DNA from: Meiothermus sp.
GTDB taxonomy: Bacteria; Deinococcota; Deinococci; Deinococcales; Thermaceae
Length of the DNA: 64,000 nucleotides
Direction: 5' to 3'
Assembly: GCF_026004075.1 (NCBI RefSeq)
Contig: NZ_BPIK01000001.1
Span: 1,962,041-2,026,040, forward strand
In this document: one piece after another, positions 1 through 64,000 of the stretch
Layout of the letters: each line of letters opens with the position of its first letter
Position numbering within the stretch: the first letter of the stretch is position 1
The notes under the pieces: generated by a model
What the model was told of the DNA's origin: nothing
Databases searched by the model: none
Seen by the model: only the letters and a program-made list of their open reading frames with translations
Made by a program: the position numbers and the translations under genes

Positions 1-153
1 CTCTACCTGGCCGACCAGGACTTCCCCACGCTTCTGGTCATAGACCTGACCGTGAACATCACCAGCGCCCTCACCACTGCAGGGATTCGCTCCTCCTCGC
101 TGGGCAGCTTCCAGGAGCGCATCACCGGGCTGGCTTTTATCCCAGTGGAGTAG
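1..153 (+). CDS. C-terminal end of an unidentified protein (partial)
   Basis: An open frame runs from the first base to a TAG at 151-153 and encodes the last 50 residues of a protein, ending in GLAFIPVE. The start lies outside the window. I do not recognise the family. The next gene starts 47 bases downstream on the same strand, so the two could be co-transcribed. Confidence 0.55.
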   Translation, partial: LYLADQDFPTLLVIDLTVNITSALTTAGIRSSSLGSFQERITGLAFIPVE

Positions 154-199
154 GCGAGTGTCCCTGTTCTGCCAAAAGCGATTAGGGTAGTTTGAGGGT

Positions 200-595
200 A
201 TGGAGATTCACCATATCGGCATCGCAGTGCAGGATTTACAGGAGGCCGCCCAGCCCTACCTACGCCTGGGGTATGCGCTCGAGGCCCAGGGCAGCGTGGA
301 GAGCCAGGGGGTCGAGGTCTGGATGCTCAGGAGCGGGGGAAGCCGGCTCGAGCTCCTCAAGGCCACCCGCCCCGACTCGGCCATCGCCCGCTTCATCGAG
401 AAGCGCGGGCCGGGCCTGCACCACATCGCCCTCGCCACCCCCAACATTCGGGCCGAGCTAGAGCGCCTGGCCGCGGAAGGCACGCCATTGATTGACACCA
501 CCCCCCGCCCCGGTTTTGGGGGCCACCTGGTGGCTTTTATTCATCCCAGATGGTCGGGTGGTGTGCTGGTCGAGCTGGTGGAGGCCCACGTCTGA
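200..595 (+). CDS. mce: methylmalonyl-CoA epimerase (glyoxalase/VOC fold)
   Basis: The 131-residue product has the usual length and pattern of methylmalonyl-CoA epimerase, which interconverts the (R) and (S) forms of methylmalonyl-CoA in the cytoplasm on the route from propionyl-CoA to succinyl-CoA. The two VOC half-modules begin with HHIGIAV (His5) and GLHHIAL (His74/75). Metal ligands of the family are expected at His5, His75 and Glu125 in VLVELVE. A GAGGGT sequence precedes the ATG. An acyl-CoA carboxyltransferase gene lies at 24086 in the same window but is not linked to this one. A related VOC dioxygenase is the alternative, but length and motifs favour the epimerase. Confidence 0.85.
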   Translation: MEIHHIGIAVQDLQEAAQPYLRLGYALEAQGSVESQGVEVWMLRSGGSRLELLKATRPDSAIARFIEKRGPGLHHIALATPNIRAELERLAAEGTPLIDTTPRPGFGGHLVAFIHPRWSGGVLVELVEAHV

Positions 596-596
596 G

Positions 597-1196
597 CTAC
601 CCCGTTCGTCGGCTGGGCCAGCGCAGGTGGCCCGAACGGTAGGCCCGCCAGGCCGCCAGGGCCACGCCAAAACCCACCCCGGCCAGCAGAATCAGGTAGA
701 TGTAGCGCTCGAGGTGCGGGATTTTCGAGCCCACGTAGTAGGCCAGCAGGGTCAGGCCCTGCGTCCAGAGCAGGCTGCCCAGCAGGCTCAGCACGAAAAA
801 ACGCGGCCAGGGCATCTTGACCGTGCCACACATGAACGGCACCACTGCCCGAAAAACCGGCACATAGGGGCCAATCAGAATCGAGAGCGGGCCAAAGCGG
901 GCCATAAAGCGCCGGGTGCGCTCGAGGTCATCTGACTTGACCTTGGCCTTGTTCAAAAGCGCCGGCCCCACCTTGTAGCCCAGATAGTAGCCGAGATTAT
1001 TACCAAGCACCGAGCCCAAAAAAAGCGCCAGCAGCGCAATAGACAACTGAAGCTTTTTAGCTGCGGCCAAGAGTCCCACCGCAATCAAAAGTGAGTCGCC
1101 GGGCAAGAAAAACCCCACCAGCAGGCCGGTTTCAACAAATACCGTGGCAAAAATACCCAGGTATCCCACGGCCTGCACATACGCGGTAACGTCCAT
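597..1196 (-). CDS. DedA family integral membrane protein
   Basis: This DedA/SNARE-associated (VTT) protein of 199 residues is thought to help flip or move lipids across the cytoplasmic membrane. It has the family's FLPGDS re-entrant motif at about residues 30-35, the RFGP then GPYVPVFRAVVPF stretch at about 100-122, and several hydrophobic segments including a C-terminal helix followed by a basic tail. I chose the ATG at 1196 because AGGGTGA sits at good spacing before it. A GTG nine bases upstream (1205) is possible. The gene converges on mce with one base between the stops. Confidence 0.85.
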   Translation of the reverse strand: MDVTAYVQAVGYLGIFATVFVETGLLVGFFLPGDSLLIAVGLLAAAKKLQLSIALLALFLGSVLGNNLGYYLGYKVGPALLNKAKVKSDDLERTRRFMARFGPLSILIGPYVPVFRAVVPFMCGTVKMPWPRFFVLSLLGSLLWTQGLTLLAYYVGSKIPHLERYIYLILLAGVGFGVALAAWRAYRSGHLRWPSRRTG

Positions 1197-1291
1197 AAGC
1201 TTCACCCTAAGACAAAAGACACCAAATAGGCAAGCAAATTTGAACTATTTGAATTTTGCCCGACTGTTTAGGCGCAGGCTCCGAGAGGCTA

Positions 1292-1428
1292 ATACGCATT
1301 TCGGTAGTATCGTTCACTTCGGCAAGTCTAAACGATACTAACGAAGTGCTTTTCTACTCCCTTCGGTCAGCTTGAATCCTTCGCCTTTGACTATGCCCAA
1401 CAGTGAAGGATTCAAGCGGAAACGGTAT
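1292..1428. repeat. two-hairpin intergenic repeat, copy A
   Basis: This is a 137-bp unit that recurs in inverse orientation at 40747-40883 and in part at 60492-60563. It contains two inverted repeats. One is built on GGTAGTATCGTT and AACGATACTA. The other is built on CTTGAATCCTTC and TGAAGGATTCAAG. It has no open frame of note. An IS5-type element is inserted two bases beyond its right end. It may be a non-autonomous (MITE- or REP-like) element or a structured RNA unit. Confidence 0.75.
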
Positions 1429-1430
1429 AA

Positions 1431-2360
1431 GAGACTGTCTTAATACTTTCTAGGAGGCCAATCTTCTGACCATAAGCCGAATCATCGCTGTGTGGATGAA
1501 GGTCTCTGAGCTCTCAGGTAGAAGCTCATAGTCCCGGTTCAGCCTCCGATTGAAGCTCAGCCAGGCAAACGTCCGCTCCACCACCCATCTGCGGGGAATC
1601 ACCACAAACCCCCGATGCCCCCGCGTCCTCTTCCGCACTTCCTCCTCCAAGTCCTCCGGAAGAGGCTGGTCTTTAGGCCACCAAATACCCCGGAAGTTGG
1701 CATCCGGCCTGCGCACCACCTCCACCGTCCAGCCCAAGGTGCGCCGAACCCATTCCTCAAACCTGCGCTTGTACCCCCCATCCACAAACAGATGCGACAA
1801 CCGCTTCGACAGCCCCCTGGCCCCCTCCAGCACCTCTCGCCCGCCCTCCGCATCCGTGAGGTGGGCGGGCAGCACCTTGACTCCCAACACCAGCCCTTGT
1901 GTATCCACCAGCAGATGCCGTTTGCGCCCCTTTACCTTCTTGCCCGCGTCATACCCCCTGACCCCCCTTTTCCCGAGGTCTTCACGCTCTGGCTATCCAG
2001 AATCCCCGCGCTGGGTTCGGGCAGGCGTCCTGCTTTACGGCGGGTTTTCTCGCGCAGGGTGGTATGTATCTGTTCCAGAAAACCCGATTTGCGCCACAAA
2101 CGGAAGTAGTGATAGACGGTTTTCCAGTGGGGCAGGTCATAAGGCATCATGCGCCAGGCGCAGCCGGCGCGGGTGATGTAGAAGATGCCGTTCAGGATTT
2201 CCCGCCAGGGATTCTCCCGGGGGCGATGGGGGGCGGCGGAGGGCTGGGGCATCAGGGGTGCCAGTATGGCCCATTCCTGGTCGGTCAGATCGCTGGGGTA
2301 GCGGCTTTGTCTGAGTTCCATGCGTGACTATAGCATGAGGGAGGCTATTAAGACAGTCTC
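1431..2360 (-). mobile_element. IS5-family insertion sequence with frameshifted transposase
   Basis: The ends are 15-bp perfect inverted repeats, GAGACTGTCTTAATA at 1431 and its complement ending at 2360. TAA flanks both sides, fitting a short target duplication. The element is 930 bp and carries one transposase gene in two frames on the minus strand. Size, ends and gene layout match the IS427-like group of IS5. Its sequence has no CTCGAG hexamer, unlike the surrounding chromosome, which suggests a different origin. Confidence 0.85.
1450..2321 (-). CDS. IS5-family transposase, two frames joined by -1 frameshift
   Basis: The first frame (start 2321) encodes 129 residues with the DUF4096-type N-terminal domain (RYPSDLTDQEWAILAPL) and ends DSQSVKTSGKGG, which includes the first catalytic Asp. 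The second frame continues from KGRKRHLLVDTQGLV through VDGGYK (second Asp) to VVERTFAW (Glu). The frames overlap at AAAAGGGGGG near 1961-1970, where a -1 slip on A AAA GGG would join them. Programmed -1 frameshifting is established for this group of IS elements. The joined protein would be about 290 residues and looks intact, so the element may still be active. Confidence 0.8.
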
Positions 2361-2464
2361 TAAGTAGCCTTGGCTCTAAAGGGCAGCTGCCCGGGTAAGC
2401 AGCTACGGTGCGCCCTACCTACCCTAGCACGAAGCAGGCCCATGCAATTTCGCACCTTTCTACC

Positions 2465-2498
2465 CTAAAAAACGAACCCCCGGCCAAGCCGGGGTTGG
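2465..2498 (-). terminator. rho-independent terminator after doxX
   Basis: On the minus strand a GC-rich hairpin (AACCCCGGC, a TTG loop, GCCGGGGGTT) is followed by CG and six T. It lies about 60 bases past the stop of the DoxX gene. Confidence 0.8.
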
Positions 2499-2560
2499 CG
2501 GGAAGGCCTGCTGACAAAGACCCCCACATCCACCTTGAGCGTTGAGTGTTTGTAGGAGCC

Positions 2561-2929
2561 TTATTGGGGCCACAGGTAGAGCAGCATTAGAACCGCTCCC
2601 AAAAGCGCGGTGTTCTTCATGAAGTTGACCATCTCCCCCATGCGCTGCATGGGATCCTGAATAGCCCAGAAGTTATGCATCCAGGGCGTTACGAAAAGCA
2701 AGAACACCACTAGCAGCCAAAGCCCTACCTGGACGAATAAGCCCGTTAGGATAGCTAGACCCCCCAAGAGCAGCATCAAGCCTGTGACGTAGACAGCCAA
2801 AGCAGGCATGGGCACGCCTTTACTCTGAGCGTAGGGGATCATTTGCTTGCTCATGGCAAAGTGATTGAAGCCATTCAGGACGAAGAAACCCCCTAGCAAG
2901 ATTCGTCCAATCCAGAAAATCAGCTCCAT
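2561..2929 (-). CDS. DoxX family membrane protein
   Basis: This is a 122-residue hydrophobic protein with four predicted membrane helices. It begins with the typical DoxX pattern (IGRILLGGFFVLNGFNHF) and has a GLMLLLGGLAILTG second helix. DoxX-type proteins occur with sulfur or thiol redox proteins and as quinone-linked subunits, but the role of stand-alone copies is not established. A strong AGGGAGG precedes the ATG. The gene stands alone, with its own terminator downstream. Confidence 0.85.
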   Translation of the reverse strand: MELIFWIGRILLGGFFVLNGFNHFAMSKQMIPYAQSKGVPMPALAVYVTGLMLLLGGLAILTGLFVQVGLWLLVVFLLFVTPWMHNFWAIQDPMQRMGEMVNFMKNTALLGAVLMLLYLWPQ

Positions 2930-3054
2930 ACATCACCTCCCTGCCTCTGAGATCATAAGGGTCATCTACAGTAGCAATTTTACATAACACTTTATTTTAT
3001 CAAGCTTTGTTGAAAACCTTACCCATCGAACTGTTCTGGTTGGCCCACCGATCC

Positions 3055-3756
3055 CTAGCGAGGAGGATAAATTTGCAATTCCATCACCCGGCCCCTGGGA
3101 CTGCGGCTGGCCGCATACACCAGGCTCTCGCCAATCTCGGCAGGGTCTACCCAGGCCATGGGATCGGCCTCGGGCATCTCCCTGCGGTTGGCCGGGGTAT
3201 CCACGGCCCCCATGGGGTATACGATGGCTACGCGTATGGCGGTACCAGTCAGCTCGGCATCCAGCGAGCGCAGGTAGGTAGCCACGGCAGCCTTGGCGGC
3301 CGCATACAGGGCTACCCCAGGCCCTACCCCATGCCAGGCAGCAGCCGCGGAAATTCCCGCAATAAAGCCATCTTTTTGGCTAAGCAGCTCGGGGATAATG
3401 GCCCGTGTCGTGTAGAACAGGGTGCGCATATTAAGGTCGAACATGCGATCGTAGAGGTTGGGCTCGGTATCTTTGACGGGAGCATAGGCAAAGCCGCCCA
3501 CTGTGTGAATGAGGCCATCTATCCGGCCAAAGTGGTTTTTCACCTGACGCACCAGCATCTCGGCATCAGGGTAGTGGGTCAGGTTGGCTACAAAGGCCCG
3601 CGCGCCAAACTCCTGCGCCCGCTCGGCGATGGTGGTTTCATAGGCATCGGCCAGGGCCAGCTTGGCTCCGGCCTGGGTAAAGGATCTGGCAATTGCCCCA
3701 GCAATGGCGCCACCCCCGCCGGTCAGAATAAATACTTTGCCCTCCAACGTCTGCAT
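3055..3756 (-). CDS. short-chain dehydrogenase/reductase (SDR)
   Basis: This is a 233-residue classical SDR. The NAD(P)-binding glycine motif TGGGGAIAGA is at residues 12-21. The catalytic residues are Asn109, Ser136 (in GISAAAAW), Tyr151 and Lys155 (YAAAK). Asp37 after the second strand (LALADAY) suggests NAD rather than NADP. The substrate cannot be told from the sequence. No clear ribosome binding site precedes the ATG. It is transcribed divergently from the OsmC gene at 3928. Confidence 0.85.
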   Translation of the reverse strand: MQTLEGKVFILTGGGGAIAGAIARSFTQAGAKLALADAYETTIAERAQEFGARAFVANLTHYPDAEMLVRQVKNHFGRIDGLIHTVGGFAYAPVKDTEPNLYDRMFDLNMRTLFYTTRAIIPELLSQKDGFIAGISAAAAWHGVGPGVALYAAAKAAVATYLRSLDAELTGTAIRVAIVYPMGAVDTPANRREMPEADPMAWVDPAEIGESLVYAASRSPRGRVMELQIYPPR

Positions 3757-3927
3757 AGCTCAATTATCTGCGCCAGCCTCCGAACGCCTGTCGTTAAGGT
3801 TACATTCAGCAGAATGTGCAGGAATCGGGTCATTTTACTCCCGTACATCCAATATGATTCAACCGGAGTGGCTCTCTGAGGGCTTCGCCAGCCGTAGGTT
3901 GGTAGCCTCGCCACGCTGAGGAGGTTT

Positions 3928-4365
3928 ATGGCAACGAAAAAAGTGGTATTACACCGTCTGGTAGGACACCGCTTCGTGGGCATCAACGAGCAGGGCGACA
4001 AGGTGATGGTGGACGGCGACCAGCCCTCTACCGGCATGCGCCCCATGGAGCTCCTGCTGGCCGCGCTGGCCGGTTGCACCGCCTACGATGTGGTGGACAT
4101 CATGGAGAAAAAGCGCCAGCCCCTGGCCCGCTACCGGGTAGAGGCCGTGGGCGAGCGGGCCGAGGAGCACCCCAAGCGCTATACCCACATCGTGGTGACG
4201 CACTACGGCGCAGGGCCCAACGTTACCAAAGAAGCCCTCGAGCGCGCGGTAGAGCTCTCCCACACCAAGTACTGCTCGGTCTCGGCCACCCTGAATGCCC
4301 ACATCGAGACCCGGGTGGTGGTGGAACCCTGGCAGGACGAAGCACAGCCGCAATCGCAACACTAG
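3928..4365 (+). CDS. OsmC/Ohr family thiol peroxidase
   Basis: The 145-residue protein has both redox cysteines of the family, Cys50 in AALAGCTAYDVV and Cys116 in HTKYCSVSATL. Family members reduce organic hydroperoxides with a Cys pair. The wording of the motifs fits the YhfA-like subgroup rather than Ohr proper. GAGGAGG lies six bases before the ATG. The stop is four bases from the stop of addA, so the genes converge. Confidence 0.85.
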   Translation: MATKKVVLHRLVGHRFVGINEQGDKVMVDGDQPSTGMRPMELLLAALAGCTAYDVVDIMEKKRQPLARYRVEAVGERAEEHPKRYTHIVVTHYGAGPNVTKEALERAVELSHTKYCSVSATLNAHIETRVVVEPWQDEAQPQSQH

Positions 4366-4369
4366 GCCT

Positions 4370-7126
4370 TCACTGGCGGTAGAAAACCGCTCCTTTGGGG
4401 GCAATTTCGCTCAAAGCCGCCTCCAGGATGGCCTTGTCCAGCCGCTCCACCAAACCAAAGCGCAGGTAAACCAGCCGCACCTCGGGCTCGATCTGCCAGG
4501 CCTGGCGAATGGCGGTCAGGTAGATTCCCAGTTGCACGAAATACTGCTCGGGCCGCATCTCCTGGTCGGTCTTGTAGTCTTCCAGATACCACTGCTGGCC
4601 CACCCGGTACAGCCGGTCGATCACCCCCTGCCAGACCGTGGAGCCCCAGGGCAGGGCCACGGCGAACTCGGGGTAGTCCTCGTCGCGGGGCCAGGGAAGT
4701 GCGCGGCCCAGAAGTTCCTGGTAGCGCTCCAGAAGCGCCTGAACCTCGGTCATGATGTCTTTGCGCTCGTCCGGGCCAAAGGGGAACATCACCTCCTGGG
4801 CCTCGAGGTTGGCCAGATGTTGGGGGTTATCGGGGCGCCAGTTCTGCCCGATGGCGTAGTGCACCAGCGTCCCGATGGCCCGGGCGCGGCCCGGAACGGC
4901 CTCCCCCTCCTCGGGGTCGGGCAGGGGCAGGGGTTCGGCCTCGAGGCGCTTGTAGGCCGAGGGCGAAAAGAGCGGCGGGAAGGGCTCAGGCTCGAAGCGG
5001 GCATCCACCCAGGGCGAGGGCTGCGAAGGCTCCGGCGGGCTCGGCACACGTACCGGCGGCGCCGGCTGGTAGGGCCAGGTTTGCAGGTGAAAATCTGGGC
5101 GGTGATAGGGCTTGCTGGCTGGGCCCAGGTTCATGGCCTCGAGCACCTTACCCCAGCCCTCGGGCTGGCCGTGGCTGGCGCTGGCGGTAAGCAACAGGGT
5201 ATCGCGGGCCCTCGAGGCCGCCACGTACAGCAGGCGGTAGCTCTCCTCTTCCTCCAGGCGCTTTATCTGCTCCTTGAACCCTTCGAAGGCTGGGGTTTCC
5301 GGCAGGGCCACCCACTGCCTCAAGAGCCCCTCTTCCCTCCCCTGCCCCAGATACAGCGGCTGGGCCTGGTGCACATGCTTCCGCCCCAGGTCGAAGACCG
5401 CCACCAGGGGCCATTCCAGCCCTTTAGCGCGGTGGACGGTCAGGATCTGTACCCCCTCGCCCGACTGGGGCACATCGCCGGCGTCGGCCTGCCGCGAGAG
5501 CAGCTCGAGCCGCTCCAGAAGCCCCTCGAGGTTCTGCGGCGGGCGCGGGGCGAAGTAGAAGAGCAGCGCGTCCACGTTCTCCCGTGCGCGCGGCTCGAGG
5601 AAGTCGTGGTAGGGGCGGCCATCCATCAGGGGCGCCCGGATCAGAAACTTGAGCACCTCGAGCGGGGCCATCAGGCGCGCCTGGGCTTGAATCTGGCGCA
5701 GGCGCTCGTACACGCTGGGCCAGTGCTGGGCCAGGCGGCCCAGGGGGTCGTCGGCCTGCAACACCCCCTCGATCTGGGGAAGCTCGAGGGGCTTCAGGGA
5801 GCCGGCCTCGGTGTGCTGCCCGAAGGGGCTGCGCAAAAAAACCGCCAGCGACAGGCCCCTGGGGTCGAGGGCGGCCCGCAGGGCGTGGTACAGGTCGCGC
5901 ACCTCCTGCCGCTCGTAGTAGCCCCGCCCCTGCAACAGCACGTAGGGGATCTGGGCCTCGGCCAGGGCCTCTTCCAAAAAGCGCACGCTGTTGTACGAGC
6001 GCACCAGCACCGCCATCTGGCTGTACTCGATGGGGCCGCGCAGGGCCGCGAGCCGCCCAGCCAGCACCCGCGCCTCCTGCTTGCGCAGCTCCTCGAGCGG
6101 GAGCTCCCCCACCACCCAGTGCACCTCCAGCCGCCCCTGCTCGGGCCGCACCCCCTCGACCGGGGGGGCCTCCTCGGGGCCAAAGCCCAGCCCCTCTTCA
6201 GCCAGATACCCGGTAAGACCGTTCAGAAAGCGCACCAGCACCCGGCTGTGCCGGTAGCTATGGGTCAGGGGGGGTTCGGGCTCGCCTTCCCGCAGGGCCT
6301 TGCGAAAGACCGAGACGTCGGCGTTGCGAAAGGCGTAGATGGACTGCTTGGGGTCGCCCACGATCTCGATGGGCAGCCCGGCCTGCTCGAGGGCCGCAAA
6401 AAAAGCCCCTTGCAGAGGGTTCACGTCCTGGTACTCGTCCACCAGGAGCACCTCCACCCGCTCCAGAACCCGCTTTAGGGCCAGGGGGTGGCGGGTTAGT
6501 TCCAGCGCCTTGCGCTCGAGCTCGGAGGGCGAGAGCAGGTTGGCCCCCAGGCGGGCCTCGTAGGCGGCGTACACGGTCTGGTACACCTGGAGCAGGTGCT
6601 GGTTGGCCTCCCCCGCCGCTGGCTCGAAAACCTCGGCCAGGGAGCGCTTAGAAAATAGGTGCAAAAGGGGCTCGGTAAGCTCGTCGGAGACCCGGCCAAA
6701 AAGCGGGTGGTGGGGATCCTGGGCCAAATAGCGCAGGGTCTGCCACTCCTCCTCGAAGATGGCCTGGGCCTCCCAGTCGCCCAGCATGGAAAAGTCGGGG
6801 TCGAGGTGCAGTAGCGGGGCCGAGAGCCGCAGGCACTGGGCCATAAAGCCGTGGATGGTGCTGAGTGTGGCCCCGGCAATCTCGCGGGCCGCCTCTTGAA
6901 AAGCGGCCCGGTTCCCCTCCGAAGCCACAAAGCTCAGGTGCCGCCCGGTCTGCAACACCTCCTCGATGGCCGCCGCCACCCGCACCCGCAGCTCGTCGGC
7001 GGCCTTGCGGGTAAAGGTAACGCCGGCAATGCGGCGCAACGGCGTACCGGAGGCGATGAGCTCGAGGTAACGCAAGACCAGGCTGGCGGTCTTGCCGGTT
7101 CCGGCGGAGGCGACACGGACTTTCAC
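4370..7126 (-). CDS. addA: AddA-like ATP-dependent helicase-nuclease
   Basis: The 918-residue UvrD/Rep-type (SF1A) helicase has a C-terminal RecB-type nuclease. Walker A (ASAGTGKT) is at residues 6-13, the Walker B-like VDEYQDVNP near 225, and GDPKQSIYAFR near 255. The nuclease motif GVIDRLYR then LEDYKTD near 850 is intact. AddA works with AddB to process double-strand ends for recombination, with a role against foreign DNA. At 918 residues it is shorter than Bacillus AddA. The GTG start lies two bases after the stop of the doc gene, so translation is probably coupled to the toxin-antitoxin pair. The addB-like gene lies 2.3 kb away on the same strand. Confidence 0.85.
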   Translation of the reverse strand: MKVRVASAGTGKTASLVLRYLELIASGTPLRRIAGVTFTRKAADELRVRVAAAIEEVLQTGRHLSFVASEGNRAAFQEAAREIAGATLSTIHGFMAQCLRLSAPLLHLDPDFSMLGDWEAQAIFEEEWQTLRYLAQDPHHPLFGRVSDELTEPLLHLFSKRSLAEVFEPAAGEANQHLLQVYQTVYAAYEARLGANLLSPSELERKALELTRHPLALKRVLERVEVLLVDEYQDVNPLQGAFFAALEQAGLPIEIVGDPKQSIYAFRNADVSVFRKALREGEPEPPLTHSYRHSRVLVRFLNGLTGYLAEEGLGFGPEEAPPVEGVRPEQGRLEVHWVVGELPLEELRKQEARVLAGRLAALRGPIEYSQMAVLVRSYNSVRFLEEALAEAQIPYVLLQGRGYYERQEVRDLYHALRAALDPRGLSLAVFLRSPFGQHTEAGSLKPLELPQIEGVLQADDPLGRLAQHWPSVYERLRQIQAQARLMAPLEVLKFLIRAPLMDGRPYHDFLEPRARENVDALLFYFAPRPPQNLEGLLERLELLSRQADAGDVPQSGEGVQILTVHRAKGLEWPLVAVFDLGRKHVHQAQPLYLGQGREEGLLRQWVALPETPAFEGFKEQIKRLEEEESYRLLYVAASRARDTLLLTASASHGQPEGWGKVLEAMNLGPASKPYHRPDFHLQTWPYQPAPPVRVPSPPEPSQPSPWVDARFEPEPFPPLFSPSAYKRLEAEPLPLPDPEEGEAVPGRARAIGTLVHYAIGQNWRPDNPQHLANLEAQEVMFPFGPDERKDIMTEVQALLERYQELLGRALPWPRDEDYPEFAVALPWGSTVWQGVIDRLYRVGQQWYLEDYKTDQEMRPEQYFVQLGIYLTAIRQAWQIEPEVRLVYLRFGLVERLDKAILEAALSEIAPKGAVFYRQ

Positions 7127-7128
7127 GT

Positions 7129-7578
7129 CTAAAGGCTATCGTCAGCGGTATCCAGGTCGCAACCGTGGAGCAGAGCAAAACGCAAACCGGAAATCTCAAG
7201 ATGACCAGCGGCCAGCAGTGGCATTATGAGCGTCGCCGTGGACACTTCCCACTGAAGATAGTAACCGTTCTTTTCCAGTACATCGGCCATCACCGCGAAG
7301 GAGGTTCGCTTGTTCCCGTCAGCGAAAGGATGGTTTCTGGCAATGAAATACCCCAGGGCTGCTACTTTTGCGAAGAAAGTCGGGTAGAGATCTTCGCCGC
7401 CTACAGCGCGCACAGGCGCATGCATCGCACTATCGAGCAGCCCCTGATCCTTAATACCGGGCAGTCCTCCAGCCTCTTTGATCACCGCCTCGTGGAGGAT
7501 CTCGACGTAGGCAACCGTCGGGTATTGGTAACCACGGTAGCGATACCAGTACTTTTCTTTAGAGTTTGGAGAGGGCAT
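7129..7578 (-). CDS. doc: Doc-type Fic toxin (death-on-curing family)
   Basis: The 149-residue protein carries the Fic motif HPFADGNKRT at residues 83-92, which is the complete HxFx(D/N)GNKR core. The Doc subgroup phosphorylates elongation factor Tu and so stops translation. The start overlaps the end of a 57-residue gene upstream, the usual antitoxin position. The stop is two bases before the addA start. Residues LPGIKDQGLLDSAMHAP match the conserved N-terminal part of Doc homologues, so the family assignment is firm. Toxicity is inferred. Confidence 0.87.
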   Translation of the reverse strand: MPSPNSKEKYWYRYRGYQYPTVAYVEILHEAVIKEAGGLPGIKDQGLLDSAMHAPVRAVGGEDLYPTFFAKVAALGYFIARNHPFADGNKRTSFAVMADVLEKNGYYLQWEVSTATLIMPLLAAGHLEISGLRFALLHGCDLDTADDSL

Positions 7579-7732
7579 GAATAATTTTCGAATGCTTCTT
7601 GACGATTGTACGCGCGGAATTCTGGGCCTCAGCCAATGTCATATCGAGAATCTGTTCTGTGCCTACACGACCGCCCCTGTTTACAAGGGTGGCCTTGGGG
7701 CTCTTCCCGGCTTTAATCTGCTTAGTGGCCAT
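7559..7732 (-). CDS. putative Doc antitoxin, 57 residues
   Basis: This small gene reads MATKQIKAGKSPKATLVNRGG and ends HALSKL. Its last 20 bases overlap the doc start. AGGAG lies six bases before the ATG, and TATACT further upstream could be a -10 box. The residues GRVGTEQILDMTLAEAQ could form a short strand-helix, and the protein is basic. It does not look like classical Phd. It is called an antitoxin only from position, size and overlap. Confidence 0.65.
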   Translation of the reverse strand: MATKQIKAGKSPKATLVNRGGRVGTEQILDMTLAEAQNSARTIVKKHSKIIHALSKL

Positions 7733-7795
7733 TGCACTCCTATCAAAGGATAGTATATCAGACTTTGCTAGAATATCGAGCTATAGAGGGCTTTT

Positions 7796-8641
7796 GTGAA
7801 ATACGCCAGTATCAACGGAACCATCATCGAACACGACAAGGCCAGCCTGCACATCTCCGATCTGGGCCTGCGGCGGGGGTATGCGGTATTCGAGTTTTTC
7901 CGCATTTTGCGGGGCGTTCCGGTGTTTCTGGGGGATCACCTCGAGCGCTTCGAGCGCTCGGCCCGGCTGCTGGAGCTTACCCCACCCTTTGGACGGGAAA
8001 AGCTCGAGGGCCTGATTCGGGAACTGATAGAGCTCAACAACCTGCGGGAGGCCGGTATCCAGATGCTGCTCACCGGGGGCTACTCCCCCGATGCCTTTAC
8101 CCCCGGCCAGCCCAACCTGGTTATTGCGCCCATGGCGGTCACCCCACCCCCAGCCCACCTCTACCAGCAGGGGGGCAAGGTCATCCTGCATCAGAACCTG
8201 CGCGAGCTACCCGAGGCCAAAACCACCGACTACCTGGTCGCGGTGAGACTCGCCAGGCGGGTGCGGGCGGAGGGGGCCACCGAGGTGATCTACCACGATG
8301 GCGAAACCGTGTACGAGGGCGGGCGCAGCAGCCTGTTGATCATCCAGAAGGGCACCCTGATCACCGCCCAGGCGGGCGTGCTACCGGGCATTACCCGCAA
8401 GCACCTGCTGGAGGTAGCCCGTCCGATTTTGCCCATCCAGGAGCGGCCCATCACCCTGAGCGAGCTCTACTCCGCCGACGAGGTGCTGCTGACCGGGGCC
8501 ACCCGGCAGGTTATGCCCATCACCCAGATTGAAGATCGGCGGGTGGGCGATGGGCAGGTAGGGCCTTACAGCCAGCAGTTGATTAAAGCCTTCCAGGAGC
8601 ACCTCGAGGCCTACCTGAACCAGCATGCGGTGCTGCGCTGA
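7796..8641 (+). CDS. class IV PLP-dependent aminotransferase
   Basis: The 281-residue protein belongs to the fold-type IV family of branched-chain and D-amino acid aminotransferases and aminodeoxychorismate lyase. Lys142 in PEAKTTDYL is the expected PLP lysine, Glu174 in VYEGGRSS the conserved cofactor residue, and RRGYAVFEFFR at 26-36 the N-terminal signature. Which reaction it catalyses cannot be told. The GTG start has no good ribosome binding site. It is divergent from the toxin-antitoxin/addA unit with about 60 bases between. Confidence 0.8.
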   Translation: MKYASINGTIIEHDKASLHISDLGLRRGYAVFEFFRILRGVPVFLGDHLERFERSARLLELTPPFGREKLEGLIRELIELNNLREAGIQMLLTGGYSPDAFTPGQPNLVIAPMAVTPPPAHLYQQGGKVILHQNLRELPEAKTTDYLVAVRLARRVRAEGATEVIYHDGETVYEGGRSSLLIIQKGTLITAQAGVLPGITRKHLLEVARPILPIQERPITLSELYSADEVLLTGATRQVMPITQIEDRRVGDGQVGPYSQQLIKAFQEHLEAYLNQHAVLR

Positions 8642-8727
8642 GCGCAGGCCCGCCTGCCGGAAGAAGACCGCCCTCCACCGGGCATCTGAACCTGTAGCAG
8701 CTAAAACCCTGCTTAGAATATTGGCAT

Positions 8728-9399
8728 ATGAGAACCCATCCCATTCTGTTCGCGGCATTGGCGCTACTATTCTCGGCCTGCGCACCCTCCAACGTGGCAC
8801 CGCCGGGGGCCATCGGCTATAGCAGCAGTTTTGCTCCCTTTTTATCGGCCCCACTGGCTGCTCGGGTTCAGTCCGCCGACGGCACCGCCGCCTTGGGCTT
8901 GCGCAGCGGGCCGGAGGGCTTCGGGTTCCAGTACACGGTAGGGCCCTGGGGGGCCGACCTGTTGCTGCCCCCGCGCCCGGGGGCCTCGGCTTTTGCCCGG
9001 GGTTCGTATGTGCAAGATGGTCTGGCTGCTGCCTTGAGCGTAACCTGGGAAACCTATATCGCTTACCGCTACGACGGTTCAAACTACGTGGCCTACACCC
9101 TCAATGGCGGCGGTATAGGGTTGGACACGGGGTATTACTGGCCCATCGCCCTCGAGACCGGCCAGGGGTATATCGGGCCCCGCCTATACAGCTACGTGCA
9201 GTGCCAGAGCACCAACAACGCTCCCGTGCAGTGCAGTGGGCTGCGCCTGAACCCCGGCTTTAGCATCGGGGTCAACCTCAACCTGGGGCGCTTCGTGGCC
9301 GCGCCGGAAATCTCGCTGTTTTTACTGCCCCCAGACGAGGTCTATGCCACGCCCCGCCTGTCCACACCGCTTGGTCTTTCGCTGTCCTTCCGCTTCTGA
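8728..9399 (+). CDS. putative outer-surface lipoprotein, unknown function
   Basis: The 223-residue product has a signal peptide ending in the lipobox LFSAC, with Cys18 as the lipidated residue. The rest alternates polar and hydrophobic residues in beta-strand fashion and ends LGLSLSFRF. A terminal Phe is common in outer-membrane barrels, so a small lipid-anchored barrel or sheet protein is possible. TAGAAT lies nine bases before the ATG, suggesting a very short or absent leader. It ends one base before addB, which converges on it. I do not recognise the family. Confidence 0.7.
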   Translation: MRTHPILFAALALLFSACAPSNVAPPGAIGYSSSFAPFLSAPLAARVQSADGTAALGLRSGPEGFGFQYTVGPWGADLLLPPRPGASAFARGSYVQDGLAAALSVTWETYIAYRYDGSNYVAYTLNGGGIGLDTGYYWPIALETGQGYIGPRLYSYVQCQSTNNAPVQCSGLRLNPGFSIGVNLNLGRFVAAPEISLFLLPPDEVYATPRLSTPLGLSLSFRF

Positions 9400-9400
9400 T

Positions 9401-11734
9401 TTAGCCGTACTGCGCCTCGCGGCAGGCGTCCCGAACACCGCAGCTACGGCAGCGGAAACCGGGGCTGGGTTCCACCACCCCGGTTTTGTACTGGGCGTAG
9501 GTCTCCTGCGCTTTGGTCAGTAGGTTCTCGAGCGCCCCCCAGAGCCGTTCGATGGGCTTGCCATACACCAGCAGCGGGTCGCCCAGCACCGGCCAGGCCC
9601 ACAGATAAACGCGCTGGATGCGCTTCGGAAAAGCCGAGAGCAGGTAACCGGCAGCCCAGCGCTCGCTCCAGCGCTCGCGCACCTGCTGGTCGGCCTCTTC
9701 TGCGGGGGTCTCGGGGGCTACGAAGCGGTAGATGTGCGCCTCGTCGCCCTTGCGCAAAACCCCGTCCAGCCGCGCTTCCAGGCCCGCACCTTTCAGCCTG
9801 AAACCCAGGCTGAGATTGCTCAAAAGAGCGTAGTGGTGGCGCATCCAGCCCTCGGTCTGGGGGAACTGCCGGGCCAGGGCCTCGAGCCGGGCCGGTACCA
9901 GTTTTTCGGCCTCGCGCAGCCCGCGTACCCACCGCTGCCACCACTCCAAAGAACCCTCGTCCCAGGTGAACTGCTGGGCCCAGAACTGAAAGCCGCACTC
10001 GCGGTAGCGCCGCAGGCTTTCCACACTGGGCGCTTTCAGGTTCACCCGGCCAAAGGGAGCCCGGTAGCCCCCGTTCTGGGCCAGCTCGAGCCGGCTGGCC
10101 GGGGGGAGCTTGGGTAGGTAGGGCGGTGCGCTGCCCACCAGCATAGGCTCGGGTTCCAGGGGCCCCTCCTGGCTGGCCTCGGGGTAGGTAACGATTACCT
10201 CGTCGGCGCGGGTTTTGAGCTCCTGCAAGAGCAGGCGGTCGCGTCCCAAAAAGCGTTTGGGCAGCCCCGCAGCTCTAAGGGCTTGCTCGAGGCCCACCCG
10301 CAACTCCTCGGGGATGAAATAGTCCTCCTGCTCGCCGGTGCTGTAGGCTCCTTCTACCGCGTAGGTCAGGTAGAGCTTCTTCCAGCGCTGCCCCGAGGCC
10401 AGGTTGGGCGTGAGCACCGCCACCCCCCCCGGCGGGCGCTGGGCTTCGTAGGTCTCGGCCAGCAAGGCCGCCCACCAGTGGCGGAAATCGGGGCCCAGGG
10501 CAATGCGGTGGGCTTCGTAGGCCCGTTCCAGGAGGCTGGCCCGGCGGGGGCTGTGGCGCACCTCGGGCAGCGAGTCCAGCAGCTCCTCGGCCCAGGCCAG
10601 CGAGGGGTGGGTGCCAACATCCAATTCCCGGCCCTCGAAGAGCGACCCTGCCTCACCAGGAGCCTTCAGGCGCGAGAGCCAGGCCGCCCACAGGTCTTGC
10701 ATCCCCAGCTCGGCGGCCAGGCGGGTGGTGGCCTCGAGGCCCACCAGGCCGCGCTCGAGCGCCACCCGGCCCAGAGGAGCCAGGTCGGGCACAGCCATCA
10801 GGCGGCTGGGCGTGGGGTAGTCGGGCAGCTCGAGGAGCTCGAGCAACAGCCGCCCCTCGGGGGTGTCGGCGGCAGTGCGGGGCCGGTGGTCTACCAGGGG
10901 CAGGTGGTACTCATCGGCCAGGGTGAGCAGGGCAGGAATCCGCGACTCCGGCGCCACCACCGCGACATCCAGGGCCGCCAGGCCCTGCACCAGGTCGCGC
11001 TTGATGGCGCGCAGCACCCAGCGGGCCTCGCTCACCGGGTTCTGGGCGCGGTAAACCTGGGTGGGAATGAGGCGCGGGGGCAGCACCTCATCGGGGGCTA
11101 GTCCGGGCGGGGCTTCGGGCAGGCTGACCCAGACCGGAACATGGCGGGACAGCGCCTGCAGCAACCGCAACTCCTGCACCCCCAGTTCGCGGAAGCCATC
11201 CACCACCACCAGGTCGGGCTCGAGCTGCACCGGCCCCTGCACCAGCAGTTCCAGCGCTCCCGAGCGAAAGTCGTCGTAGTCCCAGCGGCCCAGGGTGGTC
11301 TTGAGCTCCTCGTAGCGGGCATAGACCTGCCGCAAGCGCCGGGTCTCGGGGCTCTGGTTGGGAATCTCCTCCGGTTTTACCCCGTTGCGCTTGGCCTCGG
11401 CGATGGCGCGGGCAAACAGGCGGGCCTCACCGGGCTTGGGAATTGGATTTTCTGAATTCTGCAGGGCCTCCCCCGCCAGCGCCACCCGGCCCGGCCCGGT
11501 CAGGATGGGCTTCAGGCCATAGCTGGCCGCCAGCAAGCGGTAGTAGAGCTGCTGCGAGGAGAGCACCTCGAGGCCCAGCACCGCGCCCTTATGGGTGGCC
11601 CGGCGGTAGACGTAGGCTTTTTGCGCGGGCAGGCACACCCACCAGACCCGTTTGCGGGCGGCCAGATAGGTCTGGGCCAGCTCGAGCAGGCGGGCGGTTT
11701 TGCCGGAAGCCGGGGGGCCAACCAGGAGGTGCAC
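9401..11734 (-). CDS. addB: AddB-like exonuclease subunit with Fe-S cluster
   Basis: The 777-residue protein starts with Walker A (GPPASGKT, about residues 6-13). Its C-terminus has the AddB iron-sulfur pattern: one Cys near 580 (YRECGFQF), then Cys762, Cys765 and Cys771. These features identify the AddB partner of AddA. The stretch where AddB normally has its nuclease Asp and Lys reads RLDGVLRK then HIYRFV near 655-670, with no DYK motif, so nuclease activity may be lost. TATAGT lies six bases before the GTG start, which points to a leaderless transcript. It is shorter than Bacillus AddB. Confidence 0.8.
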   Translation of the reverse strand: MHLLVGPPASGKTARLLELAQTYLAARKRVWWVCLPAQKAYVYRRATHKGAVLGLEVLSSQQLYYRLLAASYGLKPILTGPGRVALAGEALQNSENPIPKPGEARLFARAIAEAKRNGVKPEEIPNQSPETRRLRQVYARYEELKTTLGRWDYDDFRSGALELLVQGPVQLEPDLVVVDGFRELGVQELRLLQALSRHVPVWVSLPEAPPGLAPDEVLPPRLIPTQVYRAQNPVSEARWVLRAIKRDLVQGLAALDVAVVAPESRIPALLTLADEYHLPLVDHRPRTAADTPEGRLLLELLELPDYPTPSRLMAVPDLAPLGRVALERGLVGLEATTRLAAELGMQDLWAAWLSRLKAPGEAGSLFEGRELDVGTHPSLAWAEELLDSLPEVRHSPRRASLLERAYEAHRIALGPDFRHWWAALLAETYEAQRPPGGVAVLTPNLASGQRWKKLYLTYAVEGAYSTGEQEDYFIPEELRVGLEQALRAAGLPKRFLGRDRLLLQELKTRADEVIVTYPEASQEGPLEPEPMLVGSAPPYLPKLPPASRLELAQNGGYRAPFGRVNLKAPSVESLRRYRECGFQFWAQQFTWDEGSLEWWQRWVRGLREAEKLVPARLEALARQFPQTEGWMRHHYALLSNLSLGFRLKGAGLEARLDGVLRKGDEAHIYRFVAPETPAEEADQQVRERWSERWAAGYLLSAFPKRIQRVYLWAWPVLGDPLLVYGKPIERLWGALENLLTKAQETYAQYKTGVVEPSPGFRCRSCGVRDACREAQYG

Positions 11735-11773
11735 AGCCCCACTATAGCGAGCCGCCCCTGGCCTCGGGAAGTA

Positions 11774-12280
11774 CTAGCGAAGCTCGGGCGGAAACCGCAC
11801 CGCCGAGCGCTGGTAGACCGCCCGCCAGCGGGGGTTGGGGATGGGCTCGAGGTTCTGCCCCAGCAGCAACACCCCTACCACCCGGCCCTGGTAGGTCAAA
11901 AAGCAGCGGTAGCCGGTGGGAGCGGCCACGTACCAGTTGCCCAGGCTCAGGCTTTGCGGCACGCCCTCCAGGCGCTGGGCCAGCCGGTTGCGCAACCGCA
12001 CGGCGTCCTGCACCGGACGCTCGAGCGCCACCACCGCAATGTCCTCCAGGCCCAGCGGAACCGGCCGCAGGTCGATGTTGACGGTTAACCGGGTCAGGGA
12101 AGCTTCCCCGGTGCCCAATACCACCCGCAGCAAGAAGCGCTGGGAGGCTACCCGCTCAGCGTAGGCGAACTGAAGGTGCAGGGCCTGAAAAACCCCCTGG
12201 CAGCGCTCGAGCACACCCGGCTCGCCCGGCTGCGCCCAGCCCCAAGCCCCCAACAGCAGCAGAAAAAAAAAGCGCCTCAA
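11774..12280 (-). CDS. secreted protein of unknown function
   Basis: I chose the TTG at 12280 because GGAGG lies five bases upstream and it begins a clear signal peptide (LRRFFFLLLLGAWGWAQ). The mature protein is about 150 residues with no motif I recognise. It has Cys residues in VLERCQG and GYRCFLTY that could pair. A longer frame open to 12391 would bury the signal sequence. It follows the SpoIID-like gene by about 50 bases and may share its transcript. Confidence 0.6.
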   Translation of the reverse strand: MRRFFFLLLLGAWGWAQPGEPGVLERCQGVFQALHLQFAYAERVASQRFLLRVVLGTGEASLTRLTVNIDLRPVPLGLEDIAVVALERPVQDAVRLRNRLAQRLEGVPQSLSLGNWYVAAPTGYRCFLTYQGRVVGVLLLGQNLEPIPNPRWRAVYQRSAVRFPPELR

Positions 12281-12329
12281 GCCGCCTCCACCCGTAGCAC
12301 CAATGTACCGCCCCCAATGCTTCGCTCTA

Positions 12330-13565
12330 TCAATCGCCCCTCTGCCCCTCCCCAGCGGACGCTCGAGCCCCCAGCAAGCTCCGGGCTTCATACCACTTTA
12401 TGCGGTGTAGCTTAAACCCACCTGAAAAGGCATCGGCCCCCTCGAGCGGCCACAGCGGGTACCCGGCCCAGCGGAGCTGCTCCCTCAGGCCAGCCACCAC
12501 CTCAAAGCTGCTAAGGAAGGTTCCGGGGTAGTAGTAGCCCAGAATCTGACGGAAGTCCCAGCCCTGTAAGGCCAGCCCTCGAGCCCCCCACTGGCTCATG
12601 CCCACCCCATGGCCGCTGCCCTGCCCAAACACCTGCCAGCCCTCAAAGCGCACCCGGGTGGATGGCAGCCCCAAACCCCGCAGCAGACGGGTAGATTGCG
12701 GCGCATCAAGCTCCACGCTACCGCTGCTTCCCACGATGCGCAGGCGCAGGGGGCGGCCGCTCTCGCTTATAAATAACGGGGTAATGGACTGCACCGCCCC
12801 AATCTGCATACCCAGCCCGGCCAGGCCCCGCGCCACGGCTTCGGGCGTCAGGGTGCGGCTCCAGCTACTGCTCGGGCTTACCGCTAGGGGATCGGGCCGC
12901 GCAACCAGATAGGGCACATTGTTGCCCCATACTTCGACGGAGGCCGCCGTGTAGCCACCCGAGTCGGCGTGGTATACGGCGGTAATTGGCTTTTGGTTGT
13001 AGCTTACGATAAGAGAGCGGGTGGCATACACTGCCTGGGTATGACGGGGGGTCTCCGCCGAACGCCCCAGGTATACCTGGCAGCGCTCGGTTGCACATAG
13101 ATCGTAGAGGCCCTTGGGGTTCAGGCGATACAGCGCAAAAGTGCGAGCCAGAATGGCCTGGGCCTGGAGCACAGGGTCGGGAAAGGAGGCCGGAACCTCG
13201 CCGGGCACAACGCCCAGCAGGTAGTCCTCGAGCCAGACTCGATTGATAAACAAGGCCCGGCCAGCCTGCCAGACCACCAGCAGGTTGCCTCGATAGCTTC
13301 GCCCTCCGAAGGTAAAACCATCCGCGGGCACGAACTCTACCCAGGGGCCTGCACTTTGGCCGTCTACCAACACCTCGCCCGAGCCTACTGTAATACGGAA
13401 AGCGCCCGAACCAGAATCGCGCATACCATAGGCGCCTTGCCGCTGATGAGGGCCCAGCTGAACCGTGCCGTTGGTAGCCTCGGCAAGCAAAACCCGCAGC
13501 AATAAGTCCTGCTGGGCCTGGGCGAGCCCCAGCAAAAAAAAGCACACTAATACGATACGCACCAT
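12330..13565 (-). CDS. SpoIID/LytB domain protein
   Basis: The product from the ATG at 13565 is 411 residues with a signal peptide MVRIVLVCFFLLGLAQAQ. It shows SpoIID-family sequences: INRVWLEDYLLGVVPGE, QAQAILARTFALY, YHADSGGYTA and GHGVGMSQWGARG. SpoIID-type proteins are lytic transglycosylases that cut peptidoglycan glycan strands bare of stem peptides. In non-sporulating Thermales the copy probably acts in wall turnover. Upstream in-frame ATGs exist (to 13739) but precede the signal peptide. It is divergent from the metal ATPase. Confidence 0.82.
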   Translation of the reverse strand: MVRIVLVCFFLLGLAQAQQDLLLRVLLAEATNGTVQLGPHQRQGAYGMRDSGSGAFRITVGSGEVLVDGQSAGPWVEFVPADGFTFGGRSYRGNLLVVWQAGRALFINRVWLEDYLLGVVPGEVPASFPDPVLQAQAILARTFALYRLNPKGLYDLCATERCQVYLGRSAETPRHTQAVYATRSLIVSYNQKPITAVYHADSGGYTAASVEVWGNNVPYLVARPDPLAVSPSSSWSRTLTPEAVARGLAGLGMQIGAVQSITPLFISESGRPLRLRIVGSSGSVELDAPQSTRLLRGLGLPSTRVRFEGWQVFGQGSGHGVGMSQWGARGLALQGWDFRQILGYYYPGTFLSSFEVVAGLREQLRWAGYPLWPLEGADAFSGGFKLHRIKWYEARSLLGARASAGEGQRGD

Positions 13566-13757
13566 GCCCGCAACCTTAGCTAAGTATATGTCCATGCCTG
13601 GAATACCCTTGTTCATCTGGCCGTGACTTGCTGGATGCTCGGGTGCCCAATGTCCTGACTTGTTAGGATTACAATTGCCGTGTGTAACAGAAATAGTTTG
13701 CACAAGGCTGCTCTGGATTGGGGTTGTGGGTTCTTGCAAGTTATGGAATACTCTTAT

Positions 13758-13772
13758 TAGTAATGATTACTA
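13758..13772. promoter_or_regulatory. 7-1-7 palindromic operator, Fur-family type
   Basis: TAGTAAT, one G, then ATTACTA form a perfect 15-bp palindrome 37 bases before the metal ATPase start. The 7-1-7 layout and AT-rich half-sites resemble Fur, Zur and PerR boxes. TTGCAA at about 13735 may be the -35 box, which would place the palindrome over the -10 region. Confidence 0.6.
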
Positions 13773-13809
13773 TTTGCAGAATAACCGGCCTGCTTGAAAG
13801 GAAGATTCG

Positions 13810-15732
13810 ATGAGTACAACCATCACACCTCCTATACCTGCTCGAGCCCCCTGGCAGTTGCTCTGGAGTCACGAAGTTAAACGCGGTTTTCTACTGTCCG
13901 GAATTACCCTGCTGGGATTGGTGGGGGGCTATGCCGCTGGACACTATGAGCTGATCGGGCTACAAAATGCCCTCTGGGCACTGGCCTTTTTAGCAGGCGG
14001 GGTTCCATCGGCCATCAAGGCTACCCGCAGCCTAATTCAAGAGCGCAAACTGGACGTAGATCTGCTGATGGTGGTCGCCGCCCTGGGGGCAGCCTCAGTA
14101 GGTCAGGCGGGGGATGGCGCCATCCTGCTTTTTTTGTTCAGCCTTTCCAATGCTCTACAAAGCTGGGCCATGAACCGTACCCGACGGGCCATCGAGGCCC
14201 TCATGACCCTGCACCCCGAAGGGGCCAATGTATTACTCCCCGACGGAAGCGAGCAGTGGAAGCCATTGGATGCTCTATCGCCCGGCGACATCCTGGTCGT
14301 ACGCCCAGGCGAGCGTTTCGCCGCCGATGGCCTGGTGGTGGATGGGTACACCGACGTCGACGAAAGCGCCCTTACCGGCGAAAGCGTTCCGGTAGACAAA
14401 AAACCCGGTGATCCGGTAAGAAGCGGTACCCTCAACGGACACGGGGTGGTGCGGGTGCGGGTAGAGCGTCCGGCCAGTGAAAGCACCCTGGCTAAGCTAA
14501 TCAAGCTGGTCGAAAGCGCCCAGGCCAGCAAAAGCCGTACGGAGCGCTTTGCCGAGCGTTTCGAAGGCCCCTATACCATTGCGGTGCTGTTGTCGGCTCC
14601 GGTAGTTTTTGCAGTGGCTCACTTTGTGTTTGGCCTCGAGGCTGCCCAGGCCTGGTACCGCGCCATGACTTTCCTGGTTGTAGCCAGCCCTTGTGCGGTG
14701 GTCATTGCCACGCCAGCCGCGGTGCTGTCGGCTATGGCTGCCGGCGCCCGGGCCGGGGCACTATTCAAAAGCGGAGCGGCTTTGGAAGCCCTGGCCAAAG
14801 CCAACATCTTTGTCTTTGATAAAACTGGCACCCTCACCGAAGGGCGCATGAAGCTGGTGCAGGTCGTCGTGCTGCAAGGTAGCGAGGCTGAGGCCCGAGC
14901 CCTGGCCGCCGGAATTGAGCGCTATAGCGAGCACCCCATCGCCCAGGCCATCGCTCAAAGCTGGGATGGCCCTACTCCAGAGGTTAGCAAGATACAGGCC
15001 GTGCGGGGCCATGGGGTGGTTGGGGTTCTGGCCGACGGAACGCAGGTCTGGGTAGGTAACCGTCGCCTATTGGGCAGCCTCGGGATAACCCTTCCACCTC
15101 AGGTAGAACGCCGGTTGCAGGCCATGGAGCAAGAGGGCCTAACTACTGCCGTGCTGGGAAGTGACCACCAACCCATCGCTTTGCTGGGTGTGGCCGATAC
15201 TGCGCGCCCAGAAGCCGCTCAAGCCATCGCCAAGCTCCGGCGGCAGGGCGCGCGGGTCATCATGCTCACCGGCGACCGCAAGGCGGTAGCCGAGCACATC
15301 GCCGCACAGGTGGGCATTTCAGAGGTTTACGCCGAGCTGCTGCCCGAGGACAAGCTCGAGCGCATCAAGCAACTCCGCCAAGAGGGCACAGTGGTAATGG
15401 TGGGTGACGGCCTTAACGATGCCCCTGCCCTCAACGCCGCCGATGTAGGGGTCTCGATGGCTGCAGGCTCCGATGTCTCGCTCGAGAGCGCCGATTTAGT
15501 GCTCATGAAAAACGACCTCAATCGCCTGGTAGGGGCCCAGCAGCTAGCCCGCGCTACCGCCCGCACGGTGTACTTCAACCTGAGCTTTGCCCTTGGTGTA
15601 ATCGTTGTGGTGGGTGCTTTTGCCCTGGCCGGTCAGGTACCCCTGCCGCTGGGAGTGGTTGCCCACGAAGGCGGTACGGTTTTTGTGGTGCTGGTTGGCC
15701 TGCGCCTTCTGGCACATCGGGTAGGAAGCTAG
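13810..15732 (+). CDS. P1B-4-type heavy-metal efflux ATPase (Zn/Co/Fe class)
   Basis: The 640-residue P-type ATPase has TGES in the actuator domain, the phosphorylated Asp337 in DKTGT, and GDGLND. The sixth helix has SPC (Ser293-Cys295) and the last membrane pair has HEGGT (619-623). SPC together with HEGGT marks subclass P1B-4 (CoaT, CtpD, PfeT), which exports cobalt, zinc or ferrous iron. There is no N-terminal metal-binding domain, and the N-terminus is short and without a His or Cys cluster, as usual in P1B-4. AAAGGAAG precedes the ATG. A Fur-type palindrome in the promoter favours iron or a related divalent metal as the signal. Confidence 0.85.
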   Translation: MSTTITPPIPARAPWQLLWSHEVKRGFLLSGITLLGLVGGYAAGHYELIGLQNALWALAFLAGGVPSAIKATRSLIQERKLDVDLLMVVAALGAASVGQAGDGAILLFLFSLSNALQSWAMNRTRRAIEALMTLHPEGANVLLPDGSEQWKPLDALSPGDILVVRPGERFAADGLVVDGYTDVDESALTGESVPVDKKPGDPVRSGTLNGHGVVRVRVERPASESTLAKLIKLVESAQASKSRTERFAERFEGPYTIAVLLSAPVVFAVAHFVFGLEAAQAWYRAMTFLVVASPCAVVIATPAAVLSAMAAGARAGALFKSGAALEALAKANIFVFDKTGTLTEGRMKLVQVVVLQGSEAEARALAAGIERYSEHPIAQAIAQSWDGPTPEVSKIQAVRGHGVVGVLADGTQVWVGNRRLLGSLGITLPPQVERRLQAMEQEGLTTAVLGSDHQPIALLGVADTARPEAAQAIAKLRRQGARVIMLTGDRKAVAEHIAAQVGISEVYAELLPEDKLERIKQLRQEGTVVMVGDGLNDAPALNAADVGVSMAAGSDVSLESADLVLMKNDLNRLVGAQQLARATARTVYFNLSFALGVIVVVGAFALAGQVPLPLGVVAHEGGTVFVVLVGLRLLAHRVGS

Positions 15733-15741
15733 CGGCTGGGG

Positions 15742-15846
<105 letters not shown>

Positions 15847-16067
15847 GTGGATTTTGGGGTTTTCAAGGGGTTCCACAGGGTGTCAAGAGATGCCAGCGAA
15901 ACATACTCCTGGACGGCATTCACGATTATCTGGCACTCACTTATATCACCTTGGAAATCTTTGGAAAAGCAGCGCGGTTGCACCACGGTTGCACCAAGAT
16001 TTGTTGCGCCATTGCAACAGTCGTGGAAGGCACTTTTGGCTCTTGGACTTTGGTGGAGAATGGTGAA
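15847..16067 (+). other. non-coding left arm of the element with tandem CGGTTGCACCA
   Basis: This stretch between attL and the first element gene has no convincing gene. At 15975-15996 two copies of CGGTTGCACCA stand in tandem. The same tandem is at 23778-23799 and a single copy is in attL at 15742. They are placed as arm-type integrase sites would be. Confidence 0.6.
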
Positions 16068-16799
16068 ATGAAACAGACTATTATGGAACCCCTAGAGGGA
16101 GCATCGTCAAATCACCACCTTTTGTGGCTCCTGTATTTTCGCCATGGCCTATTCATGGTGCACCCTGAAGCCGAAGCTGACCTACGGGGGTTGGTGGAGA
16201 GGTACAGGGCCGAACAGCCGCGTCTACTCCTCGGTAGCTGGGTTCCCCTTTTGGACTGGCAGGTGAAGTACCTGTACGGGACGCGGGAGGACGGGGGGGA
16301 TGTGTGGATTTACGAAACCAATCCCTATGTTTACGAAACCGCTATGGCCTACCTGGAAGCGTGGGAAAGGGGCGGGGAACCACTCCTGGACAGGTATGGC
16401 AGCAGGCGGTATCTCAACGATGAAAACAAGTACCCGATGATTGAAGGGGTGGTGCTCGACCCCACCTGGATGCTCCCCTCTGACCTGGTGGAACTGGTCA
16501 AACTGGACAGAAAGCACAAGGCTCAACCCCCACTCACAAAGTACAAAGAGAAGAAGATTCTCGAGCGTGCCGGGGATGAGCTCCAGCGCCTTTCCAGAAG
16601 CCACAGGAAAGCGCAGCAAAAAATTGAACTGGTGCACTTCGAGTTGTTGGCGATGTACCACCACAAAGGGATGGGTTGGGTGGATATACAGACTGAGCTC
16701 AGCGACCCACGCTTTGAAGGGAGAATTGACGTGCTGGGCGAGGATGCGATTCGGAAGGCCGTAGAGCGAACCGCAAAGCTACTCAAAATCAAACTGTGA
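16068..16799 (+). CDS. element protein of unknown function, 243 residues
   Basis: The ATG at 16068 has GGTGGAGAA about ten bases upstream and begins MKQTIMEPLEG. The frame is open further upstream, but that part shows no start with a ribosome site and runs into attL. The protein is rich in Trp, Tyr and charged residues, has no membrane segment, and ends in a basic helical region (AIRKAVERTAKLLKI) that could bind DNA. I do not recognise the family. It is the first gene of the integrated element. Confidence 0.65.
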   Translation: MKQTIMEPLEGASSNHHLLWLLYFRHGLFMVHPEAEADLRGLVERYRAEQPRLLLGSWVPLLDWQVKYLYGTREDGGDVWIYETNPYVYETAMAYLEAWERGGEPLLDRYGSRRYLNDENKYPMIEGVVLDPTWMLPSDLVELVKLDRKHKAQPPLTKYKEKKILERAGDELQRLSRSHRKAQQKIELVHFELLAMYHHKGMGWVDIQTELSDPRFEGRIDVLGEDAIRKAVERTAKLLKIKL

Positions 16800-16829
16800 T
16801 ATAGCACACTACAATGGATGTCCGGTTTG

Positions 16830-16853
16830 GATGGTAGCCCCTGGTCTACCATC
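16830..16853. promoter_or_regulatory. inverted repeat before the HTH gene
   Basis: GATGGTAG and CTACCATC form a perfect 8-bp inverted repeat with an 8-base spacer, ending nine bases before the ATG of the small HTH protein. It could be an autoregulatory operator or a translation-blocking hairpin. Confidence 0.5.
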
Positions 16854-16861
16854 GTGGGCGT

Positions 16862-17122
16862 ATGGAAAACGCTCATAAGAACCTACTCGGATTCCGCGAC
16901 CAGAAGGCCCTTACAGGACTGGGCAACCACGCCACCCGCGCCCTTGCACGTCGGATACCCGGTGTGTACCGGGGGAAGGAAAAGCTGGTGCGGCGGGAAG
17001 ACCTCGAAGCCCTGCTTACCCGCATGACCCGCGAGGGGGTGGACTTGTGGACTTTCATCCGCAAGACGCCGGTCTGGAGGCCCCATAACGAAAACCCCGC
17101 CGGGCAGGGCGGGGAGAAGTAG
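16862..17122 (+). CDS. small HTH protein, excisionase-like
   Basis: The 86-residue protein has a pattern of small winged-helix excisionases: a helix-turn-helix stretch (KALTGLGNHATRALARRIPGV), a short wing, and a final helix VRREDLEALL. Such proteins bend DNA at att sites as directionality factors or act as repressors. It sits in an element with a tyrosine integrase, which fits. There is no strong ribosome site, and an inverted repeat lies directly upstream. The excisionase role is inference. Confidence 0.55.
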   Translation: MENAHKNLLGFRDQKALTGLGNHATRALARRIPGVYRGKEKLVRREDLEALLTRMTREGVDLWTFIRKTPVWRPHNENPAGQGGEK

Positions 17123-17131
17123 GGGGTCGCT

Positions 17132-18004
17132 GTGTTGCGCCACCAAAAGTATAGCACCCCCGAGCCGGATGTTCTGCTGGAGCGGCTCAGCAACGTTCGC
17201 CTTACCGGGCGCGATAGCTGGACTGCAACCTGCCCGGCTCACGGGACAGGCAGGAACCGAGCTCTCTCGGTCACCGTCGAGGACGAAAAGCTGCTGCTCC
17301 ACTGCTTCGCCGGCTGCCCGGCTGAGGCGGTTTTGGCGGCTGTGGGTTTGGCCTGGCCTGATCTGTATGGGCGGGCTGGCCTGAGACATCGGGCCAAGTA
17401 CACGAGAACCACTACAACCCCTGAGTTTAGCGGGCTAAACACCGAAAAATGGGGGCGTTGGTGGGATGCTGCCAAGCCTCACCACCCCTTGCTGGGCCGC
17501 TACCTGCAAGCCCGAGGATTGAGCATCACCCCACCCCCGACCCTGTGGCTGGCCCTCTGGGGTGAACAGCCGGTGATGTTGGCCCGGGTGGAAGGGCTGC
17601 AAGGTCTGGTGGGGATGCACCTAACTTTCCTGAAGCCGGACGGTTCGGGACGCCTTGAGAAAAAGCTAGCCGCCGGGAGTAAACCGCTGGGCGCGGCTAT
17701 TAGGCTCTACCCCTTCGAGGCCGGTAAACCCCTGGCCCTAGCTGAGGGTATCGAGACCGCCCTGGCTGTCCACCAGGCCGCCGGCTGGGCGGTGTGGGCC
17801 TGTGTGAGCGCCGGTGGGCTGGCGGCTGTGGAGCTACCGGCTGGGGCCCGCGAGGTGGTGATAGCGGCTGACCACGACAAGGCCGGGCTCGAGGCTGCCC
17901 ATGCTTTAGCCCGCCGCTTGCTCTCGGAAGGCCGCAAGGTGCGGCTAGCTACTCCACCCCGTGAGGGGCAGGACTGGCTCGACGTGGTGGGGGGTGTGGC
18001 ATGA
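17132..18004 (+). CDS. Toprim-domain primase-like protein with CHC2-type zinc finger
   Basis: The 290-residue protein has an N-terminal zinc-binding pattern (Cys34, His37, Cys58, Cys62) like phage and plasmid primases. A C-terminal Toprim domain has the Glu motif LAEGIETAL near 203-211 and the Asp motif AADHDKAG near 247. Together these suggest a primase that makes RNA primers for replication of the element. AGGGGG precedes the GTG start. The stop overlaps the next start (ATGA), so the two are translationally coupled. The arrangement is typical of replication modules of phages and integrative elements. Confidence 0.8.
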   Translation: MLRHQKYSTPEPDVLLERLSNVRLTGRDSWTATCPAHGTGRNRALSVTVEDEKLLLHCFAGCPAEAVLAAVGLAWPDLYGRAGLRHRAKYTRTTTTPEFSGLNTEKWGRWWDAAKPHHPLLGRYLQARGLSITPPPTLWLALWGEQPVMLARVEGLQGLVGMHLTFLKPDGSGRLEKKLAAGSKPLGAAIRLYPFEAGKPLALAEGIETALAVHQAAGWAVWACVSAGGLAAVELPAGAREVVIAADHDKAGLEAAHALARRLLSEGRKVRLATPPREGQDWLDVVGGVA

Positions 18005-19530
18005 GCGAGCCCATCAAGCTGCTGCACGAGGCCCCCGAGGTCGAACCCAAGCAAGCCTGGCCCGAGCCGCTGCCCCTTTACCGCGACCCCGAGGCCCCCG
18101 AGGCCTTCCCCCTGGAGGCCCTGGGTAGCCTTGCCCCCGTGGTGCGTGAGACTTTGCGCATTGTGCAGGCGCCGGATGCCCTGGTAGCCGCTTCCTACCT
18201 GGCCGCCACAAGCCTGGTCGTGCAGGGCCTGGCAAACGTCGTGGTGGATGGGCGGGTGTACCCCCTGAGCCTCTACTTCCTCACCGTTGCAGAGAGCGGG
18301 GAGCGCAAGACCGCCGTAGACACCATAGCCACCGCGCCCTTGCGTGAACGACAGAAAACCCTGCACCTGACCCAGCAGGATGAGGCCACCGCCTGGGAGG
18401 GCCGGTACACCCTCTGGGAGGCCGAGCGCAAAGCCATCATCACCAGGAAAAACACCAGCCGCGCGGAGCGTGAGACCGCCTTAGAACAGCTTGGCCCGCC
18501 ACCGTCTAAGCCCTGGAGCGGCATCATGCTTACCAGCGAGCCCACCTACGAGGGCCTGGTCAAACTGCTGGCCGACGGCTGGCCCTCCGTGGGGCTTGTC
18601 TCTAACGAGGGTGGCAGTTTCCTGGGGGGGCATGCCCTCAGTCAAGATCACCGGTTACGTACTCTTTCGGGGCTGAGTGAGCTCTGGGACGGTCAGGCGA
18701 TTGACCGCGTGCGAGCCGGGGATGGGGCAACACTGCTCTACAACCGCCGGGCCGCTTTGCACCTGATGGCCCAGCCGGTGGTAGCCCGCAGCCTGCTGGC
18801 CGACCCGCTGGCCCAAGGTCAGGGCTTCCTGGCCCGGATGCTCGTTACGGAGCCCTCGAGTACCGCCGGAGGGCGCTGGTACGTGTCGGAGTCGGTTCTG
18901 GACACCCCCGAGTACCAGGCCTATGCCGCCCGGCTTACGCGGGCTTTCGAAATCGTGGAGCAGGTAGTACTTAACGACCCGGAGGCCCGCAAGCAAGGGC
19001 TAAGCCTGAAAAACATCCCTCTGACCCCCGAGGCCAAGAAGTTGTGGACTAACTTTTACAACCACGTCGAACGCAATCTGAATGGCGAGCTCTTGCAGAT
19101 TCGCGCCTTCGCAAGCAAGTTAGCCGAGCACGCCCTGAGGCTGGCCGGGGTGCTGGCCCTGTTTGAAAACCCGGAGGCTACCAGCATCGGTAAAGATGCT
19201 ATGGAGCAGGGCGTTGCGTTAGCCGAGTTTTACGGAGCCGAGTCCTTCCGGCTGGTGGGCGGCTACCGCATCCCCCGACCCCTGGCCCTGGCAGCCGAGG
19301 TCTTGAACTGGCTGTTGGAGCACTGCAAAGCAAAGAACCGCCGGGTCTTCCACCTGGCCGAGGTCTACCGGCTGGGGCCGCCCGCCGTAAGGAGCGCACG
19401 AGCCGCCCGCGAGGTCATCCGCATCCTGGAAGAACACGGCTACCTGGCCCACCGTCCGAACATCGAGGTGGATGGCAAACCCCGCAAGGATGCCTGGGAG
19501 GTGAACCCCCATGCCCTTCCCCAAGTTTGA
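18001..19530 (+). CDS. DUF3987 (YfjI-like) replication protein
   Basis: The 509-residue protein matches DUF3987 proteins that accompany Toprim primases in mobile elements. A P-loop-like sequence AESGERKT is at residues 97-104. Downstream stretches include LTSEPTYEGLVKLLADGWPS, SNEGGSFLGG, LSGLSELWDGQ and the Arg-rich RRAALHLMAQP. They may act as helicase-like partners, but the biochemical role is not established. It overlaps the primase gene by four bases and the next gene by twenty. Confidence 0.75.
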   Translation: MSEPIKLLHEAPEVEPKQAWPEPLPLYRDPEAPEAFPLEALGSLAPVVRETLRIVQAPDALVAASYLAATSLVVQGLANVVVDGRVYPLSLYFLTVAESGERKTAVDTIATAPLRERQKTLHLTQQDEATAWEGRYTLWEAERKAIITRKNTSRAERETALEQLGPPPSKPWSGIMLTSEPTYEGLVKLLADGWPSVGLVSNEGGSFLGGHALSQDHRLRTLSGLSELWDGQAIDRVRAGDGATLLYNRRAALHLMAQPVVARSLLADPLAQGQGFLARMLVTEPSSTAGGRWYVSESVLDTPEYQAYAARLTRAFEIVEQVVLNDPEARKQGLSLKNIPLTPEAKKLWTNFYNHVERNLNGELLQIRAFASKLAEHALRLAGVLALFENPEATSIGKDAMEQGVALAEFYGAESFRLVGGYRIPRPLALAAEVLNWLLEHCKAKNRRVFHLAEVYRLGPPAVRSARAAREVIRILEEHGYLAHRPNIEVDGKPRKDAWEVNPHALPQV

Positions 19531-20236
19531 CTTCAACAGTCTTGCGAATCCTGCGAATCTGCGAAACAAAAAGGAAGAGCCTCGTCCAGAACGCCATTAT
19601 TCCGATTCGCAGGTTCTGCGAAACTCCTGCGAATCCTGCGAATCGGTTGCGAAACCAGAGCCCGATTCGCAGACTTTCGCAGCTTTCGCAGCGGATTCGC
19701 AGAACAGGAAAGATGGGGTTTGTCCCGTCCAGGACAACGACAACGCCCCTAGATTCGCAGATTCGCAACTTTCGCAAGGCTCGGATGCTCGAGCCGCCCT
19801 CACCGCCCGGCTGCTCGAGGCTGGCCGGGCTTTGGGCTGGAGCGATTCCACCCTCGAGGGCTGGCAGTCCTGGGCCGCCACCGCGCCGCTGGAGACCCCG
19901 CAAGCCCGTGTTGATACTACCGAAGCCCATCTGAACCCCAGGCGCGATACCGACCCCTCGGGCTGCCCTACCCACTGGCACGGTGTGCCTGAGCTACCCC
20001 CCAAGGGCTCGAGGGTGGTTATGGTGGACGCTCAAGGCTTTGGCAACCTGTACCGCTTCAAGCACGCCGAGGCGTGGTATCTGCTCAAGTTTCTACCTCC
20101 CTTCGATGGCCGGCTGTCCCTGACCGACCCGCAAGGGGTGGTGCGGGTGCTGGGTAGCCTGGGGGAGGTTGCCACATTCCTGGCCGCACTAGAGGAGCCA
20201 GAGGGCTACCCCGACGAGGGGGAGAGGGTCGGATGA
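19511..20236 (+). CDS. element protein with iteron-bearing coding sequence
   Basis: GGGAGG lies about seven bases before the ATG, inside the end of the DUF3987 gene. The product is 241 residues. The first 90 are low in predicted structure and rich in Ser, Asn, Glu and Gln, because the DNA there is packed with GCGAA/TTCGC repeats. The rest (from about 95) looks folded, with strands around GSRVVMVDAQGFGNLYRF and a helix at GEVATFLAALEE. I do not recognise the family. Last gene of the rightward replication operon. Confidence 0.6.
   Translation: MPFPKFDFNSLANPANLRNKKEEPRPERHYSDSQVLRNSCESCESVAKPEPDSQTFAAFAADSQNRKDGVCPVQDNDNAPRFADSQLSQGSDARAALTARLLEAGRALGWSDSTLEGWQSWAATAPLETPQARVDTTEAHLNPRRDTDPSGCPTHWHGVPELPPKGSRVVMVDAQGFGNLYRFKHAEAWYLLKFLPPFDGRLSLTDPQGVVRVLGSLGEVATFLAALEEPEGYPDEGERVG
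19544..19775. repeat. iteron-like array of 15 GCGAA/TTCGC sites
   Basis: Seven GCGAA and eight TTCGC pentamers lie in 232 bases, where under one would be expected by chance. Most are extended to TGCGAA(T/A)C or its complement. Spacing inside each cluster is 8-11 bases, about one helical turn. Clusters are GCGAA at 19544-19565 and 19618-19653, and TTCGC at 19666-19700 and 19754-19775. The repeats fall in all three codon phases, so the pattern is set by the DNA and not by the protein. Confidence 0.75.
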
Positions 20237-20755
20237 ACAAATACCCTCACCTACCTGCTTTGCGACAACCGGCTGCTCGAGGTTGCCCCTGGTGTTGGGT
20301 GAGACTGCTACAGGCTGGCTGAACGTGGTGTGTTGCTGGCTATTGGATAGCCTATCGTTGGCGGTTACTCTGCACAAAGTGAGCGGTCTGAAAATGCGTA
20401 CTTATCAACAAAAGTACGCATCTCCCCTTCCGTCCGACAACAACCGGCTGACACCAGGGACTGCACAATAGATTGCACAGTAGGTTGAACTCCAGGGTAG
20501 GGGGCGCCCCCCCAAACCACACACTAGTAATCAATAGCACCCTTAATCCCGCCAAGGGTTTTCTATGACCATTGTTGCACAGGTTAGGGGCATGGGGGCT
20601 CTGGTAAGCGCATGAGATTTCCCGTTTAGGCAAGGCTCCTTTAGGAGGTCTTTCGCTCAAATGAGTCTCTCAACGTCCATTCGAGAAAATGTGGCAGTTC
20701 ACGAGCGGAGCACCATCCTAAGCCTGGGGCTAGTTTCTGTAACGGTCAGCCCCCA
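20237..20755. other. 519-base non-coding region, candidate replication origin
   Basis: No frame here has a start, codon use or neighbours that support a gene. It holds a 10-bp inverted repeat around TTATCAACA (20394-20421), a GGGGGC/GCCCCC palindrome at 20500-20511, and several TTGCACA-like words (20463, 20473, 20575). It lies between the rightward replication operon and the leftward membrane protein gene. Confidence 0.5.
20394..20421. promoter_or_regulatory. inverted repeat enclosing a DnaA-box-like sequence
   Basis: ATGCGTACTT and AAGTACGCAT form a perfect 10-bp inverted repeat. The loop and adjoining bases read TTATCAACA (20402-20410), one base from the bacterial DnaA box TTATCCACA. It is the only such structure I see in the element. 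Confidence 0.5.
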
Positions 20756-21352
20756 TCAAGCTGGGCGGGTGAACCGCAAGGTAATACCAAATGCGGTTAG
20801 TAGCAAGCCGCAAATTACCAGCACCCCTACGATTCGCAAGGCTGCTGCGGGGTAGTCTGGGGAGCAAACCCTCTGCAACCTAGACTTCCAAACACGGTTC
20901 TGCTTGTCGAGCTCAGTTTTTACGAGACGGTGTTGTCCTCGAATCATCTCATAGGCTTGGTCAATCTTAGCCTCCTTCTCGTTCAAAGCTTCCCACCAGA
21001 ACACTTCAGAGTTCGCGCTAGTTCCAATAGGTTCAAGAGCTTCCGCAAGTTGCTGGACGACTTGTCTCACTTCTGGGCGCAACGACTCCAAAAACTTCGA
21101 TGATAAGCGGTACCTAGGTATAGCAGGGAGGTCGTCCATGCCCAGGCCGCGTAGATGGCCCAACCCAATTTCGTCGGCCACTACTGCCCAGGTCGGCTCT
21201 CGCCTCAGTTCCGCACTGCAGGCCACGCCGGCCGCTGTAAAGGGGCGTGTATCGAGAGGGGGGATTATCACTATATACCCCACCATTCCAGCCGCGGTAA
21301 GCAAGCAGATGACCTGAAGCAGCTTTACTGCCAGAATCCAATAAGCTGTCAC
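20756..21352 (-). CDS. element membrane protein, two TM segments, unknown function
   Basis: AAGGAGG lies about nine bases before the GTG start. The 198-residue protein has an N-terminal hydrophobic segment (about 7-31), a hydrophilic and partly helical middle of about 140 residues, and a second membrane segment near the C-terminus (about 171-192). Both ends are probably anchored, with the middle on one side. It is transcribed against all its neighbours in the element. I do not recognise the family; superinfection exclusion or a defence role is possible but not shown. Confidence 0.65.
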   Translation of the reverse strand: MTAYWILAVKLLQVICLLTAAGMVGYIVIIPPLDTRPFTAAGVACSAELRREPTWAVVADEIGLGHLRGLGMDDLPAIPRYRLSSKFLESLRPEVRQVVQQLAEALEPIGTSANSEVFWWEALNEKEAKIDQAYEMIRGQHRLVKTELDKQNRVWKSRLQRVCSPDYPAAALRIVGVLVICGLLLTAFGITLRFTRPA

Positions 21353-21474
21353 ACGCCTACCGCCTCCTTTTTCTCATACTACCAGAAGGATTGGTGCTTT
21401 TTGCCTCGCCCGCCACAAGCATGTTCAGCAGGCTAAAGCTTAATAAAGCGTAAATAATCACAATAGATTTCGAT

Positions 21475-21503
21475 ATTATACAACGTGAATCACGTTGTAT
21501 AAT
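21475..21503. promoter_or_regulatory. 29-bp perfect palindrome over divergent -10 boxes
   Basis: ATTATACAACGTG, AAT and CACGTTGTATAAT form a perfect 13-3-13 palindrome. Each end is a consensus TATAAT -10 box reading outward. The right one ends six bases before the ATG at 21510. The left one could serve the membrane protein gene that starts at 21352. One bound repressor could close both promoters. Confidence 0.75.
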
Positions 21504-21509
21504 AGACAC

Positions 21510-21713
21510 ATGAAGGGAAAAAACCTAAGGAAAGACCGGCTACCTAAGCCTGTAAGGTTGGAACTTTTGGGGGTGCAGGAACTTCAAGCGGGTGAGGTGA
21601 CGCGCACGGTGCGGGTGCGCGGTCAAAAAGCCATCATTGAGGAGTTTGCCAGACTTACACCCATTGAGCGGGGTCAGGTAATAGAGCGGGGAATGAAGGC
21701 CACTGGGGTTTAG
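21510..21713 (+). CDS. small protein, possible ribbon-helix-helix regulator
   Basis: The ATG at 21510 begins MKGKNLRKDRLPKPVRLEL; an in-frame ATG 15 bases upstream lies inside the palindromic operator. The TATAAT just before suggests a leaderless transcript. The 67-residue protein is basic at the N-terminus, then has a strand-like TRTVRVRG followed by two helices (QKAIIEEFARL, PIERGQVIERGMKA). This order resembles ribbon-helix-helix repressors. It may bind the palindrome before it. The fold is inferred from sequence pattern only. Confidence 0.55.
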   Translation: MKGKNLRKDRLPKPVRLELLGVQELQAGEVTRTVRVRGQKAIIEEFARLTPIERGQVIERGMKATGV

Positions 21714-22295
21714 CGGGCTAAACAAGATTGGTGAGGTGCTATCATGCCGAAAAAATCCAGCAAGCGGGCAAATGGTCACGGCAGCAAGCCGGTACAACGG
21801 GGGAATTCCTACACGATGCAGGTTACGCTAGGCCGACGCAGGGACGGTAAACTTGACCGCCGCAGGGTCACGGCCTCCACCCGAGAGGAGGTTGAGCAGA
21901 AGGCCCGCGAGCTTCAGGTGCTCTACACCAAGGGCATGATAGCTGAGCCCGACTCCGTGACCTTCAAGGAGCGGGGTGAGCTTTGGCTCAGGCGGAAGGC
22001 CCGCACGGCCCGGCCCAAGACCCTGGAGGGCTATGGCTGGCTGCTAAGGCGGTACGTGTATGCCCACCTGGGGGAGCGTAAGGTACAGGCTTTGAGGCCT
22101 CCGCACATCCGGGGGTTCTACGAGTCCCTGCTGGAGTCGGGGATGTCGTCGGAGACCTTTCGGCAGGTGCGTTATCTGGTACGGGCCATTTTGGAGGATG
22201 CCCTGGCGGACGAGGTTGTAGCCCGCAACGTGGCCCACGGGGTGCGGGTGGAGTTACCCAAGACCCAGCGTACCGGCCAGTCCTGGAGCCCCTTA

Positions 22296-23160
22296 GAATC
22301 TACAAACCACCTTACCCAAATCAGGCACTGCAGTTATGTTTAGAGCATGAACCGCCGTGCTTACCCATCGGACGTCCGTGATGAGGAATGGGCTCTGGTG
22401 CTGCCCTATTTGACCCTCGCCCCGCTGGAAGCACCCCAGCGCAAGTACGACCTGCGCGAAGTGTTCAACGCCCTGCGCTGGATGGTTCGAACCGGTGCTC
22501 AGTGGGACTACCTGCCCCACGACTTCCCACCCCCCCATATCGTTCAGGCGCAAGCCTACCGCTGGATGAACCGGGGGGTCTTCGAAGACCTGGTACACGA
22601 CCTGCGCATGACCCTGCGAATGCTCCAGGGCAAAGCCGCCCATCCCAGCGCTGCCATCTACGATGCTCGCACCCTACAGTCCACCCCGCAAAGTGGGGAG
22701 CGGGCCGGATACGATGGGTACAAACGACGCAAGGGAAGCAAAGTTCACCTGGCGGTAGATACCCTGGGGCATCTGCTGGCCCTGGTAGTAACGGCGGCCA
22801 GTGAACAGGAACGGGCCCAGGTGGGAGCCCTCAGTCAACAGGTGCAGGAAGTGACGGGGGAGCAGGTGGAAGTGGCCTTTGTGGATCAGGGTTACACTGG
22901 GGAGGAAGCGGCACAAGCGGCAGAGGCGGAAGGCATCGCCCTGTGTGTGGTCAAGGTGGAAGGGGCCAAACGAGGATTCGTGCTGCTGCCGAAGCGTTGG
23001 GTGGTGGAACGTTCGTTTGCCTGGACATCCCGGTTTCGCAGGCTGGCGCGAGACTATGAGCGGCTGGCTGAGACCTTGCGAGGTTGGCACTGGTTGGCTT
23101 TTTCGATTCTGATGACAGCGAAAACTGTGGAGCTTTTACGAACAGCTAGTTAGCAGGCTC
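22296..23160 (+). mobile_element. IS5-family element inside the integrase gene
   Basis: The 865-bp element has imperfect ends (GAATCTACAAACCA and GAGCCTGCTAACTA, nine of fourteen matching) and is flanked by TA on both sides, at 22294-22295 and 23161-23162. A two-base TA duplication fits IS5 relatives. It differs from the element at 1431-2360 in ends and transposase and has no frameshift. It lacks CTCGAG. Confidence 0.85.
22347..23153 (+). CDS. IS5-family transposase (single frame)
   Basis: The 268-residue transposase has an N-terminal DUF4096-type domain ([18 protein letters not shown]) and a DDE catalytic set: Asp106 in IYDARTLQS, Asp180 in FVDQGYTG, and Glu221 in VVERSFAW. The frame is intact from the ATG at 22347 to a TAG seven bases before the right end. 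It is read in the same direction as the integrase it disrupts. Confidence 0.88.
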
Positions 23161-23788
23161 TAGAGGTTAGGGCTTTTTTACAGGCTGCCACAAACGAAAG
23201 GCTGTACCCTCTGTTTTACTTGATGCTCACCCTGGGCCTCAGGCGGGGCGAGGTGCTGGGGCTACGCTGGGTGGACGTGAACCTCGAGGGGTCTACTTTG
23301 CGGGTATCGCAAACGCTTACCCTGGTGGGTGGAAAGCCCCACTTCGGGCAACCCAAGACTGAAAGCTCTCGCCGGGTGCTTGACCTCCCCCCCGACGTGC
23401 GGGAGGTGTTGTCCGACTGGAGAGCACAACAGCGGGGTGAGCGGGAGATAGCTGGGGCAGACTGGGAAGACAGCGGCCTGGTGTTCACCACCGCCCTGGG
23501 CGGCTACCTCCACCCCGACAACCTAAAGCGGGTGCTCCACCGGGTGGCAAAGCGGGCAGGGGTCAAACCCGTGCGGATTCACGACCTGCGTCATACCTAT
23601 GCTTCCCTGGCTATCAGCAATGGGGTTCCGGCGGAGGTGGCCTCAGAGAAGCTGGGCCATACCCAGGTGGCCTTTACGCTAAAACAGTACAGGCACGTTC
23701 TGGAACACGAGCACAAGGGGTATGCCCTTCCCCTTACCGACCTGCTCAGGGAGCGAAATATCCCCAAGGCTTAGGGGCGGTTGCACCA

Positions 23789-23925
<137 letters not shown>

Positions 23926-23940
23926 CAAACAGCAATGGAA

Positions 23941-23969
23941 AGTATAGGGGGCAGGCGCAAACTAGTCAA
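23941..23969 (-). promoter_or_regulatory. promoter of tRNA-Ala
   Basis: On the minus strand TTGACT, a 17-base spacer and TATACT form a near-consensus housekeeping promoter 17 bases before the tRNA 5' end. Confidence 0.8.
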
Positions 23970-24085
23970 GCCTTTGCCGGATAGGGCTTTGCAAAAAAGC
24001 TGGCAGTGCTCTCCAGTCCCTGGGTTTGATGGCAGATCGCTTCGGTACGAATGACATACAAATACATTGGTAAGATACATGCGCT

Positions 24086-25651
24086 ATGGCAGACAACACG
24101 CGGGCTTTGATGGAAGAGCTTTTGGCCGAGATGGAGGAGCGGCGCAAACGTATCGCCGCCGGTGGAGGGCCAGAGCGAATCAAAAAACAGCATGAAGCGG
24201 GTAAGCTGACCGCCCGTGAGCGTATCGAATACCTGCTCGACCCGGACACTTTTGTTGAGCTACAGCCCTTCGCCGAGCACCCCGAAAGTGAGCTGATGCG
24301 CGGAATCCAGGCCCCTGCCGATGGGGTGGTTACCGGCTATGGTCAGATTGGAGGCCGCACGGTTTTCGTTTTTAGCCAGGACTTTACCGTGCTGGGCGGG
24401 AGTCTGGGCAAAACCCACGGGCAAAAAATCGCCCGCCTCATGGATATGGCCGCCAAGGTGGGCGCCCCCATCATCGGTCTCAACGACTCGGCAGGGGCAC
24501 GCATCCAGGAGGGTGTAGACAGCCTCTCGGGCTATGGCGAGGTGTTCTACCGCAACGCCATCTACTCGGGCGTGGTACCGCAAATCTCGGCTATTCTCGG
24601 CCCCTGTGCCGGGGGGGCCGTATACAGCCCGGCCATCACCGACTTTGTACTGATGAGCAAGGGCAGTAGCTACATGTTCATCACCGGGCCGGAGGTGATC
24701 AAGAGTGTGACCCGCGAAGAGGTGACCTTCGAACAACTAGGAGGCTCGGAGATTCACACTACCAGGTCGGGCGTAGCCCACCTCGAGTGCGAGGGCGACC
24801 AGGGGGTGCTGGACACCATCAAAAAACTCCTGGTGTACCTGCCGCAAAACGCCAGAGAAAAACCCCCGCTACGGGAAAACAACGACCCCAAGCAGCGCAA
24901 AACCCCCGAGCTTCTGGATATGGTGCATCCCGACCCCCGCCGCCCCTACAACATGCACCAGATCATCGAGACCATCGTGGACGAAGGGGTGTTTTTGGAG
25001 CTGCACCCCCAGTTCGCCAGAAACATCATCGTGGGGTTTGCCCACCTGGGGGGTCAGAGTGTGGGGATTGTCGCCAACAACCCCCGCTTCATGGCCGGCG
25101 CGCTGGACATCAACGCCTCGGACAAGGCGGCCCGTTTTATTCGCACCTGCGATAGTTTCAATATTCCCATCCTGACCCTGGTGGACGTCACCGGCTTTCT
25201 GCCGGGGGTGGCCCAGGAACACCAGGGCATCATCCGCCATGGGGCCAAGATGCTCTACGCCTACGCCGAGGCTACCGTGCCCAAGATCACCCTGATTACC
25301 CGCAAGAGCTATGGCGGGGCTTACCTGGCCATGAACTCCCGCGACATGGGGGCCGATGTGGTGCTGGCCTGGCCCACCGGGGCGGTGGCGGTGATGGGGG
25401 CAGAGGGGGCCGCCAACATCATCTACCGCAAGGAAATCCAGTCCTCACCCGACCCCGCAGCGACACGACAGGCCAAAATTGCCGAGTACAAGAAAGCCTT
25501 CGACAACCCCTACGTGGCGGCCAGCCGGGGCTATATTGACGATGTGATTGACCCCGCCGAGACCCGCCGGCTCCTGATACGGCACCTCGAGATGCTCTCC
25601 GGTAAGCAAGAGCAGCGGCCCTACAAGAAGCACGGGAACATCCCGCTGTAG
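24086..25651 (+). CDS. pccB: acyl-CoA carboxylase carboxyltransferase subunit (propionyl-CoA type)
   Basis: The 521-residue protein has the length and motifs of biotin-dependent carboxyltransferase beta chains: GGGPERIKKQHEAGKLTARER near the start, the oxyanion and acyl-CoA site around LNDSAGARIQEGVDSLSGYG, and the biotin-site region DVTGFLPGVAQEHQGIIRHG then RKSYGGAYLAMNS. The enzyme moves CO2 from carboxybiotin to propionyl- or a related acyl-CoA. The exact acyl group cannot be told; methylmalonyl-CoA decarboxylase is the main alternative. No biotin carrier or carboxylase gene is adjacent. The ATG has no clear ribosome site. Confidence 0.85.
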   Translation: MADNTRALMEELLAEMEERRKRIAAGGGPERIKKQHEAGKLTARERIEYLLDPDTFVELQPFAEHPESELMRGIQAPADGVVTGYGQIGGRTVFVFSQDFTVLGGSLGKTHGQKIARLMDMAAKVGAPIIGLNDSAGARIQEGVDSLSGYGEVFYRNAIYSGVVPQISAILGPCAGGAVYSPAITDFVLMSKGSSYMFITGPEVIKSVTREEVTFEQLGGSEIHTTRSGVAHLECEGDQGVLDTIKKLLVYLPQNAREKPPLRENNDPKQRKTPELLDMVHPDPRRPYNMHQIIETIVDEGVFLELHPQFARNIIVGFAHLGGQSVGIVANNPRFMAGALDINASDKAARFIRTCDSFNIPILTLVDVTGFLPGVAQEHQGIIRHGAKMLYAYAEATVPKITLITRKSYGGAYLAMNSRDMGADVVLAWPTGAVAVMGAEGAANIIYRKEIQSSPDPAATRQAKIAEYKKAFDNPYVAASRGYIDDVIDPAETRRLLIRHLEMLSGKQEQRPYKKHGNIPL

Positions 25652-25653
25652 CC

Positions 25654-26652
25654 CTACCTCGAGCGCTGCATCCGCCCCTGGGGGCGGCCCGACAGAACCT
25701 GGTCGAAGCTGCTACGGGCACGGGCCTTCATGGCCTCGATGGCAGCCCAGTTGGGCTGGCGCTGGGTGAGCACCGCCGAGGCCAGCAGATCGGGGTCGCC
25801 GGGCATATCTACGTACACGGCCCCGGCGTCGCGGCAGAAGCCGGCCACCTTGGGGTCGTAGGCGATGCCGGCAAAGGGTGTTCCGGCCGCCGCCGCCAGG
25901 ATGGCCCCGTGCAGGCGCACCGAGATCACGTAGCCAGCCTGGGCCAGCAGGTAGCTCACCCGGCGCGGGTCCCAGGCCAGCTCGCGGGTGAAGCTGCTGA
26001 ACTTTTCCAGCACCGGTTCGTCGAAGCCCGGTTGCAGGGCCAGAACCACCACCTCGAGGCCCTCCACCCGCAGCCGGTCGGCCAGCTTGTGCAGGTTGGC
26101 GTTGGCCTCCTCGGTGCCGTACTTGGGCACCAGCACCACCATGTTGGGCTCCCGCTCCACCGGAGGCACCGGGAGCAGCAGGGCCGGGTCGGCCCCCAGG
26201 TGCACCTCCAGATCCAGGCTACGCCCGTACTCGAGCGAGCCCTCATCGCGAAAGTAACAGGGCACCCCGCGCAAGGCCCGCCGCACCCGTCCTTCACCGC
26301 GCTTACTCAGGGGGCCCAGGGACTGGTTGAACACGTACACCGCTTTGCCCCGCCGCCGGGCCAGGCCCATCACGGTCAGGTAGTACCACAGGCTCAGGCC
26401 AGAGGTTTTGTCCTGCAACAGACCCCCGCCGCCCGATAAAAGCAGGTCGATCTGGCCCAGGGCCTTCCAGACCTCGAGGGGATGGGTGCGTTTGACGGCT
26501 TCCACCCCATAGCGCTGCGCGGTTTCGGCGGGGTTGTTGGAAAACACCACAGCCTGGTGCCCACGGGCCCGCACCTCTTGCACGATGGCCTCGAGGATGG
26601 CCTCGTCGCCCGCATTCTGAAAGCCGTAATAGCCGCTAACCCCGACGCGCAT
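25654..26652 (-). CDS. csaB: CsaB-type polysaccharide pyruvyl transferase
   Basis: AAGGAGG lies five bases before the ATG at 26652. The 332-residue protein matches CsaB: MRVGVSGYYGFQNAGDEAIL at the start, LLLSGGGGLLQDKTS, VSVRLHG-type ISVRLHGAILAAAAGTPF, and GIAYDPKVAGF. CsaB adds ketal pyruvate to the secondary cell-wall polymer, which lets SLH-domain proteins such as the Thermus S-layer protein bind the wall. It follows the DUF5693 gene by 43 bases on the same strand, a pairing also seen in other bacteria with SLH proteins. Confidence 0.88.
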   Translation of the reverse strand: MRVGVSGYYGFQNAGDEAILEAIVQEVRARGHQAVVFSNNPAETAQRYGVEAVKRTHPLEVWKALGQIDLLLSGGGGLLQDKTSGLSLWYYLTVMGLARRRGKAVYVFNQSLGPLSKRGEGRVRRALRGVPCYFRDEGSLEYGRSLDLEVHLGADPALLLPVPPVEREPNMVVLVPKYGTEEANANLHKLADRLRVEGLEVVVLALQPGFDEPVLEKFSSFTRELAWDPRRVSYLLAQAGYVISVRLHGAILAAAAGTPFAGIAYDPKVAGFCRDAGAVYVDMPGDPDLLASAVLTQRQPNWAAIEAMKARARSSFDQVLSGRPQGRMQRSR

Positions 26653-26695
26653 AAACCCTCCTTTCCATCTTGGCATGGCCGGGCATTAGATGCTT

Positions 26696-29151
<2,456 letters not shown>

Positions 29152-29168
29152 TTAGAGTATACGGCGGA

Positions 29169-30110
29169 ATGGTGGTAATCACCGGAGAGATTTTCGTTGA
29201 GCTCACAGGTCGCAACACCTCATCAAAAGCTACGCTCTCATACAACGGGGCGCTGGGGGGAGCGGCCCTCCACACCGCCACCATTCTGGCCCGCCTCGGG
29301 ATGCCCACGCGGTTTGTGGGCGAGCTTGGACAGGATTTTTTGGGTGACTGGGCCCTGGCCCGTATTGCCGAGTACAAGATCGAAACCCGCTTTATCCAGC
29401 AGCTCCCGCAGGTAACCACCCCTCTGAGCCTGGCCGAGATAGGCCCCGAAGGTGGGGTGCAGTTCAGCTTCTACCGGGCCTTTGGCGATACCCAGTTTCG
29501 TTCGGATAGCGCAGCTATGGCCCGGGCTAAGTGGTTCCACTTTGGCTCCCTCTCGGCCTTTGCCCCCCGCAACGTCCCAGGCATCGAAAGCCTGCTCGAA
29601 ATTGCCCGCGACTACGATGTGCTGGTCAGCTTCGACCCCAATCTGCACGCAAGCCCCGATGAAGCCTACTGGGAGCAATTGCTGCGCTATATGCCCTATA
29701 TTTCGGTGCTGAAGGCCAGCCTGAATGATGCCCGGTACTTATTCCCCAAGGCCCCAAACGACCCCCAGGTCTTGCTCGAGCACCTGGTCGAGCTGGGCGC
29801 GCCAATCACAATCCTGACCCTGGGCGCTGCCGGGGCCATAGGCGCTTTCCGTACCCGAATGATGCGGGTTCCAGGGGTCAAGGTAGCGGTATTAGACACC
29901 ATTGGAGCCGGGGATGCTTTCACAGCTGGCCTGATCTACGGGATGATGAAGCAAGAGATAGGCTCGAGGATGGAGCTACTCACCTGGGATGGAACCCAGC
30001 TCCCGGTTATCCTGGCCTCCTCCTGCCACCTGGCCGCCATCACCTGCACGGTGGAGGGAGCCAGCCCGCCCGAACAACCGTTACACGCCTGGTGGGAGCG
30101 GTTCGGCTAA
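29169..30110 (+). CDS. PfkB-family carbohydrate kinase
   Basis: From the ATG at 29169 the product is 313 residues. It has the PfkB signatures GGAALHTATILARLG near the start and DTIGAGDAFTAGLIYG near the C-terminus, where Asp of GAGD is the catalytic base. Fructokinase or a sugar-acid kinase is likely, but the substrate cannot be told. An in-frame ATG at 29133 would add twelve residues without improving the match. TTGCAA and GTATAC at 18-base spacing just upstream may be the promoter. Confidence 0.82.
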   Translation: MVVITGEIFVELTGRNTSSKATLSYNGALGGAALHTATILARLGMPTRFVGELGQDFLGDWALARIAEYKIETRFIQQLPQVTTPLSLAEIGPEGGVQFSFYRAFGDTQFRSDSAAMARAKWFHFGSLSAFAPRNVPGIESLLEIARDYDVLVSFDPNLHASPDEAYWEQLLRYMPYISVLKASLNDARYLFPKAPNDPQVLLEHLVELGAPITILTLGAAGAIGAFRTRMMRVPGVKVAVLDTIGAGDAFTAGLIYGMMKQEIGSRMELLTWDGTQLPVILASSCHLAAITCTVEGASPPEQPLHAWWERFG

Positions 30111-30253
30111 CACCTCCTGACCGAAGTTATCCCTGTATCAGAAAGTGGTGTTTCTTGAAAGAAAGCGCTTCTTCACCCAGCGCAGCAACCATGGGATTAA
30201 AAAAAGCAGCCTTTTGGAGAGTTTTTGGTAGCAGGCGCAATAACCACAAGGGC

Positions 30254-31231
30254 TTATCCCATGCTACGCTGGGCGGTGCTCTGAACAAGCAATACCATAT
30301 AGGCCACATACAGCCCCAGGAAAACCCCGCCCTCCCTCCGTCCCAAACGGGATCCAGTCGCCAGAAACGGCCACAGCAACACACTGGCCAAAAGCATCAC
30401 CCACATATCGCGCTGGATGTTCTCCCAGGGTAAGCCAACGGGTTGGACAAGGGCCGTGATCCCCAGGATGCCCAGGATGTTGAAGATGTTTGAACCCACG
30501 ATATTACCCAGCGCGATGTCCGGCTCGCGGCGCAGGGCCGCGGTGATGGAGGCGGCTACTTCCGGTAGGCTGGTGCCCAGGGCCACAATGGTCAGGCCGA
30601 TGATGAGCTCGGGGGCTCCAAAAGCCCGGGCCAGCTCCACCGCCCCAATGGTGAGCAGGCGAGCCCCCACCCCCAGCAACACCAGTCCGAGTACTAACCC
30701 TGCGTAGGTCTGCCAGCCAGTCTTGGCGGGTTGGCCGTACTCCTGATTGAACTCCTCGAGCACATCGGCGCTTTCGCCTGCGCTGCTGCGGTACAAAAAC
30801 CAGATATACAGACCCAGCAAGACCACCGAAAACAACCCCTCCCAGCGGGTTATCTGCTGGTCGAAGTACAAAAACGCAAAAAGCAGCAAGGCCGCCCCAA
30901 TCATGAAGGGCACCTCGCGCTTGATGAACTGGGCCTGGGCGCGGATGGGTGCCAGCAGGGCGGTGACCCCCAGGATGAGCAGGATATTCAGGATATTTGA
31001 GCCCACCACATTGCCAATGGCGATGGCCGGGCTGCCAGTAAGCGCAGCGGCCAGGCTGGCGGCCAGCTCGGGACTGCTAGTACCAAAGGCCACCACCGTC
31101 AGGCCCACCACCATGGTGCTGATGCCCCAACTGCGGGCCAGCACCACCGCGTTTTTTACCAGCGCCTCGCCTCCAAAGTACAACAGCACGATGCCGCTAG
31201 CAATGAGCAGCAAGTTCAGTACAAACTCCAT
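30254..31231 (-). CDS. Ca2+/cation antiporter (CaCA, YrbG-like)
   Basis: The 325-residue membrane protein has two homologous halves with the alpha repeats of the CaCA family: VGLTVVAFGTSSPELAAS with GNVVGSNILNILLILG in the first half, and IGLTIVALGTSLPEVAAS with GNIVGSNIFNILGILG in the second. It exchanges Ca2+ for Na+ or H+ at the cytoplasmic membrane. A cytoplasmic loop with SAGESADVLEEF separates the halves. The start of the gene is 17 bases from the target duplication of the IS256 element, whose insertion may have altered its promoter. Confidence 0.88.
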   Translation of the reverse strand: MEFVLNLLLIASGIVLLYFGGEALVKNAVVLARSWGISTMVVGLTVVAFGTSSPELAASLAAALTGSPAIAIGNVVGSNILNILLILGVTALLAPIRAQAQFIKREVPFMIGAALLLFAFLYFDQQITRWEGLFSVVLLGLYIWFLYRSSAGESADVLEEFNQEYGQPAKTGWQTYAGLVLGLVLLGVGARLLTIGAVELARAFGAPELIIGLTIVALGTSLPEVAASITAALRREPDIALGNIVGSNIFNILGILGITALVQPVGLPWENIQRDMWVMLLASVLLWPFLATGSRLGRREGGVFLGLYVAYMVLLVQSTAQRSMG

Positions 31232-31255
31232 GCCGAGTAGGGTAACAAAAACCCA

Positions 31256-32513
31256 GGTCGTGTCAAGATTTATGTGTAGCAGTCTGTGTAGAGGGGAAGT
31301 ACCGCTCCTTCAGCATCTGTTCTAGCATCTCCTTTGCCTCGGCAAAGCCTCTGAGTGTACGCTCTGTCCATTTGCCCTCCTGCCTTTCGCTCTCCAGATA
31401 CAGCACTTTGAACACCGCCTCCGTTGTAGGAAACTTGTGATCCCGTACCTTGGTACTGCGTCTTATCTCCCGGATAAACCGTTCCATCGGATTGGTGCTC
31501 CGAAGGTAGGGCCACAGCACCTTGGGATAGCCATAGAACCGCAGCAGCGCCGCGGAGTCCTCCCACCAACCGCTCACCAGCCGCGGGTACCTCGACCCCC
31601 AGGTTCGCCGCAGCCGCTCCAGGCCTTCCAGGGCTTCCTGTCGGCTTTCCGCCCGGTACACCCCGCGTAGATGCTCGGCCACCGCCCCCCGATCCCGTGC
31701 ACGCACCTGTGCCAGGCTGGAGCGCACCATGTGCACCACGCAGCGCTGCCATTCGGCGCCGGGGTAGACCCTTTGGATGGCCGCCTCCATGCCGGGAAGG
31801 CCATCGGTCACGAAGAGCAAGACCCGCCGTAGGCCCCTTTGCCACAAGCCCTTCAACACCTCCTCCCAGGCCAGAGCGCTCTCTGCGGGCAGGAGCCAGA
31901 AGCCCAGCACCTGCCGCTCCCCGCTGGGGGTGATGCCCAGCGCCACATACACCGCCTCTTGCTGAACCCCCAGGTCGTCCCGCATGACCCTCAGAAACAG
32001 ACCGTCCAGGTAGACCACGGCCAGTTCCTCCGGCAAAGGCCGCTGGCGGTACTGCTCCGCCGCCCGCAAGACCTGGTCGGTCAGGCTGCTAAGGGTCTCG
32101 TGGGTATAGCGGTGCCCCAGCAACAGGCTCAGCACCTCCGCCGCTTTGCGCTGCGTCACCCCGGCGGCATACAGGGCCACGGCCACCTCCCCCACGTCCA
32201 CCAGGCGCCGGGCATAAGGTTCCAGGAAGCTGGGATAGTAGCACCCCTCGCGATCCCTGGGCATCTGGAGGTTCACTGAACCAAAGCGGGTCGAAAGCCG
32301 CCTGGGGTAGTAGCCGTTTTTGCGTCCTCCGTGTTCCCGCAAGAAGGCCTCCCGGTCGGCGTCCAGCAGAATCTGCAAGACCTCGGTGGCTGTTTCCCTT
32401 ACCGCTTCGCGCAAAATCATCTGTAGGGTATCCTGATCCATGGGGTACCTCCTTGTTGATTGCGGTACCCCCTCTTTTTACACAAACCCCTACACATAAT
32501 TCCTTACACGACC
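31256..32513 (-). mobile_element. IS256-family insertion sequence
   Basis: The 1258-bp element ends in inverted repeats that begin GGTCGTGT and match at 29 of 35 positions. It is flanked by a perfect 8-bp direct repeat AAAACCCA (31248-31255 and 32514-32521), the duplication size of IS256 relatives. The intact duplication and intact transposase point to a recent insertion. The element contains no CTCGAG. Confidence 0.92.
31263..32441 (-). CDS. IS256-family (mutator) transposase
   Basis: The 392-residue transposase has the mutator-type DDE core: VVYLDGLFLRV (Asp), FVTDGLPGMEAAI (Asp), the WQRCVVHMVRS block, and STNPMERFIREIRRSTKV (Glu). The N-terminus has the usual DREAFLREHGGRKNGYYPR. GGAGGTACC precedes the ATG. 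The last codons and the TGA lie inside the left terminal repeat. Confidence 0.92.
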   Translation of the reverse strand: MDQDTLQMILREAVRETATEVLQILLDADREAFLREHGGRKNGYYPRRLSTRFGSVNLQMPRDREGCYYPSFLEPYARRLVDVGEVAVALYAAGVTQRKAAEVLSLLLGHRYTHETLSSLTDQVLRAAEQYRQRPLPEELAVVYLDGLFLRVMRDDLGVQQEAVYVALGITPSGERQVLGFWLLPAESALAWEEVLKGLWQRGLRRVLLFVTDGLPGMEAAIQRVYPGAEWQRCVVHMVRSSLAQVRARDRGAVAEHLRGVYRAESRQEALEGLERLRRTWGSRYPRLVSGWWEDSAALLRFYGYPKVLWPYLRSTNPMERFIREIRRSTKVRDHKFPTTEAVFKVLYLESERQEGKWTERTLRGFAEAKEMLEQMLKERYFPSTQTATHKS

Positions 32514-32708
32514 AAAACCCACCGATGCTTCTATAACTATGTGATTCGAGTTCAGATTCTCTAACCGTCGAAAACAACCAGTATCCCGCAAGAATCGGCT
32601 TCAACGGACACAGCCGCCCACTGCATACCGGAAAATGCCTTGGGTTGCCTGGTATGGAGCCTAACTTGGAACCGCTGCAGGCAGTTCCCTCCCATACCAC
32701 AAGAACCG

Positions 32709-33608
32709 CTAGCGCGCGCTACCGCGAAACTCCCGGCGAATTTGTGCCTCCAGGATGGGGGCCAGCTCGCTGGCTCCAGCCGCCAGCAGGTAGCTATAAG
32801 CGGCAGGGGCATAGCCGATCTCGCTGGTGAGCCACAGGGCCAGGGCGGCCTCGAATGGGGTATTGGCCGCGACCTCGCTAGCGAAGCTCACCCACTGTAC
32901 CGGGGCTGCGTATACCACCAGCCCAGAGCGGCTTAGCACCTCGAGGCGCCCAGTCTGCCGCAGCGCTTCGGTTGCAATGGCAAAAACCCCGTCTCCTTGG
33001 GCCTCTACTTTTTGTAACTCGCTGGCCCCATTCAACAAGCGCAGGGTCTGTCCACCGGCGACCGTGAGGGTCAGGGTGCCCAGGCTGTAGTCGGTAGGCA
33101 GGTAGAGGACCGGGGCGTTGCCCGCCGGGTTGCGGCTTTTGGCCTCCTTGATGAAGGCGACCTCGGCTTGTTTTTTGCATACCCCGATGTCCTGGCAGCT
33201 GGCTACCAGGTTTTGCCAGAACGACCTGGGCCGGGCCACCTCGAAGCAGGCAGTGCCTCTGGCCTCGAGGGCAAAGGCCCGCACCCCGTACAGGAGACGT
33301 CCTTGGCCTTCGGTAACGCACAGACGGTCTCCGGCCTCGAGGTTGAGCAGCAAAGCAGGGCCACCGCTGCGGGTGTAGGTTTGCATGGTCTGGTCGGGGC
33401 GAAGGAGGCGGGCTTTTCCACTGAGCTCGAGGCGGGCCGGTTCGGCCAGGGCCAGCGAACAAAAGACCAGGATGATCCCCACAAACAAGTGCTTCCAGGG
33501 CGTGGAGGCTGCTTTCCTCGGCTCACCCTGCATCAGGGCACCGCGCCTCCAGGCCAGCAGTTTGACCAATCGGCCAGCAGGGTTGATCCCACTCAGAGCG
33601 GCCATCCA
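32709..33608 (-). CDS. FecR-like extracytoplasmic protein
   Basis: From the ATG at 33608, four bases after the CHASE2 stop, the product is 299 residues. It has a basic N-terminal tail of about 40 residues, a hydrophobic anchor or signal segment (LFVGIILVFCSLALA), and then a FecR-like sheet domain (GKARLLRP, LNLEAGDRLCVTEGQGRLLYG). The rest is extracytoplasmic. FecR domains usually sense and relay signals in the periplasm. Here there is no sigma factor nearby; the neighbours are CHASE2 and caspase genes. Cys residues in ASCQDIGVCKK may pair. An upstream frame to 33752 exists but overlaps CHASE2. Confidence 0.65.
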   Translation of the reverse strand, partial: WMAALSGINPAGRLVKLLAWRRGALMQGEPRKAASTPWKHLFVGIILVFCSLALAEPARLELSGKARLLRPDQTMQTYTRSGGPALLLNLEAGDRLCVTEGQGRLLYGVRAFALEARGTACFEVARPRSFWQNLVASCQDIGVCKKQAEVAFIKEAKSRNPAGNAPVLYLPTDYSLGTLTLTVAGGQTLRLLNGASELQKVEAQGDGVFAIATEALRQTGRLEVLSRSGLVVYAAPVQWVSFASEVAANTPFEAALALWLTSEIGYAPAAYSYLLAAGASELAPILEAQIRREFRGSAR

Positions 33609-33612
33609 CGCG

Positions 33613-34950
33613 CTACCGATCCCCCCCGGTTCCCTCCACGATTTCCTTGAGTTTATCCGCCACTTCCTGGCCTGAATCACTGGTTTTGTTCTCATTTTTC
33701 TTCCCTCCAGCAAACAGCTTGAGAAGCAGGGCTCCCATCTGAAAGGCCACAATGGGATACAGGTAATCCAGAAAATGCCCGGTGTACTGCAAAATGAGCA
33801 CCCCAGCGAAAAACAAAAACCAGGCCGCCACCGCAGTCTCGATCAGGGCTTGGACGAAACCCTGGAAGCGGCTGGCCCTCAGCCAGCCATCGGTGATGGA
33901 GTAGGTCAGCCAGAGGGCCAGAAAAACCACCAGCGGCACCACCAACAACACCGGCCCCCAGCCCAGGGTTTCGGAATAACTGCGGTAGGTCGCCAGGGTT
34001 AGGAGGGCGTTTAGGTGAATATCAATACCCTGTACAGCCCCAATCGCCGTGAAATGTGCGTCGTCGGCCTTGGGGTAGGTGCGCCCCACCAGGAACAAAG
34101 CCCCCTGGGTTTTTTCCGATTTCACCAGGCCACCTTCCAAGAATTGAAGCCCTCCCATCACCACCAGATTGGGCCAGAGCTGCCGACCTTCGGTGTGGGC
34201 TCCATAGCGCCGTATCTCGCGGTAGACGATACGCTTGCCATCGGACTGGGGATTGCCAAGCGCAACCGATTGCGGACAGCGAAGATCATCCTGCAAGTCT
34301 ATGCCCAGTCCTAAGCAGTACAGCCCCAGCGAGGCTGCTACAGGCTGCCCAGGAAGGGGCCGGGGAATCTTGCGGGTTAGCCCGTCGCCGTCGTAGAGCA
34401 CCTGGGCTTGCACAGCAAACAACTTGGGGTTGAGGCTGCTGAGGGGCCGGCCCAAAATCTGTTCATCCGGTAGCAGGATGGGAACCTGGGTGCGGCGCAG
34501 CACCTCCAGCAACTGCCCATCCCCTGCCGATAGGGCCCCGCCCTCGTTGCTGGGGTAGCGCAGATCGAAGTCGAGGAACAGACCTTTGGGCTGGTAACTG
34601 AGAATTTTCTGGGTGATGCGGGCAAGCTGACCCCGGTGAAAGACATTGCTGTTGGGGCTGAGTTCTTGGATGCTACTCTGCTCGAGTTCCACCAACACCA
34701 CCAGTGGAAAATCGCGCACAGGCACCGGCGAACCCCAGCGATGCACCACTTTGGTCAGGCGATCCAGCGAGACCCCTTGCGGACCCTTGATAAAAGCGCC
34801 AAATGGCCCCAGCAGGTTGTTGCTCAAAATGTAGGACGAGGCCACCATCACCAGCACCACCAGCCCAGTGCGCCATAAGGCTTTACGCGCGTGGGGTGAA
34901 AGGGTTCGCGGACGGGGCGGTTCATTCACCGCGTACCTCGCCATCGCCAT
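33613..34950 (-). CDS. CHASE2-domain membrane sensor without output domain
   Basis: The 445-residue protein has a first membrane helix near residues 28-47, a large extracytoplasmic CHASE2 domain (VVLVELEQSSIQEL, GLFLDFDLRYPS, GALFLVGRTYPK) to about residue 320, and three further helices (about 330-405). It ends in a short charged tail of about 40 residues. CHASE2 normally feeds a kinase, cyclase or similar cytoplasmic domain, but none is present here. The next gene, a FecR-like protein, starts four bases after the stop, so the two are coupled. A caspase gene diverges 240 bases away. Confidence 0.8.
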   Translation of the reverse strand: MAMARYAVNEPPRPRTLSPHARKALWRTGLVVLVMVASSYILSNNLLGPFGAFIKGPQGVSLDRLTKVVHRWGSPVPVRDFPLVVLVELEQSSIQELSPNSNVFHRGQLARITQKILSYQPKGLFLDFDLRYPSNEGGALSAGDGQLLEVLRRTQVPILLPDEQILGRPLSSLNPKLFAVQAQVLYDGDGLTRKIPRPLPGQPVAASLGLYCLGLGIDLQDDLRCPQSVALGNPQSDGKRIVYREIRRYGAHTEGRQLWPNLVVMGGLQFLEGGLVKSEKTQGALFLVGRTYPKADDAHFTAIGAVQGIDIHLNALLTLATYRSYSETLGWGPVLLVVPLVVFLALWLTYSITDGWLRASRFQGFVQALIETAVAAWFLFFAGVLILQYTGHFLDYLYPIVAFQMGALLLKLFAGGKKNENKTSDSGQEVADKLKEIVEGTGGDR

Positions 34951-35189
34951 TTGGATTCAGGAACCTCGAGCCAAACCATAAAATACACAACATCTGGTAG
35001 AAACTTGCACCGGTTGCACTACGAGTTGTGCCCCTCTAGACGGCAAAAAAGCGAGTAAAAAAGGGTTTGTTCCGTGATATACTACAAATCCACCCTTTTC
35101 AATGGGTTAACGCTGTCTCCCGCATTGCTTAGTCTGCTTTCATCTCCGTCTAACTTTAGGGAATGGAGGGTGGGGGCCAGGGTTAGTGT

Positions 35190-36437
35190 ATGGGACGTTG
35201 CTGGAGCCGGCCAATGACCTGGCTCGTCGGGCTGGGCTTGGGGTGCTGGTTTGGGTTGGGCCAGCCCATGCCCAAACCCGAAACCTACGCCGTGGTCGTT
35301 GGTATCAACAACTACCGCCCCTACCCCGAAACTCCCTCCCTGCCCGCCCTCAGCTACGCCGAGAGCGATGCCCGCAAAATGGCCCAGGCTCTGCGCGACC
35401 CAAACAAGGGTCAGGTAAGCAAGGTGCGGGTGCTGCTGGATACCGAGGCCAGCAAGACCGCCATCGAGGCCGAGTTGCGCGATCTGGCCCGGCGCATGCG
35501 GGTGAGCGATACCCTGATTTTCTACTACTCCGGTCACGGGATGCTGAACCACCTGGGGCAGGCTACCCTGATGCCCGGCGACGCCAAAATCAACGACGAG
35601 GAAACCTGGCTGCCCCTGGATGGGTTGCGAGAACAAGTACGCAAGGCCAGCCAGGGCAGGGGCCGCCTGATTCTGATACTGGATGCCTGTTTTAGTGGGC
35701 AGTCTCAAGCGGGCTCGCGCAGCTTCACCATGCCGGGCCGCAAGGACTTTCCCAAGCCGCAAAAGCCCGATCTGAGCGGGGCCGATGTGCTGCTAGCTTC
35801 CTCTGCCGATTCGGAGCCGAGTTGGGAGGATGCCGAGCTGGGGGGTGGAATTTTTACGGCCTACTTGCTGGAAGCCATCTCGGGAAAAGCCGATGAGAAC
35901 GGGGATGGCTATGTAACCATTGGGGAGGCTTACCGTTATGCTGCAGTTCGCGTTGAAGCGTTCAGCTCGCGCAGAGGCACTCCCCAGACCCCCAAGCTCT
36001 ATGGCCCCGACGACTACATCCTGGCCCTCAACCCTGTTGCGGTGGCCTTAAGCCGTCTGGCCAGCCTGAAGCTCTCGGGCCATATCAATGGCGAGCAGTT
36101 TGATGCGCTGGCCGCTTGGCTCGAGGTCAAAAGGCAGCCCGATGACCTGAAACTGTATCTGGCGGGAGCCCTGACCGGTGGACAGCTTGTGAATCTGGTT
36201 CGGGCTGGAGCCATTCCGAGGGTTCCGGCGCAGACCTCCATTGATAGGCGTCTGCAAAAAATCGGCTCATTGCGGCGCGAGGGCAAGATTCGGTTGGAAC
36301 AGTTCTGGGTGCTAAGCCAGATGATTCAGACCGGCAAGGCGGCCCCCGATGTGAGCGACTATCTAGCTGGACGGTTGTCCGAGGCTAAGTTCTTGCAACG
36401 GTTGCGGTCGGGCGCTGTGCGGGGCGTGCCGAGATAG
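35190..36437 (+). CDS. secreted caspase-like (C14) peptidase
   Basis: The 415-residue protein has a short signal or anchor (about 9-26), then a caspase-fold domain with His116 in FYYSGHGM and Cys167 in LDACFSGQ, the catalytic pair. DENGDGYVTIGE at 235-246 fits an EF-hand-type calcium loop, common in such peptidases. After residue 285 come two copies of a helical unit of about 60 residues (288-346 and 353-414), each ending in RxGA(I/V)RxVP-like sequence. Bacterial metacaspases cut after Arg or Lys. An ATG at 35214 has a GGAG site but would drop the two Arg of the signal n-region. It is divergent from CHASE2/FecR. Confidence 0.82.
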   Translation: MGRCWSRPMTWLVGLGLGCWFGLGQPMPKPETYAVVVGINNYRPYPETPSLPALSYAESDARKMAQALRDPNKGQVSKVRVLLDTEASKTAIEAELRDLARRMRVSDTLIFYYSGHGMLNHLGQATLMPGDAKINDEETWLPLDGLREQVRKASQGRGRLILILDACFSGQSQAGSRSFTMPGRKDFPKPQKPDLSGADVLLASSADSEPSWEDAELGGGIFTAYLLEAISGKADENGDGYVTIGEAYRYAAVRVEAFSSRRGTPQTPKLYGPDDYILALNPVAVALSRLASLKLSGHINGEQFDALAAWLEVKRQPDDLKLYLAGALTGGQLVNLVRAGAIPRVPAQTSIDRRLQKIGSLRREGKIRLEQFWVLSQMIQTGKAAPDVSDYLAGRLSEAKFLQRLRSGAVRGVPR

Positions 36438-36609
36438 GCACTTTGGTGTACGGGATGGGTCGCTACAGTAATGTTCTTCCGGTCGGGATAGATCCTCTTT
36501 TTCCAGACTGCCCACCTAAACCTATCACGTACTCATAGCGGTTATCTGGGCAGCCGCTTCCATACCCATCCCATGTGTCGTTCGTTGCAGCGCAGAGCAT
36601 CGAAGGCGG

Positions 36610-37839
36610 CTACTCGAGCGGCTGGTCGTTTTCCAGATACTCCAGCACCCCCCTGGCGATGCCGTAGCCGATGCGGTCGAGGTAGTGGGCCTCGCGCAGG
36701 TTCTGGCCCTCGATGGGGTGGCTCAGGTATCCCATCTCCACCAGGATGGCCGGGACGCTGGAATACCGAATCACGAAGAAGTCGGCGCTGCGCACCCCGC
36801 GGTTGACGGCAGCGGTGGCCCCCAGCGTATACGAGAGCACCCGGGTAGCCAGGGTACGTGAAAGCTCCATGCGGCGCAGCGAGTTCATCTGGGGGGTGGG
36901 GGTGGGCAGGCCCTGCGGCGGGATGGGGTTGACGTCCTCCGGGCTGGGCTGGGTGCCTGGGTCGAGCGGGCTTTGCGCTGGGGTAGGCTGGACGGCCTCG
37001 AGCGCATCCAGCGGGTTGAGCGCAAGGGGGGGTGGGGCGGGCAGGAGCGGCGCCGGGGATGGGAAAAAGGGGCGGGTGGTGTCGGGGCTGTAGTAGTAGA
37101 CCTCGAGGCCGCACCAGCCGTCGGCGCGGGCCGGTACGGTGGCGTTGGCGTGGATGGAGACGAACAAATCTTTGCCCTCGGCCAGGGCCACGCGCTGGGC
37201 CAGGTCGGTGCGCTTGTCGCGCGAAAAGGCCGTATCGCTTTCGCGAGTCATGACGACCTCCACGCCCGCGTTTTGCAAAAAGCGGCGCACCCGCAGGGCC
37301 ACCTCGAGGTTCACCGCTTTTTCTGCCACCGGCCCCAAAGCGCCGGGGTCGGGGCCGCCGTGCCCGGCATCCACCACCACCGAAAAGCGCCGCCCGCCCG
37401 ACTTGATAAAGCGAAACTCCGGGAAGGCCGGCAGCGGGCTAATATCCACAAAAGCCCCCGAGAGGTCGATCACCAACCGCTGCCCGTCGCCTTGCAAGGC
37501 GGCCAGGGTCATGGTTTTGTAACCGGAGCGGGGCGTGACCCCCTGGGGGGTGAGCAGGATCATTACCGCTTTGTCTTCGTGCTGCTCGAGCACATACCCG
37601 GCCAGCTCCGGCAGGCTCACAAAGTGCAGGCCGGGCGCAACGGTCTGGCCTGGCAGGGTCACCCGCAGTGCAGCGCCCAGCGGCTCGATCTGGTAGGTCG
37701 CCTCTTTGGGTAAGTCCAGCACCACCCGCGTAAACCCCGGCTGGTCGCCGATGCGGGGGGGCGGCAGGCTCTGGGCCAGAGCGCCGGTGCTCAAGAGGGC
37801 AACCATCAGTAAACGCAAATGCAGGCGAGACATCTTCAA
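36610..37839 (-). CDS. N-acetylmuramoyl-L-alanine amidase (Amidase_3) with AMIN domain
   Basis: The 409-residue secreted protein has a signal peptide (to about residue 22), an AMIN-like sheet domain, and a zinc amidase domain with His160 (DAGHGGPD), Glu173, His230 (SIHAN) and a Glu near 366 (LVEMGYLSH). It cuts the bond between muramic acid and the stem peptide, for example at cell separation. An insert of about 65 residues rich in Pro (about 255-318) interrupts the catalytic domain after EVYYYS. No partner gene is adjacent. Confidence 0.88.
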   Translation of the reverse strand: MKMSRLHLRLLMVALLSTGALAQSLPPPRIGDQPGFTRVVLDLPKEATYQIEPLGAALRVTLPGQTVAPGLHFVSLPELAGYVLEQHEDKAVMILLTPQGVTPRSGYKTMTLAALQGDGQRLVIDLSGAFVDISPLPAFPEFRFIKSGGRRFSVVVDAGHGGPDPGALGPVAEKAVNLEVALRVRRFLQNAGVEVVMTRESDTAFSRDKRTDLAQRVALAEGKDLFVSIHANATVPARADGWCGLEVYYYSPDTTRPFFPSPAPLLPAPPPLALNPLDALEAVQPTPAQSPLDPGTQPSPEDVNPIPPQGLPTPTPQMNSLRRMELSRTLATRVLSYTLGATAAVNRGVRSADFFVIRYSSVPAILVEMGYLSHPIEGQNLREAHYLDRIGYGIARGVLEYLENDQPLE

Positions 37840-37996
37840 AACAGCCTCAGTTTATTGCGGCACAAAAGTTCAGGATGAGTTTTAGGCGCTGGCGTCTTCA
37901 CCAACCGGCGGATGCCCTGTGGGTACAAAATGCAACCAGGGTGGGTTTTGGGGTGGGGCCAGGCCTGCTAGGCTGTAGAGGCTACAAGGAGGTTGT

Positions 37997-39392
37997 GTGT
38001 TAGACGAAGCATTGGTGGGAGATGTGCTCCGCCGTGCCCGGCAGGGTGGGGCCGATTTCGCAGAGCTGTATGTGGAGCGCTGGCGGCGGCGGGCCTTGCG
38101 GGTGCTTTCGGGCGAGGTGAAGGAGGCCACCAGCGGCCTCGAGTACGGGGCCGGGCTGCGGCTTTTTTACGGCACCGAGGTGGTGTATGCCTACACCAAC
38201 GACCTGAGCCCCCAGGGCCTGCTCGAGGTCGCCGAGACCCTGGTGCAGCTCAAGGGCCAGGCGGGCCAGGTGGACGCGCTGGGCCGGGGCGGCCTCGATT
38301 TTCGCAAGGTAGTGGCCCAGGGGCTGCACGCCCCCCAGGTTCCCTTTACCGCCAAAGACAAGCGCTACCGCCTCGAGCGCCTCCGCGAGGCCGAGGCCGG
38401 AGCCCAGGTCGGCCCCCAGATCAAGCAGGTGCAGACCAACCTGATGGAGTGGGAGCAGGAGGTGCTCGTGGCCACCAGCGAGGGCACCTGGGCCGAGGAT
38501 CGCCGGGTGCGCACCCGCCTCTACGTGACCGCCATCGCCCAGGACGAGAGCGGGATGCAGACCGGGGTGATGGGGCCGGGGCTCAGTGTGGGCCTCGAGC
38601 TCTTCGACCGCTACCCCCCCCGCCGAGGTCGGACGCAAGGCCGGCCTGCAGGCCCTCACCAACCTGCGGGCCAAACCGGCCCCCGCCGGCACCATGCCCG
38701 TGGTAATTGGCAACGGCTTTGGCGGCGTGATCTTCCACGAGGCCTTGGGGCACCTTCTGGAAACCACTTCCGTCGCGAAAAAAGCCAGCGTGCTCTCCGA
38801 CAAGCTGGGCGAAAAAGTGGCCTCGGACTGCGTGACCTACATCGACGACGGCACCACCCCCCACGGCTGGGGCTCGCAGGAGTTCGACGACGAGGGGATG
38901 TCCACCGAGCGCACCGTGCTGATCGAGAACGGGGTGCTCAAAAGCTACATGGTGGATCGGCTGGGCAGCCTGCTCACCGGCTACCGGCCCACCGGCTCGG
39001 GGCGGCGCCAGGACTACACCTTTGCCCCCACCAGCCGGATGCGCAATACCTTTATCGCCCCCGGCACCACCCCCAAGGAAAAACTCTTCGAGGGCATCGA
39101 GTACGGCCTCTACGCCGCCGATATGGGCGGGGGGCAGGTGCGGCCCGGCTCCGGTGAGTACAACTTTGCGGTCAAGGAGGGCTACATCATCCGCCACGGG
39201 CGCATCGAGGAGCCGGTGCGGGGGGCCATGCTGGTGGGCAAGGGCCCCGAGAGCATCCAGAAAATTGTGGCGGTCTCGGACGACCTCGAGATGGGCCCCG
39301 GTATGTGCGGCTCACTCTCGGGCAGCCTGCCGGTGGAGGTGGGCCAGCCGCACCTTCTGATCTCCGAGATTGTGGTGGGGGGCCAGGCTTGA
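37997..39392 (+). CDS. tldD: TldD metalloprotease, frameshifted in a C8 tract
   Basis: The N-terminal half reads in one frame to LELFDRYPP (about 38626) and the C-terminal half continues in the next as AEVGRKAGLQAL. The break falls in eight C residues at 38614-38621; seven would give one frame of about 464 residues. The zinc motif HEALGH is in the second half. TldD and TldE form a heteromeric protease that processes small peptides and antitoxins. AAGGAGG precedes the GTG start, and tldE follows 26 bases downstream. Either the base call is wrong, or the gene is truly mutated or slips. The separated halves are otherwise well conserved. Confidence 0.82.
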
Positions 39393-39418
39393 GCCGGCTC
39401 TCGAATGGGGGAAGAACC

Positions 39419-40735
39419 ATGACCTTTGAAGAAGCCAGGGATTATCTGCTGCAAAAAGCCCGCGCCTTGGGCCTCGAGGCCGAGGTGCTGGCGACCCACA
39501 CCCGCGAACTCACCATCCAGGCCCACGGCGGCAAGGTGGAAGAAATCACCCAGGCCACCCAGGGCGGGGTGGGGGTGCGGGTGGTGGTGGAGGGCAAAAC
39601 CGGCTATGCCTACACCGAGGAGCGCACCCCGGCGGCGCTCGACTGGGTGCTCCAGGAGGCCCACGAGAACGCCCTATTGCAGTCCGAGACCGGGGGGTTC
39701 CTGCCGGCGGGGGGTGCCTTGGGCCAGCACGACCTGCTGGGCGAGGGGCTTTCGGCCCCCCTGGAGCAAAAGCGCCAGGCGGCTTTGAGCCTCGAGGCCA
39801 GCCTGCGGGCCGACCCCCGGGTGCGGCAGGTGCAGATGACCCGCTACTCCGAGAACGAAACCCAGGCCACTCTGGGCTCCACCCAGGGGGTCTCGGGGGC
39901 TTTTCGCAACGGCTACGCCCTGCTCCTGACCAGCGCCGTGATGGGCGAGGGGAGTAGCCTCAAGCAGGGCTACGAGTTCGACCTTTCCAAGGAGTTTCAC
40001 GCCCTCGAGCCGGGCCGCACCGCCCAGCAGTACCTGCACCGCACCGGGCGCTTGCTGGGGGCCCGCCCCCTCCAGACCGGGCGCTACAAAGCCTACTTCG
40101 AACCCAAGGCCTTTGCCCAACTGCTGGGCATGATGGGCTGGTTTTTGCTCTCGGCCAAGAACGTGCTCGAGGGCAAGAGCCTGCTGGCGGGCCGGGTGGG
40201 GCAGAAAATCGCCTCGGAAATTTTCACCCTGGTAGACGACCCCACCCTACCGGACGGGCTGGCCTCGCGCCCCTTCGACGCCGAAGGCACCGCGGCCCGG
40301 CGCACGGTGTTCATCGAGAAGGGCATCCTGCGCACCTTTGCCCACAACTCCGAGACCGCCCGCAAGATGGGGGTGGAGAACACCGGCCACGCCGCCCGCA
40401 ACTACAAGGGGGTGCTGGGCATTGCGCCCACCAACCTGTTCGTAGAGCCCGGCGCGGGCGTGCAGATGGACAGCGGCATCGTGATCACCGACCTGATGGG
40501 CCTGCACGCCGGGGCCAACCCCATCTCGGGGGAGTTCAGCCTGCAGGCCCTGGGCCTTAAGGTGGAGGGGGGCGAGGTGGCCTACCCGGTGGAGAACTTC
40601 ACGGTGGCGGGGAACTTCCTGGAGCTGCTCACCCGCATCACCGCTTTGGGCAGCGAGCTCGAGTGGAACCCCATGATGGGCATCGTGGGTTCGCCCATGG
40701 TCGAGGTGGCGGAGCTGTCCTTTGCCGGGGCTTGA
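39419..40735 (+). CDS. tldE: TldE/PmbA, partner of TldD
   Basis: From the ATG at 39419, behind GGGGGA, the product is 438 residues. It matches TldE/PmbA: EEITQATQGGVGVRVVVEGKTGYAYT near the start and, near the end, NFTVAGNFLELLTRI then GSPMVEVAELSFAG. TldE lacks the zinc motif, as expected, and completes the protease formed with TldD. The two genes are adjacent and co-directional. Confidence 0.9.
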   Translation: MTFEEARDYLLQKARALGLEAEVLATHTRELTIQAHGGKVEEITQATQGGVGVRVVVEGKTGYAYTEERTPAALDWVLQEAHENALLQSETGGFLPAGGALGQHDLLGEGLSAPLEQKRQAALSLEASLRADPRVRQVQMTRYSENETQATLGSTQGVSGAFRNGYALLLTSAVMGEGSSLKQGYEFDLSKEFHALEPGRTAQQYLHRTGRLLGARPLQTGRYKAYFEPKAFAQLLGMMGWFLLSAKNVLEGKSLLAGRVGQKIASEIFTLVDDPTLPDGLASRPFDAEGTAARRTVFIEKGILRTFAHNSETARKMGVENTGHAARNYKGVLGIAPTNLFVEPGAGVQMDSGIVITDLMGLHAGANPISGEFSLQALGLKVEGGEVAYPVENFTVAGNFLELLTRITALGSELEWNPMMGIVGSPMVEVAELSFAGA

Positions 40736-40746
40736 ATCCCAGCGTC

Positions 40747-40883
40747 ATACCGTTTCCGCTTGAATCCTTCACCGCCATGCGTAGTCAAAGGTGAAGGATT
40801 CAAGCCGACCGAAGGGAGTAGAAAAGCATTTCGGTAGTATCGTTTAGGCTTGTCAAAGTGAACGATACTACCCAAATGCGTAT
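40747..40883. repeat. two-hairpin intergenic repeat, copy B
   Basis: This copy is the reverse complement of 1292-1428 over 137 bp with about 90 % identity by eye. Both hairpins are better matched here than in copy A: GGTAGTATCGTT with its partner and CTTGAATCCTTCACC with GGTGAAGGATTCAAG. It fills the gap between the tldE stop and the stop of the convergent secreted-protein gene, touching the latter's stop codon. Confidence 0.8.
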
Positions 40884-41782
40884 CAGTTGCACTGATCGCT
40901 GGGCCCCACCGTGTAAACCCGGTCATCCAGCGCCAGGCTTCCCTGCCCGGGCACACGCAGGACGTACTCGTAGCTTTTGCCGTTGCTGGCCTCCAGATAC
41001 AAAATTGGCGTGCCGATGATGTTGGCAATCAGGTTCCACTCCCCCGAGTGCCCATCGGAGTCGGTGGACTCGAGGTAGCCCGCTGAGTTGCTCAAAAAGC
41101 GCTCGGTCTTGGTGCTAAAGGCGTACTGCCCGTTGGAGCAGAAAACGTAGCTCTCCTTGGTGTTGCTGCTAAAGGTAGCGCTACGGCTGGGGTTGGGGTC
41201 GCGGCTCCAGGCACTGTTGCGGCTCTTGAGGGTGAGCAACGCCCCGCCCAGCTCACGCTTCCAGGCTTCGGCCTGGGGAATGCCAAACTGTGCAGAAGCC
41301 AGCAGCCCATCCGCCACTTTTTTGAGGGCCGCTTCGTCCCTGGGAGCGGCCAGCCCCACCACCGCCAGGAGGTTGCCGGCCTGGCCCTGCTTGGCCGTGA
41401 AGTAGAAGCTCAGTTGCCCCTGCGCGGTGCGCGCCACGGCCTGGGCGCTGAGGGCGGACGGGGTTTGCTTGGGCTCGCCCTTGAGCTGAAGCTGCATCCC
41501 CTGCTTTCCCAATGCCTCCAGCAGGTACTCGGCGAATTCCTCTGGGGCCGCTGCCGACAAGGCATAGACCGCCAGGTAGTCCTTTTTCGCGCTGCTCATC
41601 ACAAAGCCTTCGGCGTCGGGGTCGTAGCTGCCCCGGTAGCCCTGGGGTACCACAAAGGAAACCCCCGTCCAGGGCGAGCTGACCCGCGTGCCCGCGCCGT
41701 ACTGGCGGCCCGACTGAAGCTGTACCCCCTGGGCCAGCCCCAAGGCCAGCCCAAGGATTACCACACCGAACAATCCCTTCAC
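40883..41782 (-). CDS. secreted protein of unknown function, 299 residues
   Basis: The product has a signal peptide (MKGLFGVVILGLALGLAQG) and a mature part of about 280 residues. Residues around TGVSFVVPQGYRGSYDPDAEGFVMSS resemble the opening of small beta-rich domains seen in secreted proteins. Two Cys (YVFCSNG and the C-terminal DQCN) could pair. It is the last gene of a co-directional set that starts with the SARP-type regulator at 46128, and lies ten bases after the tail-fibre-like gene. I do not recognise the family. Confidence 0.65.
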   Translation of the reverse strand: MKGLFGVVILGLALGLAQGVQLQSGRQYGAGTRVSSPWTGVSFVVPQGYRGSYDPDAEGFVMSSAKKDYLAVYALSAAAPEEFAEYLLEALGKQGMQLQLKGEPKQTPSALSAQAVARTAQGQLSFYFTAKQGQAGNLLAVVGLAAPRDEAALKKVADGLLASAQFGIPQAEAWKRELGGALLTLKSRNSAWSRDPNPSRSATFSSNTKESYVFCSNGQYAFSTKTERFLSNSAGYLESTDSDGHSGEWNLIANIIGTPILYLEASNGKSYEYVLRVPGQGSLALDDRVYTVGPSDQCN

Positions 41783-41791
41783 CCCAACCCC

Positions 41792-42811
41792 CTAAAACAC
41801 CGTGACCATGAACGAACCGCCCTGCAAATTGCCGGTAGAGATTCTGTACACAAAGCAGGTCAGTTTGTTGTTGCCCACCCCCGCGCTAAACTCGCAGTTG
41901 ATAATCTGAGGGTCAATCCCCGTCGTTCCGCTCACCTTGTACGAGCTGACCTGCCAGAAACGGTCACTCACATTGAAGCCAAAGTCCACCGTGCATCTCC
42001 CTGCCGTTCCGCCCTCCACCGTGATGGTTCCGCCCACCTGGTTGAACGAGCGGGCCACGCTGGGTGTGGCCCCACAGTTGATGAGTGCCGAGGCTTTGGT
42101 CGTTCCGTCTTTGTCGCGGGGCTGGGACAAGTCACCGCTCAGGTTCATGTCACCGTTGGTCTGAAGGCTGACCACGTTGCCGGTTCCCTCACGGTAGATG
42201 TTGAGCACGTCGCGGGCCGCAATGTCCCAGAAGTTGGGATTGCCCTGTGTGCTCAGGCGGAGCTGGCTGAACTGCCCCGCGCTGGTCTCGAACAGCTCGA
42301 GCTGCGGTGCGCCGGTGGAATTCAGGATCAGGGGTAGTTTGGCCATTTTGCTTGAAGTGATGGCTTCTTCGGCCAGCTTGGCGGTGGTGACCGCGCCGTT
42401 GACCAGCTTGGCGGTGATGACGCTGTTGTTGGCCAGTCCCAGCGGGCTGGCTGCTGTGCCGTTGCCGCTCAGGGTATTGTCCCGCGCTACCTCGGTCAGC
42501 CCGGCCCCGCCCTGCACGGCTACACAGCTCGGGTTCCCGTTGTTGTAGCCGCCCAAGGCTTGTCCGCTGGGGCAACCCTGGTCGGCCATCTTGGCGGGGG
42601 TTACGGCCCGGTCGGCCAGCCGAGCGGTGTCCACCGGGGCCTCCAGGGCTTCGATGGCTGCCCGCAGAACGCTAAAGTTGGTGTTCACCTCGTTGGCCCG
42701 GATGGGGGTTCCGGCGGTGAAGTTGGTCAGGTTGCCCACCGATAGGCCGTACAAGCCGGTGGCCACCAAGACTGCACCTAAAACGAAATAAAAGATGTTC
42801 CGACCTTTCAT
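41792..42811 (-). CDS. anchored surface protein with tail-fibre-like repeats
   Basis: The 339-residue protein has an N-terminal membrane anchor (about 6-25) and the element NFTAGTPIRANEVNTNFSVLRAA, seen in tail-fibre-like and surface proteins. From about 130 to 160 it has repeats of the type (N/G)A(V/I)T(T/S)(A/S)K(L/M), as in SVITAKLVNGAVTTAKL and EEAITSSKMAK. The C-terminal 120 residues are rich in Gly, Ser and Thr with two or three Cys. A trimeric, fibrous surface protein is likely. Gaps to both neighbours are about ten bases. Confidence 0.65.
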   Translation of the reverse strand: MKGRNIFYFVLGAVLVATGLYGLSVGNLTNFTAGTPIRANEVNTNFSVLRAAIEALEAPVDTARLADRAVTPAKMADQGCPSGQALGGYNNGNPSCVAVQGGAGLTEVARDNTLSGNGTAASPLGLANNSVITAKLVNGAVTTAKLAEEAITSSKMAKLPLILNSTGAPQLELFETSAGQFSQLRLSTQGNPNFWDIAARDVLNIYREGTGNVVSLQTNGDMNLSGDLSQPRDKDGTTKASALINCGATPSVARSFNQVGGTITVEGGTAGRCTVDFGFNVSDRFWQVSSYKVSGTTGIDPQIINCEFSAGVGNNKLTCFVYRISTGNLQGGSFMVTVF

Positions 42812-42821
42812 ACAAACCTCC

Positions 42822-42947
42822 CTACTGCCAGTTGGCAGAATCCCAGTTGGACTGATCCCATACGCCGTTTTGCCCTTGGGGGGTGCCCCCGCAGGCTGCC
42901 AGAACCCACACCAGTGCTGCTAGAATCCCAACCCACCTTCGTTTCAT
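42822..42947 (-). CDS. 41-residue lipoprotein
   Basis: GCAGGAGGG lies five bases before the ATG. The product has a basic start (MKRRWVG), a hydrophobic core and the lipobox LAAC with Cys19. The mature peptide is about 23 residues, with Trp at regular spacing (VWDQSNWDSANW). The stop is ten bases before the start of the next gene in the set. Its function is unknown. The small size and strong signals make a real gene more likely than chance. Confidence 0.65.
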   Translation of the reverse strand: MKRRWVGILAALVWVLAACGGTPQGQNGVWDQSNWDSANWQ

Positions 42948-42984
42948 GCTTCCCTCCTGCGCTCGAGTTTCTCCGTGGGCCGTC

Positions 42985-43173
42985 TCATTGGCGTCTTATG
43001 GCAGCGCTCCGTTCCAGAAAGACCTTGAGGGCTTCCGGTGAGTCGAAGACCAGCCGCTCCCCGCTGGCCAGGTCGTGCAGCACGTAGCGCAAAACCCCCG
43101 CCCGGCCCTCGAGCCTAAGGATGTAGCTGGCCAGGGTCTGGGGGCGGGTTTTGGACGCGGTCAGGCGGCCCAC
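42985..43173 (-). CDS. small protein of unknown function, 62 residues
   Basis: The GTG start at 43173 lies 36 bases after the regulator's stop on the same strand. The protein reads YILRLEGRAGVLRYVLHDLASGERLVFDSPEALKVFL in its core (given in two parts here: YILRLEGRAGVLRYVLHD, then SGERLVFDSPEALKVFL), which looks like two strands and a helix. It has no signal peptide. There is no good ribosome site. It may be translated with the regulator. Confidence 0.5.
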   Translation of the reverse strand: MGRLTASKTRPQTLASYILRLEGRAGVLRYVLHDLASGERLVFDSPEALKVFLERSAAIRRQ

Positions 43174-43209
43174 AATCCGAGTCTGTGGGCAGGCCGCCTT
43201 ATGGCTGTC

Positions 43210-46128
43210 TCATGCCGGAGGCTGCTGTAGGATTTGGGCTACCCAATGCTCCAAATCTGGGGTGCTAATGCCGCCCACACCCTGTGCTTCAGGTGGCAGG
43301 GAGGCCAGGAGTTGGCGGGCGCGTCCCTTGGCCTCGGCCGAGGTAGCGGGGTGTTGCATGGCCAGGTGCAACATGGGCAGGGCTTGCTGGAACTGGCCTT
43401 GTTGCAGCTCGAGTTCGGCCAGACCAATCAGCACATCCAGTTGAATCGGTTTGGCCGCCACCTCCTGGGCGATCTGGAGTCCCTCGAGGAAGTGCTGCCG
43501 GGCCTCCAGTGGCTGACCCAATCGCAGGGCATTGTAGCCCAGCATCACCGTATCGAAGGCCTCGCCCCGGCGGTTGCCCAACTCTCTCCGCAAAGCCAGG
43601 CTGCGCTGGCGCAGCTCGCTGGACCGGGCATAGTCCTTTTGTACGAAGCTCATCTCGGCCAGGTTGGATAAACAGCCCGAGAACAAAGGCCAGTGCTGGA
43701 GTTCCTCGGCCAGTTGCGCTGCTTGCTGGGTGGTCTGCCAACCTGCTGGATGTTCGCCCAGCTCCCATAGTGCGCCGCCCAGGTTGGCCAGCAGGAAAGC
43801 CGTGGTTTGCCGGTTGCCCACCGCCTCGGCCAGGCGCAGCCCTTGTCGGAAATACGCGGCGGCCTCGGCAAACCTACCAGTCCAGCGGCAGGTATTGCCC
43901 AGACCGTTGAGGATGTTGGCCAGGCTGGCGGTGTTCTGGGTTTGTTCGGCGAGGGCGCGGGCCTTCTGGAACCAGTGTTCGGCCTGGGGGTAGTCGCCCA
44001 GTCGCTCCCAGGCCACCCCCAGCCCGTTGTAGCCGAACAGCAGGCCATCGGTGTGGTGCTGCTGTTCCACGGGGGGTAGGCTTTGCTCGAGCAGTGCTTT
44101 GGCCCTCTCGGTCTGGCCTAGTTGCAAGCCAAACCAGCCCCGTCGCTGGGTTGCCCGCGCCCACAGGAGCGGCTTTCCTTCGCGCTGGGCCGTTTCGGCC
44201 AGCCGGGCAAAGGTTGTCTCCCCCTCGCGGTACAGGCCCCTTGCGCTCAGAGAATGGCCCCAAGCCCCCAGACCCGCCTCGAGCTGGGGCCAGTGGTGCC
44301 CCTCCAGCAACCAAGCCCAGGCTGCACGAATGTTTTCGGCCTCCACCGCCACCTCATCCACCACCCGATCCCAACGTCCCTGGCGCAGTTGTTCACCCCC
44401 GGCCTCGAGGAGAGCGGCAAAATACAGGGCGTGTTGGCGCTGTAGCTGGCTCTGGAGCTGGGGTTGCCGGGCCAGTTTATGCCAGGTGTATTGCTGCAAC
44501 AGCGGGTGCATTTGGTAACGCCCGGTGGGTTCTTTTTGCAGCAACGAGCGGCCTACCAGGCTCAACAGCAGGTAATGCGAGGCCCCCTGGGTCTTCTGTG
44601 CGGCCGCTCGGTTAAACCCACCCCGGAACAGCGACAGTCCCAGCATCAGGTGCTGTTGCTCGGGTGAGAGGAGGTGCCAGGAATACTCGAACACCGCCTC
44701 CATCCCGCTGGTTTTTGGGTCCAGTAGCGCCTGGTGGTCGCGTATCTCCTCCAGAATCTCTCTACAGGAAAGCTCGCGCACCCAGGCCGAGGCCAGCTCC
44801 AGGGCCAGGGGTAAGCCCTCTACGGTCTGGCAGAGCTCGGCGATGGCTTGCAGGTCGGTTGGGGTCGGCTGGAAGTTGGGGCGGCTGCGCCGGGCGGCTT
44901 GCACAAACAGCTGGATGGCTTCGGACGATTCCAGGTTGTTGGGGTCGGGCCGGGGCAGGCCCGTCAGGGGGTAGTTCCAGGCCTCGGGCAGATCCAGATG
45001 TTGCCGCGATGTGACCAGCAGGTGCAGTTTGGGGGCCTGCTCGAGCATCTCTGCCAGCAGCCCGGCTTCTTGCAGCAGGTGGTCGAAGTTGTCCAGCACC
45101 AGCAGCAGTTCTTTGTTCTTCAGGTAATCCAGCAGTTGGGTTTTGGGTTCCCTGGGGCCAAAGAAAGTAAACCCCAGGGCCTCGGCGATGGCGGAAGGGA
45201 GTTGCTCAGGGTTCTCCACCCCTGTCAACGAGACGAAAAAGGCTCCGTGGGCCAGTTGTGCGGTCTGTTGTTGGGCCAGTTCCAGGGCCAGCCGGGTTTT
45301 GCCCACGCCGCCCATGCCCGTAAGCACCCGCAGCCGGGCGGCTCCCGAGCTCAGCTCCGCCAGCTCCCTTTGGCGACCGATCAGGGGGCTGTCTGGGAGG
45401 GGAAGCCTGGCCGGGGCTGGAGGGGGGGCCGGGGGCCGTCCTTGCCGAATGGCCTCGGCCAGTTGTTCGGTCTCGGGGAGGGGGGCCAGCCCCAGCTCGC
45501 TTTGTAGCTGGCCTTTGAACAGTTCAAACACGGCCAGCACGCCATCTCGACTGCCCTGTGCGTGCAGGCTGCGCATATAGGCTTGCAGAATCTGTTCGTC
45601 GAAGATGTCTTGTTCCCAAACCTGGCGTAGCAGGCCAGCCGCTTCCTTGTGGCGGCCATTTTGCCCCAGCGCAAGGGTTGTTTCCAGAACGGCCTCCCGC
45701 CAGAGCGAGCGCAGCTCCTCCCTTTCCGCCTCGAGCCAGGCCTCAAAGGCGTCGGCCTCACGGATAGGAAACTGGTTTAGCAGGGGCTGCAGGTGGAGTT
45801 GTATGGCTTTGGGCCAGTCCTGCTGCTGGATGGCTGCGCGAAAAGCCTGCACATCGGTGGCTACCCGAAAGCGTAAGCGCTGGGGTTCGGCCTCGAGCCC
45901 CCCGGCCCAGGGGAGTTCCCGAAGGCGCGAGAGCAGCAAGCGCAGGCGGTGGCGGGCGGTGGGTTCGTCTTGGTCGGGGTAGAACAAAGCGGCCAGGTGT
46001 GCCCGGCTGACCCAGTCACCCTGGTAGGCCAGATACAGCAGCAAATACACTGGCTTGCCCGAAGCCAGCTCCCATCGTTGACCCTCGAGCTGGGCATACG
46101 GTGGGCCCAGCAGGCGTAGCTGGAGCAT
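43210..46128 (-). CDS. SARP/AfsR-like regulator: BTAD, NB-ARC ATPase and TPR repeats
   Basis: From the ATG at 46128 the product is 972 residues. It starts with an OmpR-type winged helix and a BTAD domain (to about 245; FEAWLEAEREELRSLWREAVLE), followed by an NB-ARC/STAND ATPase with P-loop GMGGVGKT near 270 and Walker B LLLVLDNFD. Then come about eight TPR units from about 610 to 960. Such proteins activate transcription when a ligand or ATP state releases them. TAGAAT lies seven bases before this ATG, suggesting a leaderless transcript. Four small genes for mostly secreted proteins follow on the same strand and may be its targets. Confidence 0.82.
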   Translation of the reverse strand: MLQLRLLGPPYAQLEGQRWELASGKPVYLLLYLAYQGDWVSRAHLAALFYPDQDEPTARHRLRLLLSRLRELPWAGGLEAEPQRLRFRVATDVQAFRAAIQQQDWPKAIQLHLQPLLNQFPIREADAFEAWLEAEREELRSLWREAVLETTLALGQNGRHKEAAGLLRQVWEQDIFDEQILQAYMRSLHAQGSRDGVLAVFELFKGQLQSELGLAPLPETEQLAEAIRQGRPPAPPPAPARLPLPDSPLIGRQRELAELSSGAARLRVLTGMGGVGKTRLALELAQQQTAQLAHGAFFVSLTGVENPEQLPSAIAEALGFTFFGPREPKTQLLDYLKNKELLLVLDNFDHLLQEAGLLAEMLEQAPKLHLLVTSRQHLDLPEAWNYPLTGLPRPDPNNLESSEAIQLFVQAARRSRPNFQPTPTDLQAIAELCQTVEGLPLALELASAWVRELSCREILEEIRDHQALLDPKTSGMEAVFEYSWHLLSPEQQHLMLGLSLFRGGFNRAAAQKTQGASHYLLLSLVGRSLLQKEPTGRYQMHPLLQQYTWHKLARQPQLQSQLQRQHALYFAALLEAGGEQLRQGRWDRVVDEVAVEAENIRAAWAWLLEGHHWPQLEAGLGAWGHSLSARGLYREGETTFARLAETAQREGKPLLWARATQRRGWFGLQLGQTERAKALLEQSLPPVEQQHHTDGLLFGYNGLGVAWERLGDYPQAEHWFQKARALAEQTQNTASLANILNGLGNTCRWTGRFAEAAAYFRQGLRLAEAVGNRQTTAFLLANLGGALWELGEHPAGWQTTQQAAQLAEELQHWPLFSGCLSNLAEMSFVQKDYARSSELRQRSLALRRELGNRRGEAFDTVMLGYNALRLGQPLEARQHFLEGLQIAQEVAAKPIQLDVLIGLAELELQQGQFQQALPMLHLAMQHPATSAEAKGRARQLLASLPPEAQGVGGISTPDLEHWVAQILQQPPA

Positions 46129-46248
46129 GGTATTCATTCTAGGGGCAATTCGAACCACAGGCAGTTTGAGCAGTTTTGTTCATGATCAGTACGGCATCGG
46201 TTGCCGATGGGGAATTCTGTACCTGGGCAATGGCTCTACCATAGGTAC

Positions 46249-46749
46249 ATGGAAAAATTCGAGTACGTCCAGAAGAACCTCGAGGCCCTGGGCGACCGTG
46301 ACCCCCTGGAGGTGCTGGCAGAGACGCCCGATCTCCTGACCGAGCTATTCCCCCGGCTGGATATGCGCCGGGGTTGCGAACTGACCCACTGGACGGCGGG
46401 GGAAATCTACTGCCACCTGGCCGACCTCGAGATTGGCTATGGCTTCCGCCTGCGCCAGGCCCTGGCCGGCACCGAAGAGGCCCAGGCTTTCGACCACGAC
46501 CGCTGGGGCATCCGCTACCGCAACTACGAGAGCTACTCGGCCAGGCTGGCCCTGGAGGCTTTTTGTGGTCTGCGACGGTGGAACCTCGAGCTCCTGCGCA
46601 ACCTGGAGCCGCAGGACTGGAACAGGGTGGCTTACCACCCCCAACGCGGCCCCGAGACCATCTCGTTCATCGTAAAGATGCTGGCCGGCCACGACCTGCG
46701 GCATCTGAAGGAGCTCGAGTACATCGCCTCGTATGTGGAGGCGGGTTAA
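46249..46749 (+). CDS. DinB-superfamily protein
   Basis: The 166-residue protein has the four-helix DinB/YfiT fold pattern. A metal-binding His triad is suggested by His in TAGEIYCHLADLE and two His in AGHDLRHLKELEYI. Members are thiol transferases or of unknown role. TACCAT lies six bases before the ATG, so the transcript may be leaderless. It diverges from the SARP-type regulator and converges on the GNAT gene, with overlapping stops. Confidence 0.75.
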   Translation: MEKFEYVQKNLEALGDRDPLEVLAETPDLLTELFPRLDMRRGCELTHWTAGEIYCHLADLEIGYGFRLRQALAGTEEAQAFDHDRWGIRYRNYESYSARLALEAFCGLRRWNLELLRNLEPQDWNRVAYHPQRGPETISFIVKMLAGHDLRHLKELEYIASYVEAG

Positions 46750-47405
46750 AGCAGATCGGGCAGCTTTCCAGCTTGGCGTGTCTGGGCCAGTAAGCCCAAA
46801 AGCCGGGTCTTAACCACCGGCCACTCCTCGGCCAGAATGCTGTACATCGCGCTATCGCGAATGCCGCCGTCGGCTGCGGGTCGGTGAGCCCGGAGAATCC
46901 CGTCGAGATGCGCTCCCAGCCGCTCGATGGCCCGGCGTGAGCGCAGGTTGCGTGCGTCGGTCTTGAGCGTCACCCGACGCACCCCCAGCCCCTCGAAGGC
47001 GTGGGTGAGCATCAGGAGCTTGGCCTCGGTGTTGAGGCCGGTGCGCTGGGCCGGTGGGGCCAGCCAGGTGTGGCCGATCTCCACCGCATCGGGCTGCTGG
47101 GGGCGGTGGTGGGGGCTGTTTTCGGGCCAGGGCCAGTACTCGAAGGCCATAAAGCGGGTGCTACCCACCACGCGACCGGCCCGCTTGTCCACCGTTGCAA
47201 AGGGCAGGGCCTGTCCCTGGGCCTGCTCGTCCAGGGCGGCTTGAATATAGCGCCGCATGTCCACTTCCGACCTGGGCACGGTGGTGTAGGGGTATTCCTC
47301 GAGCTGGGTCATCTCCAGCAGGGCGGGCAGGTGTGCCATGGTGAGGGGCTCGAGCCGGACGAGGTGACCCTCGAGGGTGATGGGTTGGGTGAGGTGGGGG
47401 TTCAT
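46746..47405 (-). CDS. GNAT acetyltransferase (RimJ/RimL type)
   Basis: From the ATG at 47405 the product is 219 residues. It begins LEGHLVRLEPLTMAHLPALLE, has EIGHTWLAPPAQRTGLNTEAKLLML (acetyl-CoA site region) and ends with a helix typical of GNAT folds (RRVTLKTDARNLRSRRAIERLG). It resembles RimJ/RimL proteins that acetylate N-terminal amines. Its start overlaps the stop of the PaiB gene (ATGA), so both are co-translated. Confidence 0.82.
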   Translation of the reverse strand: MNPHLTQPITLEGHLVRLEPLTMAHLPALLEMTQLEEYPYTTVPRSEVDMRRYIQAALDEQAQGQALPFATVDKRAGRVVGSTRFMAFEYWPWPENSPHHRPQQPDAVEIGHTWLAPPAQRTGLNTEAKLLMLTHAFEGLGVRRVTLKTDARNLRSRRAIERLGAHLDGILRAHRPAADGGIRDSAMYSILAEEWPVVKTRLLGLLAQTRQAGKLPDLL

Positions 47406-48010
47406 ACTTGTTCTGAATGCTTTTTCATCTTTCGGGCAACAGCCCGGTCGCTGGGGTTGGGGCTTTGCTCCAGGGCTGCAATAACCCGCTCCCGGTCTGC
47501 CCGGCTGCGGTTTTGCGATAGCTTGAACTTGCCCAAAAGCCGGGTAATCTCGATCTGGAAGGCCACAATCCCTTTCATCATGCCGTGTAGGTAGTCCTCG
47601 GGAAGTTCCTCCATCTTCCACTGCTGCTCGTACTGCACAACCAGGTCGCGCAAAAGGGCTTTCACTGCAGCGGACTCCTCAACAATCTGCACCTTGCCGT
47701 AGGCGTGGACGGTCATGTAGTTCCAGGTCGGTACGCTGGGATGTTTTTCGTACCAGCCTGGCGATATATAGGTGTGGTCACCCTGGAAGATCACCAGCAC
47801 CTCTTGGTTCTGATTGAAGCTGGTCCACTGAGGGTTGGCACGGGCTATATGGCTGGCCAGCAGGTTGCGCTCGGGGTAGACCGTAAAGGGTATGTGGGTG
47901 GCAAAGGGCCTGCCTTCATGCACCGAGACCAGGGTAGCAAAGCCAAACTGCCGCATTAGGTCGAACAGCACCACTGGGTCGGTCACGGCAAAGTGCTGGG
48001 GTAGATACAT
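47402..48010 (-). CDS. PaiB-family FMN-binding protein
   Basis: The 202-residue protein matches the PaiB/FMN-binding split-barrel family: MYLPQHFAVTDPVVLFDLM at the start, GFATLVSVHEGRPFATHIPF, and the FQGDHTYISPGWYEKHPSVPTWNY block. In Bacillus, PaiB with the acetyltransferase PaiA affects sporulation and degradative enzymes; the biochemical role is unclear. Here it is paired with a GNAT gene in one unit, as in the Bacillus pai operon, though that GNAT looks more like RimJ/RimL than PaiA. Confidence 0.82.
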   Translation of the reverse strand: MYLPQHFAVTDPVVLFDLMRQFGFATLVSVHEGRPFATHIPFTVYPERNLLASHIARANPQWTSFNQNQEVLVIFQGDHTYISPGWYEKHPSVPTWNYMTVHAYGKVQIVEESAAVKALLRDLVVQYEQQWKMEELPEDYLHGMMKGIVAFQIEITRLLGKFKLSQNRSRADRERVIAALEQSPNPSDRAVARKMKKHSEQV

Positions 48011-48253
48011 TCGACTAGCCTAGCTTCCAGTAAAGGGCTTGCCAATAGGCATCCTGACAAAACGCGGGGATCCGGCCTCGAGCGTTCAATAGCCTCTGCA
48101 GGAGAAAAGGGGCTCATCCTGACGCACTACCGTGCTAGACCATTCGGTGGACTTCATAAGCCAGGCGGTTTTGAACCGGGTACACAAAACTCGAGGGGTC
48201 ATAGTATCCTGGGGGCACAACACAACCGAAGTTGTTTTTCGAGGAGGAAGTGC

Positions 48254-49447
48254 ATGAAGATGAACCGTCGGCAAGTGCTCAAAGCTGGTCTAGCTGCTTC
48301 TACCGTATACAGCCCCTGGATGATCGCCCGTGCGCAGGCCCGGCCGGTCAAACTCGCGGCCATTCTCCCCCTCACGGGTGCTTTTGCTTTCGCGGGTAAT
48401 GCGGCCCTGGATGCTTTCCGCGATGCCGCCGACCGCATCAACGACGCTGGGGGTATTGGCGGTCGGCGCTTCGAGCTGGTGGTCGAGGACGATGGCTACG
48501 ACGTAGCCCGCGGAACGGCCGTCTTCAACCGCATCGTCCAGCGCGAAAGCCCGGAGGAGTTGGTGTTTGTCTACGGCGACTCCACCGGTCTTTCCAAGGC
48601 CCTGGCCCCCGAGATTACCCGCCTGCGCCTGCCCTACACGGCCACCTCCTTCTCCAACGAGCTGGCCGACCCCAAAACCTACCCCACCATCTTCGTCTTT
48701 GGCCCTACCTACAACGACATGGCCGGGGCTCTGTTGCAGCAGATTCGCCGTCAGAAAGGCCGCGGGGCCAAAATTTTCCTGTGCTACTCCAACTCCGAGT
48801 TCGGGCGTGACCCCATCCCCTTCATCAAGGAGCAGTCGGCCCGGCTGGGCTTCCAGATAGTAGGCGAAGAGGTAACCCCCTTGGCCATCGCCGATGCCAC
48901 CCCCATCGTGACCAAGCTACGCCAGACCCAGCCCGACTTCGTGATTATGCACGGCTACGTGCTCACCGTGGAGCCGCTGGTGGTGCGGGCGGCCCGCGAG
49001 CAGGGCGTTCGGGCTACCTTCATGGGCACCTACTACTCGGCTGAGCTGGCTCTGATGCAGCGGGCCGGGGCGGCGGCCGATGGCTTCATCGTGGCCTACC
49101 ACAACGCCTACTACTACGACACCACGGTGCCGGCGGTGGAGCAGATCCGGGCCCTGCGCCGTTCCAAAGGCCGCGACCTCTCGTACCGCACCACCTACTA
49201 CATGGGTTCCTGGATGGCCATGGACGTGATCGCCGAGGCCATGCGCCGGGCCAACGCGGCGGGCAAGCTGACCCGCCCCGGCATGATCGAGGCCCTGGAA
49301 AGCCTGGGCGATTACAACGCTGGCGGCCAGGTGCGCAACATGCGCTGGGTGAACCACCGTCTGCCCTTCACCAAGCTCTGGCGGGCCAACGTGCGGGATG
49401 GCCGCTTCGATGCCATTACCGACTGGGTAGACGGTTCTAAGCTCTAA
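48254..49447 (+). CDS. ABC transporter substrate-binding protein (LivK/HAAT type)
   Basis: GAGGAGGAAG lies before the ATG. The 397-residue protein starts with a twin-arginine signal (NRRQVLKAG). The mature part has the type I periplasmic-binding fold of branched-chain amino acid and amide receptors (AILPLTGAFAFAGNAALDAF, FVYGDSTGLSKALAPEI). Aromatic or organic acids are also carried by this family. It leads a six-gene operon with permeases, two ATPases and an acyl-CoA synthetase, which suggests that its ligand is a carboxylic acid later activated to a CoA ester. Use of Tat export is inferred from the motif. Confidence 0.85.
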   Translation: MKMNRRQVLKAGLAASTVYSPWMIARAQARPVKLAAILPLTGAFAFAGNAALDAFRDAADRINDAGGIGGRRFELVVEDDGYDVARGTAVFNRIVQRESPEELVFVYGDSTGLSKALAPEITRLRLPYTATSFSNELADPKTYPTIFVFGPTYNDMAGALLQQIRRQKGRGAKIFLCYSNSEFGRDPIPFIKEQSARLGFQIVGEEVTPLAIADATPIVTKLRQTQPDFVIMHGYVLTVEPLVVRAAREQGVRATFMGTYYSAELALMQRAGAAADGFIVAYHNAYYYDTTVPAVEQIRALRRSKGRDLSYRTTYYMGSWMAMDVIAEAMRRANAAGKLTRPGMIEALESLGDYNAGGQVRNMRWVNHRLPFTKLWRANVRDGRFDAITDWVDGSKL

Positions 49448-49533
49448 ATTGCCTGGGGTGGCTCGAGGGTCGGGAGCTGACCGCTGGTTGGCCCGGGCCC
49501 TCGAGCCTGCCACAAGCCATTTATAAGGGAATC

Positions 49534-50448
49534 ATGGATCTGGCCTTAGTCATCCAAACCGCCCTCAACGGCCTGGCCAACGGTGCGCTGTATGCAGTGA
49601 TTGCCGCTGGGTTTGTGCTGGTCTACCGCGCAACCAGCGTGGTCAACTTCGCCATTGCGGAGTTCATACTCATCGGTGCTTACCTGACCTACACCATGTC
49701 GCTTTTTTTCCCGCTGCTCTTGGCCATTCTGCTGGCCCTGCCCCTGGCCTTTGTCTTTGGGGTGCTGGTCGAGCGGGGGTTCGTGCGGCCCCTCCTGGGG
49801 CGAAACGTGGTGGCGGTGATTATGGCAACCATTGGTCTGGCTGCCACCCTGGACGGGGCCACCCTCATCCTGTGGGGCCCCGACCAGAAAGCCATGGGGG
49901 CCGCTGATATCTCCCAGTTACCCAAGGAGATGCCCAACCTGGCCTTTAGCCTGGGGGGGGTGTTTCTTTCTTCCAAAGCGGTGTGGAGCTTAATTCTGGC
50001 CCTGCCCCTGGCCATTCTGCTGGTGGTGGCGCTCAAATACAGCCGCTACGGGGTGCTATTGCGGGCGGTCTCGGAGAGTGAAACCGCTGCGCTGGCCATG
50101 GGCATCAATGCGCCTCGAGTGGTGGCGGTAGCCTGGGGCATCTCGGCCGTGATGGCTACCATTGGCGGTGCGTTTCTGGCAGGCGCAGCGGGGGGCGGCG
50201 GCCCCGGCCATCACCTGATTTTGCTTGGGCTGATCGTCTTCCCGGTGGCCATCCTGGGGGGCTTCGATTCGGTGCCGGGCGCGGTGGTAGCGGGCCTGCT
50301 GATTGGCCTGATCGAGGCCTTCTCGCAACTTTACCTCGAGTCCCTGCTGCCGGGTATCACCCAGGCCATCCCCTTCCTGATTGTGCTCTTGGTGCTGCTG
50401 TTCCGCCCCTATGGCTTGTTTGGCCAGCACCGCATCGAGCGGGTGTGA
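49534..50448 (+). CDS. branched-chain-type ABC transporter permease (LivH)
   Basis: The 304-residue membrane protein has about eight helices and the LivH pattern: QTALNGLANGALYAVIAAGF at the N-terminus, a conserved EFILIGAY segment, and GLIVFPVAILGGFDSVPGAV near the C-terminus, followed by RPYGLFGQ. It forms half of the inner-membrane channel. AAGGGA lies before the ATG. It belongs to the operon started by the binding protein. Confidence 0.87.
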   Translation: MDLALVIQTALNGLANGALYAVIAAGFVLVYRATSVVNFAIAEFILIGAYLTYTMSLFFPLLLAILLALPLAFVFGVLVERGFVRPLLGRNVVAVIMATIGLAATLDGATLILWGPDQKAMGAADISQLPKEMPNLAFSLGGVFLSSKAVWSLILALPLAILLVVALKYSRYGVLLRAVSESETAALAMGINAPRVVAVAWGISAVMATIGGAFLAGAAGGGGPGHHLILLGLIVFPVAILGGFDSVPGAVVAGLLIGLIEAFSQLYLESLLPGITQAIPFLIVLLVLLFRPYGLFGQHRIERV

Positions 50449-50482
50449 AGGGAGGGCATCCCCCTATCCAAGGAGCTTCTGA

Positions 50483-51268
50483 ATGGCCGAAATTAACGTT
50501 GAGAACCTAAAAGTGGTCTACAGGGGGGTCATCCTGGCCCTGCAGGGGGTGAGCATGCGGGCCGGGGCCGGCGAGGCGGTGGCGCTTCTGGGCCCCAACG
50601 GCGCGGGCAAAAGCACCCTGGTGCGAGCCATCTCGGGGCTCCTGCCGCAGTATGATGGGCGGGTACTGGACGGAAAAATTGCCATCAACGGACAGGAAAC
50701 CCACCACCTGCCCGCCCTTAAGGTGGCCGAGCTGGGCCTGACCGCCATCCTCGAGGGCCGCCCCATCTTTCGCTACCTCACCGTGACCGAAAACCTGCGG
50801 GCCGCGGGGCACAAGCTAACCGCGCAGCGCCAGAAAGAGATAACCGACGAGATTTTTACCCGTTTCCCCCGCATCTACGAGCGCCGCTTCGAGCAGGGGG
50901 GCTACCTTTCGGGCGGCGAGCAGCAGATGCTCCTGCTGGGTATGGCCCTTCTCACCGAGCCCAAGATTCTGGTGGTGGACGAACCCAGCCTGGGGCTTTC
51001 GCCCAAGCTGACCGAGGAGGTCATGCGGGTACTGGACGAGCTGCGGCGCGACAAGGGCCTTACCCTGGTGCTGGTGGAGCAGAACGCACGGGCGGCTTTT
51101 TCCATCGTGGAGCGGGTGTATGTGATGGAGCAGGGCCGGGTAGTCTTCGAGGGCACCGCCCAGGAAGCCCAGGCCGACGCCGACGTGATGGAGTTTTACT
51201 TAGGGGGTGCGGTGGCCGGAGGTTTCGCAGAGGCCAAGCGGTATCGGCGACGGAAAAGGTGGGTGTAA
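50483..51268 (+). CDS. ABC transporter ATP-binding protein (LivF type)
   Basis: The 261-residue ATPase has Walker A GPNGAGKST, the signature YLSGGEQQ, and Walker B ILVVDEPSLGLSP, as in LivF. A basic tail (AKRYRRRKRWV) ends the protein. AAGGAG lies before the ATG. About 155 bases separate it from the second ATPase gene, with no sign of a gene between. Confidence 0.88.
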   Translation: MAEINVENLKVVYRGVILALQGVSMRAGAGEAVALLGPNGAGKSTLVRAISGLLPQYDGRVLDGKIAINGQETHHLPALKVAELGLTAILEGRPIFRYLTVTENLRAAGHKLTAQRQKEITDEIFTRFPRIYERRFEQGGYLSGGEQQMLLLGMALLTEPKILVVDEPSLGLSPKLTEEVMRVLDELRRDKGLTLVLVEQNARAAFSIVERVYVMEQGRVVFEGTAQEAQADADVMEFYLGGAVAGGFAEAKRYRRRKRWV

Positions 51269-51424
51269 CCGTGGGTGTTTGCGCAGTAAATCGAAGGGGT
51301 TTCAGGGAGCTGCAGAAAAGAATAGAGGAAACAGACGTACTGCCGTTGCCTTTCTCTTTCCTCTTTCCCCTTGTCTCGCCGTTGAACCTAAGCCCCAAAG
51401 GACGCATCGGCACGGGGGTTGTCC

Positions 51425-52180
51425 ATGTCTAAGGTACTGCTGGAAGCCCACGACCTGCACCTCTCCTTCCGGGGTGTAAAGGCGCTGGTGGGCGTAAGTT
51501 TTAGCGTTTCGGAAGGCGACCTATTCGCGGTGATTGGCCCCAACGGCGCGGGCAAGACCAGCCTGCTCAACGTGTTGTCGGGGTTATATAGGCCCCAGCA
51601 GGGCCGGGTGGTGTTTCTGGGTGAAGACCTGGCCGGCCAGAGCCCCCAGCAGCGGGTGCGCAAGGGGCTGGGGCGCACCTTCCAGAACCTCGAGCTCTTC
51701 CGCGGCATGACCGTGCTGGACAACGTGAAGCTGGGGGCCGAGCTGGCCGTGGGCAGTTACACCGATCTGATGCCCAAAGCCCAGATCGAATGGAAGATTC
51801 GCCACCACGCCGAAGAGGTGCTGGACTACCTGCACCTCTCGCCGTACCGCCACGTGCCGGCCGGGGCCCTGCCCTACGGCCTGCAAAAGCGGGTGGAGGT
51901 GGCTCGAGCCCTGGCCGGACGGCCCAAGCTGCTGCTACTGGACGAGCCCATGGCCGGGCTGAGCCTGGAAGAAAAACAAGACCTGGCCCGCTTTCTGCTG
52001 GATGCCCGGCGTGAGTGGGGCGTTACGTTGGTGCTGGTGGAACACGACCTTAAAGCCGTGCTGGAGCTTTCGACCGGGGTGCTGGTGATGTCCTACGGAG
52101 AGGTCTTGTACCAGGGAGCCCCGGCGGGGGTGCGGGAGAACCCGCGCGTGGCCGAAGCCTATCTGGGGAGGAGTGCATGA
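51425..52180 (+). CDS. ABC transporter ATP-binding protein (LivG type)
   Basis: The 251-residue ATPase has Walker A GPNGAGKTS, the LivG-type GRTFQNLELFRGMTVLDNV, a signature degenerate as PYGLQKRVEVA, and Walker B LLLLDEPMAGLS. It energises the same transporter as the LivF-type protein. The ATG at 51425 is used; a TTG two codons upstream is possible. Its stop overlaps the next start (ATGA). Confidence 0.87.
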   Translation: MSKVLLEAHDLHLSFRGVKALVGVSFSVSEGDLFAVIGPNGAGKTSLLNVLSGLYRPQQGRVVFLGEDLAGQSPQQRVRKGLGRTFQNLELFRGMTVLDNVKLGAELAVGSYTDLMPKAQIEWKIRHHAEEVLDYLHLSPYRHVPAGALPYGLQKRVEVARALAGRPKLLLLDEPMAGLSLEEKQDLARFLLDARREWGVTLVLVEHDLKAVLELSTGVLVMSYGEVLYQGAPAGVRENPRVAEAYLGRSA

Positions 52181-54081
52181 GTCAGACCCTGATTGAATTC
52201 CTGGCCCATCACGCCCAGACCAAGCCCCAGGCTCCCGCCCTGCGGGTCAAGCGCCTGGGGGTGTGGGAGACCACCTCCTGGGCCCACCTCAAAGAGAAGG
52301 TCGAGCAGCTCGCGGGGGGTTTGCTGGAACTGGGCCTGGAGCCTGGTAAGGTGCTGGCTATTCTGGGTCAGAACGCGCCGGAATGGGTCATATCCGAAGT
52401 GGCGGCCCAGACCGTAGGGGCCATGCCCATGGGCATCTACGCCGATGCTATGCCGGAGGAGGTGGGCTACTTCATCGAGTTCTCCGAGTGCGCGGGCATT
52501 GTGGTCTCGGACGAGGAGCAACTGGATAAGGTGCTGCCCCACCTGGACAAACTAAAGTTTGTGCTGGTCTGGGAAGAGGCCGGCATGAGCAAATACTGGA
52601 ACGAGCGGGTAAGGCCCTTTAGCAGCGTGCTGGAGCTGGGCAAGACCGAGAAAAACCGCCAGGCTGTGCGGGCCGCGCAAGCCCAGGTCAGGCCCGATAC
52701 GGTGGCGCTCTTGGCCCCCACCTCCGGCACCACGGCCCGCAGCAAGCTGGCCATGCTGACCCACGCCCAACTGATCGCCGGGGCCGAGGCGGGCCGCGAG
52801 ACCATCAGCATCCGCGGCGGGGAGTGGGTGTTTTCGTACCTGCCGCTGCCCTGGATTGGCGAGCAGATGCTCACGGTGGTGCGCAACCTTACCGACGGCA
52901 CGGTGGTGCACTTCCCCGAGGATGTGATCACCGTGCGCGAGGATGTCAAAGAGGTGCAGCCCGACTTTTATCTGGCCCCGGCAAGGCTGTGGGAGGATGC
53001 AGCGGCTATTGTGCGCAGCCGGATGGAGGACGCCGACGGGCTCAAGAAGGCCGTCTACCGCTGGGGTATGGGGGTGTTGCTCGAGTGCGCCCAGCGCGAG
53101 TTCCGCAAAGAGCCCATTGGCTTCGGGCTCAACCTGGCCCGCGCCCTGGCGTATCCGCTGGTGGCCCGCCCGCTCCGGGCCCGCATGGGGCTGGCGGCCT
53201 GCCGCATCGCCGCTACGGGGGGGGCCCCGCTGGGCCCCGAGGTGTTTACCTTTTTCCGCGCGCTGGGGGTGGATATCCGCCAGGTCTACGGCCAGTCCGA
53301 GACCGCGGCCACCAGCGTGGCCCACCTGCCCGGCGACACCCCGCCCGAGACGGTGGGCAAGCCCCTGCCCAATACCCAGGTGCGCATCGCCGAGGATGGC
53401 GAGATTCAGGTCAAGGGCGGGCAGGTTTTTGCGGGGTATTTCAAGAACGAGGCTGCTACCAGGGAAACTTTCACCGAGGACGGTTGGTTCCGCACCGGCG
53501 ATGCGGGCTTCTTCAACGAAAACGGCCATCTGGTGCTGCTGGGCCGGCTCAAGGAGGTGGGGGCGCTGGCCGACGGCACCCGGTTTGCGCCGCAATTCCT
53601 GGAGAACCGCCTCAAATACTCGCCCTACATTCGCGAGGCCGTGGTGATCGGTCACGCCAAGCCGTTTGTGACCGCCCTGATTGAGCTCGACCCCGAGAAC
53701 ACCCAGAACTGGGCCCGCAAGCGCGGCATCGTGTTCTCCACCTACCAGAGCCTGACCTCCAACCCGCAGGTCTACGAGCTCATTGCCGAAGAGCTGCGCA
53801 TGGCCTGCGAAACCCTACCCGAAGAGCTTCGGGTGCGCCGCTTTGCCATCCTGCCCAAAGAGCTGCATGCCGACGACGAGGAAATCACCCGCACCCGCAA
53901 GGTCAAGCGGGGTACGGTGGAGTCCCGCTACGCTGCTTTGCTAGCGGCGCTGTACGATGGCTCCAAAAAGGTAAAGCTAACGCTGCCCATCCGCTACCTC
54001 GAGGGCCAGGGCACCCTCGAGGCCGAGGTGCAGATTGCCGATGTGGGCAGGCCAATGGATGAAGCAAAAGTACGCGCCTAA
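52177..54081 (+). CDS. AMP-forming acyl-CoA synthetase
   Basis: The 634-residue protein belongs to the long-chain acyl-CoA synthetase group. It has the AMP-binding P-loop-like LLAPTSGTTARSK near 185, the VYGQSETAAT motif near 370, WFRTGDAGFF near 430, and a C-terminal lid region with TRKVKRG. It activates a carboxylic acid to its CoA ester with ATP. GGAGG precedes the ATG, and the gene is coupled to livG. Its place inside a transporter operon suggests uptake and activation of one substrate. Confidence 0.87.
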   Translation: MSQTLIEFLAHHAQTKPQAPALRVKRLGVWETTSWAHLKEKVEQLAGGLLELGLEPGKVLAILGQNAPEWVISEVAAQTVGAMPMGIYADAMPEEVGYFIEFSECAGIVVSDEEQLDKVLPHLDKLKFVLVWEEAGMSKYWNERVRPFSSVLELGKTEKNRQAVRAAQAQVRPDTVALLAPTSGTTARSKLAMLTHAQLIAGAEAGRETISIRGGEWVFSYLPLPWIGEQMLTVVRNLTDGTVVHFPEDVITVREDVKEVQPDFYLAPARLWEDAAAIVRSRMEDADGLKKAVYRWGMGVLLECAQREFRKEPIGFGLNLARALAYPLVARPLRARMGLAACRIAATGGAPLGPEVFTFFRALGVDIRQVYGQSETAATSVAHLPGDTPPETVGKPLPNTQVRIAEDGEIQVKGGQVFAGYFKNEAATRETFTEDGWFRTGDAGFFNENGHLVLLGRLKEVGALADGTRFAPQFLENRLKYSPYIREAVVIGHAKPFVTALIELDPENTQNWARKRGIVFSTYQSLTSNPQVYELIAEELRMACETLPEELRVRRFAILPKELHADDEEITRTRKVKRGTVESRYAALLAALYDGSKKVKLTLPIRYLEGQGTLEAEVQIADVGRPMDEAKVRA

Positions 54082-54133
54082 GGAAGCGAGATATGACTTT
54101 AGACCCTTCCGTTGAACCTCGAGGAAACCCGTC

Positions 54134-55204
54134 ATGTACCGCCTGAGCCAAACCTTAACCGATGCCTTTAGCCGCCGTTTCTCCCGCACGGTGCGCGAAG
54201 ACTACCGCCAGGACGAGGCCTACGCCAGCACCCCGCAGGGGCGCTTCTGGCTGGCCGTGGCAATTATTGGCGTGCTGGCCCTGCCTTTGCTCTTGCCGCA
54301 GTACCCGATGTTTGTGACAACCCAGATACTCGTGGCAGCCCTGGCCGGCCTGGGCCTGCACCTGCTGGTGGGGGGCGCAGGCCAGATTTCGCTGGGCCAG
54401 GCGGCGTTTGTGGGCATTGGTGCCTATGTCTCGAGCCATCTCTCGGGCGACCTGGCCCCCCTGGGTATCCTGGCCGGCGGGCTGGTGGCCGCACTGATTG
54501 GGGTTGTGCTGGGCATTCCCTCGCTGCGCATCAAGGGGGCCTACCTGGCCATTGCTACGCTGGCCTTTCAGTTCCTGGCCGACTACATCTTCAAGCGCTG
54601 GACCGCTTTTACCGGAGGGGTAGCAGGCCGCACCTTGCCTGCAGAAGGTACTTTTTTGGGGCTGCCCCTGGCCGACGACCGGGTGGTTTATTATCTGGGC
54701 CTGGCTTTTGCTATCCCGATGTTCTTTTATGCCAAGCGCCTGCTCTCAACCCGGGCGGGCCGGGCCTGGTTCGCCGTGCGCGACAACGACCTCTCGGCCC
54801 AGCTCTCCGGTGTAGACCTGGTGCGCTCCAAGCTCACGGCTTTTGCCCTATCAGCCTTCTACGGGGGCATTGCCGGGGGCATCCTGATGCATCTGATTGG
54901 GGCAGTGACCCCGGAGAACTTCGTGCTCACCTTTAGCATTCAGTACCTAGCCATCGTGATTGTGGGTGGGGCCGGAACGGTGCTGGGTGCGGTCTTGGGG
55001 TCTTTGTTCATCGTCTTGATTCCCGAAACCCTGAGCGTGATTGCCGGGGCTTTTGGGCCGCAGTACGTGGCTCAGCTCTCAGCCTGGCGCAGCGTGGCCT
55101 TTGGCGTGCTAATTCTGTTGTTCCTGATCTTAGAACCCAGGGGGCTGGTGGGTTTGTGGGGCCGCATTCGCGACTACTTCCGAACCTGGCCGCTGCCTTA
55201 TTGA
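54134..55204 (+). CDS. branched-chain-type ABC transporter permease (LivM)
   Basis: The 356-residue protein has an N-terminal cytoplasmic stretch of about 35 residues and about ten membrane helices. LivM signatures are GGAGQISLGQAAFVGIGAYVSSHL and GIPSLRIKGAYLAIATLAFQF (each shown in parts: GGAGQISLGQAAFVGIGAY and LRIKGAYLAIATLAF). The C-terminus has YLAIVIVGGAGTVLGAVLGS and LEPRGLVGLWGR. It completes the channel with LivH. GAGGAAAC precedes the ATG. Last gene of the operon. Confidence 0.86.
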   Translation: MYRLSQTLTDAFSRRFSRTVREDYRQDEAYASTPQGRFWLAVAIIGVLALPLLLPQYPMFVTTQILVAALAGLGLHLLVGGAGQISLGQAAFVGIGAYVSSHLSGDLAPLGILAGGLVAALIGVVLGIPSLRIKGAYLAIATLAFQFLADYIFKRWTAFTGGVAGRTLPAEGTFLGLPLADDRVVYYLGLAFAIPMFFYAKRLLSTRAGRAWFAVRDNDLSAQLSGVDLVRSKLTAFALSAFYGGIAGGILMHLIGAVTPENFVLTFSIQYLAIVIVGGAGTVLGAVLGSLFIVLIPETLSVIAGAFGPQYVAQLSAWRSVAFGVLILLFLILEPRGLVGLWGRIRDYFRTWPLPY

Positions 55205-55244
55205 AGAATTGCCCTCTGGACGGCGTGTCGTTTTGCTTTTGTGC

Positions 55245-55273
55245 TCTACCCCATTAGCGGGTAAACTACGGAC
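55245..55273 (+). promoter_or_regulatory. promoter of the Asp23 gene, probably leaderless
   Basis: TAAACT ends six bases before the ATG at 55274, and TTGTGC lies 17 bases upstream of it. Transcription would begin at or near the start codon. Confidence 0.55.
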
Positions 55274-55609
55274 ATGGTGGATTACGACCTGTCCGAATCG
55301 GCCCTGGTTAGTCTGGTCACACTGGCCTTGGAAGGACAAAAGGGGCTGCGTCTGGCTCAGGCAGGTGGGCGCAGTGTGGGCGATGTGCTTTCAGGGCGTC
55401 GCTCACGTCCCGTGCGCATTGAGCGCGAGGGGGATACCCTGGTGGTTGACCTTAACGTGTGCGTGGATTACGGCAAGTCTGTAATCGAGTCAGCCAAGGA
55501 AGCTCAGCGAATCGTTGGCGATGTCCTGATCGCCTCTACAGGCCTCAAGGTAAAAGCTGTCAACGTTACGGTGGTGGCTGTGGAGTATAAGGAGCCCCAT
55601 GCAGCATAA
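55274..55609 (+). CDS. Asp23/Gls24 family envelope stress protein
   Basis: The 111-residue protein has the family pattern: DLSESALVSLVTLALEGQKG, SRPVRIEREGDTLVVDLNVCVDYG, and a C-terminal VKAVNVTVVAVEYKE. Asp23 proteins sit at the cytoplasmic face of the membrane and answer cell-wall stress. In many bacteria the gene lies before nusB and folD, as here. Confidence 0.85.
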   Translation: MVDYDLSESALVSLVTLALEGQKGLRLAQAGGRSVGDVLSGRRSRPVRIEREGDTLVVDLNVCVDYGKSVIESAKEAQRIVGDVLIASTGLKVKAVNVTVVAVEYKEPHAA

Positions 55610-55643
55610 TGCTAGAAGCTCGGTTGCGCGTATAAGTAGAACC

Positions 55644-55724
55644 ATGGAGCAGACGCCATTTTTCGAAGGTAAGGGCTCCTTGTCTGTCGGTATAGACTCG
55701 TGCCGGAGGGCCCATGCGGCGTAA
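55644..55724 (+). CDS. possible 26-residue leader peptide before nusB
   Basis: An ATG seven bases after TATAAG opens a 26-residue frame whose stop overlaps the nusB start by eleven bases. It would be a leaderless short frame able to couple translation to nusB. There is no recognised sequence in it, so it may be chance. Confidence 0.3.
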   Translation: MEQTPFFEGKGSLSVGIDSCRRAHAA

Positions 55725-56172
55725 AGCGCGTGAGCTAGCGTTCAAGGTGCTGTTCGAGCACGCGGTGGGTGGGGTTCCGCTCGAGGCTGCCTGGCAACAT
55801 GCAACCCAGGAAGTCGAGCCCGAAGAGTCTGATCAAGACGCCGACGTACTCGATAGCGAAGGGCTTGCGTTCGCGCATCGCCTGGTGTTGGGGTATCAGG
55901 CCCAGCAGCAGAAAGTGGACGAGGTGCTGGCCAGCACCATTGAGGGCTGGAGCTTTGGTCAGATGGCCAAAACCGATCTGGCCGTGCTGCGGTTGGCCGC
56001 CTATGAGATGCTGTACGAACCCACGCCCTACGCTCCGCTCATCGAAGTGGCGGTCAAGATAGCCAAGCGCTACGGCGGCGAAGACTCGGGGCGGTTTGTA
56101 AACGGGGTACTGGCCCGCTTGCTCAAGCGCATCGAAGCGGGCGAGCTACTGGCAGTGGCCAAAAGCGATTAG
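55714..56172 (+). CDS. nusB: transcription antitermination factor NusB
   Basis: The 152-residue protein has the NusB helices: RRKARELAFKVLFEH at the start and, near the end, WSFGQMAKTDLAVLRLAAYEML then APLIEVAVKIAKRYGGEDSGRFVNGVLARL. With NusE it binds boxA RNA and prevents early termination in rRNA operons. GGAGG lies four bases before the ATG. folD follows 48 bases downstream. Confidence 0.92.
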   Translation: MRRKARELAFKVLFEHAVGGVPLEAAWQHATQEVEPEESDQDADVLDSEGLAFAHRLVLGYQAQQQKVDEVLASTIEGWSFGQMAKTDLAVLRLAAYEMLYEPTPYAPLIEVAVKIAKRYGGEDSGRFVNGVLARLLKRIEAGELLAVAKSD

Positions 56173-56220
56173 ACAACGGTAGAAAAAAACTTTATTTTCC
56201 GCTCGACCTCGAGGTACGCC

Positions 56221-57093
56221 ATGCTAGAACTATCCGGCCCGCCTGTTGCCGAGGCTGTTTATGAGGAATTGCGCGCCCTGCTCTCTACCCTGCCCTACGT
56301 GCCCCACCTGCGGGTGGTACGGCTGGGCGAGGATCCGGCTTCGGTCTCGTATGTGCGCCTGAAAGACCGCCAGGCCAAAAAACTCGGGCTATCCAGCCAG
56401 GTGGATGTCTTCTCCGAACACACCTCCCAGGAAGAGCTGCTGGCCCATATCGCTCAACTCAATGCCAACCCTCAGGTCGATGGCATCCTGGTGCAATCAC
56501 CAGTGCCTCCACACGTGGATTTCAACGCCGTGCTGGAAGCCATTAATCCCTCGAAAGACGTAGATGGCCTGACCCCGGTGAATACCGGGCGCTTGTGGAT
56601 GGGGCTGGAAGCACTGGAGTCTTGCACACCCGCCGGGGTCATACGTATTCTGAAGCACTACCAGATCCCCTTGGCCGGTAAAGAAGTGGTGATTGTGGGC
56701 CGAAGCAACCTGGTGGGCAAACCCCTCGCCGCACTGATGCTGCGGGAAAATGCGACCGTAACCCTAGCCCACTCGCGTACCCACGACCTAGCCGCTGTCT
56801 GCCGCCGGGCCGATGTGCTGGTAGCTGCGGTGGGGAAAGCTGGCCTCATCACGCCTCAGATGGTGCGGCCGGGAGCGGTGGTCGTGGACGTGGGCATCAA
56901 CCGTGTGGGCCAGAGCGAGAAGGGCCGCGATATCCTGGTGGGGGATGTGGCCCCCGAGGTGGCTACCGTGGCCTCGGCCCTGACCCCGGTTCCGGGTGGA
57001 GTGGGCCCCATGACGGTAGCTATGCTGTTGCGCAATACCGTACTGGCAGCCATGCGGCGGCGGGCAAAGCCAGGCGAGCTTATATCAGGTTAG
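56221..57093 (+). CDS. folD: methylenetetrahydrofolate dehydrogenase/cyclohydrolase
   Basis: The 290-residue enzyme has the FolD signatures: SYVRLKDRQAKKLG with the catalytic Tyr and Lys, GILVQSPVPPHVDF, KDVDGLTPVNTGRL, and the NADP site VIVGRSNLVGKPLAALM. It converts 5,10-methylene-THF to 10-formyl-THF for purine and one-carbon metabolism. The C-terminus has TPVPGGVGPMTVAMLLRNT, which is also typical. Confidence 0.95.
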   Translation: MLELSGPPVAEAVYEELRALLSTLPYVPHLRVVRLGEDPASVSYVRLKDRQAKKLGLSSQVDVFSEHTSQEELLAHIAQLNANPQVDGILVQSPVPPHVDFNAVLEAINPSKDVDGLTPVNTGRLWMGLEALESCTPAGVIRILKHYQIPLAGKEVVIVGRSNLVGKPLAALMLRENATVTLAHSRTHDLAAVCRRADVLVAAVGKAGLITPQMVRPGAVVVDVGINRVGQSEKGRDILVGDVAPEVATVASALTPVPGGVGPMTVAMLLRNTVLAAMRRRAKPGELISG

Positions 57094-57115
57094 AATCTAA
57101 ATAGTTGCCCTAGCT

Positions 57116-57565
57116 ATGAGCGAACTGCTCTCCAATCAAGTCCTCTGGACAGCTATTCTGGCCAGTGTTTTTGCACAACTCCTCAAGCTCTTTATCTATT
57201 ACCTGGTAGAGCGCCGCTGGGAGTGGGAGCGTCTGGCCGAGACGGGTGGAATGCCGTCCTCCCACTCCGCGACGGTGGCGGCCCTGGCCACTGGGCTGGG
57301 CATTACCGAGGGCCTGGGGAGTCCCCTTTTCGCCATTGCGGTGGTGCTGGCTACCATCGTCATGTACGACGCTACCGGCATTCGCCGGGCGGCCGGGCTG
57401 CATGCCGAGCGGCTGAACGACCTGTTCGAGGAGTTTCGCGCGGTGTTTGCGCATGGCCCCCGGCCCGAGCCGCTCAAAGAGTTGCTGGGCCATACCTACC
57501 TCGAGGTCGCCGTGGGGGCTGTCCTGGGTATTCTTTTTGCTTTCCTGAGCTTCGCCCTGGTGTGA
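57116..57565 (+). CDS. divergent PAP2 (DUF212/YuiD) family protein
   Basis: The 149-residue membrane protein has the conserved GGMPSSHSATVAALATGLG and the VMYDATGIRRAAGLHAERLN block of the DUF212 family, with three to four hydrophobic segments. It resembles acid phosphatase/vanadium-dependent haloperoxidase relatives, probably acting on a lipid phosphate. The ATG has a weak upstream site, and the gene follows folD by 22 bases. Confidence 0.82.
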   Translation: MSELLSNQVLWTAILASVFAQLLKLFIYYLVERRWEWERLAETGGMPSSHSATVAALATGLGITEGLGSPLFAIAVVLATIVMYDATGIRRAAGLHAERLNDLFEEFRAVFAHGPRPEPLKELLGHTYLEVAVGAVLGILFAFLSFALV

Positions 57566-57624
57566 ATCCAAAGCCGCTGGGGTTGCCTGAGGGGGTAATG
57601 GAGTGGTAGTTTATCGGCAGTCCT

Positions 57625-58095
57625 ATGAAAAAGGTGGTCTGGGTGCTTATTGCTCTGGTTGGCCCGCTGGCAGTGGCGCAGTCCACCACTCAGCTTGAGG
57701 CGCAAATTCTCTCCTTGCTTAATGATGCAAGGGCTCGGGGTGTGGTCTGCCGTGGGGGTGGTGGTGGTGTCCGGCTACCCCCCTTGCGTTACAACGCAAC
57801 CCTGGCCCTGGCTGCTAAGAAGCATGCCCTGAACATGGGGCGCTACGGCTTTATGTCGCACTATTTCCAGGGGGTAGGGCCACGGGTGCGGGTTGCCAGG
57901 GCTGGTTATGGTTATCTGCGCATGTCGGAAATCATCTTCAAGGGCCGTAACAGCGACCCAGCGCGGGCCGTGCGCTGGTGGTTGCATTCGCCGGTACACT
58001 GCCGGGCCATCATGAACCCCCACTACACCGAGGCCGGTGCAGGGCTCTCCAGGGTCGGTCACGCCTGGGCGGTGGTGCTGGCTCAGCCACGCTAG
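57625..58095 (+). CDS. secreted CAP/SCP-domain protein
   Basis: The 156-residue protein has a signal peptide (MKKVVWVLIALVGPLAVAQ) and a short CAP domain: LEAQILSLLNDARARG, LALAAKKHALNMGRYGFMSHY, SEIIFKG, WLHSPVHCRAIMNPHYTEAG. CAP domains have varied roles in the envelope. His in FMSHY and Glu in SEIIFK match the usual pair. Gly-rich RGGGGGVRLPPL sits between the first helices. It converges on the small membrane protein gene by two bases. Confidence 0.82.
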   Translation: MKKVVWVLIALVGPLAVAQSTTQLEAQILSLLNDARARGVVCRGGGGGVRLPPLRYNATLALAAKKHALNMGRYGFMSHYFQGVGPRVRVARAGYGYLRMSEIIFKGRNSDPARAVRWWLHSPVHCRAIMNPHYTEAGAGLSRVGHAWAVVLAQPR

Positions 58096-58097
58096 GG

Positions 58098-58334
58098 CTA
58101 TCGCTGCGCCAGGCGCATGATCAATAGCATCCCGATGCTCTGCAAAAGTGGGAACGACATCAGGGTCAGCGCCCCAGGCCACAGAGCAAAAAGCGCCACC
58201 GGAATGACCGTGGCAACCACGCCGATCCACATCAGGTCGGTGCGGTTCCGCTCCCGTAGGAGCCGGTAGATGATGTAGTTGTTGAAAGCCGCAAACACCA
58301 GCAACAAGAGCCAGGCCAGCACGAAGGTACTCAT
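58098..58334 (-). CDS. small membrane protein, 78 residues
   Basis: From the ATG at 58334 the product has three hydrophobic segments (FVLAWLLLLVFAAF, LMWIGVVATVIPVALFALW and FPLLQSIGMLLIM) separated by a basic loop RLLRERNRTD. An open frame extends further upstream but runs into the promoter of the next gene. I do not recognise the family. Confidence 0.6.
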   Translation of the reverse strand: MSTFVLAWLLLLVFAAFNNYIIYRLLRERNRTDLMWIGVVATVIPVALFALWPGALTLMSFPLLQSIGMLLIMRLAQR

Positions 58335-58401
58335 CGCCCCGCATTGTACGATGGGTTGAGGCAAAGCCCGCACTTGATATCCGCCCAGCCGACCAATAAA
58401 C

Positions 58402-58416
58402 TTATACTCAGTATAA
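58402..58416. promoter_or_regulatory. 15-bp palindrome before the Fe-S oxidoreductase gene
   Basis: TTATACT, one C and AGTATAA form a perfect 7-1-7 palindrome 25 bases before the ATG. TATACT inside it could be a -10 box, so a bound repressor would block the promoter. Confidence 0.6.
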
Positions 58417-58441
58417 ATTTTGACCGCTTGAAGGGAGTTCC

Positions 58442-60505
58442 ATGCTAAGCACACCTGAAAAAGTCCTCTTCTTGCTGCTGGTGCTGGCCTCGCTGTATTT
58501 TGGCGGGGGAGCGCTGTACCGCGTCTACAAGGCCATCCGCCGGGGCCAGCCCGAAGACCGCTTCGACAACCTGCCGGCTCGAGCGGGCCGGGCTTTGTGG
58601 CAGACCCTCACCATGCAGACCGTCTTCAAGAAGCGGCCTCTGGTGAGCCTGCTGCACGCTTTTGTGTTCTACGGCTTCGTGTTTTACCTGAGCGTGAACC
58701 TGGTGGACGTGCTCGAGGGCTTCTTCCCCTTCAAGGCCCGGGGGGGCTTCTGGAACGGCTACAACTTGGTGGCCGACATCCTCACGGCTCTCATTCTGGT
58801 CGGCATTGCTGGCCTGCTCATCCGGCGTTACTCCGGGGCGGGGCGCAAGACCTTTAGCTGGAACGAGAAGACCCCCCTGCATGAGCGGGTGCGCGAGGGA
58901 ATCCCCACCGATAGCGCCATTGTGGGTGGGTTCATTCTTTTTCACGTGGGGAGCCGCCTGCTGAACAAGGCCGCCCAGGCCGCCAACCTCGAGTACGGCC
59001 CCGATCCCTTCCAGCCGGTGGCCAGCCTGGCCAGCAACCTGTTCCTGTGGGTGGATGTAGACCGGTTGATCGTCCTCGAGCACCTCTTCTGGTGGTTCGC
59101 CATCGGCTCGATTCTGCTGTTCATCCCTTACTTTGCCCGCTCCAAGCACATCCACCTGTTCCTGGCCCCCCTCAACCTGGCCTTCAAGAAGGAGAAGCCG
59201 GGGGCCCTGCTGCCCATCGCCAAGGACTTTGAAGAGCTGGAAAAACTGGAGAAGTTCGGGGTCGCCAGGCTGGAGGACTTCACCTGGCCCCGCCTGCTGG
59301 ATGCCTATAGCTGCATCATGTGCAACCGCTGCCAGGAGGTCTGCCCGGCCTACACCACCGGCAAGGCCCTCTCGCCCTCGGCCCTGATCATCAACGAGCG
59401 CTACGAGCTGAACCAGATTCTGCCGGCTTTTGCCGCGGGCCAGGAGAGCCCCCGCCCATTGCTGGACTTTGCCCTGAACGAAGAGGCCCTCTGGGCCTGC
59501 ACCACCTGCAACGCCTGCGTGGAGGTCTGCCCGGTGGGCAACGAGCCCATGCTGCACATCCTGGACGTGCGGCGCGAGCAGGTGATGATGCAGGGGGCCT
59601 TCCCAACCCAGCTCAACAACGCCTTTAAGGGCATGGAGCGCAACGGCAACCCCTGGAACCTGGGGGCCGATAAGCGCCTGGCCTGGGCCGAAGGGCTGCC
59701 GTTTCCAGTCAAGACCGTAAGTGAGAACCCCGAGGCCGAGGTGCTCTACTGGGTGGGCTGCGCCCCGGCCTACGACCCCCGCGCCCAGAAGACCGCTCGA
59801 GCCTTCGCGGAAATTCTGCACGAGTCCGGTACGAGCTGGGCGGTGCTGGGCAAGCAGGAAAAATGCACGGGGGACGCGGCCCGGCGGGCCGGCAACGAGT
59901 TCTTGTTCATGCAGTTGGCCACCGAAAATGTGGAGACCTTGAACGCGGTCATGGCGGATAAGCCCAAGACCATCGTGACCACCTGCCCCCACTGCTTCCA
60001 CACCCTGGCCAACGAGTACAAAGACTTCGGCGGCCGCTACACCGTCAAGCACCACACCGAGTTCATCGCCGAGCTGATTGATGCTAAGCGGCTCGAGCTC
60101 CTACCCATGAGCGGGGCGGTCACCTACCACGACCCCTGCTACCTGGGCCGGCACAACGGGGTGCTGCAAGAACCCCGCCAGGTCATCCAGGCTGCCGGCC
60201 TTGCGCTTCAGGAACCCCCGCGCCACGGCACCAATAGCTTCTGCTGTGGGGCCGGCGGGGCCCAGTTCTGGAAGGAAGAGGAGCCCGGTCAGGAGCGGGT
60301 CTCTACCAACCGCTACCGTGAGCTTAAAGGCACTGGCGCCGAGACCATCGCGGTGGGCTGCCCCTTCTGCATGCAGATGATGAACCTCGAGACCGCCCAG
60401 GAACCCGAGGGCCAGGCCCCCAAAGTGCTGGACATCTCCGAACTGTTGGTACAGCGCCTCAAGAGCAAGCAGACGAACCAGGCCACTGATACTGGTTCCG
60501 CTTGA
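58442..60505 (+). CDS. membrane Fe-S oxidoreductase, probable ETF:menaquinone oxidoreductase
   Basis: The 687-residue protein has an N-terminal membrane part with about five or six helices (NarI/HdrE-like, to about 235). Two 4Fe-4S motifs follow, CIMCNRCQEVCP near 292 and CTTCNACVEVCP near 353, then two CCG-type cysteine domains (GCAPAYDP, TTCPHCFHTL, HDPCYLGRHNG, NSFCCGAGG) as in HdrD and GlpC. This layout fits membrane oxidoreductases that pass electrons from ETF to menaquinone during beta-oxidation. AGGGAG precedes the ATG. Its stop codon lies in a copy of the two-hairpin repeat. Heterodisulfide reductase-like or glycolate oxidase roles are alternatives. Confidence 0.8.
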   Translation: MLSTPEKVLFLLLVLASLYFGGGALYRVYKAIRRGQPEDRFDNLPARAGRALWQTLTMQTVFKKRPLVSLLHAFVFYGFVFYLSVNLVDVLEGFFPFKARGGFWNGYNLVADILTALILVGIAGLLIRRYSGAGRKTFSWNEKTPLHERVREGIPTDSAIVGGFILFHVGSRLLNKAAQAANLEYGPDPFQPVASLASNLFLWVDVDRLIVLEHLFWWFAIGSILLFIPYFARSKHIHLFLAPLNLAFKKEKPGALLPIAKDFEELEKLEKFGVARLEDFTWPRLLDAYSCIMCNRCQEVCPAYTTGKALSPSALIINERYELNQILPAFAAGQESPRPLLDFALNEEALWACTTCNACVEVCPVGNEPMLHILDVRREQVMMQGAFPTQLNNAFKGMERNGNPWNLGADKRLAWAEGLPFPVKTVSENPEAEVLYWVGCAPAYDPRAQKTARAFAEILHESGTSWAVLGKQEKCTGDAARRAGNEFLFMQLATENVETLNAVMADKPKTIVTTCPHCFHTLANEYKDFGGRYTVKHHTEFIAELIDAKRLELLPMSGAVTYHDPCYLGRHNGVLQEPRQVIQAAGLALQEPPRHGTNSFCCGAGGAQFWKEEEPGQERVSTNRYRELKGTGAETIAVGCPFCMQMMNLETAQEPEGQAPKVLDISELLVQRLKSKQTNQATDTGSA

Positions 60506-60563
60506 GTCCTTCACCGTTGGGCGTAATCAAAGGTGAAGGATTCGAGCCGACCGAAGGGAGTAG
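60492..60563. repeat. two-hairpin repeat, partial copy C
   Basis: Only the second hairpin and the CCGACCGAAGGGAGTAG part are present. The stem reads CTTGAGTCCTTCACC and GGTGAAGGATTCGAG. Two bases differ from copy B, and both differences keep pairing as G-U in RNA. The first bases supply the last codons and the TGA of the upstream oxidoreductase gene. Confidence 0.7.
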
Positions 60564-60615
60564 GAGTGAAGCTGAAGCGCAAGCCTCGGGCTGAACCACA
60601 GAACCACTCCAGGTG

Positions 60616-60645
60616 TTGAACTTCTGGGGGTAAACTGGGTAAACT
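60616..60645 (+). promoter_or_regulatory. promoter of the MalK/UgpC-type ATPase gene
   Basis: TTGAAC, an 18-base spacer and TAAACT form a plausible housekeeping promoter. A direct repeat GGTAAACT/GGGTAAACT covers the -10 box. Confidence 0.55.
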
Positions 60646-60648
60646 AAC

Positions 60649-60716
60649 CGCGTACCAGACGAATCCCCGATGGGCTCGCTAGGGCGAGGTCTCACAGCGC
60701 GGGAACGCGGTACGCG
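60649..60716 (+). promoter_or_regulatory. structured leader before the ATPase gene
   Basis: CGCGTACC at 60649 pairs with GGTACGCG at 60709, and CTCGC at 60675 pairs with GCGAG at 60684 inside it. This would be a 68-base branched RNA at the start of the transcript, followed by 42 bases to the ATG. I do not recognise a known riboswitch. Confidence 0.4.
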
Positions 60717-60758
60717 CCAAGCCTACACAATGGCCTGGCATCAGATTGGAGGCCGGTA

Positions 60759-61904
<1,146 letters not shown>

Positions 61905-61915
61905 CTGGCTTTTCT

Positions 61916-61950
61916 GCAAACCCCCGGCAGGGCCGGGGGTTTGCTTTTTT
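61916..61950 (+). terminator. rho-independent terminator after the ATPase gene
   Basis: GCAAACCCCCGGC, an AGG loop and GCCGGGGGTTTGC form a strong hairpin followed by six T, about 12 bases past the stop. Confidence 0.92.
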
Positions 61951-61985
61951 GTGGAAACTGCGCCAGTCTTCCTGTATTGTACCGA

Positions 61986-62038
61986 ATTCAAAAAGATAGT
62001 CATCGAACAAAAAGCTTTGAGCGGCTATCTTTTTGAAT
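61986..62038. repeat. 14-bp inverted repeat
   Basis: ATTCAAAAAGATAG and CTATCTTTTTGAAT are perfect inverted repeats with 25 bases between them. They lie between the ATPase terminator and the end of holA. They could be ends of a degraded small mobile element or a hairpin. Confidence 0.5.
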
Positions 62039-62086
62039 CCTAGAGCACTCCCGTTCCAAGAGGCGGTATCGCCCTCACTTCAGTCG

Positions 62087-62120
62087 GGTTAGTTCGCCAC
62101 CGTTCGGTGACGAACTAACC
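62087..62120. repeat. 10-bp inverted repeat past holA
   Basis: GGTTAGTTCG and CGAACTAACC form a hairpin with an inner CACC/GGTG pairing. There is no T run on either strand. It lies ten bases past the holA stop and could help end or protect that transcript. Confidence 0.45.
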
Positions 62121-62130
62121 GAATCTGGTA

Positions 62131-63048
62131 TTAGCCGGCCAGTGCCACCAAAGCCCGCTCCAGAGCCAGGCGCATATCCCGGCCCGTTTTGGCTGCTTCC
62201 TCGGCCTCCATGAGGATCTCCAGGGCCCGTATGATTGCCCCCTCCGACATTGACTTTGCCAGCAGCAAGGTTTGTTTAGCGGCGTAGGGGTGCATGCCCA
62301 GGGCGCTGGCGGCCACCCCCTCCCCCATCAGGGGGTCGTCCTGCAGCAGAGCCCAGGCTTTAGCCACCCGCACATACTGCCAGGAGAGCGCACCCAGAAT
62401 GCGCAAAGGGTCTTCCCCCCGCTCCAGTAGCTCACGGGCAATCTTGAAGGCCAGGGTGGCTTTACCCTCGGTGATCGAGCGCACGAGGTCGAAACCGGAG
62501 ATGGGGGTGTCCAGAGCGGCCAGGGCCTGCACTTTCTCGAGGGTGATGGGGGGCGTGACCAGGCAGAGTTTGCGAAGTTCCTGGTCGAGGGCCTCGAGGC
62601 CCATGGCCGGGTTCTCGGCGCTGCCTTTGCCCCCCACCAGGCCCGCCAGGTACGAGGCGATGGCCCCCGGTAGCTTCAGGTCGTAGTGGCGGGCGCGGTT
62701 CACCACCCAGTTGGTCATCTCCTTGGGGCCGGGGGTGGGGTGGTCGCGCTTCTGGGCTTTTTCGGCGTACCACTTGCTGCGGGTCGCGGTGGGCCGGGGG
62801 TCGAGCAGCAGCACCACCGCATCGGGCGGCAGGCCTTCCAGCACCTCCCTGAGGGGCTTCCACTCGGCCTCGCTTAGGTCGCGCAGATCCACCAGAGCCC
62901 CACCAGGGCCAAACAGCCCGCCACTGGCCTCCTGGGCCACCAGGGCCGGCTCCGGGGGCATCAGGCGGGGGGGCAGGCCCTGCAGGCTGGCCTCCTGGAG
63001 CAGGGCCTCTCGAGCCAGAAAGCTGTCGCCGGTAAAGACCTGAATCAT
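62131..63048 (-). CDS. holA: DNA polymerase III delta subunit
   Basis: The 305-residue protein has the HolA pattern: MIQVFTGDSFLAREALLQEA at the start, VVLLLDPRPTATRSKWYAEKAQK, a helical middle, and a C-terminal collar domain (DPLRILGALSWQYVRVAKAW, then ASALGMHPYAAKQ). The delta subunit opens the sliding clamp within the clamp loader. Length is close to the usual 310-340. Weak Walker-like residues are expected to be inactive in delta. Confidence 0.85.
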   Translation of the reverse strand: MIQVFTGDSFLAREALLQEASLQGLPPRLMPPEPALVAQEASGGLFGPGGALVDLRDLSEAEWKPLREVLEGLPPDAVVLLLDPRPTATRSKWYAEKAQKRDHPTPGPKEMTNWVVNRARHYDLKLPGAIASYLAGLVGGKGSAENPAMGLEALDQELRKLCLVTPPITLEKVQALAALDTPISGFDLVRSITEGKATLAFKIARELLERGEDPLRILGALSWQYVRVAKAWALLQDDPLMGEGVAASALGMHPYAAKQTLLLAKSMSEGAIIRALEILMEAEEAAKTGRDMRLALERALVALAG

Positions 63049-63141
63049 GCGCAGTGGCAGGATACCAGATGGCAGGTAGTTACAGCTTAGGCTGGTAGCC
63101 TAAGAAGAAAAGCCTGAACGGGGCCACAGAGCTTTCCTTCC

Positions 63142-63486
63142 TCAAACCGCCTCGAGCGCCGCCGGTTCGGAGCTGGGCTCGAGCGGCGCGGCAGGGGCTG
63201 GGGCGGGCCCGTGTTTCTTCTCTTTCTCGGCCTCGGGCCTGACCCCCTGGGTGATGGCATACTCCCACCAGAGCTGCAAAAGCTGGGGCTCGAGGTCGGC
63301 CACCATCCCCTGCAGCCGGGTGAGCTCGTTGCGGGCCAGGCCGCTGTTGATCACCACCCCTACCGGCTTCAAGGTGAACTTGGCCCAGGTGTCCCCGTCG
63401 CGGGTTACAAAGATGTGCGGCTTTTCCTGGGCGCTGCCCGACTTAACATAAAAGCGAAAACCACCCCGGCGCATGAGCGTCAACAT
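63142..63486 (-). CDS. DUF4160-like small protein
   Basis: The 114-residue protein matches DUF4160: GGFRFYVKSGSAQEKPHIFVTRDG, AKFTLKPVGVVINSGLARNEL, and LEPQLLQLWWEYAI (each shown in part). A tail of about 30 residues rich in Ala, Pro and Glu follows. DUF4160 proteins usually sit beside DUF2442 proteins in toxin-antitoxin-like pairs, but no DUF2442 gene is visible here. The role is unknown. Confidence 0.65.
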   Translation of the reverse strand: MLTLMRRGGFRFYVKSGSAQEKPHIFVTRDGDTWAKFTLKPVGVVINSGLARNELTRLQGMVADLEPQLLQLWWEYAITQGVRPEAEKEKKHGPAPAPAAPLEPSSEPAALEAV

Positions 63487-63606
63487 AACCTGAGTTTATC
63501 CATTCGGGGGCCCTCCCGCGGTGCTTCTGACCATCTGGGTAGCACGGCATCCATCCCTTCACCATCCCACCTTCGGCCCTTCGGTTTTCGGATAGATTGG
63601 ATACCG

Positions 63607-64000
63607 GTGGACAACCGTCTGCGGCTCCTGTTGGTGCTCTTCCTGCTGGGCAGCTTTGCGCTTTTTAGCTGGCGCGGCCTGGGCGAGGTCTTTCGCGAAC
63701 GCGGGCGCTACACCGATGCCCTGGGGCTGATCCCCGCCGCCACGCCACCGCTTCGTTTTGGGGTTCCCTCGCTGCAGGAGCTCGCGGTGCGCTACCACCT
63801 CGAGCCCACCCAGGCCACCTGTTCGATCTGCCACCTCGGCCCCCTGGGCAGCAAGCAGTTCAACCCCTTCGGCCAGGACTATCAGGCCATCGTCCATCGG
63901 CTCCTGGACGAAACCGTGGGGCCCGACAGCCCCGAGTCGCGCAGCATCTTTCAGCTAAGCGCGGTGCAGATTCGCCAGGCCCTGCAGCAGGTGACCCAGG
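63607..64000 (+). CDS. membrane-anchored c-type cytochrome (partial)
   Basis: The frame starts at a GTG (63607) and is open to the end of the window. The N-terminus has a membrane anchor (LRLLLVLFLLGSFALFSW). Near residue 79 is TCSICHLGPLG, a CxxCH haem-binding motif, followed by FNPFGQDY. The protein therefore looks like a small anchored cytochrome. TAGATT a few bases upstream may be a -10 box of a leaderless promoter. The C-terminal part lies beyond the window. Confidence 0.65.
   Translation, partial: MDNRLRLLLVLFLLGSFALFSWRGLGEVFRERGRYTDALGLIPAATPPLRFGVPSLQELAVRYHLEPTQATCSICHLGPLGSKQFNPFGQDYQAIVHRLLDETVGPDSPESRSIFQLSAVQIRQALQQVTQ

Follow-up and report, generated by a model that had tools for sequence, protein, structure and literature searches.

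We propose that a dense, mirror-symmetric array of short repeats in a small integrative element of Meiothermus sp. is the replication origin of that element, and that its reader is the winged helix of a DUF3987 protein. The gene for this protein directly precedes the array, and the protein is itself predicted to be an MCM-like helicase. We place the probability of this reading at roughly 0.83, with both the binding and the origin activity inferred. It rests upon the number and arrangement of the repeats, upon the recurrence of comparable arrays behind other DUF3987 genes, and upon a residue of the protein that changes in step with one base of the repeated word.

The element and its array

The window, by which we mean the whole stretch of DNA that was analysed (64,000 nucleotides), contains an 8.1-kb integrative element bounded by a 74-bp direct repeat at a tRNA-Ala gene. 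The element encodes a Toprim primase, a DUF3987 protein, ORF241 and a tyrosine integrase (Table 1). The integrase gene is interrupted by an IS4/5-type transposase gene, so this copy is probably no longer mobile, or at least unable to excise by itself. PF13148 is the sole Pfam match of the DUF3987 protein, which matches neither DUF927 nor Primase_Cterm/D5.

Table 1. Features of the integrative element and of the array within it (window coordinates).
Feature	Position	Strand	Remark
Left attachment repeat	15773..15846		74 bp, includes 3' part of tRNA-Ala
Toprim primase	17132..18004	+	PF13362; also PHROG primase families
DUF3987 protein, proposed origin-binding initiator helicase	18001..19530	+	PF13148, YfjI family; 509 aa; E 5.8e-86
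C-terminal winged helix of DUF3987, proposed TGCGAA reader	19276..19503	+	residues ~426-501
Arg457 codon	19369..19371	+	Arg/Gln state tracks G/T at word base 4
ORF241	19511..20236	+	variable N-terminal part encoded by array
Dyad-symmetric iteron array, proposed replication origin	19543..19776		15 x TGCGAA
Outer left triplet (>>>)	19543..19566	+	TGCGAA at 19543, 19552, 19560
Left copy of shared box, GTCCAGAAC	19584..19592		consensus GTCC[A/T]GGAC
Single inverted site (<)	19606..19611	-	after left long gap
Inner left quartet (>>>>)	19617..19653	+	
Inner right quartet (<<<<)	19666..19701	-	
Right copy of shared box, GTCCAGGAC	19727..19735		
Outer right triplet (<<<)	19754..19776	-	
Conserved C-terminal domain of ORF241	19934..20203	+	no Pfam/PHROG family
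Tyrosine integrase gene	21744..23774	+	split by IS4/5-type transposase gene (22347-23153)
Right attachment repeat	23820..23893		overlaps tRNA-Ala(GGC) 23849-23924 (-)

A previous sequence-only reading of this DNA had reported fifteen GCGAA/TTCGC pentamers in 232 bases, far above chance, and a direct count recovered every one of them at exactly the same position. That reading had named a comparison with shuffled sequence as a check, which the array passes: dinucleotide-preserving shuffles of the 232-bp stretch (n = 5000) held a mean of 2.0 pentamers and a maximum of 8, with none reaching 15. The window as a whole has 135 pentamers in 64 kb, predicting 0.5 per array-sized stretch, and its densest other 232-bp stretch has 5. 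The full word at the sites is TGCGAA in 15 of 15 cases. The array starts 16 bp past the DUF3987 reading frame, within the start of ORF241, and its sites occupy both strands and, as had been stated, all three codon phases of that gene (6/2/7), from which it follows that the constraint acts on the DNA.

The sites had been described as four oriented clusters; there are in fact five oriented groups, in the order >>> < >>>> (dyad) <<<< <<<. The spacing given for them, 8 to 11 bases, was right as regards the near-helical pitch within groups, but the actual range is 8-12 bp, and there are also two long gaps (45 and 58 bp) and one of 17 bp at the centre. Alignment of the array with its reverse complement reveals a near-perfect dyad with one centre at ~19659.5 (z = 4.8), and each long gap holds one copy of a short box. 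Neither the dyad, nor the gap boxes, nor the full TGCGAA word had been noted in the sequence-only reading. The mirror partner (>) of the single inverted site is missing in the window and present in the related loci L029, L021 and L024. At 46% AT and without an AT-rich core, the array shows no obvious AT-rich unwinding element at its dyad. A separate feature lies in the intergenic DNA behind ORF241 (20391-20422), where an inverted repeat, ATGCGTACTT...AAGTACGCAT, flanks a DnaA-box-like TTATCAACA; this one DnaA-like sequence, at 20402, is 0.6 kb from the array.

Arrays in relatives and behind other DUF3987 genes

The C-terminal domain of ORF241 was found in 10 of 50 Thermaceae genomes, with the loci in named genomes belonging to Meiothermus and Calidithermus, and it adjoins an array in all but its most distant copies. 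The words beside these relatives include TGCTAA, CACTGAC, ACCCGCA, ACCGACA, CGTGCAC and AATGTCA, and Thermus arrays, with GGCTAC among their words, have the same layout. A search for the same array in relatives, as had been suggested, therefore succeeds with respect to layout and place, but finds it spelled with other words. Related elements that keep the proteins and lack the sites had been named as grounds for refutation; such elements do exist if GCGAA is taken literally, but in the same position they have arrays built from different words.

The geometry of these arrays is strikingly regular. Locus L029 has the order >>> < >>>> (dyad) <<<< > <<<, with gaps of 9, 8, 46, 12, 11, 10 and 9 on the left, 30 at the centre, and 9, 10, 11, 12, 45, 9 and 9 on the right, and L021 has 8, 46, 12, 11 and 10, then 20, then 10, 11, 12, 46 and 8. 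L024 and L019 are similar to both, the Thermus locus L063 begins with 9, 9, 46 and ends with 46, 9, 9, and L022, whose word is palindromic, has 56, 11, 10, 45 ... 45, 10, 11, 56. In most of the arrays examined the dyad is sharp, with z between about 4 and 9.5. The GTCC[A/T]GGAC box occurs in the long gaps regardless of the word, usually with no more than one mismatch and in Thermus arrays too. We considered whether this box is specific to the elements and rejected the idea, as it is also scattered genome-wide; in the G000 genome CGTCC[A/T]GGAC has 43 sites against 12 for a reversed control, and many full palindromes lie outside elements. This longer form may be the site of a host regulator or nucleoid protein, and the genome-wide scatter makes a host factor the more likely binder of the box.

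Elements that reside in the same genome differ in their words in G012 (3/3), G004 (2/2) and G007 (2/2), and the four elements of G000 have three words among them, one being duplicated. Some loci contain more than one array. L029 has two TGCTAA arrays ~4.7 kb apart, inverted and with conserved flanks (2301-2541 and 6976-7216 of the oriented copy), the second of which is a diverged copy of the origin region, and L019 has two arrays about 300 bp apart. The CGTGCAC array of L025 is divided into left and right halves (6790-6913 and 8185-8329 of the oriented copy) around an ORF241-like domain and the next gene, and in L028 and L030 the ORF241-like gene ends in a partial second CACTGAC array that is translated in frame. 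Dyad arrays are also seen at the same place in L022, the second element of L020, L025 and L026, where the helicases are AAA proteins without DUF3987, some of them with Prim-Pol. Given that elements of types D and E pair their arrays with unrelated helicases, the layout is not exclusive to DUF3987.

For DUF3987 genes in general, we sampled 48 with enough flanking sequence and sought a strong array within 350 bp downstream, the IMG/VR profile searches having used narrower alignments of DUF3987 subgroups rather than one family-wide alignment. Such an array was present behind 23 of the 48. Only 13 of 477 control ORFs scored as high, and 12 of those 13 adjoin or overlap the same arrays. The array-bearing genes come from Thermus, from plasmids of Paracoccus, Psychrobacter, Legionella and Streptomyces and from several IMG/VR contigs, so that arrays directly 3' of DUF3987 genes are observed in three bacterial phyla. 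Most begin +3 to +150 bp past the DUF3987 stop codon, and for most of the long arrays, again in three phyla, the dyad centre falls +130 to +165 bp from it. About half of the sampled genes have no array downstream, and none was detectable downstream of the enteric YfjI genes (L086, L091-L098) or of the DUF3987 gene of phage Javan191; the origin of the enteric YfjI loci, if there is one, must therefore look different.

Which protein reads the word

An AF2 model of the DUF3987 protein from the window (pLDDT 88) has an AAA+ core followed by a C-terminal winged helix at residues 426-501. The best structural match is to MCM helicases (Foldseek E 3.5e-5), with a VIA-align Z of 18.1 and an rmsd of 3.6 A over 270 residues at 14% identity. 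DUF3987 is on this basis predicted to be an MCM-like AAA+ helicase, although the resemblance is one of fold only and the helicase activity is inferred. Arg457 is placed by the model at the end of helix 2 and not in the usual recognition helix 3, and its direct contact with DNA is likewise an inference.

Related DUF3987 proteins are accompanied by related words, the YfjI-like branch, which extends from Meiothermus to Legionella, having TGC[G/T]A[A/C] throughout. Within these words, base 4 is tracked by the residue at the position of Arg457. When sites were counted in the 350 bp downstream, with no word chosen beforehand, Arg went with TGCGA at 7 of 7 loci and Gln with TGCTA at 11 of 11 (Fisher 3e-5, uncorrected for kinship), and all six newly fetched loci, some of them kin of earlier ones, obeyed the rule as it had been recorded before they were retrieved. 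On the tree, at least four pairs of sister groups have changed residue and base in concert (the window against L020a/L029, L108 against L109, L102 against L101/L105, and L084 against L090), and the proteins of one such pair, L108 and L109, are 92% identical. In another DUF3987 subgroup, the helix-turn-helix of Thermus L071 differs from that of L078 only at the 457-equivalent and its neighbour (RN/TK), and their words, CCCGACA and CCCGGCA, are one base apart. The simple Arg/Gln rule is not without exceptions: Thermus L063 and L073 have Arg-Tyr with GGCTAC, L112 has Asn with GCGATT, and L126 is a counterexample, with Gln and three TGCGA sites, that lies below threshold. A further pattern concerns the winged-helix position that comes after the GP motif and then a conserved Arg; it is Ser or Met with TGCxAA and mostly Asp, Glu, Thr or Asn with TGCxAC, one Ser (L129) being the exception. 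It is possible, judging from this alignment pattern, that this residue makes a second contact.

The C-terminal domain of ORF241 behaves quite differently. Its identity is 73% between pairs with the same word and 72% between pairs with different words (a comparison that excludes the Rep identities of unrelated pairs, for which alignments were end-free and one gave an artefactual 100%), and it is identical in L020b (CGTGCAC) and L021 (CACTGAC). Its relatives were found in Meiothermus and Calidithermus only, with none in the Thermus, IMG/VR, plasmid or phage collections. ORF241, or its C-terminal domain, was therefore rejected as the reader of the word, its conservation being independent of the word, albeit by a test on sequence alone. 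As array and word accompany DUF3987 even where an organism lacks ORF241, and as a winged-helix residue covaries with the word, the array is probably read by the winged helix of DUF3987 and not by the primase or ORF241; there are no binding data to support this assignment.

A proposed origin, its rivals and its precedents

The sequence-only reading had inferred that the array is the initiator-binding part of the element's origin, embedded in the gene that follows the DUF3987 gene, and this remains the best-supported reading in the absence of binding or replication data. In the arrangement that we envisage, DUF3987 copies would attach to those TGCGAA words of either half that point inward. This would set them head to head on the two sides of the dyad, where they would load as two opposed helicase rings, hexamers by inference, and the Toprim primase (Prim-Pol in relatives) would then prime both forks. 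The GTCC[A/T]GGAC boxes are probable host-factor sites, and the inferred role of that factor would be to bend the two long gaps. The word may be changed through changes in the winged helix, and we propose that such switching is the reason why the words of cohabiting elements are mostly different.

Several other explanations need to be weighed against this. It could be that DUF3987 does bind the array, but as a control or incompatibility locus, through copy-number handcuffing or as an auxiliary site resembling crr of P4, with initiation occurring elsewhere. The second arrays of L029 and L019 and the half array of L028/L030, the lack of an AT-rich element at the dyad and the mostly different words of cohabiting elements could all be accommodated in this way, but most loci have a single array directly 3' of the helicase gene, which is where SaPI origins sit, and no second conserved cis site was seen; we consider this explanation unlikely. 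Centromeres, too, can consist of short repeats that run in both directions and enclose a host-factor site, and a parS- or parC-like centromere bound by a ParB- or ParR-type protein would fit that aspect of the data. It would not, however, predict a word that covaries with a DUF3987 residue, and the genes recognised in the element include none for partition, which makes it very improbable.

There is less still to recommend the notion that ORF241 is a lambda-O-like initiator binding an array in its own gene. The array does lie inside the ORF241 frame, which is open through it in 10 of 10 class A-C elements examined, but its conserved domain can be identical in elements whose words differ, and searches of the Thermus, plasmid and IMG/VR collections, from which other array-bearing loci come, did not find it. 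We attach almost no weight to the two remaining candidates. The sites do fall within a coding frame, as a protein-level repeat or a codon bias mimicking a DNA array would require, but, as had already been argued from the phase distribution, their use of all three phases excludes this, and so do their presence on both strands and the arrays of other elements that cross gene ends or are intergenic with the mirror spacing kept; this reading is refuted. Arm sites for the integrase or an excisionase, or a transfer origin, might be expected of an element with an integrase and att sites, but the att repeats are ~4 kb away, the arrays follow DUF3987 rather than the integrase, and no relaxase was seen.

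If the array is indeed an origin read by DUF3987, a broader proposition can be entertained, which we advance tentatively and regard as somewhat short of an even chance: that DUF3987/YfjI proteins are bacterial MCM-like initiators which form two opposed rings on a mirror origin that they read themselves, and that a nearly one-residue-per-base code (Arg-G/Gln-T at base 4) lets mobile elements change their origin specificity and live side by side in one cell. A survey from 2018 considered DUF3987 a predicted helicase and suggested origin recognition for the winged helices of related primases (PMC5862659), and no DUF3987 origin is described in the available portions of that survey, PMC7581432 or PMC10803314. 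In the literature searched, which left out most subscription papers, iterons are nowhere connected with DUF3987 or YfjI, and neither a strict mirror layout nor a residue-base code of this kind appears to have been described. DUF3987 is found in satellites, in plasmids and in integrative elements but is annotated as being of unknown function, and a likely function can now be offered. The 300 bp behind a DUF3987 gene suggest themselves as the region in which to search for an origin, and the Arg/Gln rule offers a simple mutation test of word specificity. The loading of an MCM-like helicase at a defined dyad could also be studied in these elements as a natural system, and the findings may explain why related elements are compatible in one chromosome.

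Amongst known systems, SaPI origins are, by analogy, the closest working model for the DUF3987 array. The C-terminal domain of SaPI Rep helicases reads iterons directly downstream of the helicase's own gene, and SCCmec Cch2 with its AAGTG repeats is presented alongside SaPI Rep and its origin (PMC7581432). An initiator helicase with a C-terminal double-stranded DNA-binding domain (predicted here), short repeats directly downstream and a proposed loading of two hexamers are common to both. The differences are that the helicase here is DUF3987 and not DUF927 or Primase_Cterm/D5, that many inverted words are held in strict mirror spacing together with a shared box, and that in Meiothermus the array sits inside the next gene and covariation of one residue with one base is seen. 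The search model for PICMI, phage satellites of Vibrionaceae, defines the primase gene by DUF3987/DUF5906, and deletion of that gene lowers replication of PICMI115 (PMC10803314). PICMI too are small integrative elements with an integrase and a DUF3987/DUF5906-detected gene needed for normal replication, but no AlpA gene was recognised in the window element and the integration site differs.

The window element is also like phage P4 in that one element-encoded protein is proposed to read short repeats. The alpha protein of P4 is a single helicase/primase that binds such repeats, and the C-terminal end of the class E relative L026 looks similar to the C-terminal domain of alpha; P4 differs in having two separate sites, ori and crr, and a helicase of another family. 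Iteron plasmids (RepA, RepE, TrfA) have repeats of ~17-22 bp and winged-helix initiators that work with DnaA or a helicase loader. The likeness to iterons that had been pointed out holds for these plasmids, and for the lambda origin, which also lies inside a gene, as far as the clustering of initiator sites at about one helical turn is concerned. It does not extend to classic plasmid iterons in detail, as here the words are of 6 bp, in both orientations, at a pitch of 8-12 bp and in a mirror layout, and the proposed initiator is the helicase itself; nor does it extend to lambda-type origins, in that the C-terminal domain of ORF241, the gene holding the array, does not follow the word, as judged from sequence alone. 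MCM helicases of archaea and eukaryotes share the predicted ATPase fold of DUF3987 and its C-terminal winged helix, and their head-to-head loading would match a dyad origin. The identity in structural alignment is only about 12-14%, and DUF3987, in contrast to MCM, would read a specific word by itself.

Follow-up and report, generated by a model that had tools for sequence, protein, structure and literature searches.

What is the role of a long, perfect inverted repeat that ends in a consensus -10 box on each strand and stands directly ahead of an integrase operon? Such a repeat lies at positions 21474 to 21504 of the window, by which we mean the whole 64,000-nucleotide stretch of Meiothermus DNA that was analysed. 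The original prediction described a perfect palindrome of 29 bp (13-3-13). The palindrome is indeed perfect, but it measures 31 bp (15-1-15), with 15-bp arms around a single unpaired centre, A21489. Both of its ends are TATAAT, facing outward, and it extends one base past each box. The right -10 box is at 21498 to 21503 on the forward strand, and its mirror copy, the left -10 box, is at 21480 to 21475 on the reverse strand. The right box is followed by AGACAC and then by the ATG, at 21510, of a gene for a 67-aa protein (21510 to 21713, forward strand). The predicted outward boxes and the 6-nt distance to the ATG can thus be read directly from the window sequence.

We estimated how often such a repeat arises by chance. 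Simulated 64-kb windows that kept the dinucleotide make-up contained a perfect arm of 15 bp or longer, with a spacer of up to 8, in 11 of 9,300 cases; second-order simulations gave none in 60, and an earlier small run of first-order simulations gave 1 in 20. With a chance of about 0.1% per window, the 31-bp repeat alone is not astonishing across a 3.25-Mb genome. Its notable point is its fit to two -10 boxes. The 464 kb of the genome that were sampled contained eight perfect repeats with arms of at least 12, and this palindrome was the longest. Two AT-rich perfect palindromes without T-runs were noted in the same genome (12-1-12 at L070:15764-15788 and 13-0-13 at L064:16740-16765), and a GC-rich 13-3-13 perfect repeat in the window (61916 to 61944), followed by a T-run, is probably a terminator.

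The site occurs only once in the genome at up to 3 mismatches. No match to the palindrome core with fewer than 3 mismatches was found in 110 related genomes, where 3-mismatch matches were about as frequent as in a reversed control. The exact core appeared elsewhere in one Halomonas contig of genome_contigs and in none of viral_contigs, and the region from 21360 to 21740 had no match in plasmids.

The palindrome sits in a roughly 8-kb element, bounded by a tRNA-Ala gene, the integration target (23849 to 23924, reverse strand), and by a far-side repeat of 74 bp. The two copies of this att repeat are at 23820 to 23893 on the tRNA side and at 15773 to 15846 on the far side. With the adjoining tRNA-Ala, the 74-bp repeats at both ends, and a Phage_integrase match (1.6e-18) in the C-terminal catalytic piece of a tyrosine integrase (23220 to 23774, forward strand), it is a tRNA-integrated tyrosine-integrase element. 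The N-terminal integrase piece (21744 to 22343, forward strand; Phage_int_M, 3.5e-8; Phage_int_SAM_3, 1.3e-7) ends in a tail that reads into an insertion sequence, whose IS4/5-type transposase gene splits the integrase (22347 to 23153, forward strand; DDE_Tnp_1, 2e-21; DUF4096, 2.6e-20). Therefore, the element is now probably immobile. It also encodes, all on the forward strand, a Toprim primase (17132 to 18004), a DUF3987 helicase-like protein (18001 to 19530), and an 86-aa candidate regulator (16862 to 17122), which has a winged-HTH-like helix order in a low-confidence model (pLDDT 55). The replication genes are 2 to 4 kb from the palindrome and share the orientation of the integrase gene. 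Gene content and promoter type suggest a Meiothermus-like host in Thermaceae. The element with the most similar small protein by identity, L033, is in the same genome (primase, 70%; DUF3987 protein, 69%; small protein, about 56 to 57%).

The 67-aa protein belongs to an undescribed family tied to tyrosine integrases. Among 111 genomes from the phylum, 26 contain homologs, in 45 copies, six of them in the window's genome; most stand directly ahead of a tyrosine integrase. Among 35 distinct downstream ORFs of at least 150 aa, a set that drops 10 copies with duplicate, truncated or short ORFs, 30 matched Phage_integrase and 30 matched the integrase central domain. A tRNA lies 79 to 89 bp past the integrase end in 10 of the 12 homolog loci scanned, and 75 bp past it in the window. 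No relatives of the 67-aa protein were found in phages, plasmids, viral_contigs or genome_contigs.

The homologs allowed us to compare the two halves of the palindrome separately. Leaderless promoters in Deinococcus-Thermus that depend on an adjacent -10 box have been described (PMC12340547); in these, a TANNNT stands shortly ahead of the start codon, a ribosome-binding sequence is absent, and a -35 box is unneeded. The TATAAT-N6-ATG arrangement ahead of the 67-aa gene has this form. A TAnnnT was present 5 to 8 nt before the start codon in 35 of the 45 homolog copies, and exactly 6 nt before it in 33; among the distinct TAnnnT promoters of homologs, the spacing was 6 in 25 of 27. The homolog with the highest identity, in the same genome, has TTCACGTGG-TAAGAT where the window has ATCACGTTG-TATAAT. 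A consensus scan around the palindrome gave no -35/-10 pair, as expected where promoters lean on the -10 box. On this evidence, the right half very probably serves as an inherited promoter of the leaderless type. A CGTG half-site before the -10 box was found in 10 of 27 family promoters and in 1 of 7 background promoters, an enrichment that is suggestive only; the first background set was small, at 16 promoters. For one homolog, L009, the start was placed at a GTG ahead of the probable ATG, so that its -10 box was scored as missing in the spacing, palindrome and CGTG counts.

The left half gave a different picture. Among 38 distinct homolog promoters, only the window copy had an extended inverted repeat spanning the -10 box (score 15, versus 6 or less for the other 37); the count leaves out duplicate promoters and L037, which has too little upstream DNA. 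The L006 promoter had a weak repeat over its -10 box (score 6; nominal p 0.02), and no further promoter reached p 0.05. The left arm has no counterpart in the promoter of the highest-identity homolog, where the right-half sequence is still recognisable. The left half thus appears to be private to the window element and a derived mirror copy of the right. Its box reads TATAAT-ATCGAA-ATC, with no start codon at the leaderless spacing. The leftward gene (20756 to 21352, reverse strand) encodes a 198-aa protein with two hydrophobic segments and has an AGGAGG before its GTG. Because its start at 21352 is about 116 nt past the predicted left transcript start and lies behind this AGGAGG, the left transcript would carry a leader. 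Two divergent leaderless promoters had been proposed; the family spacing upholds the right one, and the left one fails for want of a start codon at that distance. The 198-aa gene of the window element is the sole copy across 111 genomes; neither Pfam nor PADLOC gave a match to its product, and the PHROGs matches were at chance level. The leftward promoter may be silent.

Several functions could be set aside directly. The palindrome is not an intrinsic terminator, as a T-run is absent after either arm and the scan listed no terminator there. It is not a dif or att site, as its centre is odd, it is fully symmetric, and its arms are unlike the host dif arms. A family-wide operator was rejected because the repeat is missing from 37 of the 38 distinct homolog promoters, and an operator of a host regulon was rejected as likely because the genome holds no other site within 3 mismatches. 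Unique both among homolog promoters and in the genome, the palindrome is not a conserved operator of the 67-aa family and is unlikely to be a host regulon site.

Ribbon-helix-helix (RHH) autorepressors of the CopG and Arc type are small proteins, encoded by the first gene of an operon, that bind a palindrome over their own promoter. The original prediction saw an RHH-like pattern in the 67-aa protein and took the palindrome as its autoregulated operator, closing its own and the divergent promoter. The 67-aa gene is indeed the first behind the promoter, and only this element has the symmetric site. A single-sequence model of the protein (pLDDT 71.6) has strands at 16 to 25 and 29 to 37 and helices at 40 to 47 and 51 to 65, and this strand-helix-helix order is the only feature that agrees with the RHH fold. 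However, the protein had no match in Pfam, NCBIfam or PHROGs, and RHH profiles of Pfam and NCBIfam matched neither it nor the 22 family members scanned. An RHH_1 search of 50 genomes had no locus of the 67-aa family among the matches listed. Alignment of the family with an RHH_1 profile by hhalign gave a probability of 1.2%, against at most 0.8% for eight column shuffles; the profile was built from 29 of 30 domains from these genomes, one being dropped for a stop codon. Foldseek/VIA searches with the single-sequence model had no RHH chain among the matches listed and gave no usable match. These searches therefore lend no support to the RHH class, to which the protein may still belong. Unlike the operators of CopG and Arc, moreover, the palindrome is not conserved with the protein family, whose members are kept at loci with promoters that lack the repeat. 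We regard an RHH repressor acting at its own palindrome as improbable, and the comparison of promoters likewise gives the proposed autoregulation no support.

Nor does the locus resemble the lysogeny-type switch that was proposed for the element. Such a switch needs two opposed regulators, and the leftward gene, with its two hydrophobic segments, has no regulator match. There is a single palindrome, the replication genes face the same way as the integrase, and the integrase is broken by the insertion sequence.

The palindrome could instead be an operator for another protein that controls both genes, such as the 86-aa winged-HTH-like protein of the element, the integrase, or a host regulator. 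Operators that bind dimers typically show such perfect symmetry around an odd centre, and the low-confidence model of the 86-aa protein has a helix-helix-hairpin-helix order that would suit such a role. Against this, a search of the element for the 13-bp half-site, with up to 3 mismatches allowed, gave no additional copy, and the single whole site in the genome argues against a host regulon. We would give this alternative long odds. The autoregulated intS promoter of KplE1 is a partial parallel: as far as PMC2951348 covers it, it too serves the integrase of a tRNA-integrated element from a promoter that may carry protein sites. However, att overlaps the promoter in KplE1, whereas in the window element the att repeat is at the end of the integrase gene that faces away from the promoter.

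A further possibility is that the repeat is a by-product of mutation, in which template switching during replication mirrored the right half and only the right promoter functions. The repeat is perfect and specific to this lineage, with an ancestral right arm and a left arm that relatives lack. Template-switching events need a hairpin geometry, and a strand of the palindrome folds into a strong hairpin (-11.6 kcal/mol; z, -8.3). However, the left arm finishes at a -10 box, before a gene that needs a promoter. We consider such a by-product unlikely.

The reading that we prefer, with a probability of about 0.5, is that the palindrome is a symmetric two-way promoter whose halves are mutually exclusive, and that it is perhaps also the operator of a dimeric repressor. 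In this model, the small-protein/integrase operon would have its inherited leaderless promoter in the right half, and the left half would be a derived mirror copy that gives the inserted leftward membrane-protein gene a -10 box. The right half fits the family promoter, the mirror half is unique among the 38 distinct promoters, the leftward gene has a good ribosome-binding sequence behind the left box, and the uniqueness of the site in the genome (up to 3 mismatches) speaks against a host regulon. On the other side, template switching can also yield a perfect repeat without selection. On balance, the palindrome is real and well formed, and it probably functions as a two-way promoter. Transcripts would start about 7 nt past each box, near 21510 on the forward strand and 21468 on the reverse strand, about 42 bp apart. 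Because the palindrome ends one base past the boxes, it would lie outside both transcripts and would work as DNA and not as RNA. At this separation, one polymerase would cover the -10 box of the other, so the two directions should exclude each other. Two -10 boxes on one palindrome imply a shared control point, and the exact symmetry would suit a dimeric repressor of the element that closes both promoters together; the 67-aa protein is an unsupported candidate, and the 86-aa protein, with its low-confidence model, is another. The palindrome, its boxes and their spacing, the gene layout, and the conservation in the family of the right half alone are observed; transcription in both directions, mutual exclusion and a repressor are steps that we infer.

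The leaderless promoters of PMC12340547 are one-way, whereas the palindrome doubles the box in mirror image and its second copy is not leaderless. In the bidirectional promoters of Warman, Grainger and co-workers (PMC12825309), DNA symmetry likewise loads RNA polymerase in two exclusive orientations. However, those promoters, as the paper's account of them goes, share one -10 box, with starts flanking or within it and 10 to 23 bp apart in the five tested, whereas the palindrome is perfectly symmetric and has a separate box for each direction, with about 42 bp between the predicted starts. It is therefore not a shared-box promoter. The same account gives the five tested E. coli promoters a basal activity too low for polymerases to compete, which is evidence against strong exclusion at the palindrome.

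The comparison of homolog promoters also uncovered a second kind of repeat. In many of these promoters, an inverted repeat whose arms flank a 6-bp centre lies about 30 to 75 nt upstream of the ATG. Arms pairing at 9 or more of 11 positions were found in 12 of 29 distinct integrase-linked promoters, 10 of them at a shuffle p of at most 0.01; in one of the 12, L031, the repeat is another one and lies farther upstream. When the genome was scanned for the commonest form, five places matched, against none in a reversed control. Three of the five are by 67-aa homologs, one is at 20395 to 20420 in the window (TGCGTACTTA-TCAACA-AAAGTACGCA), 1.05 kb left of the palindrome, and one is directly before a host xer-type gene. 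The window site and its relatives are of dif type, with 11-bp arms, a 6-bp centre, and the same arms as at the host xer-type gene. In the family's xer-like loci, 20 of 26 have a dif-type repeat directly upstream, abutting the gene's own -10 box, and a third form has the same layout in a genus with small genomes. By their sequence and position, these repeats are therefore host dif-type sites. The three forms broadly track host genera and occur at host xer-type genes and at many small-protein/integrase operons. Sites of the 11-6-11 type were recorded at 20395 to 20420 in the window, at L079:1501-1526, and at L116-L141. Upstream of position 1483 in L020, there are traces of two forms in tandem before the integrase operon. 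In L028 (L081), an element in the window's genome, the form is that of the xer genes of other genera and unlike the host dif at L079, which hints at transfer.

In single-Xer modules such as xerS-difSL, a host xer-type gene stands directly behind a dif-type site, as far as PMC5357621 sets them out, and the integrase operons of the elements repeat this layout. However, difSL is described there as 31 bp with an 11-bp centre, whereas the sites here are 11-6-11, and the dif-type site of the window element is 1 kb from the promoter. Among the papers listed in our literature searches, no title concerned dif sites in front of integrase genes in elements of this kind, a negative that holds for those listings alone.

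In the window element, the leftward gene stands between the intact dif-type site and the integrase promoter. At the position that the site has in relatives, there is a candidate degenerate dif-type site (21445 to 21474; left half, 10/12; right half, 4/12). The shuffle odds of its dif half were 0.0014 at that position and 0.014 anywhere in 130 nt; the right half is poor. The intervening stretch of about 1 kb (20421 to 21444), which holds the 198-aa gene between the intact and the degenerate site, resembles an Xer (pdif-like) cassette.

A tentative account, in which we have rather low confidence, would join these observations. Mobile elements in this bacterial family would retain a copy of the host dif in the promoter of the integrase operon, just as the host has dif ahead of xer. 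The host Xer recombinase might then detect an element, or resolve it, and thereby control its integrase. Insertion of a gene between two dif-type sites of the window element, in the manner of an Xer cassette, would have parted dif from the promoter. The perfect mirror promoter would then have arisen and linked the inserted gene to the integrase operon such that each excludes the other.

If both halves fire, the palindrome would be about the most symmetric natural two-way promoter that one could ask for. With identical -10 boxes and surroundings on both strands, any difference in output would stem only from the downstream sequence, and the site would offer a clean test of RNA polymerase competition at divergent promoters. 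The dif-type sites, a by-product of this analysis, may matter more than the palindrome. That many elements carry host-type dif sites at their integrase promoters points to a possible connection between the resolution of chromosome dimers and the mobility of elements, and this connection is directly testable in Thermus.
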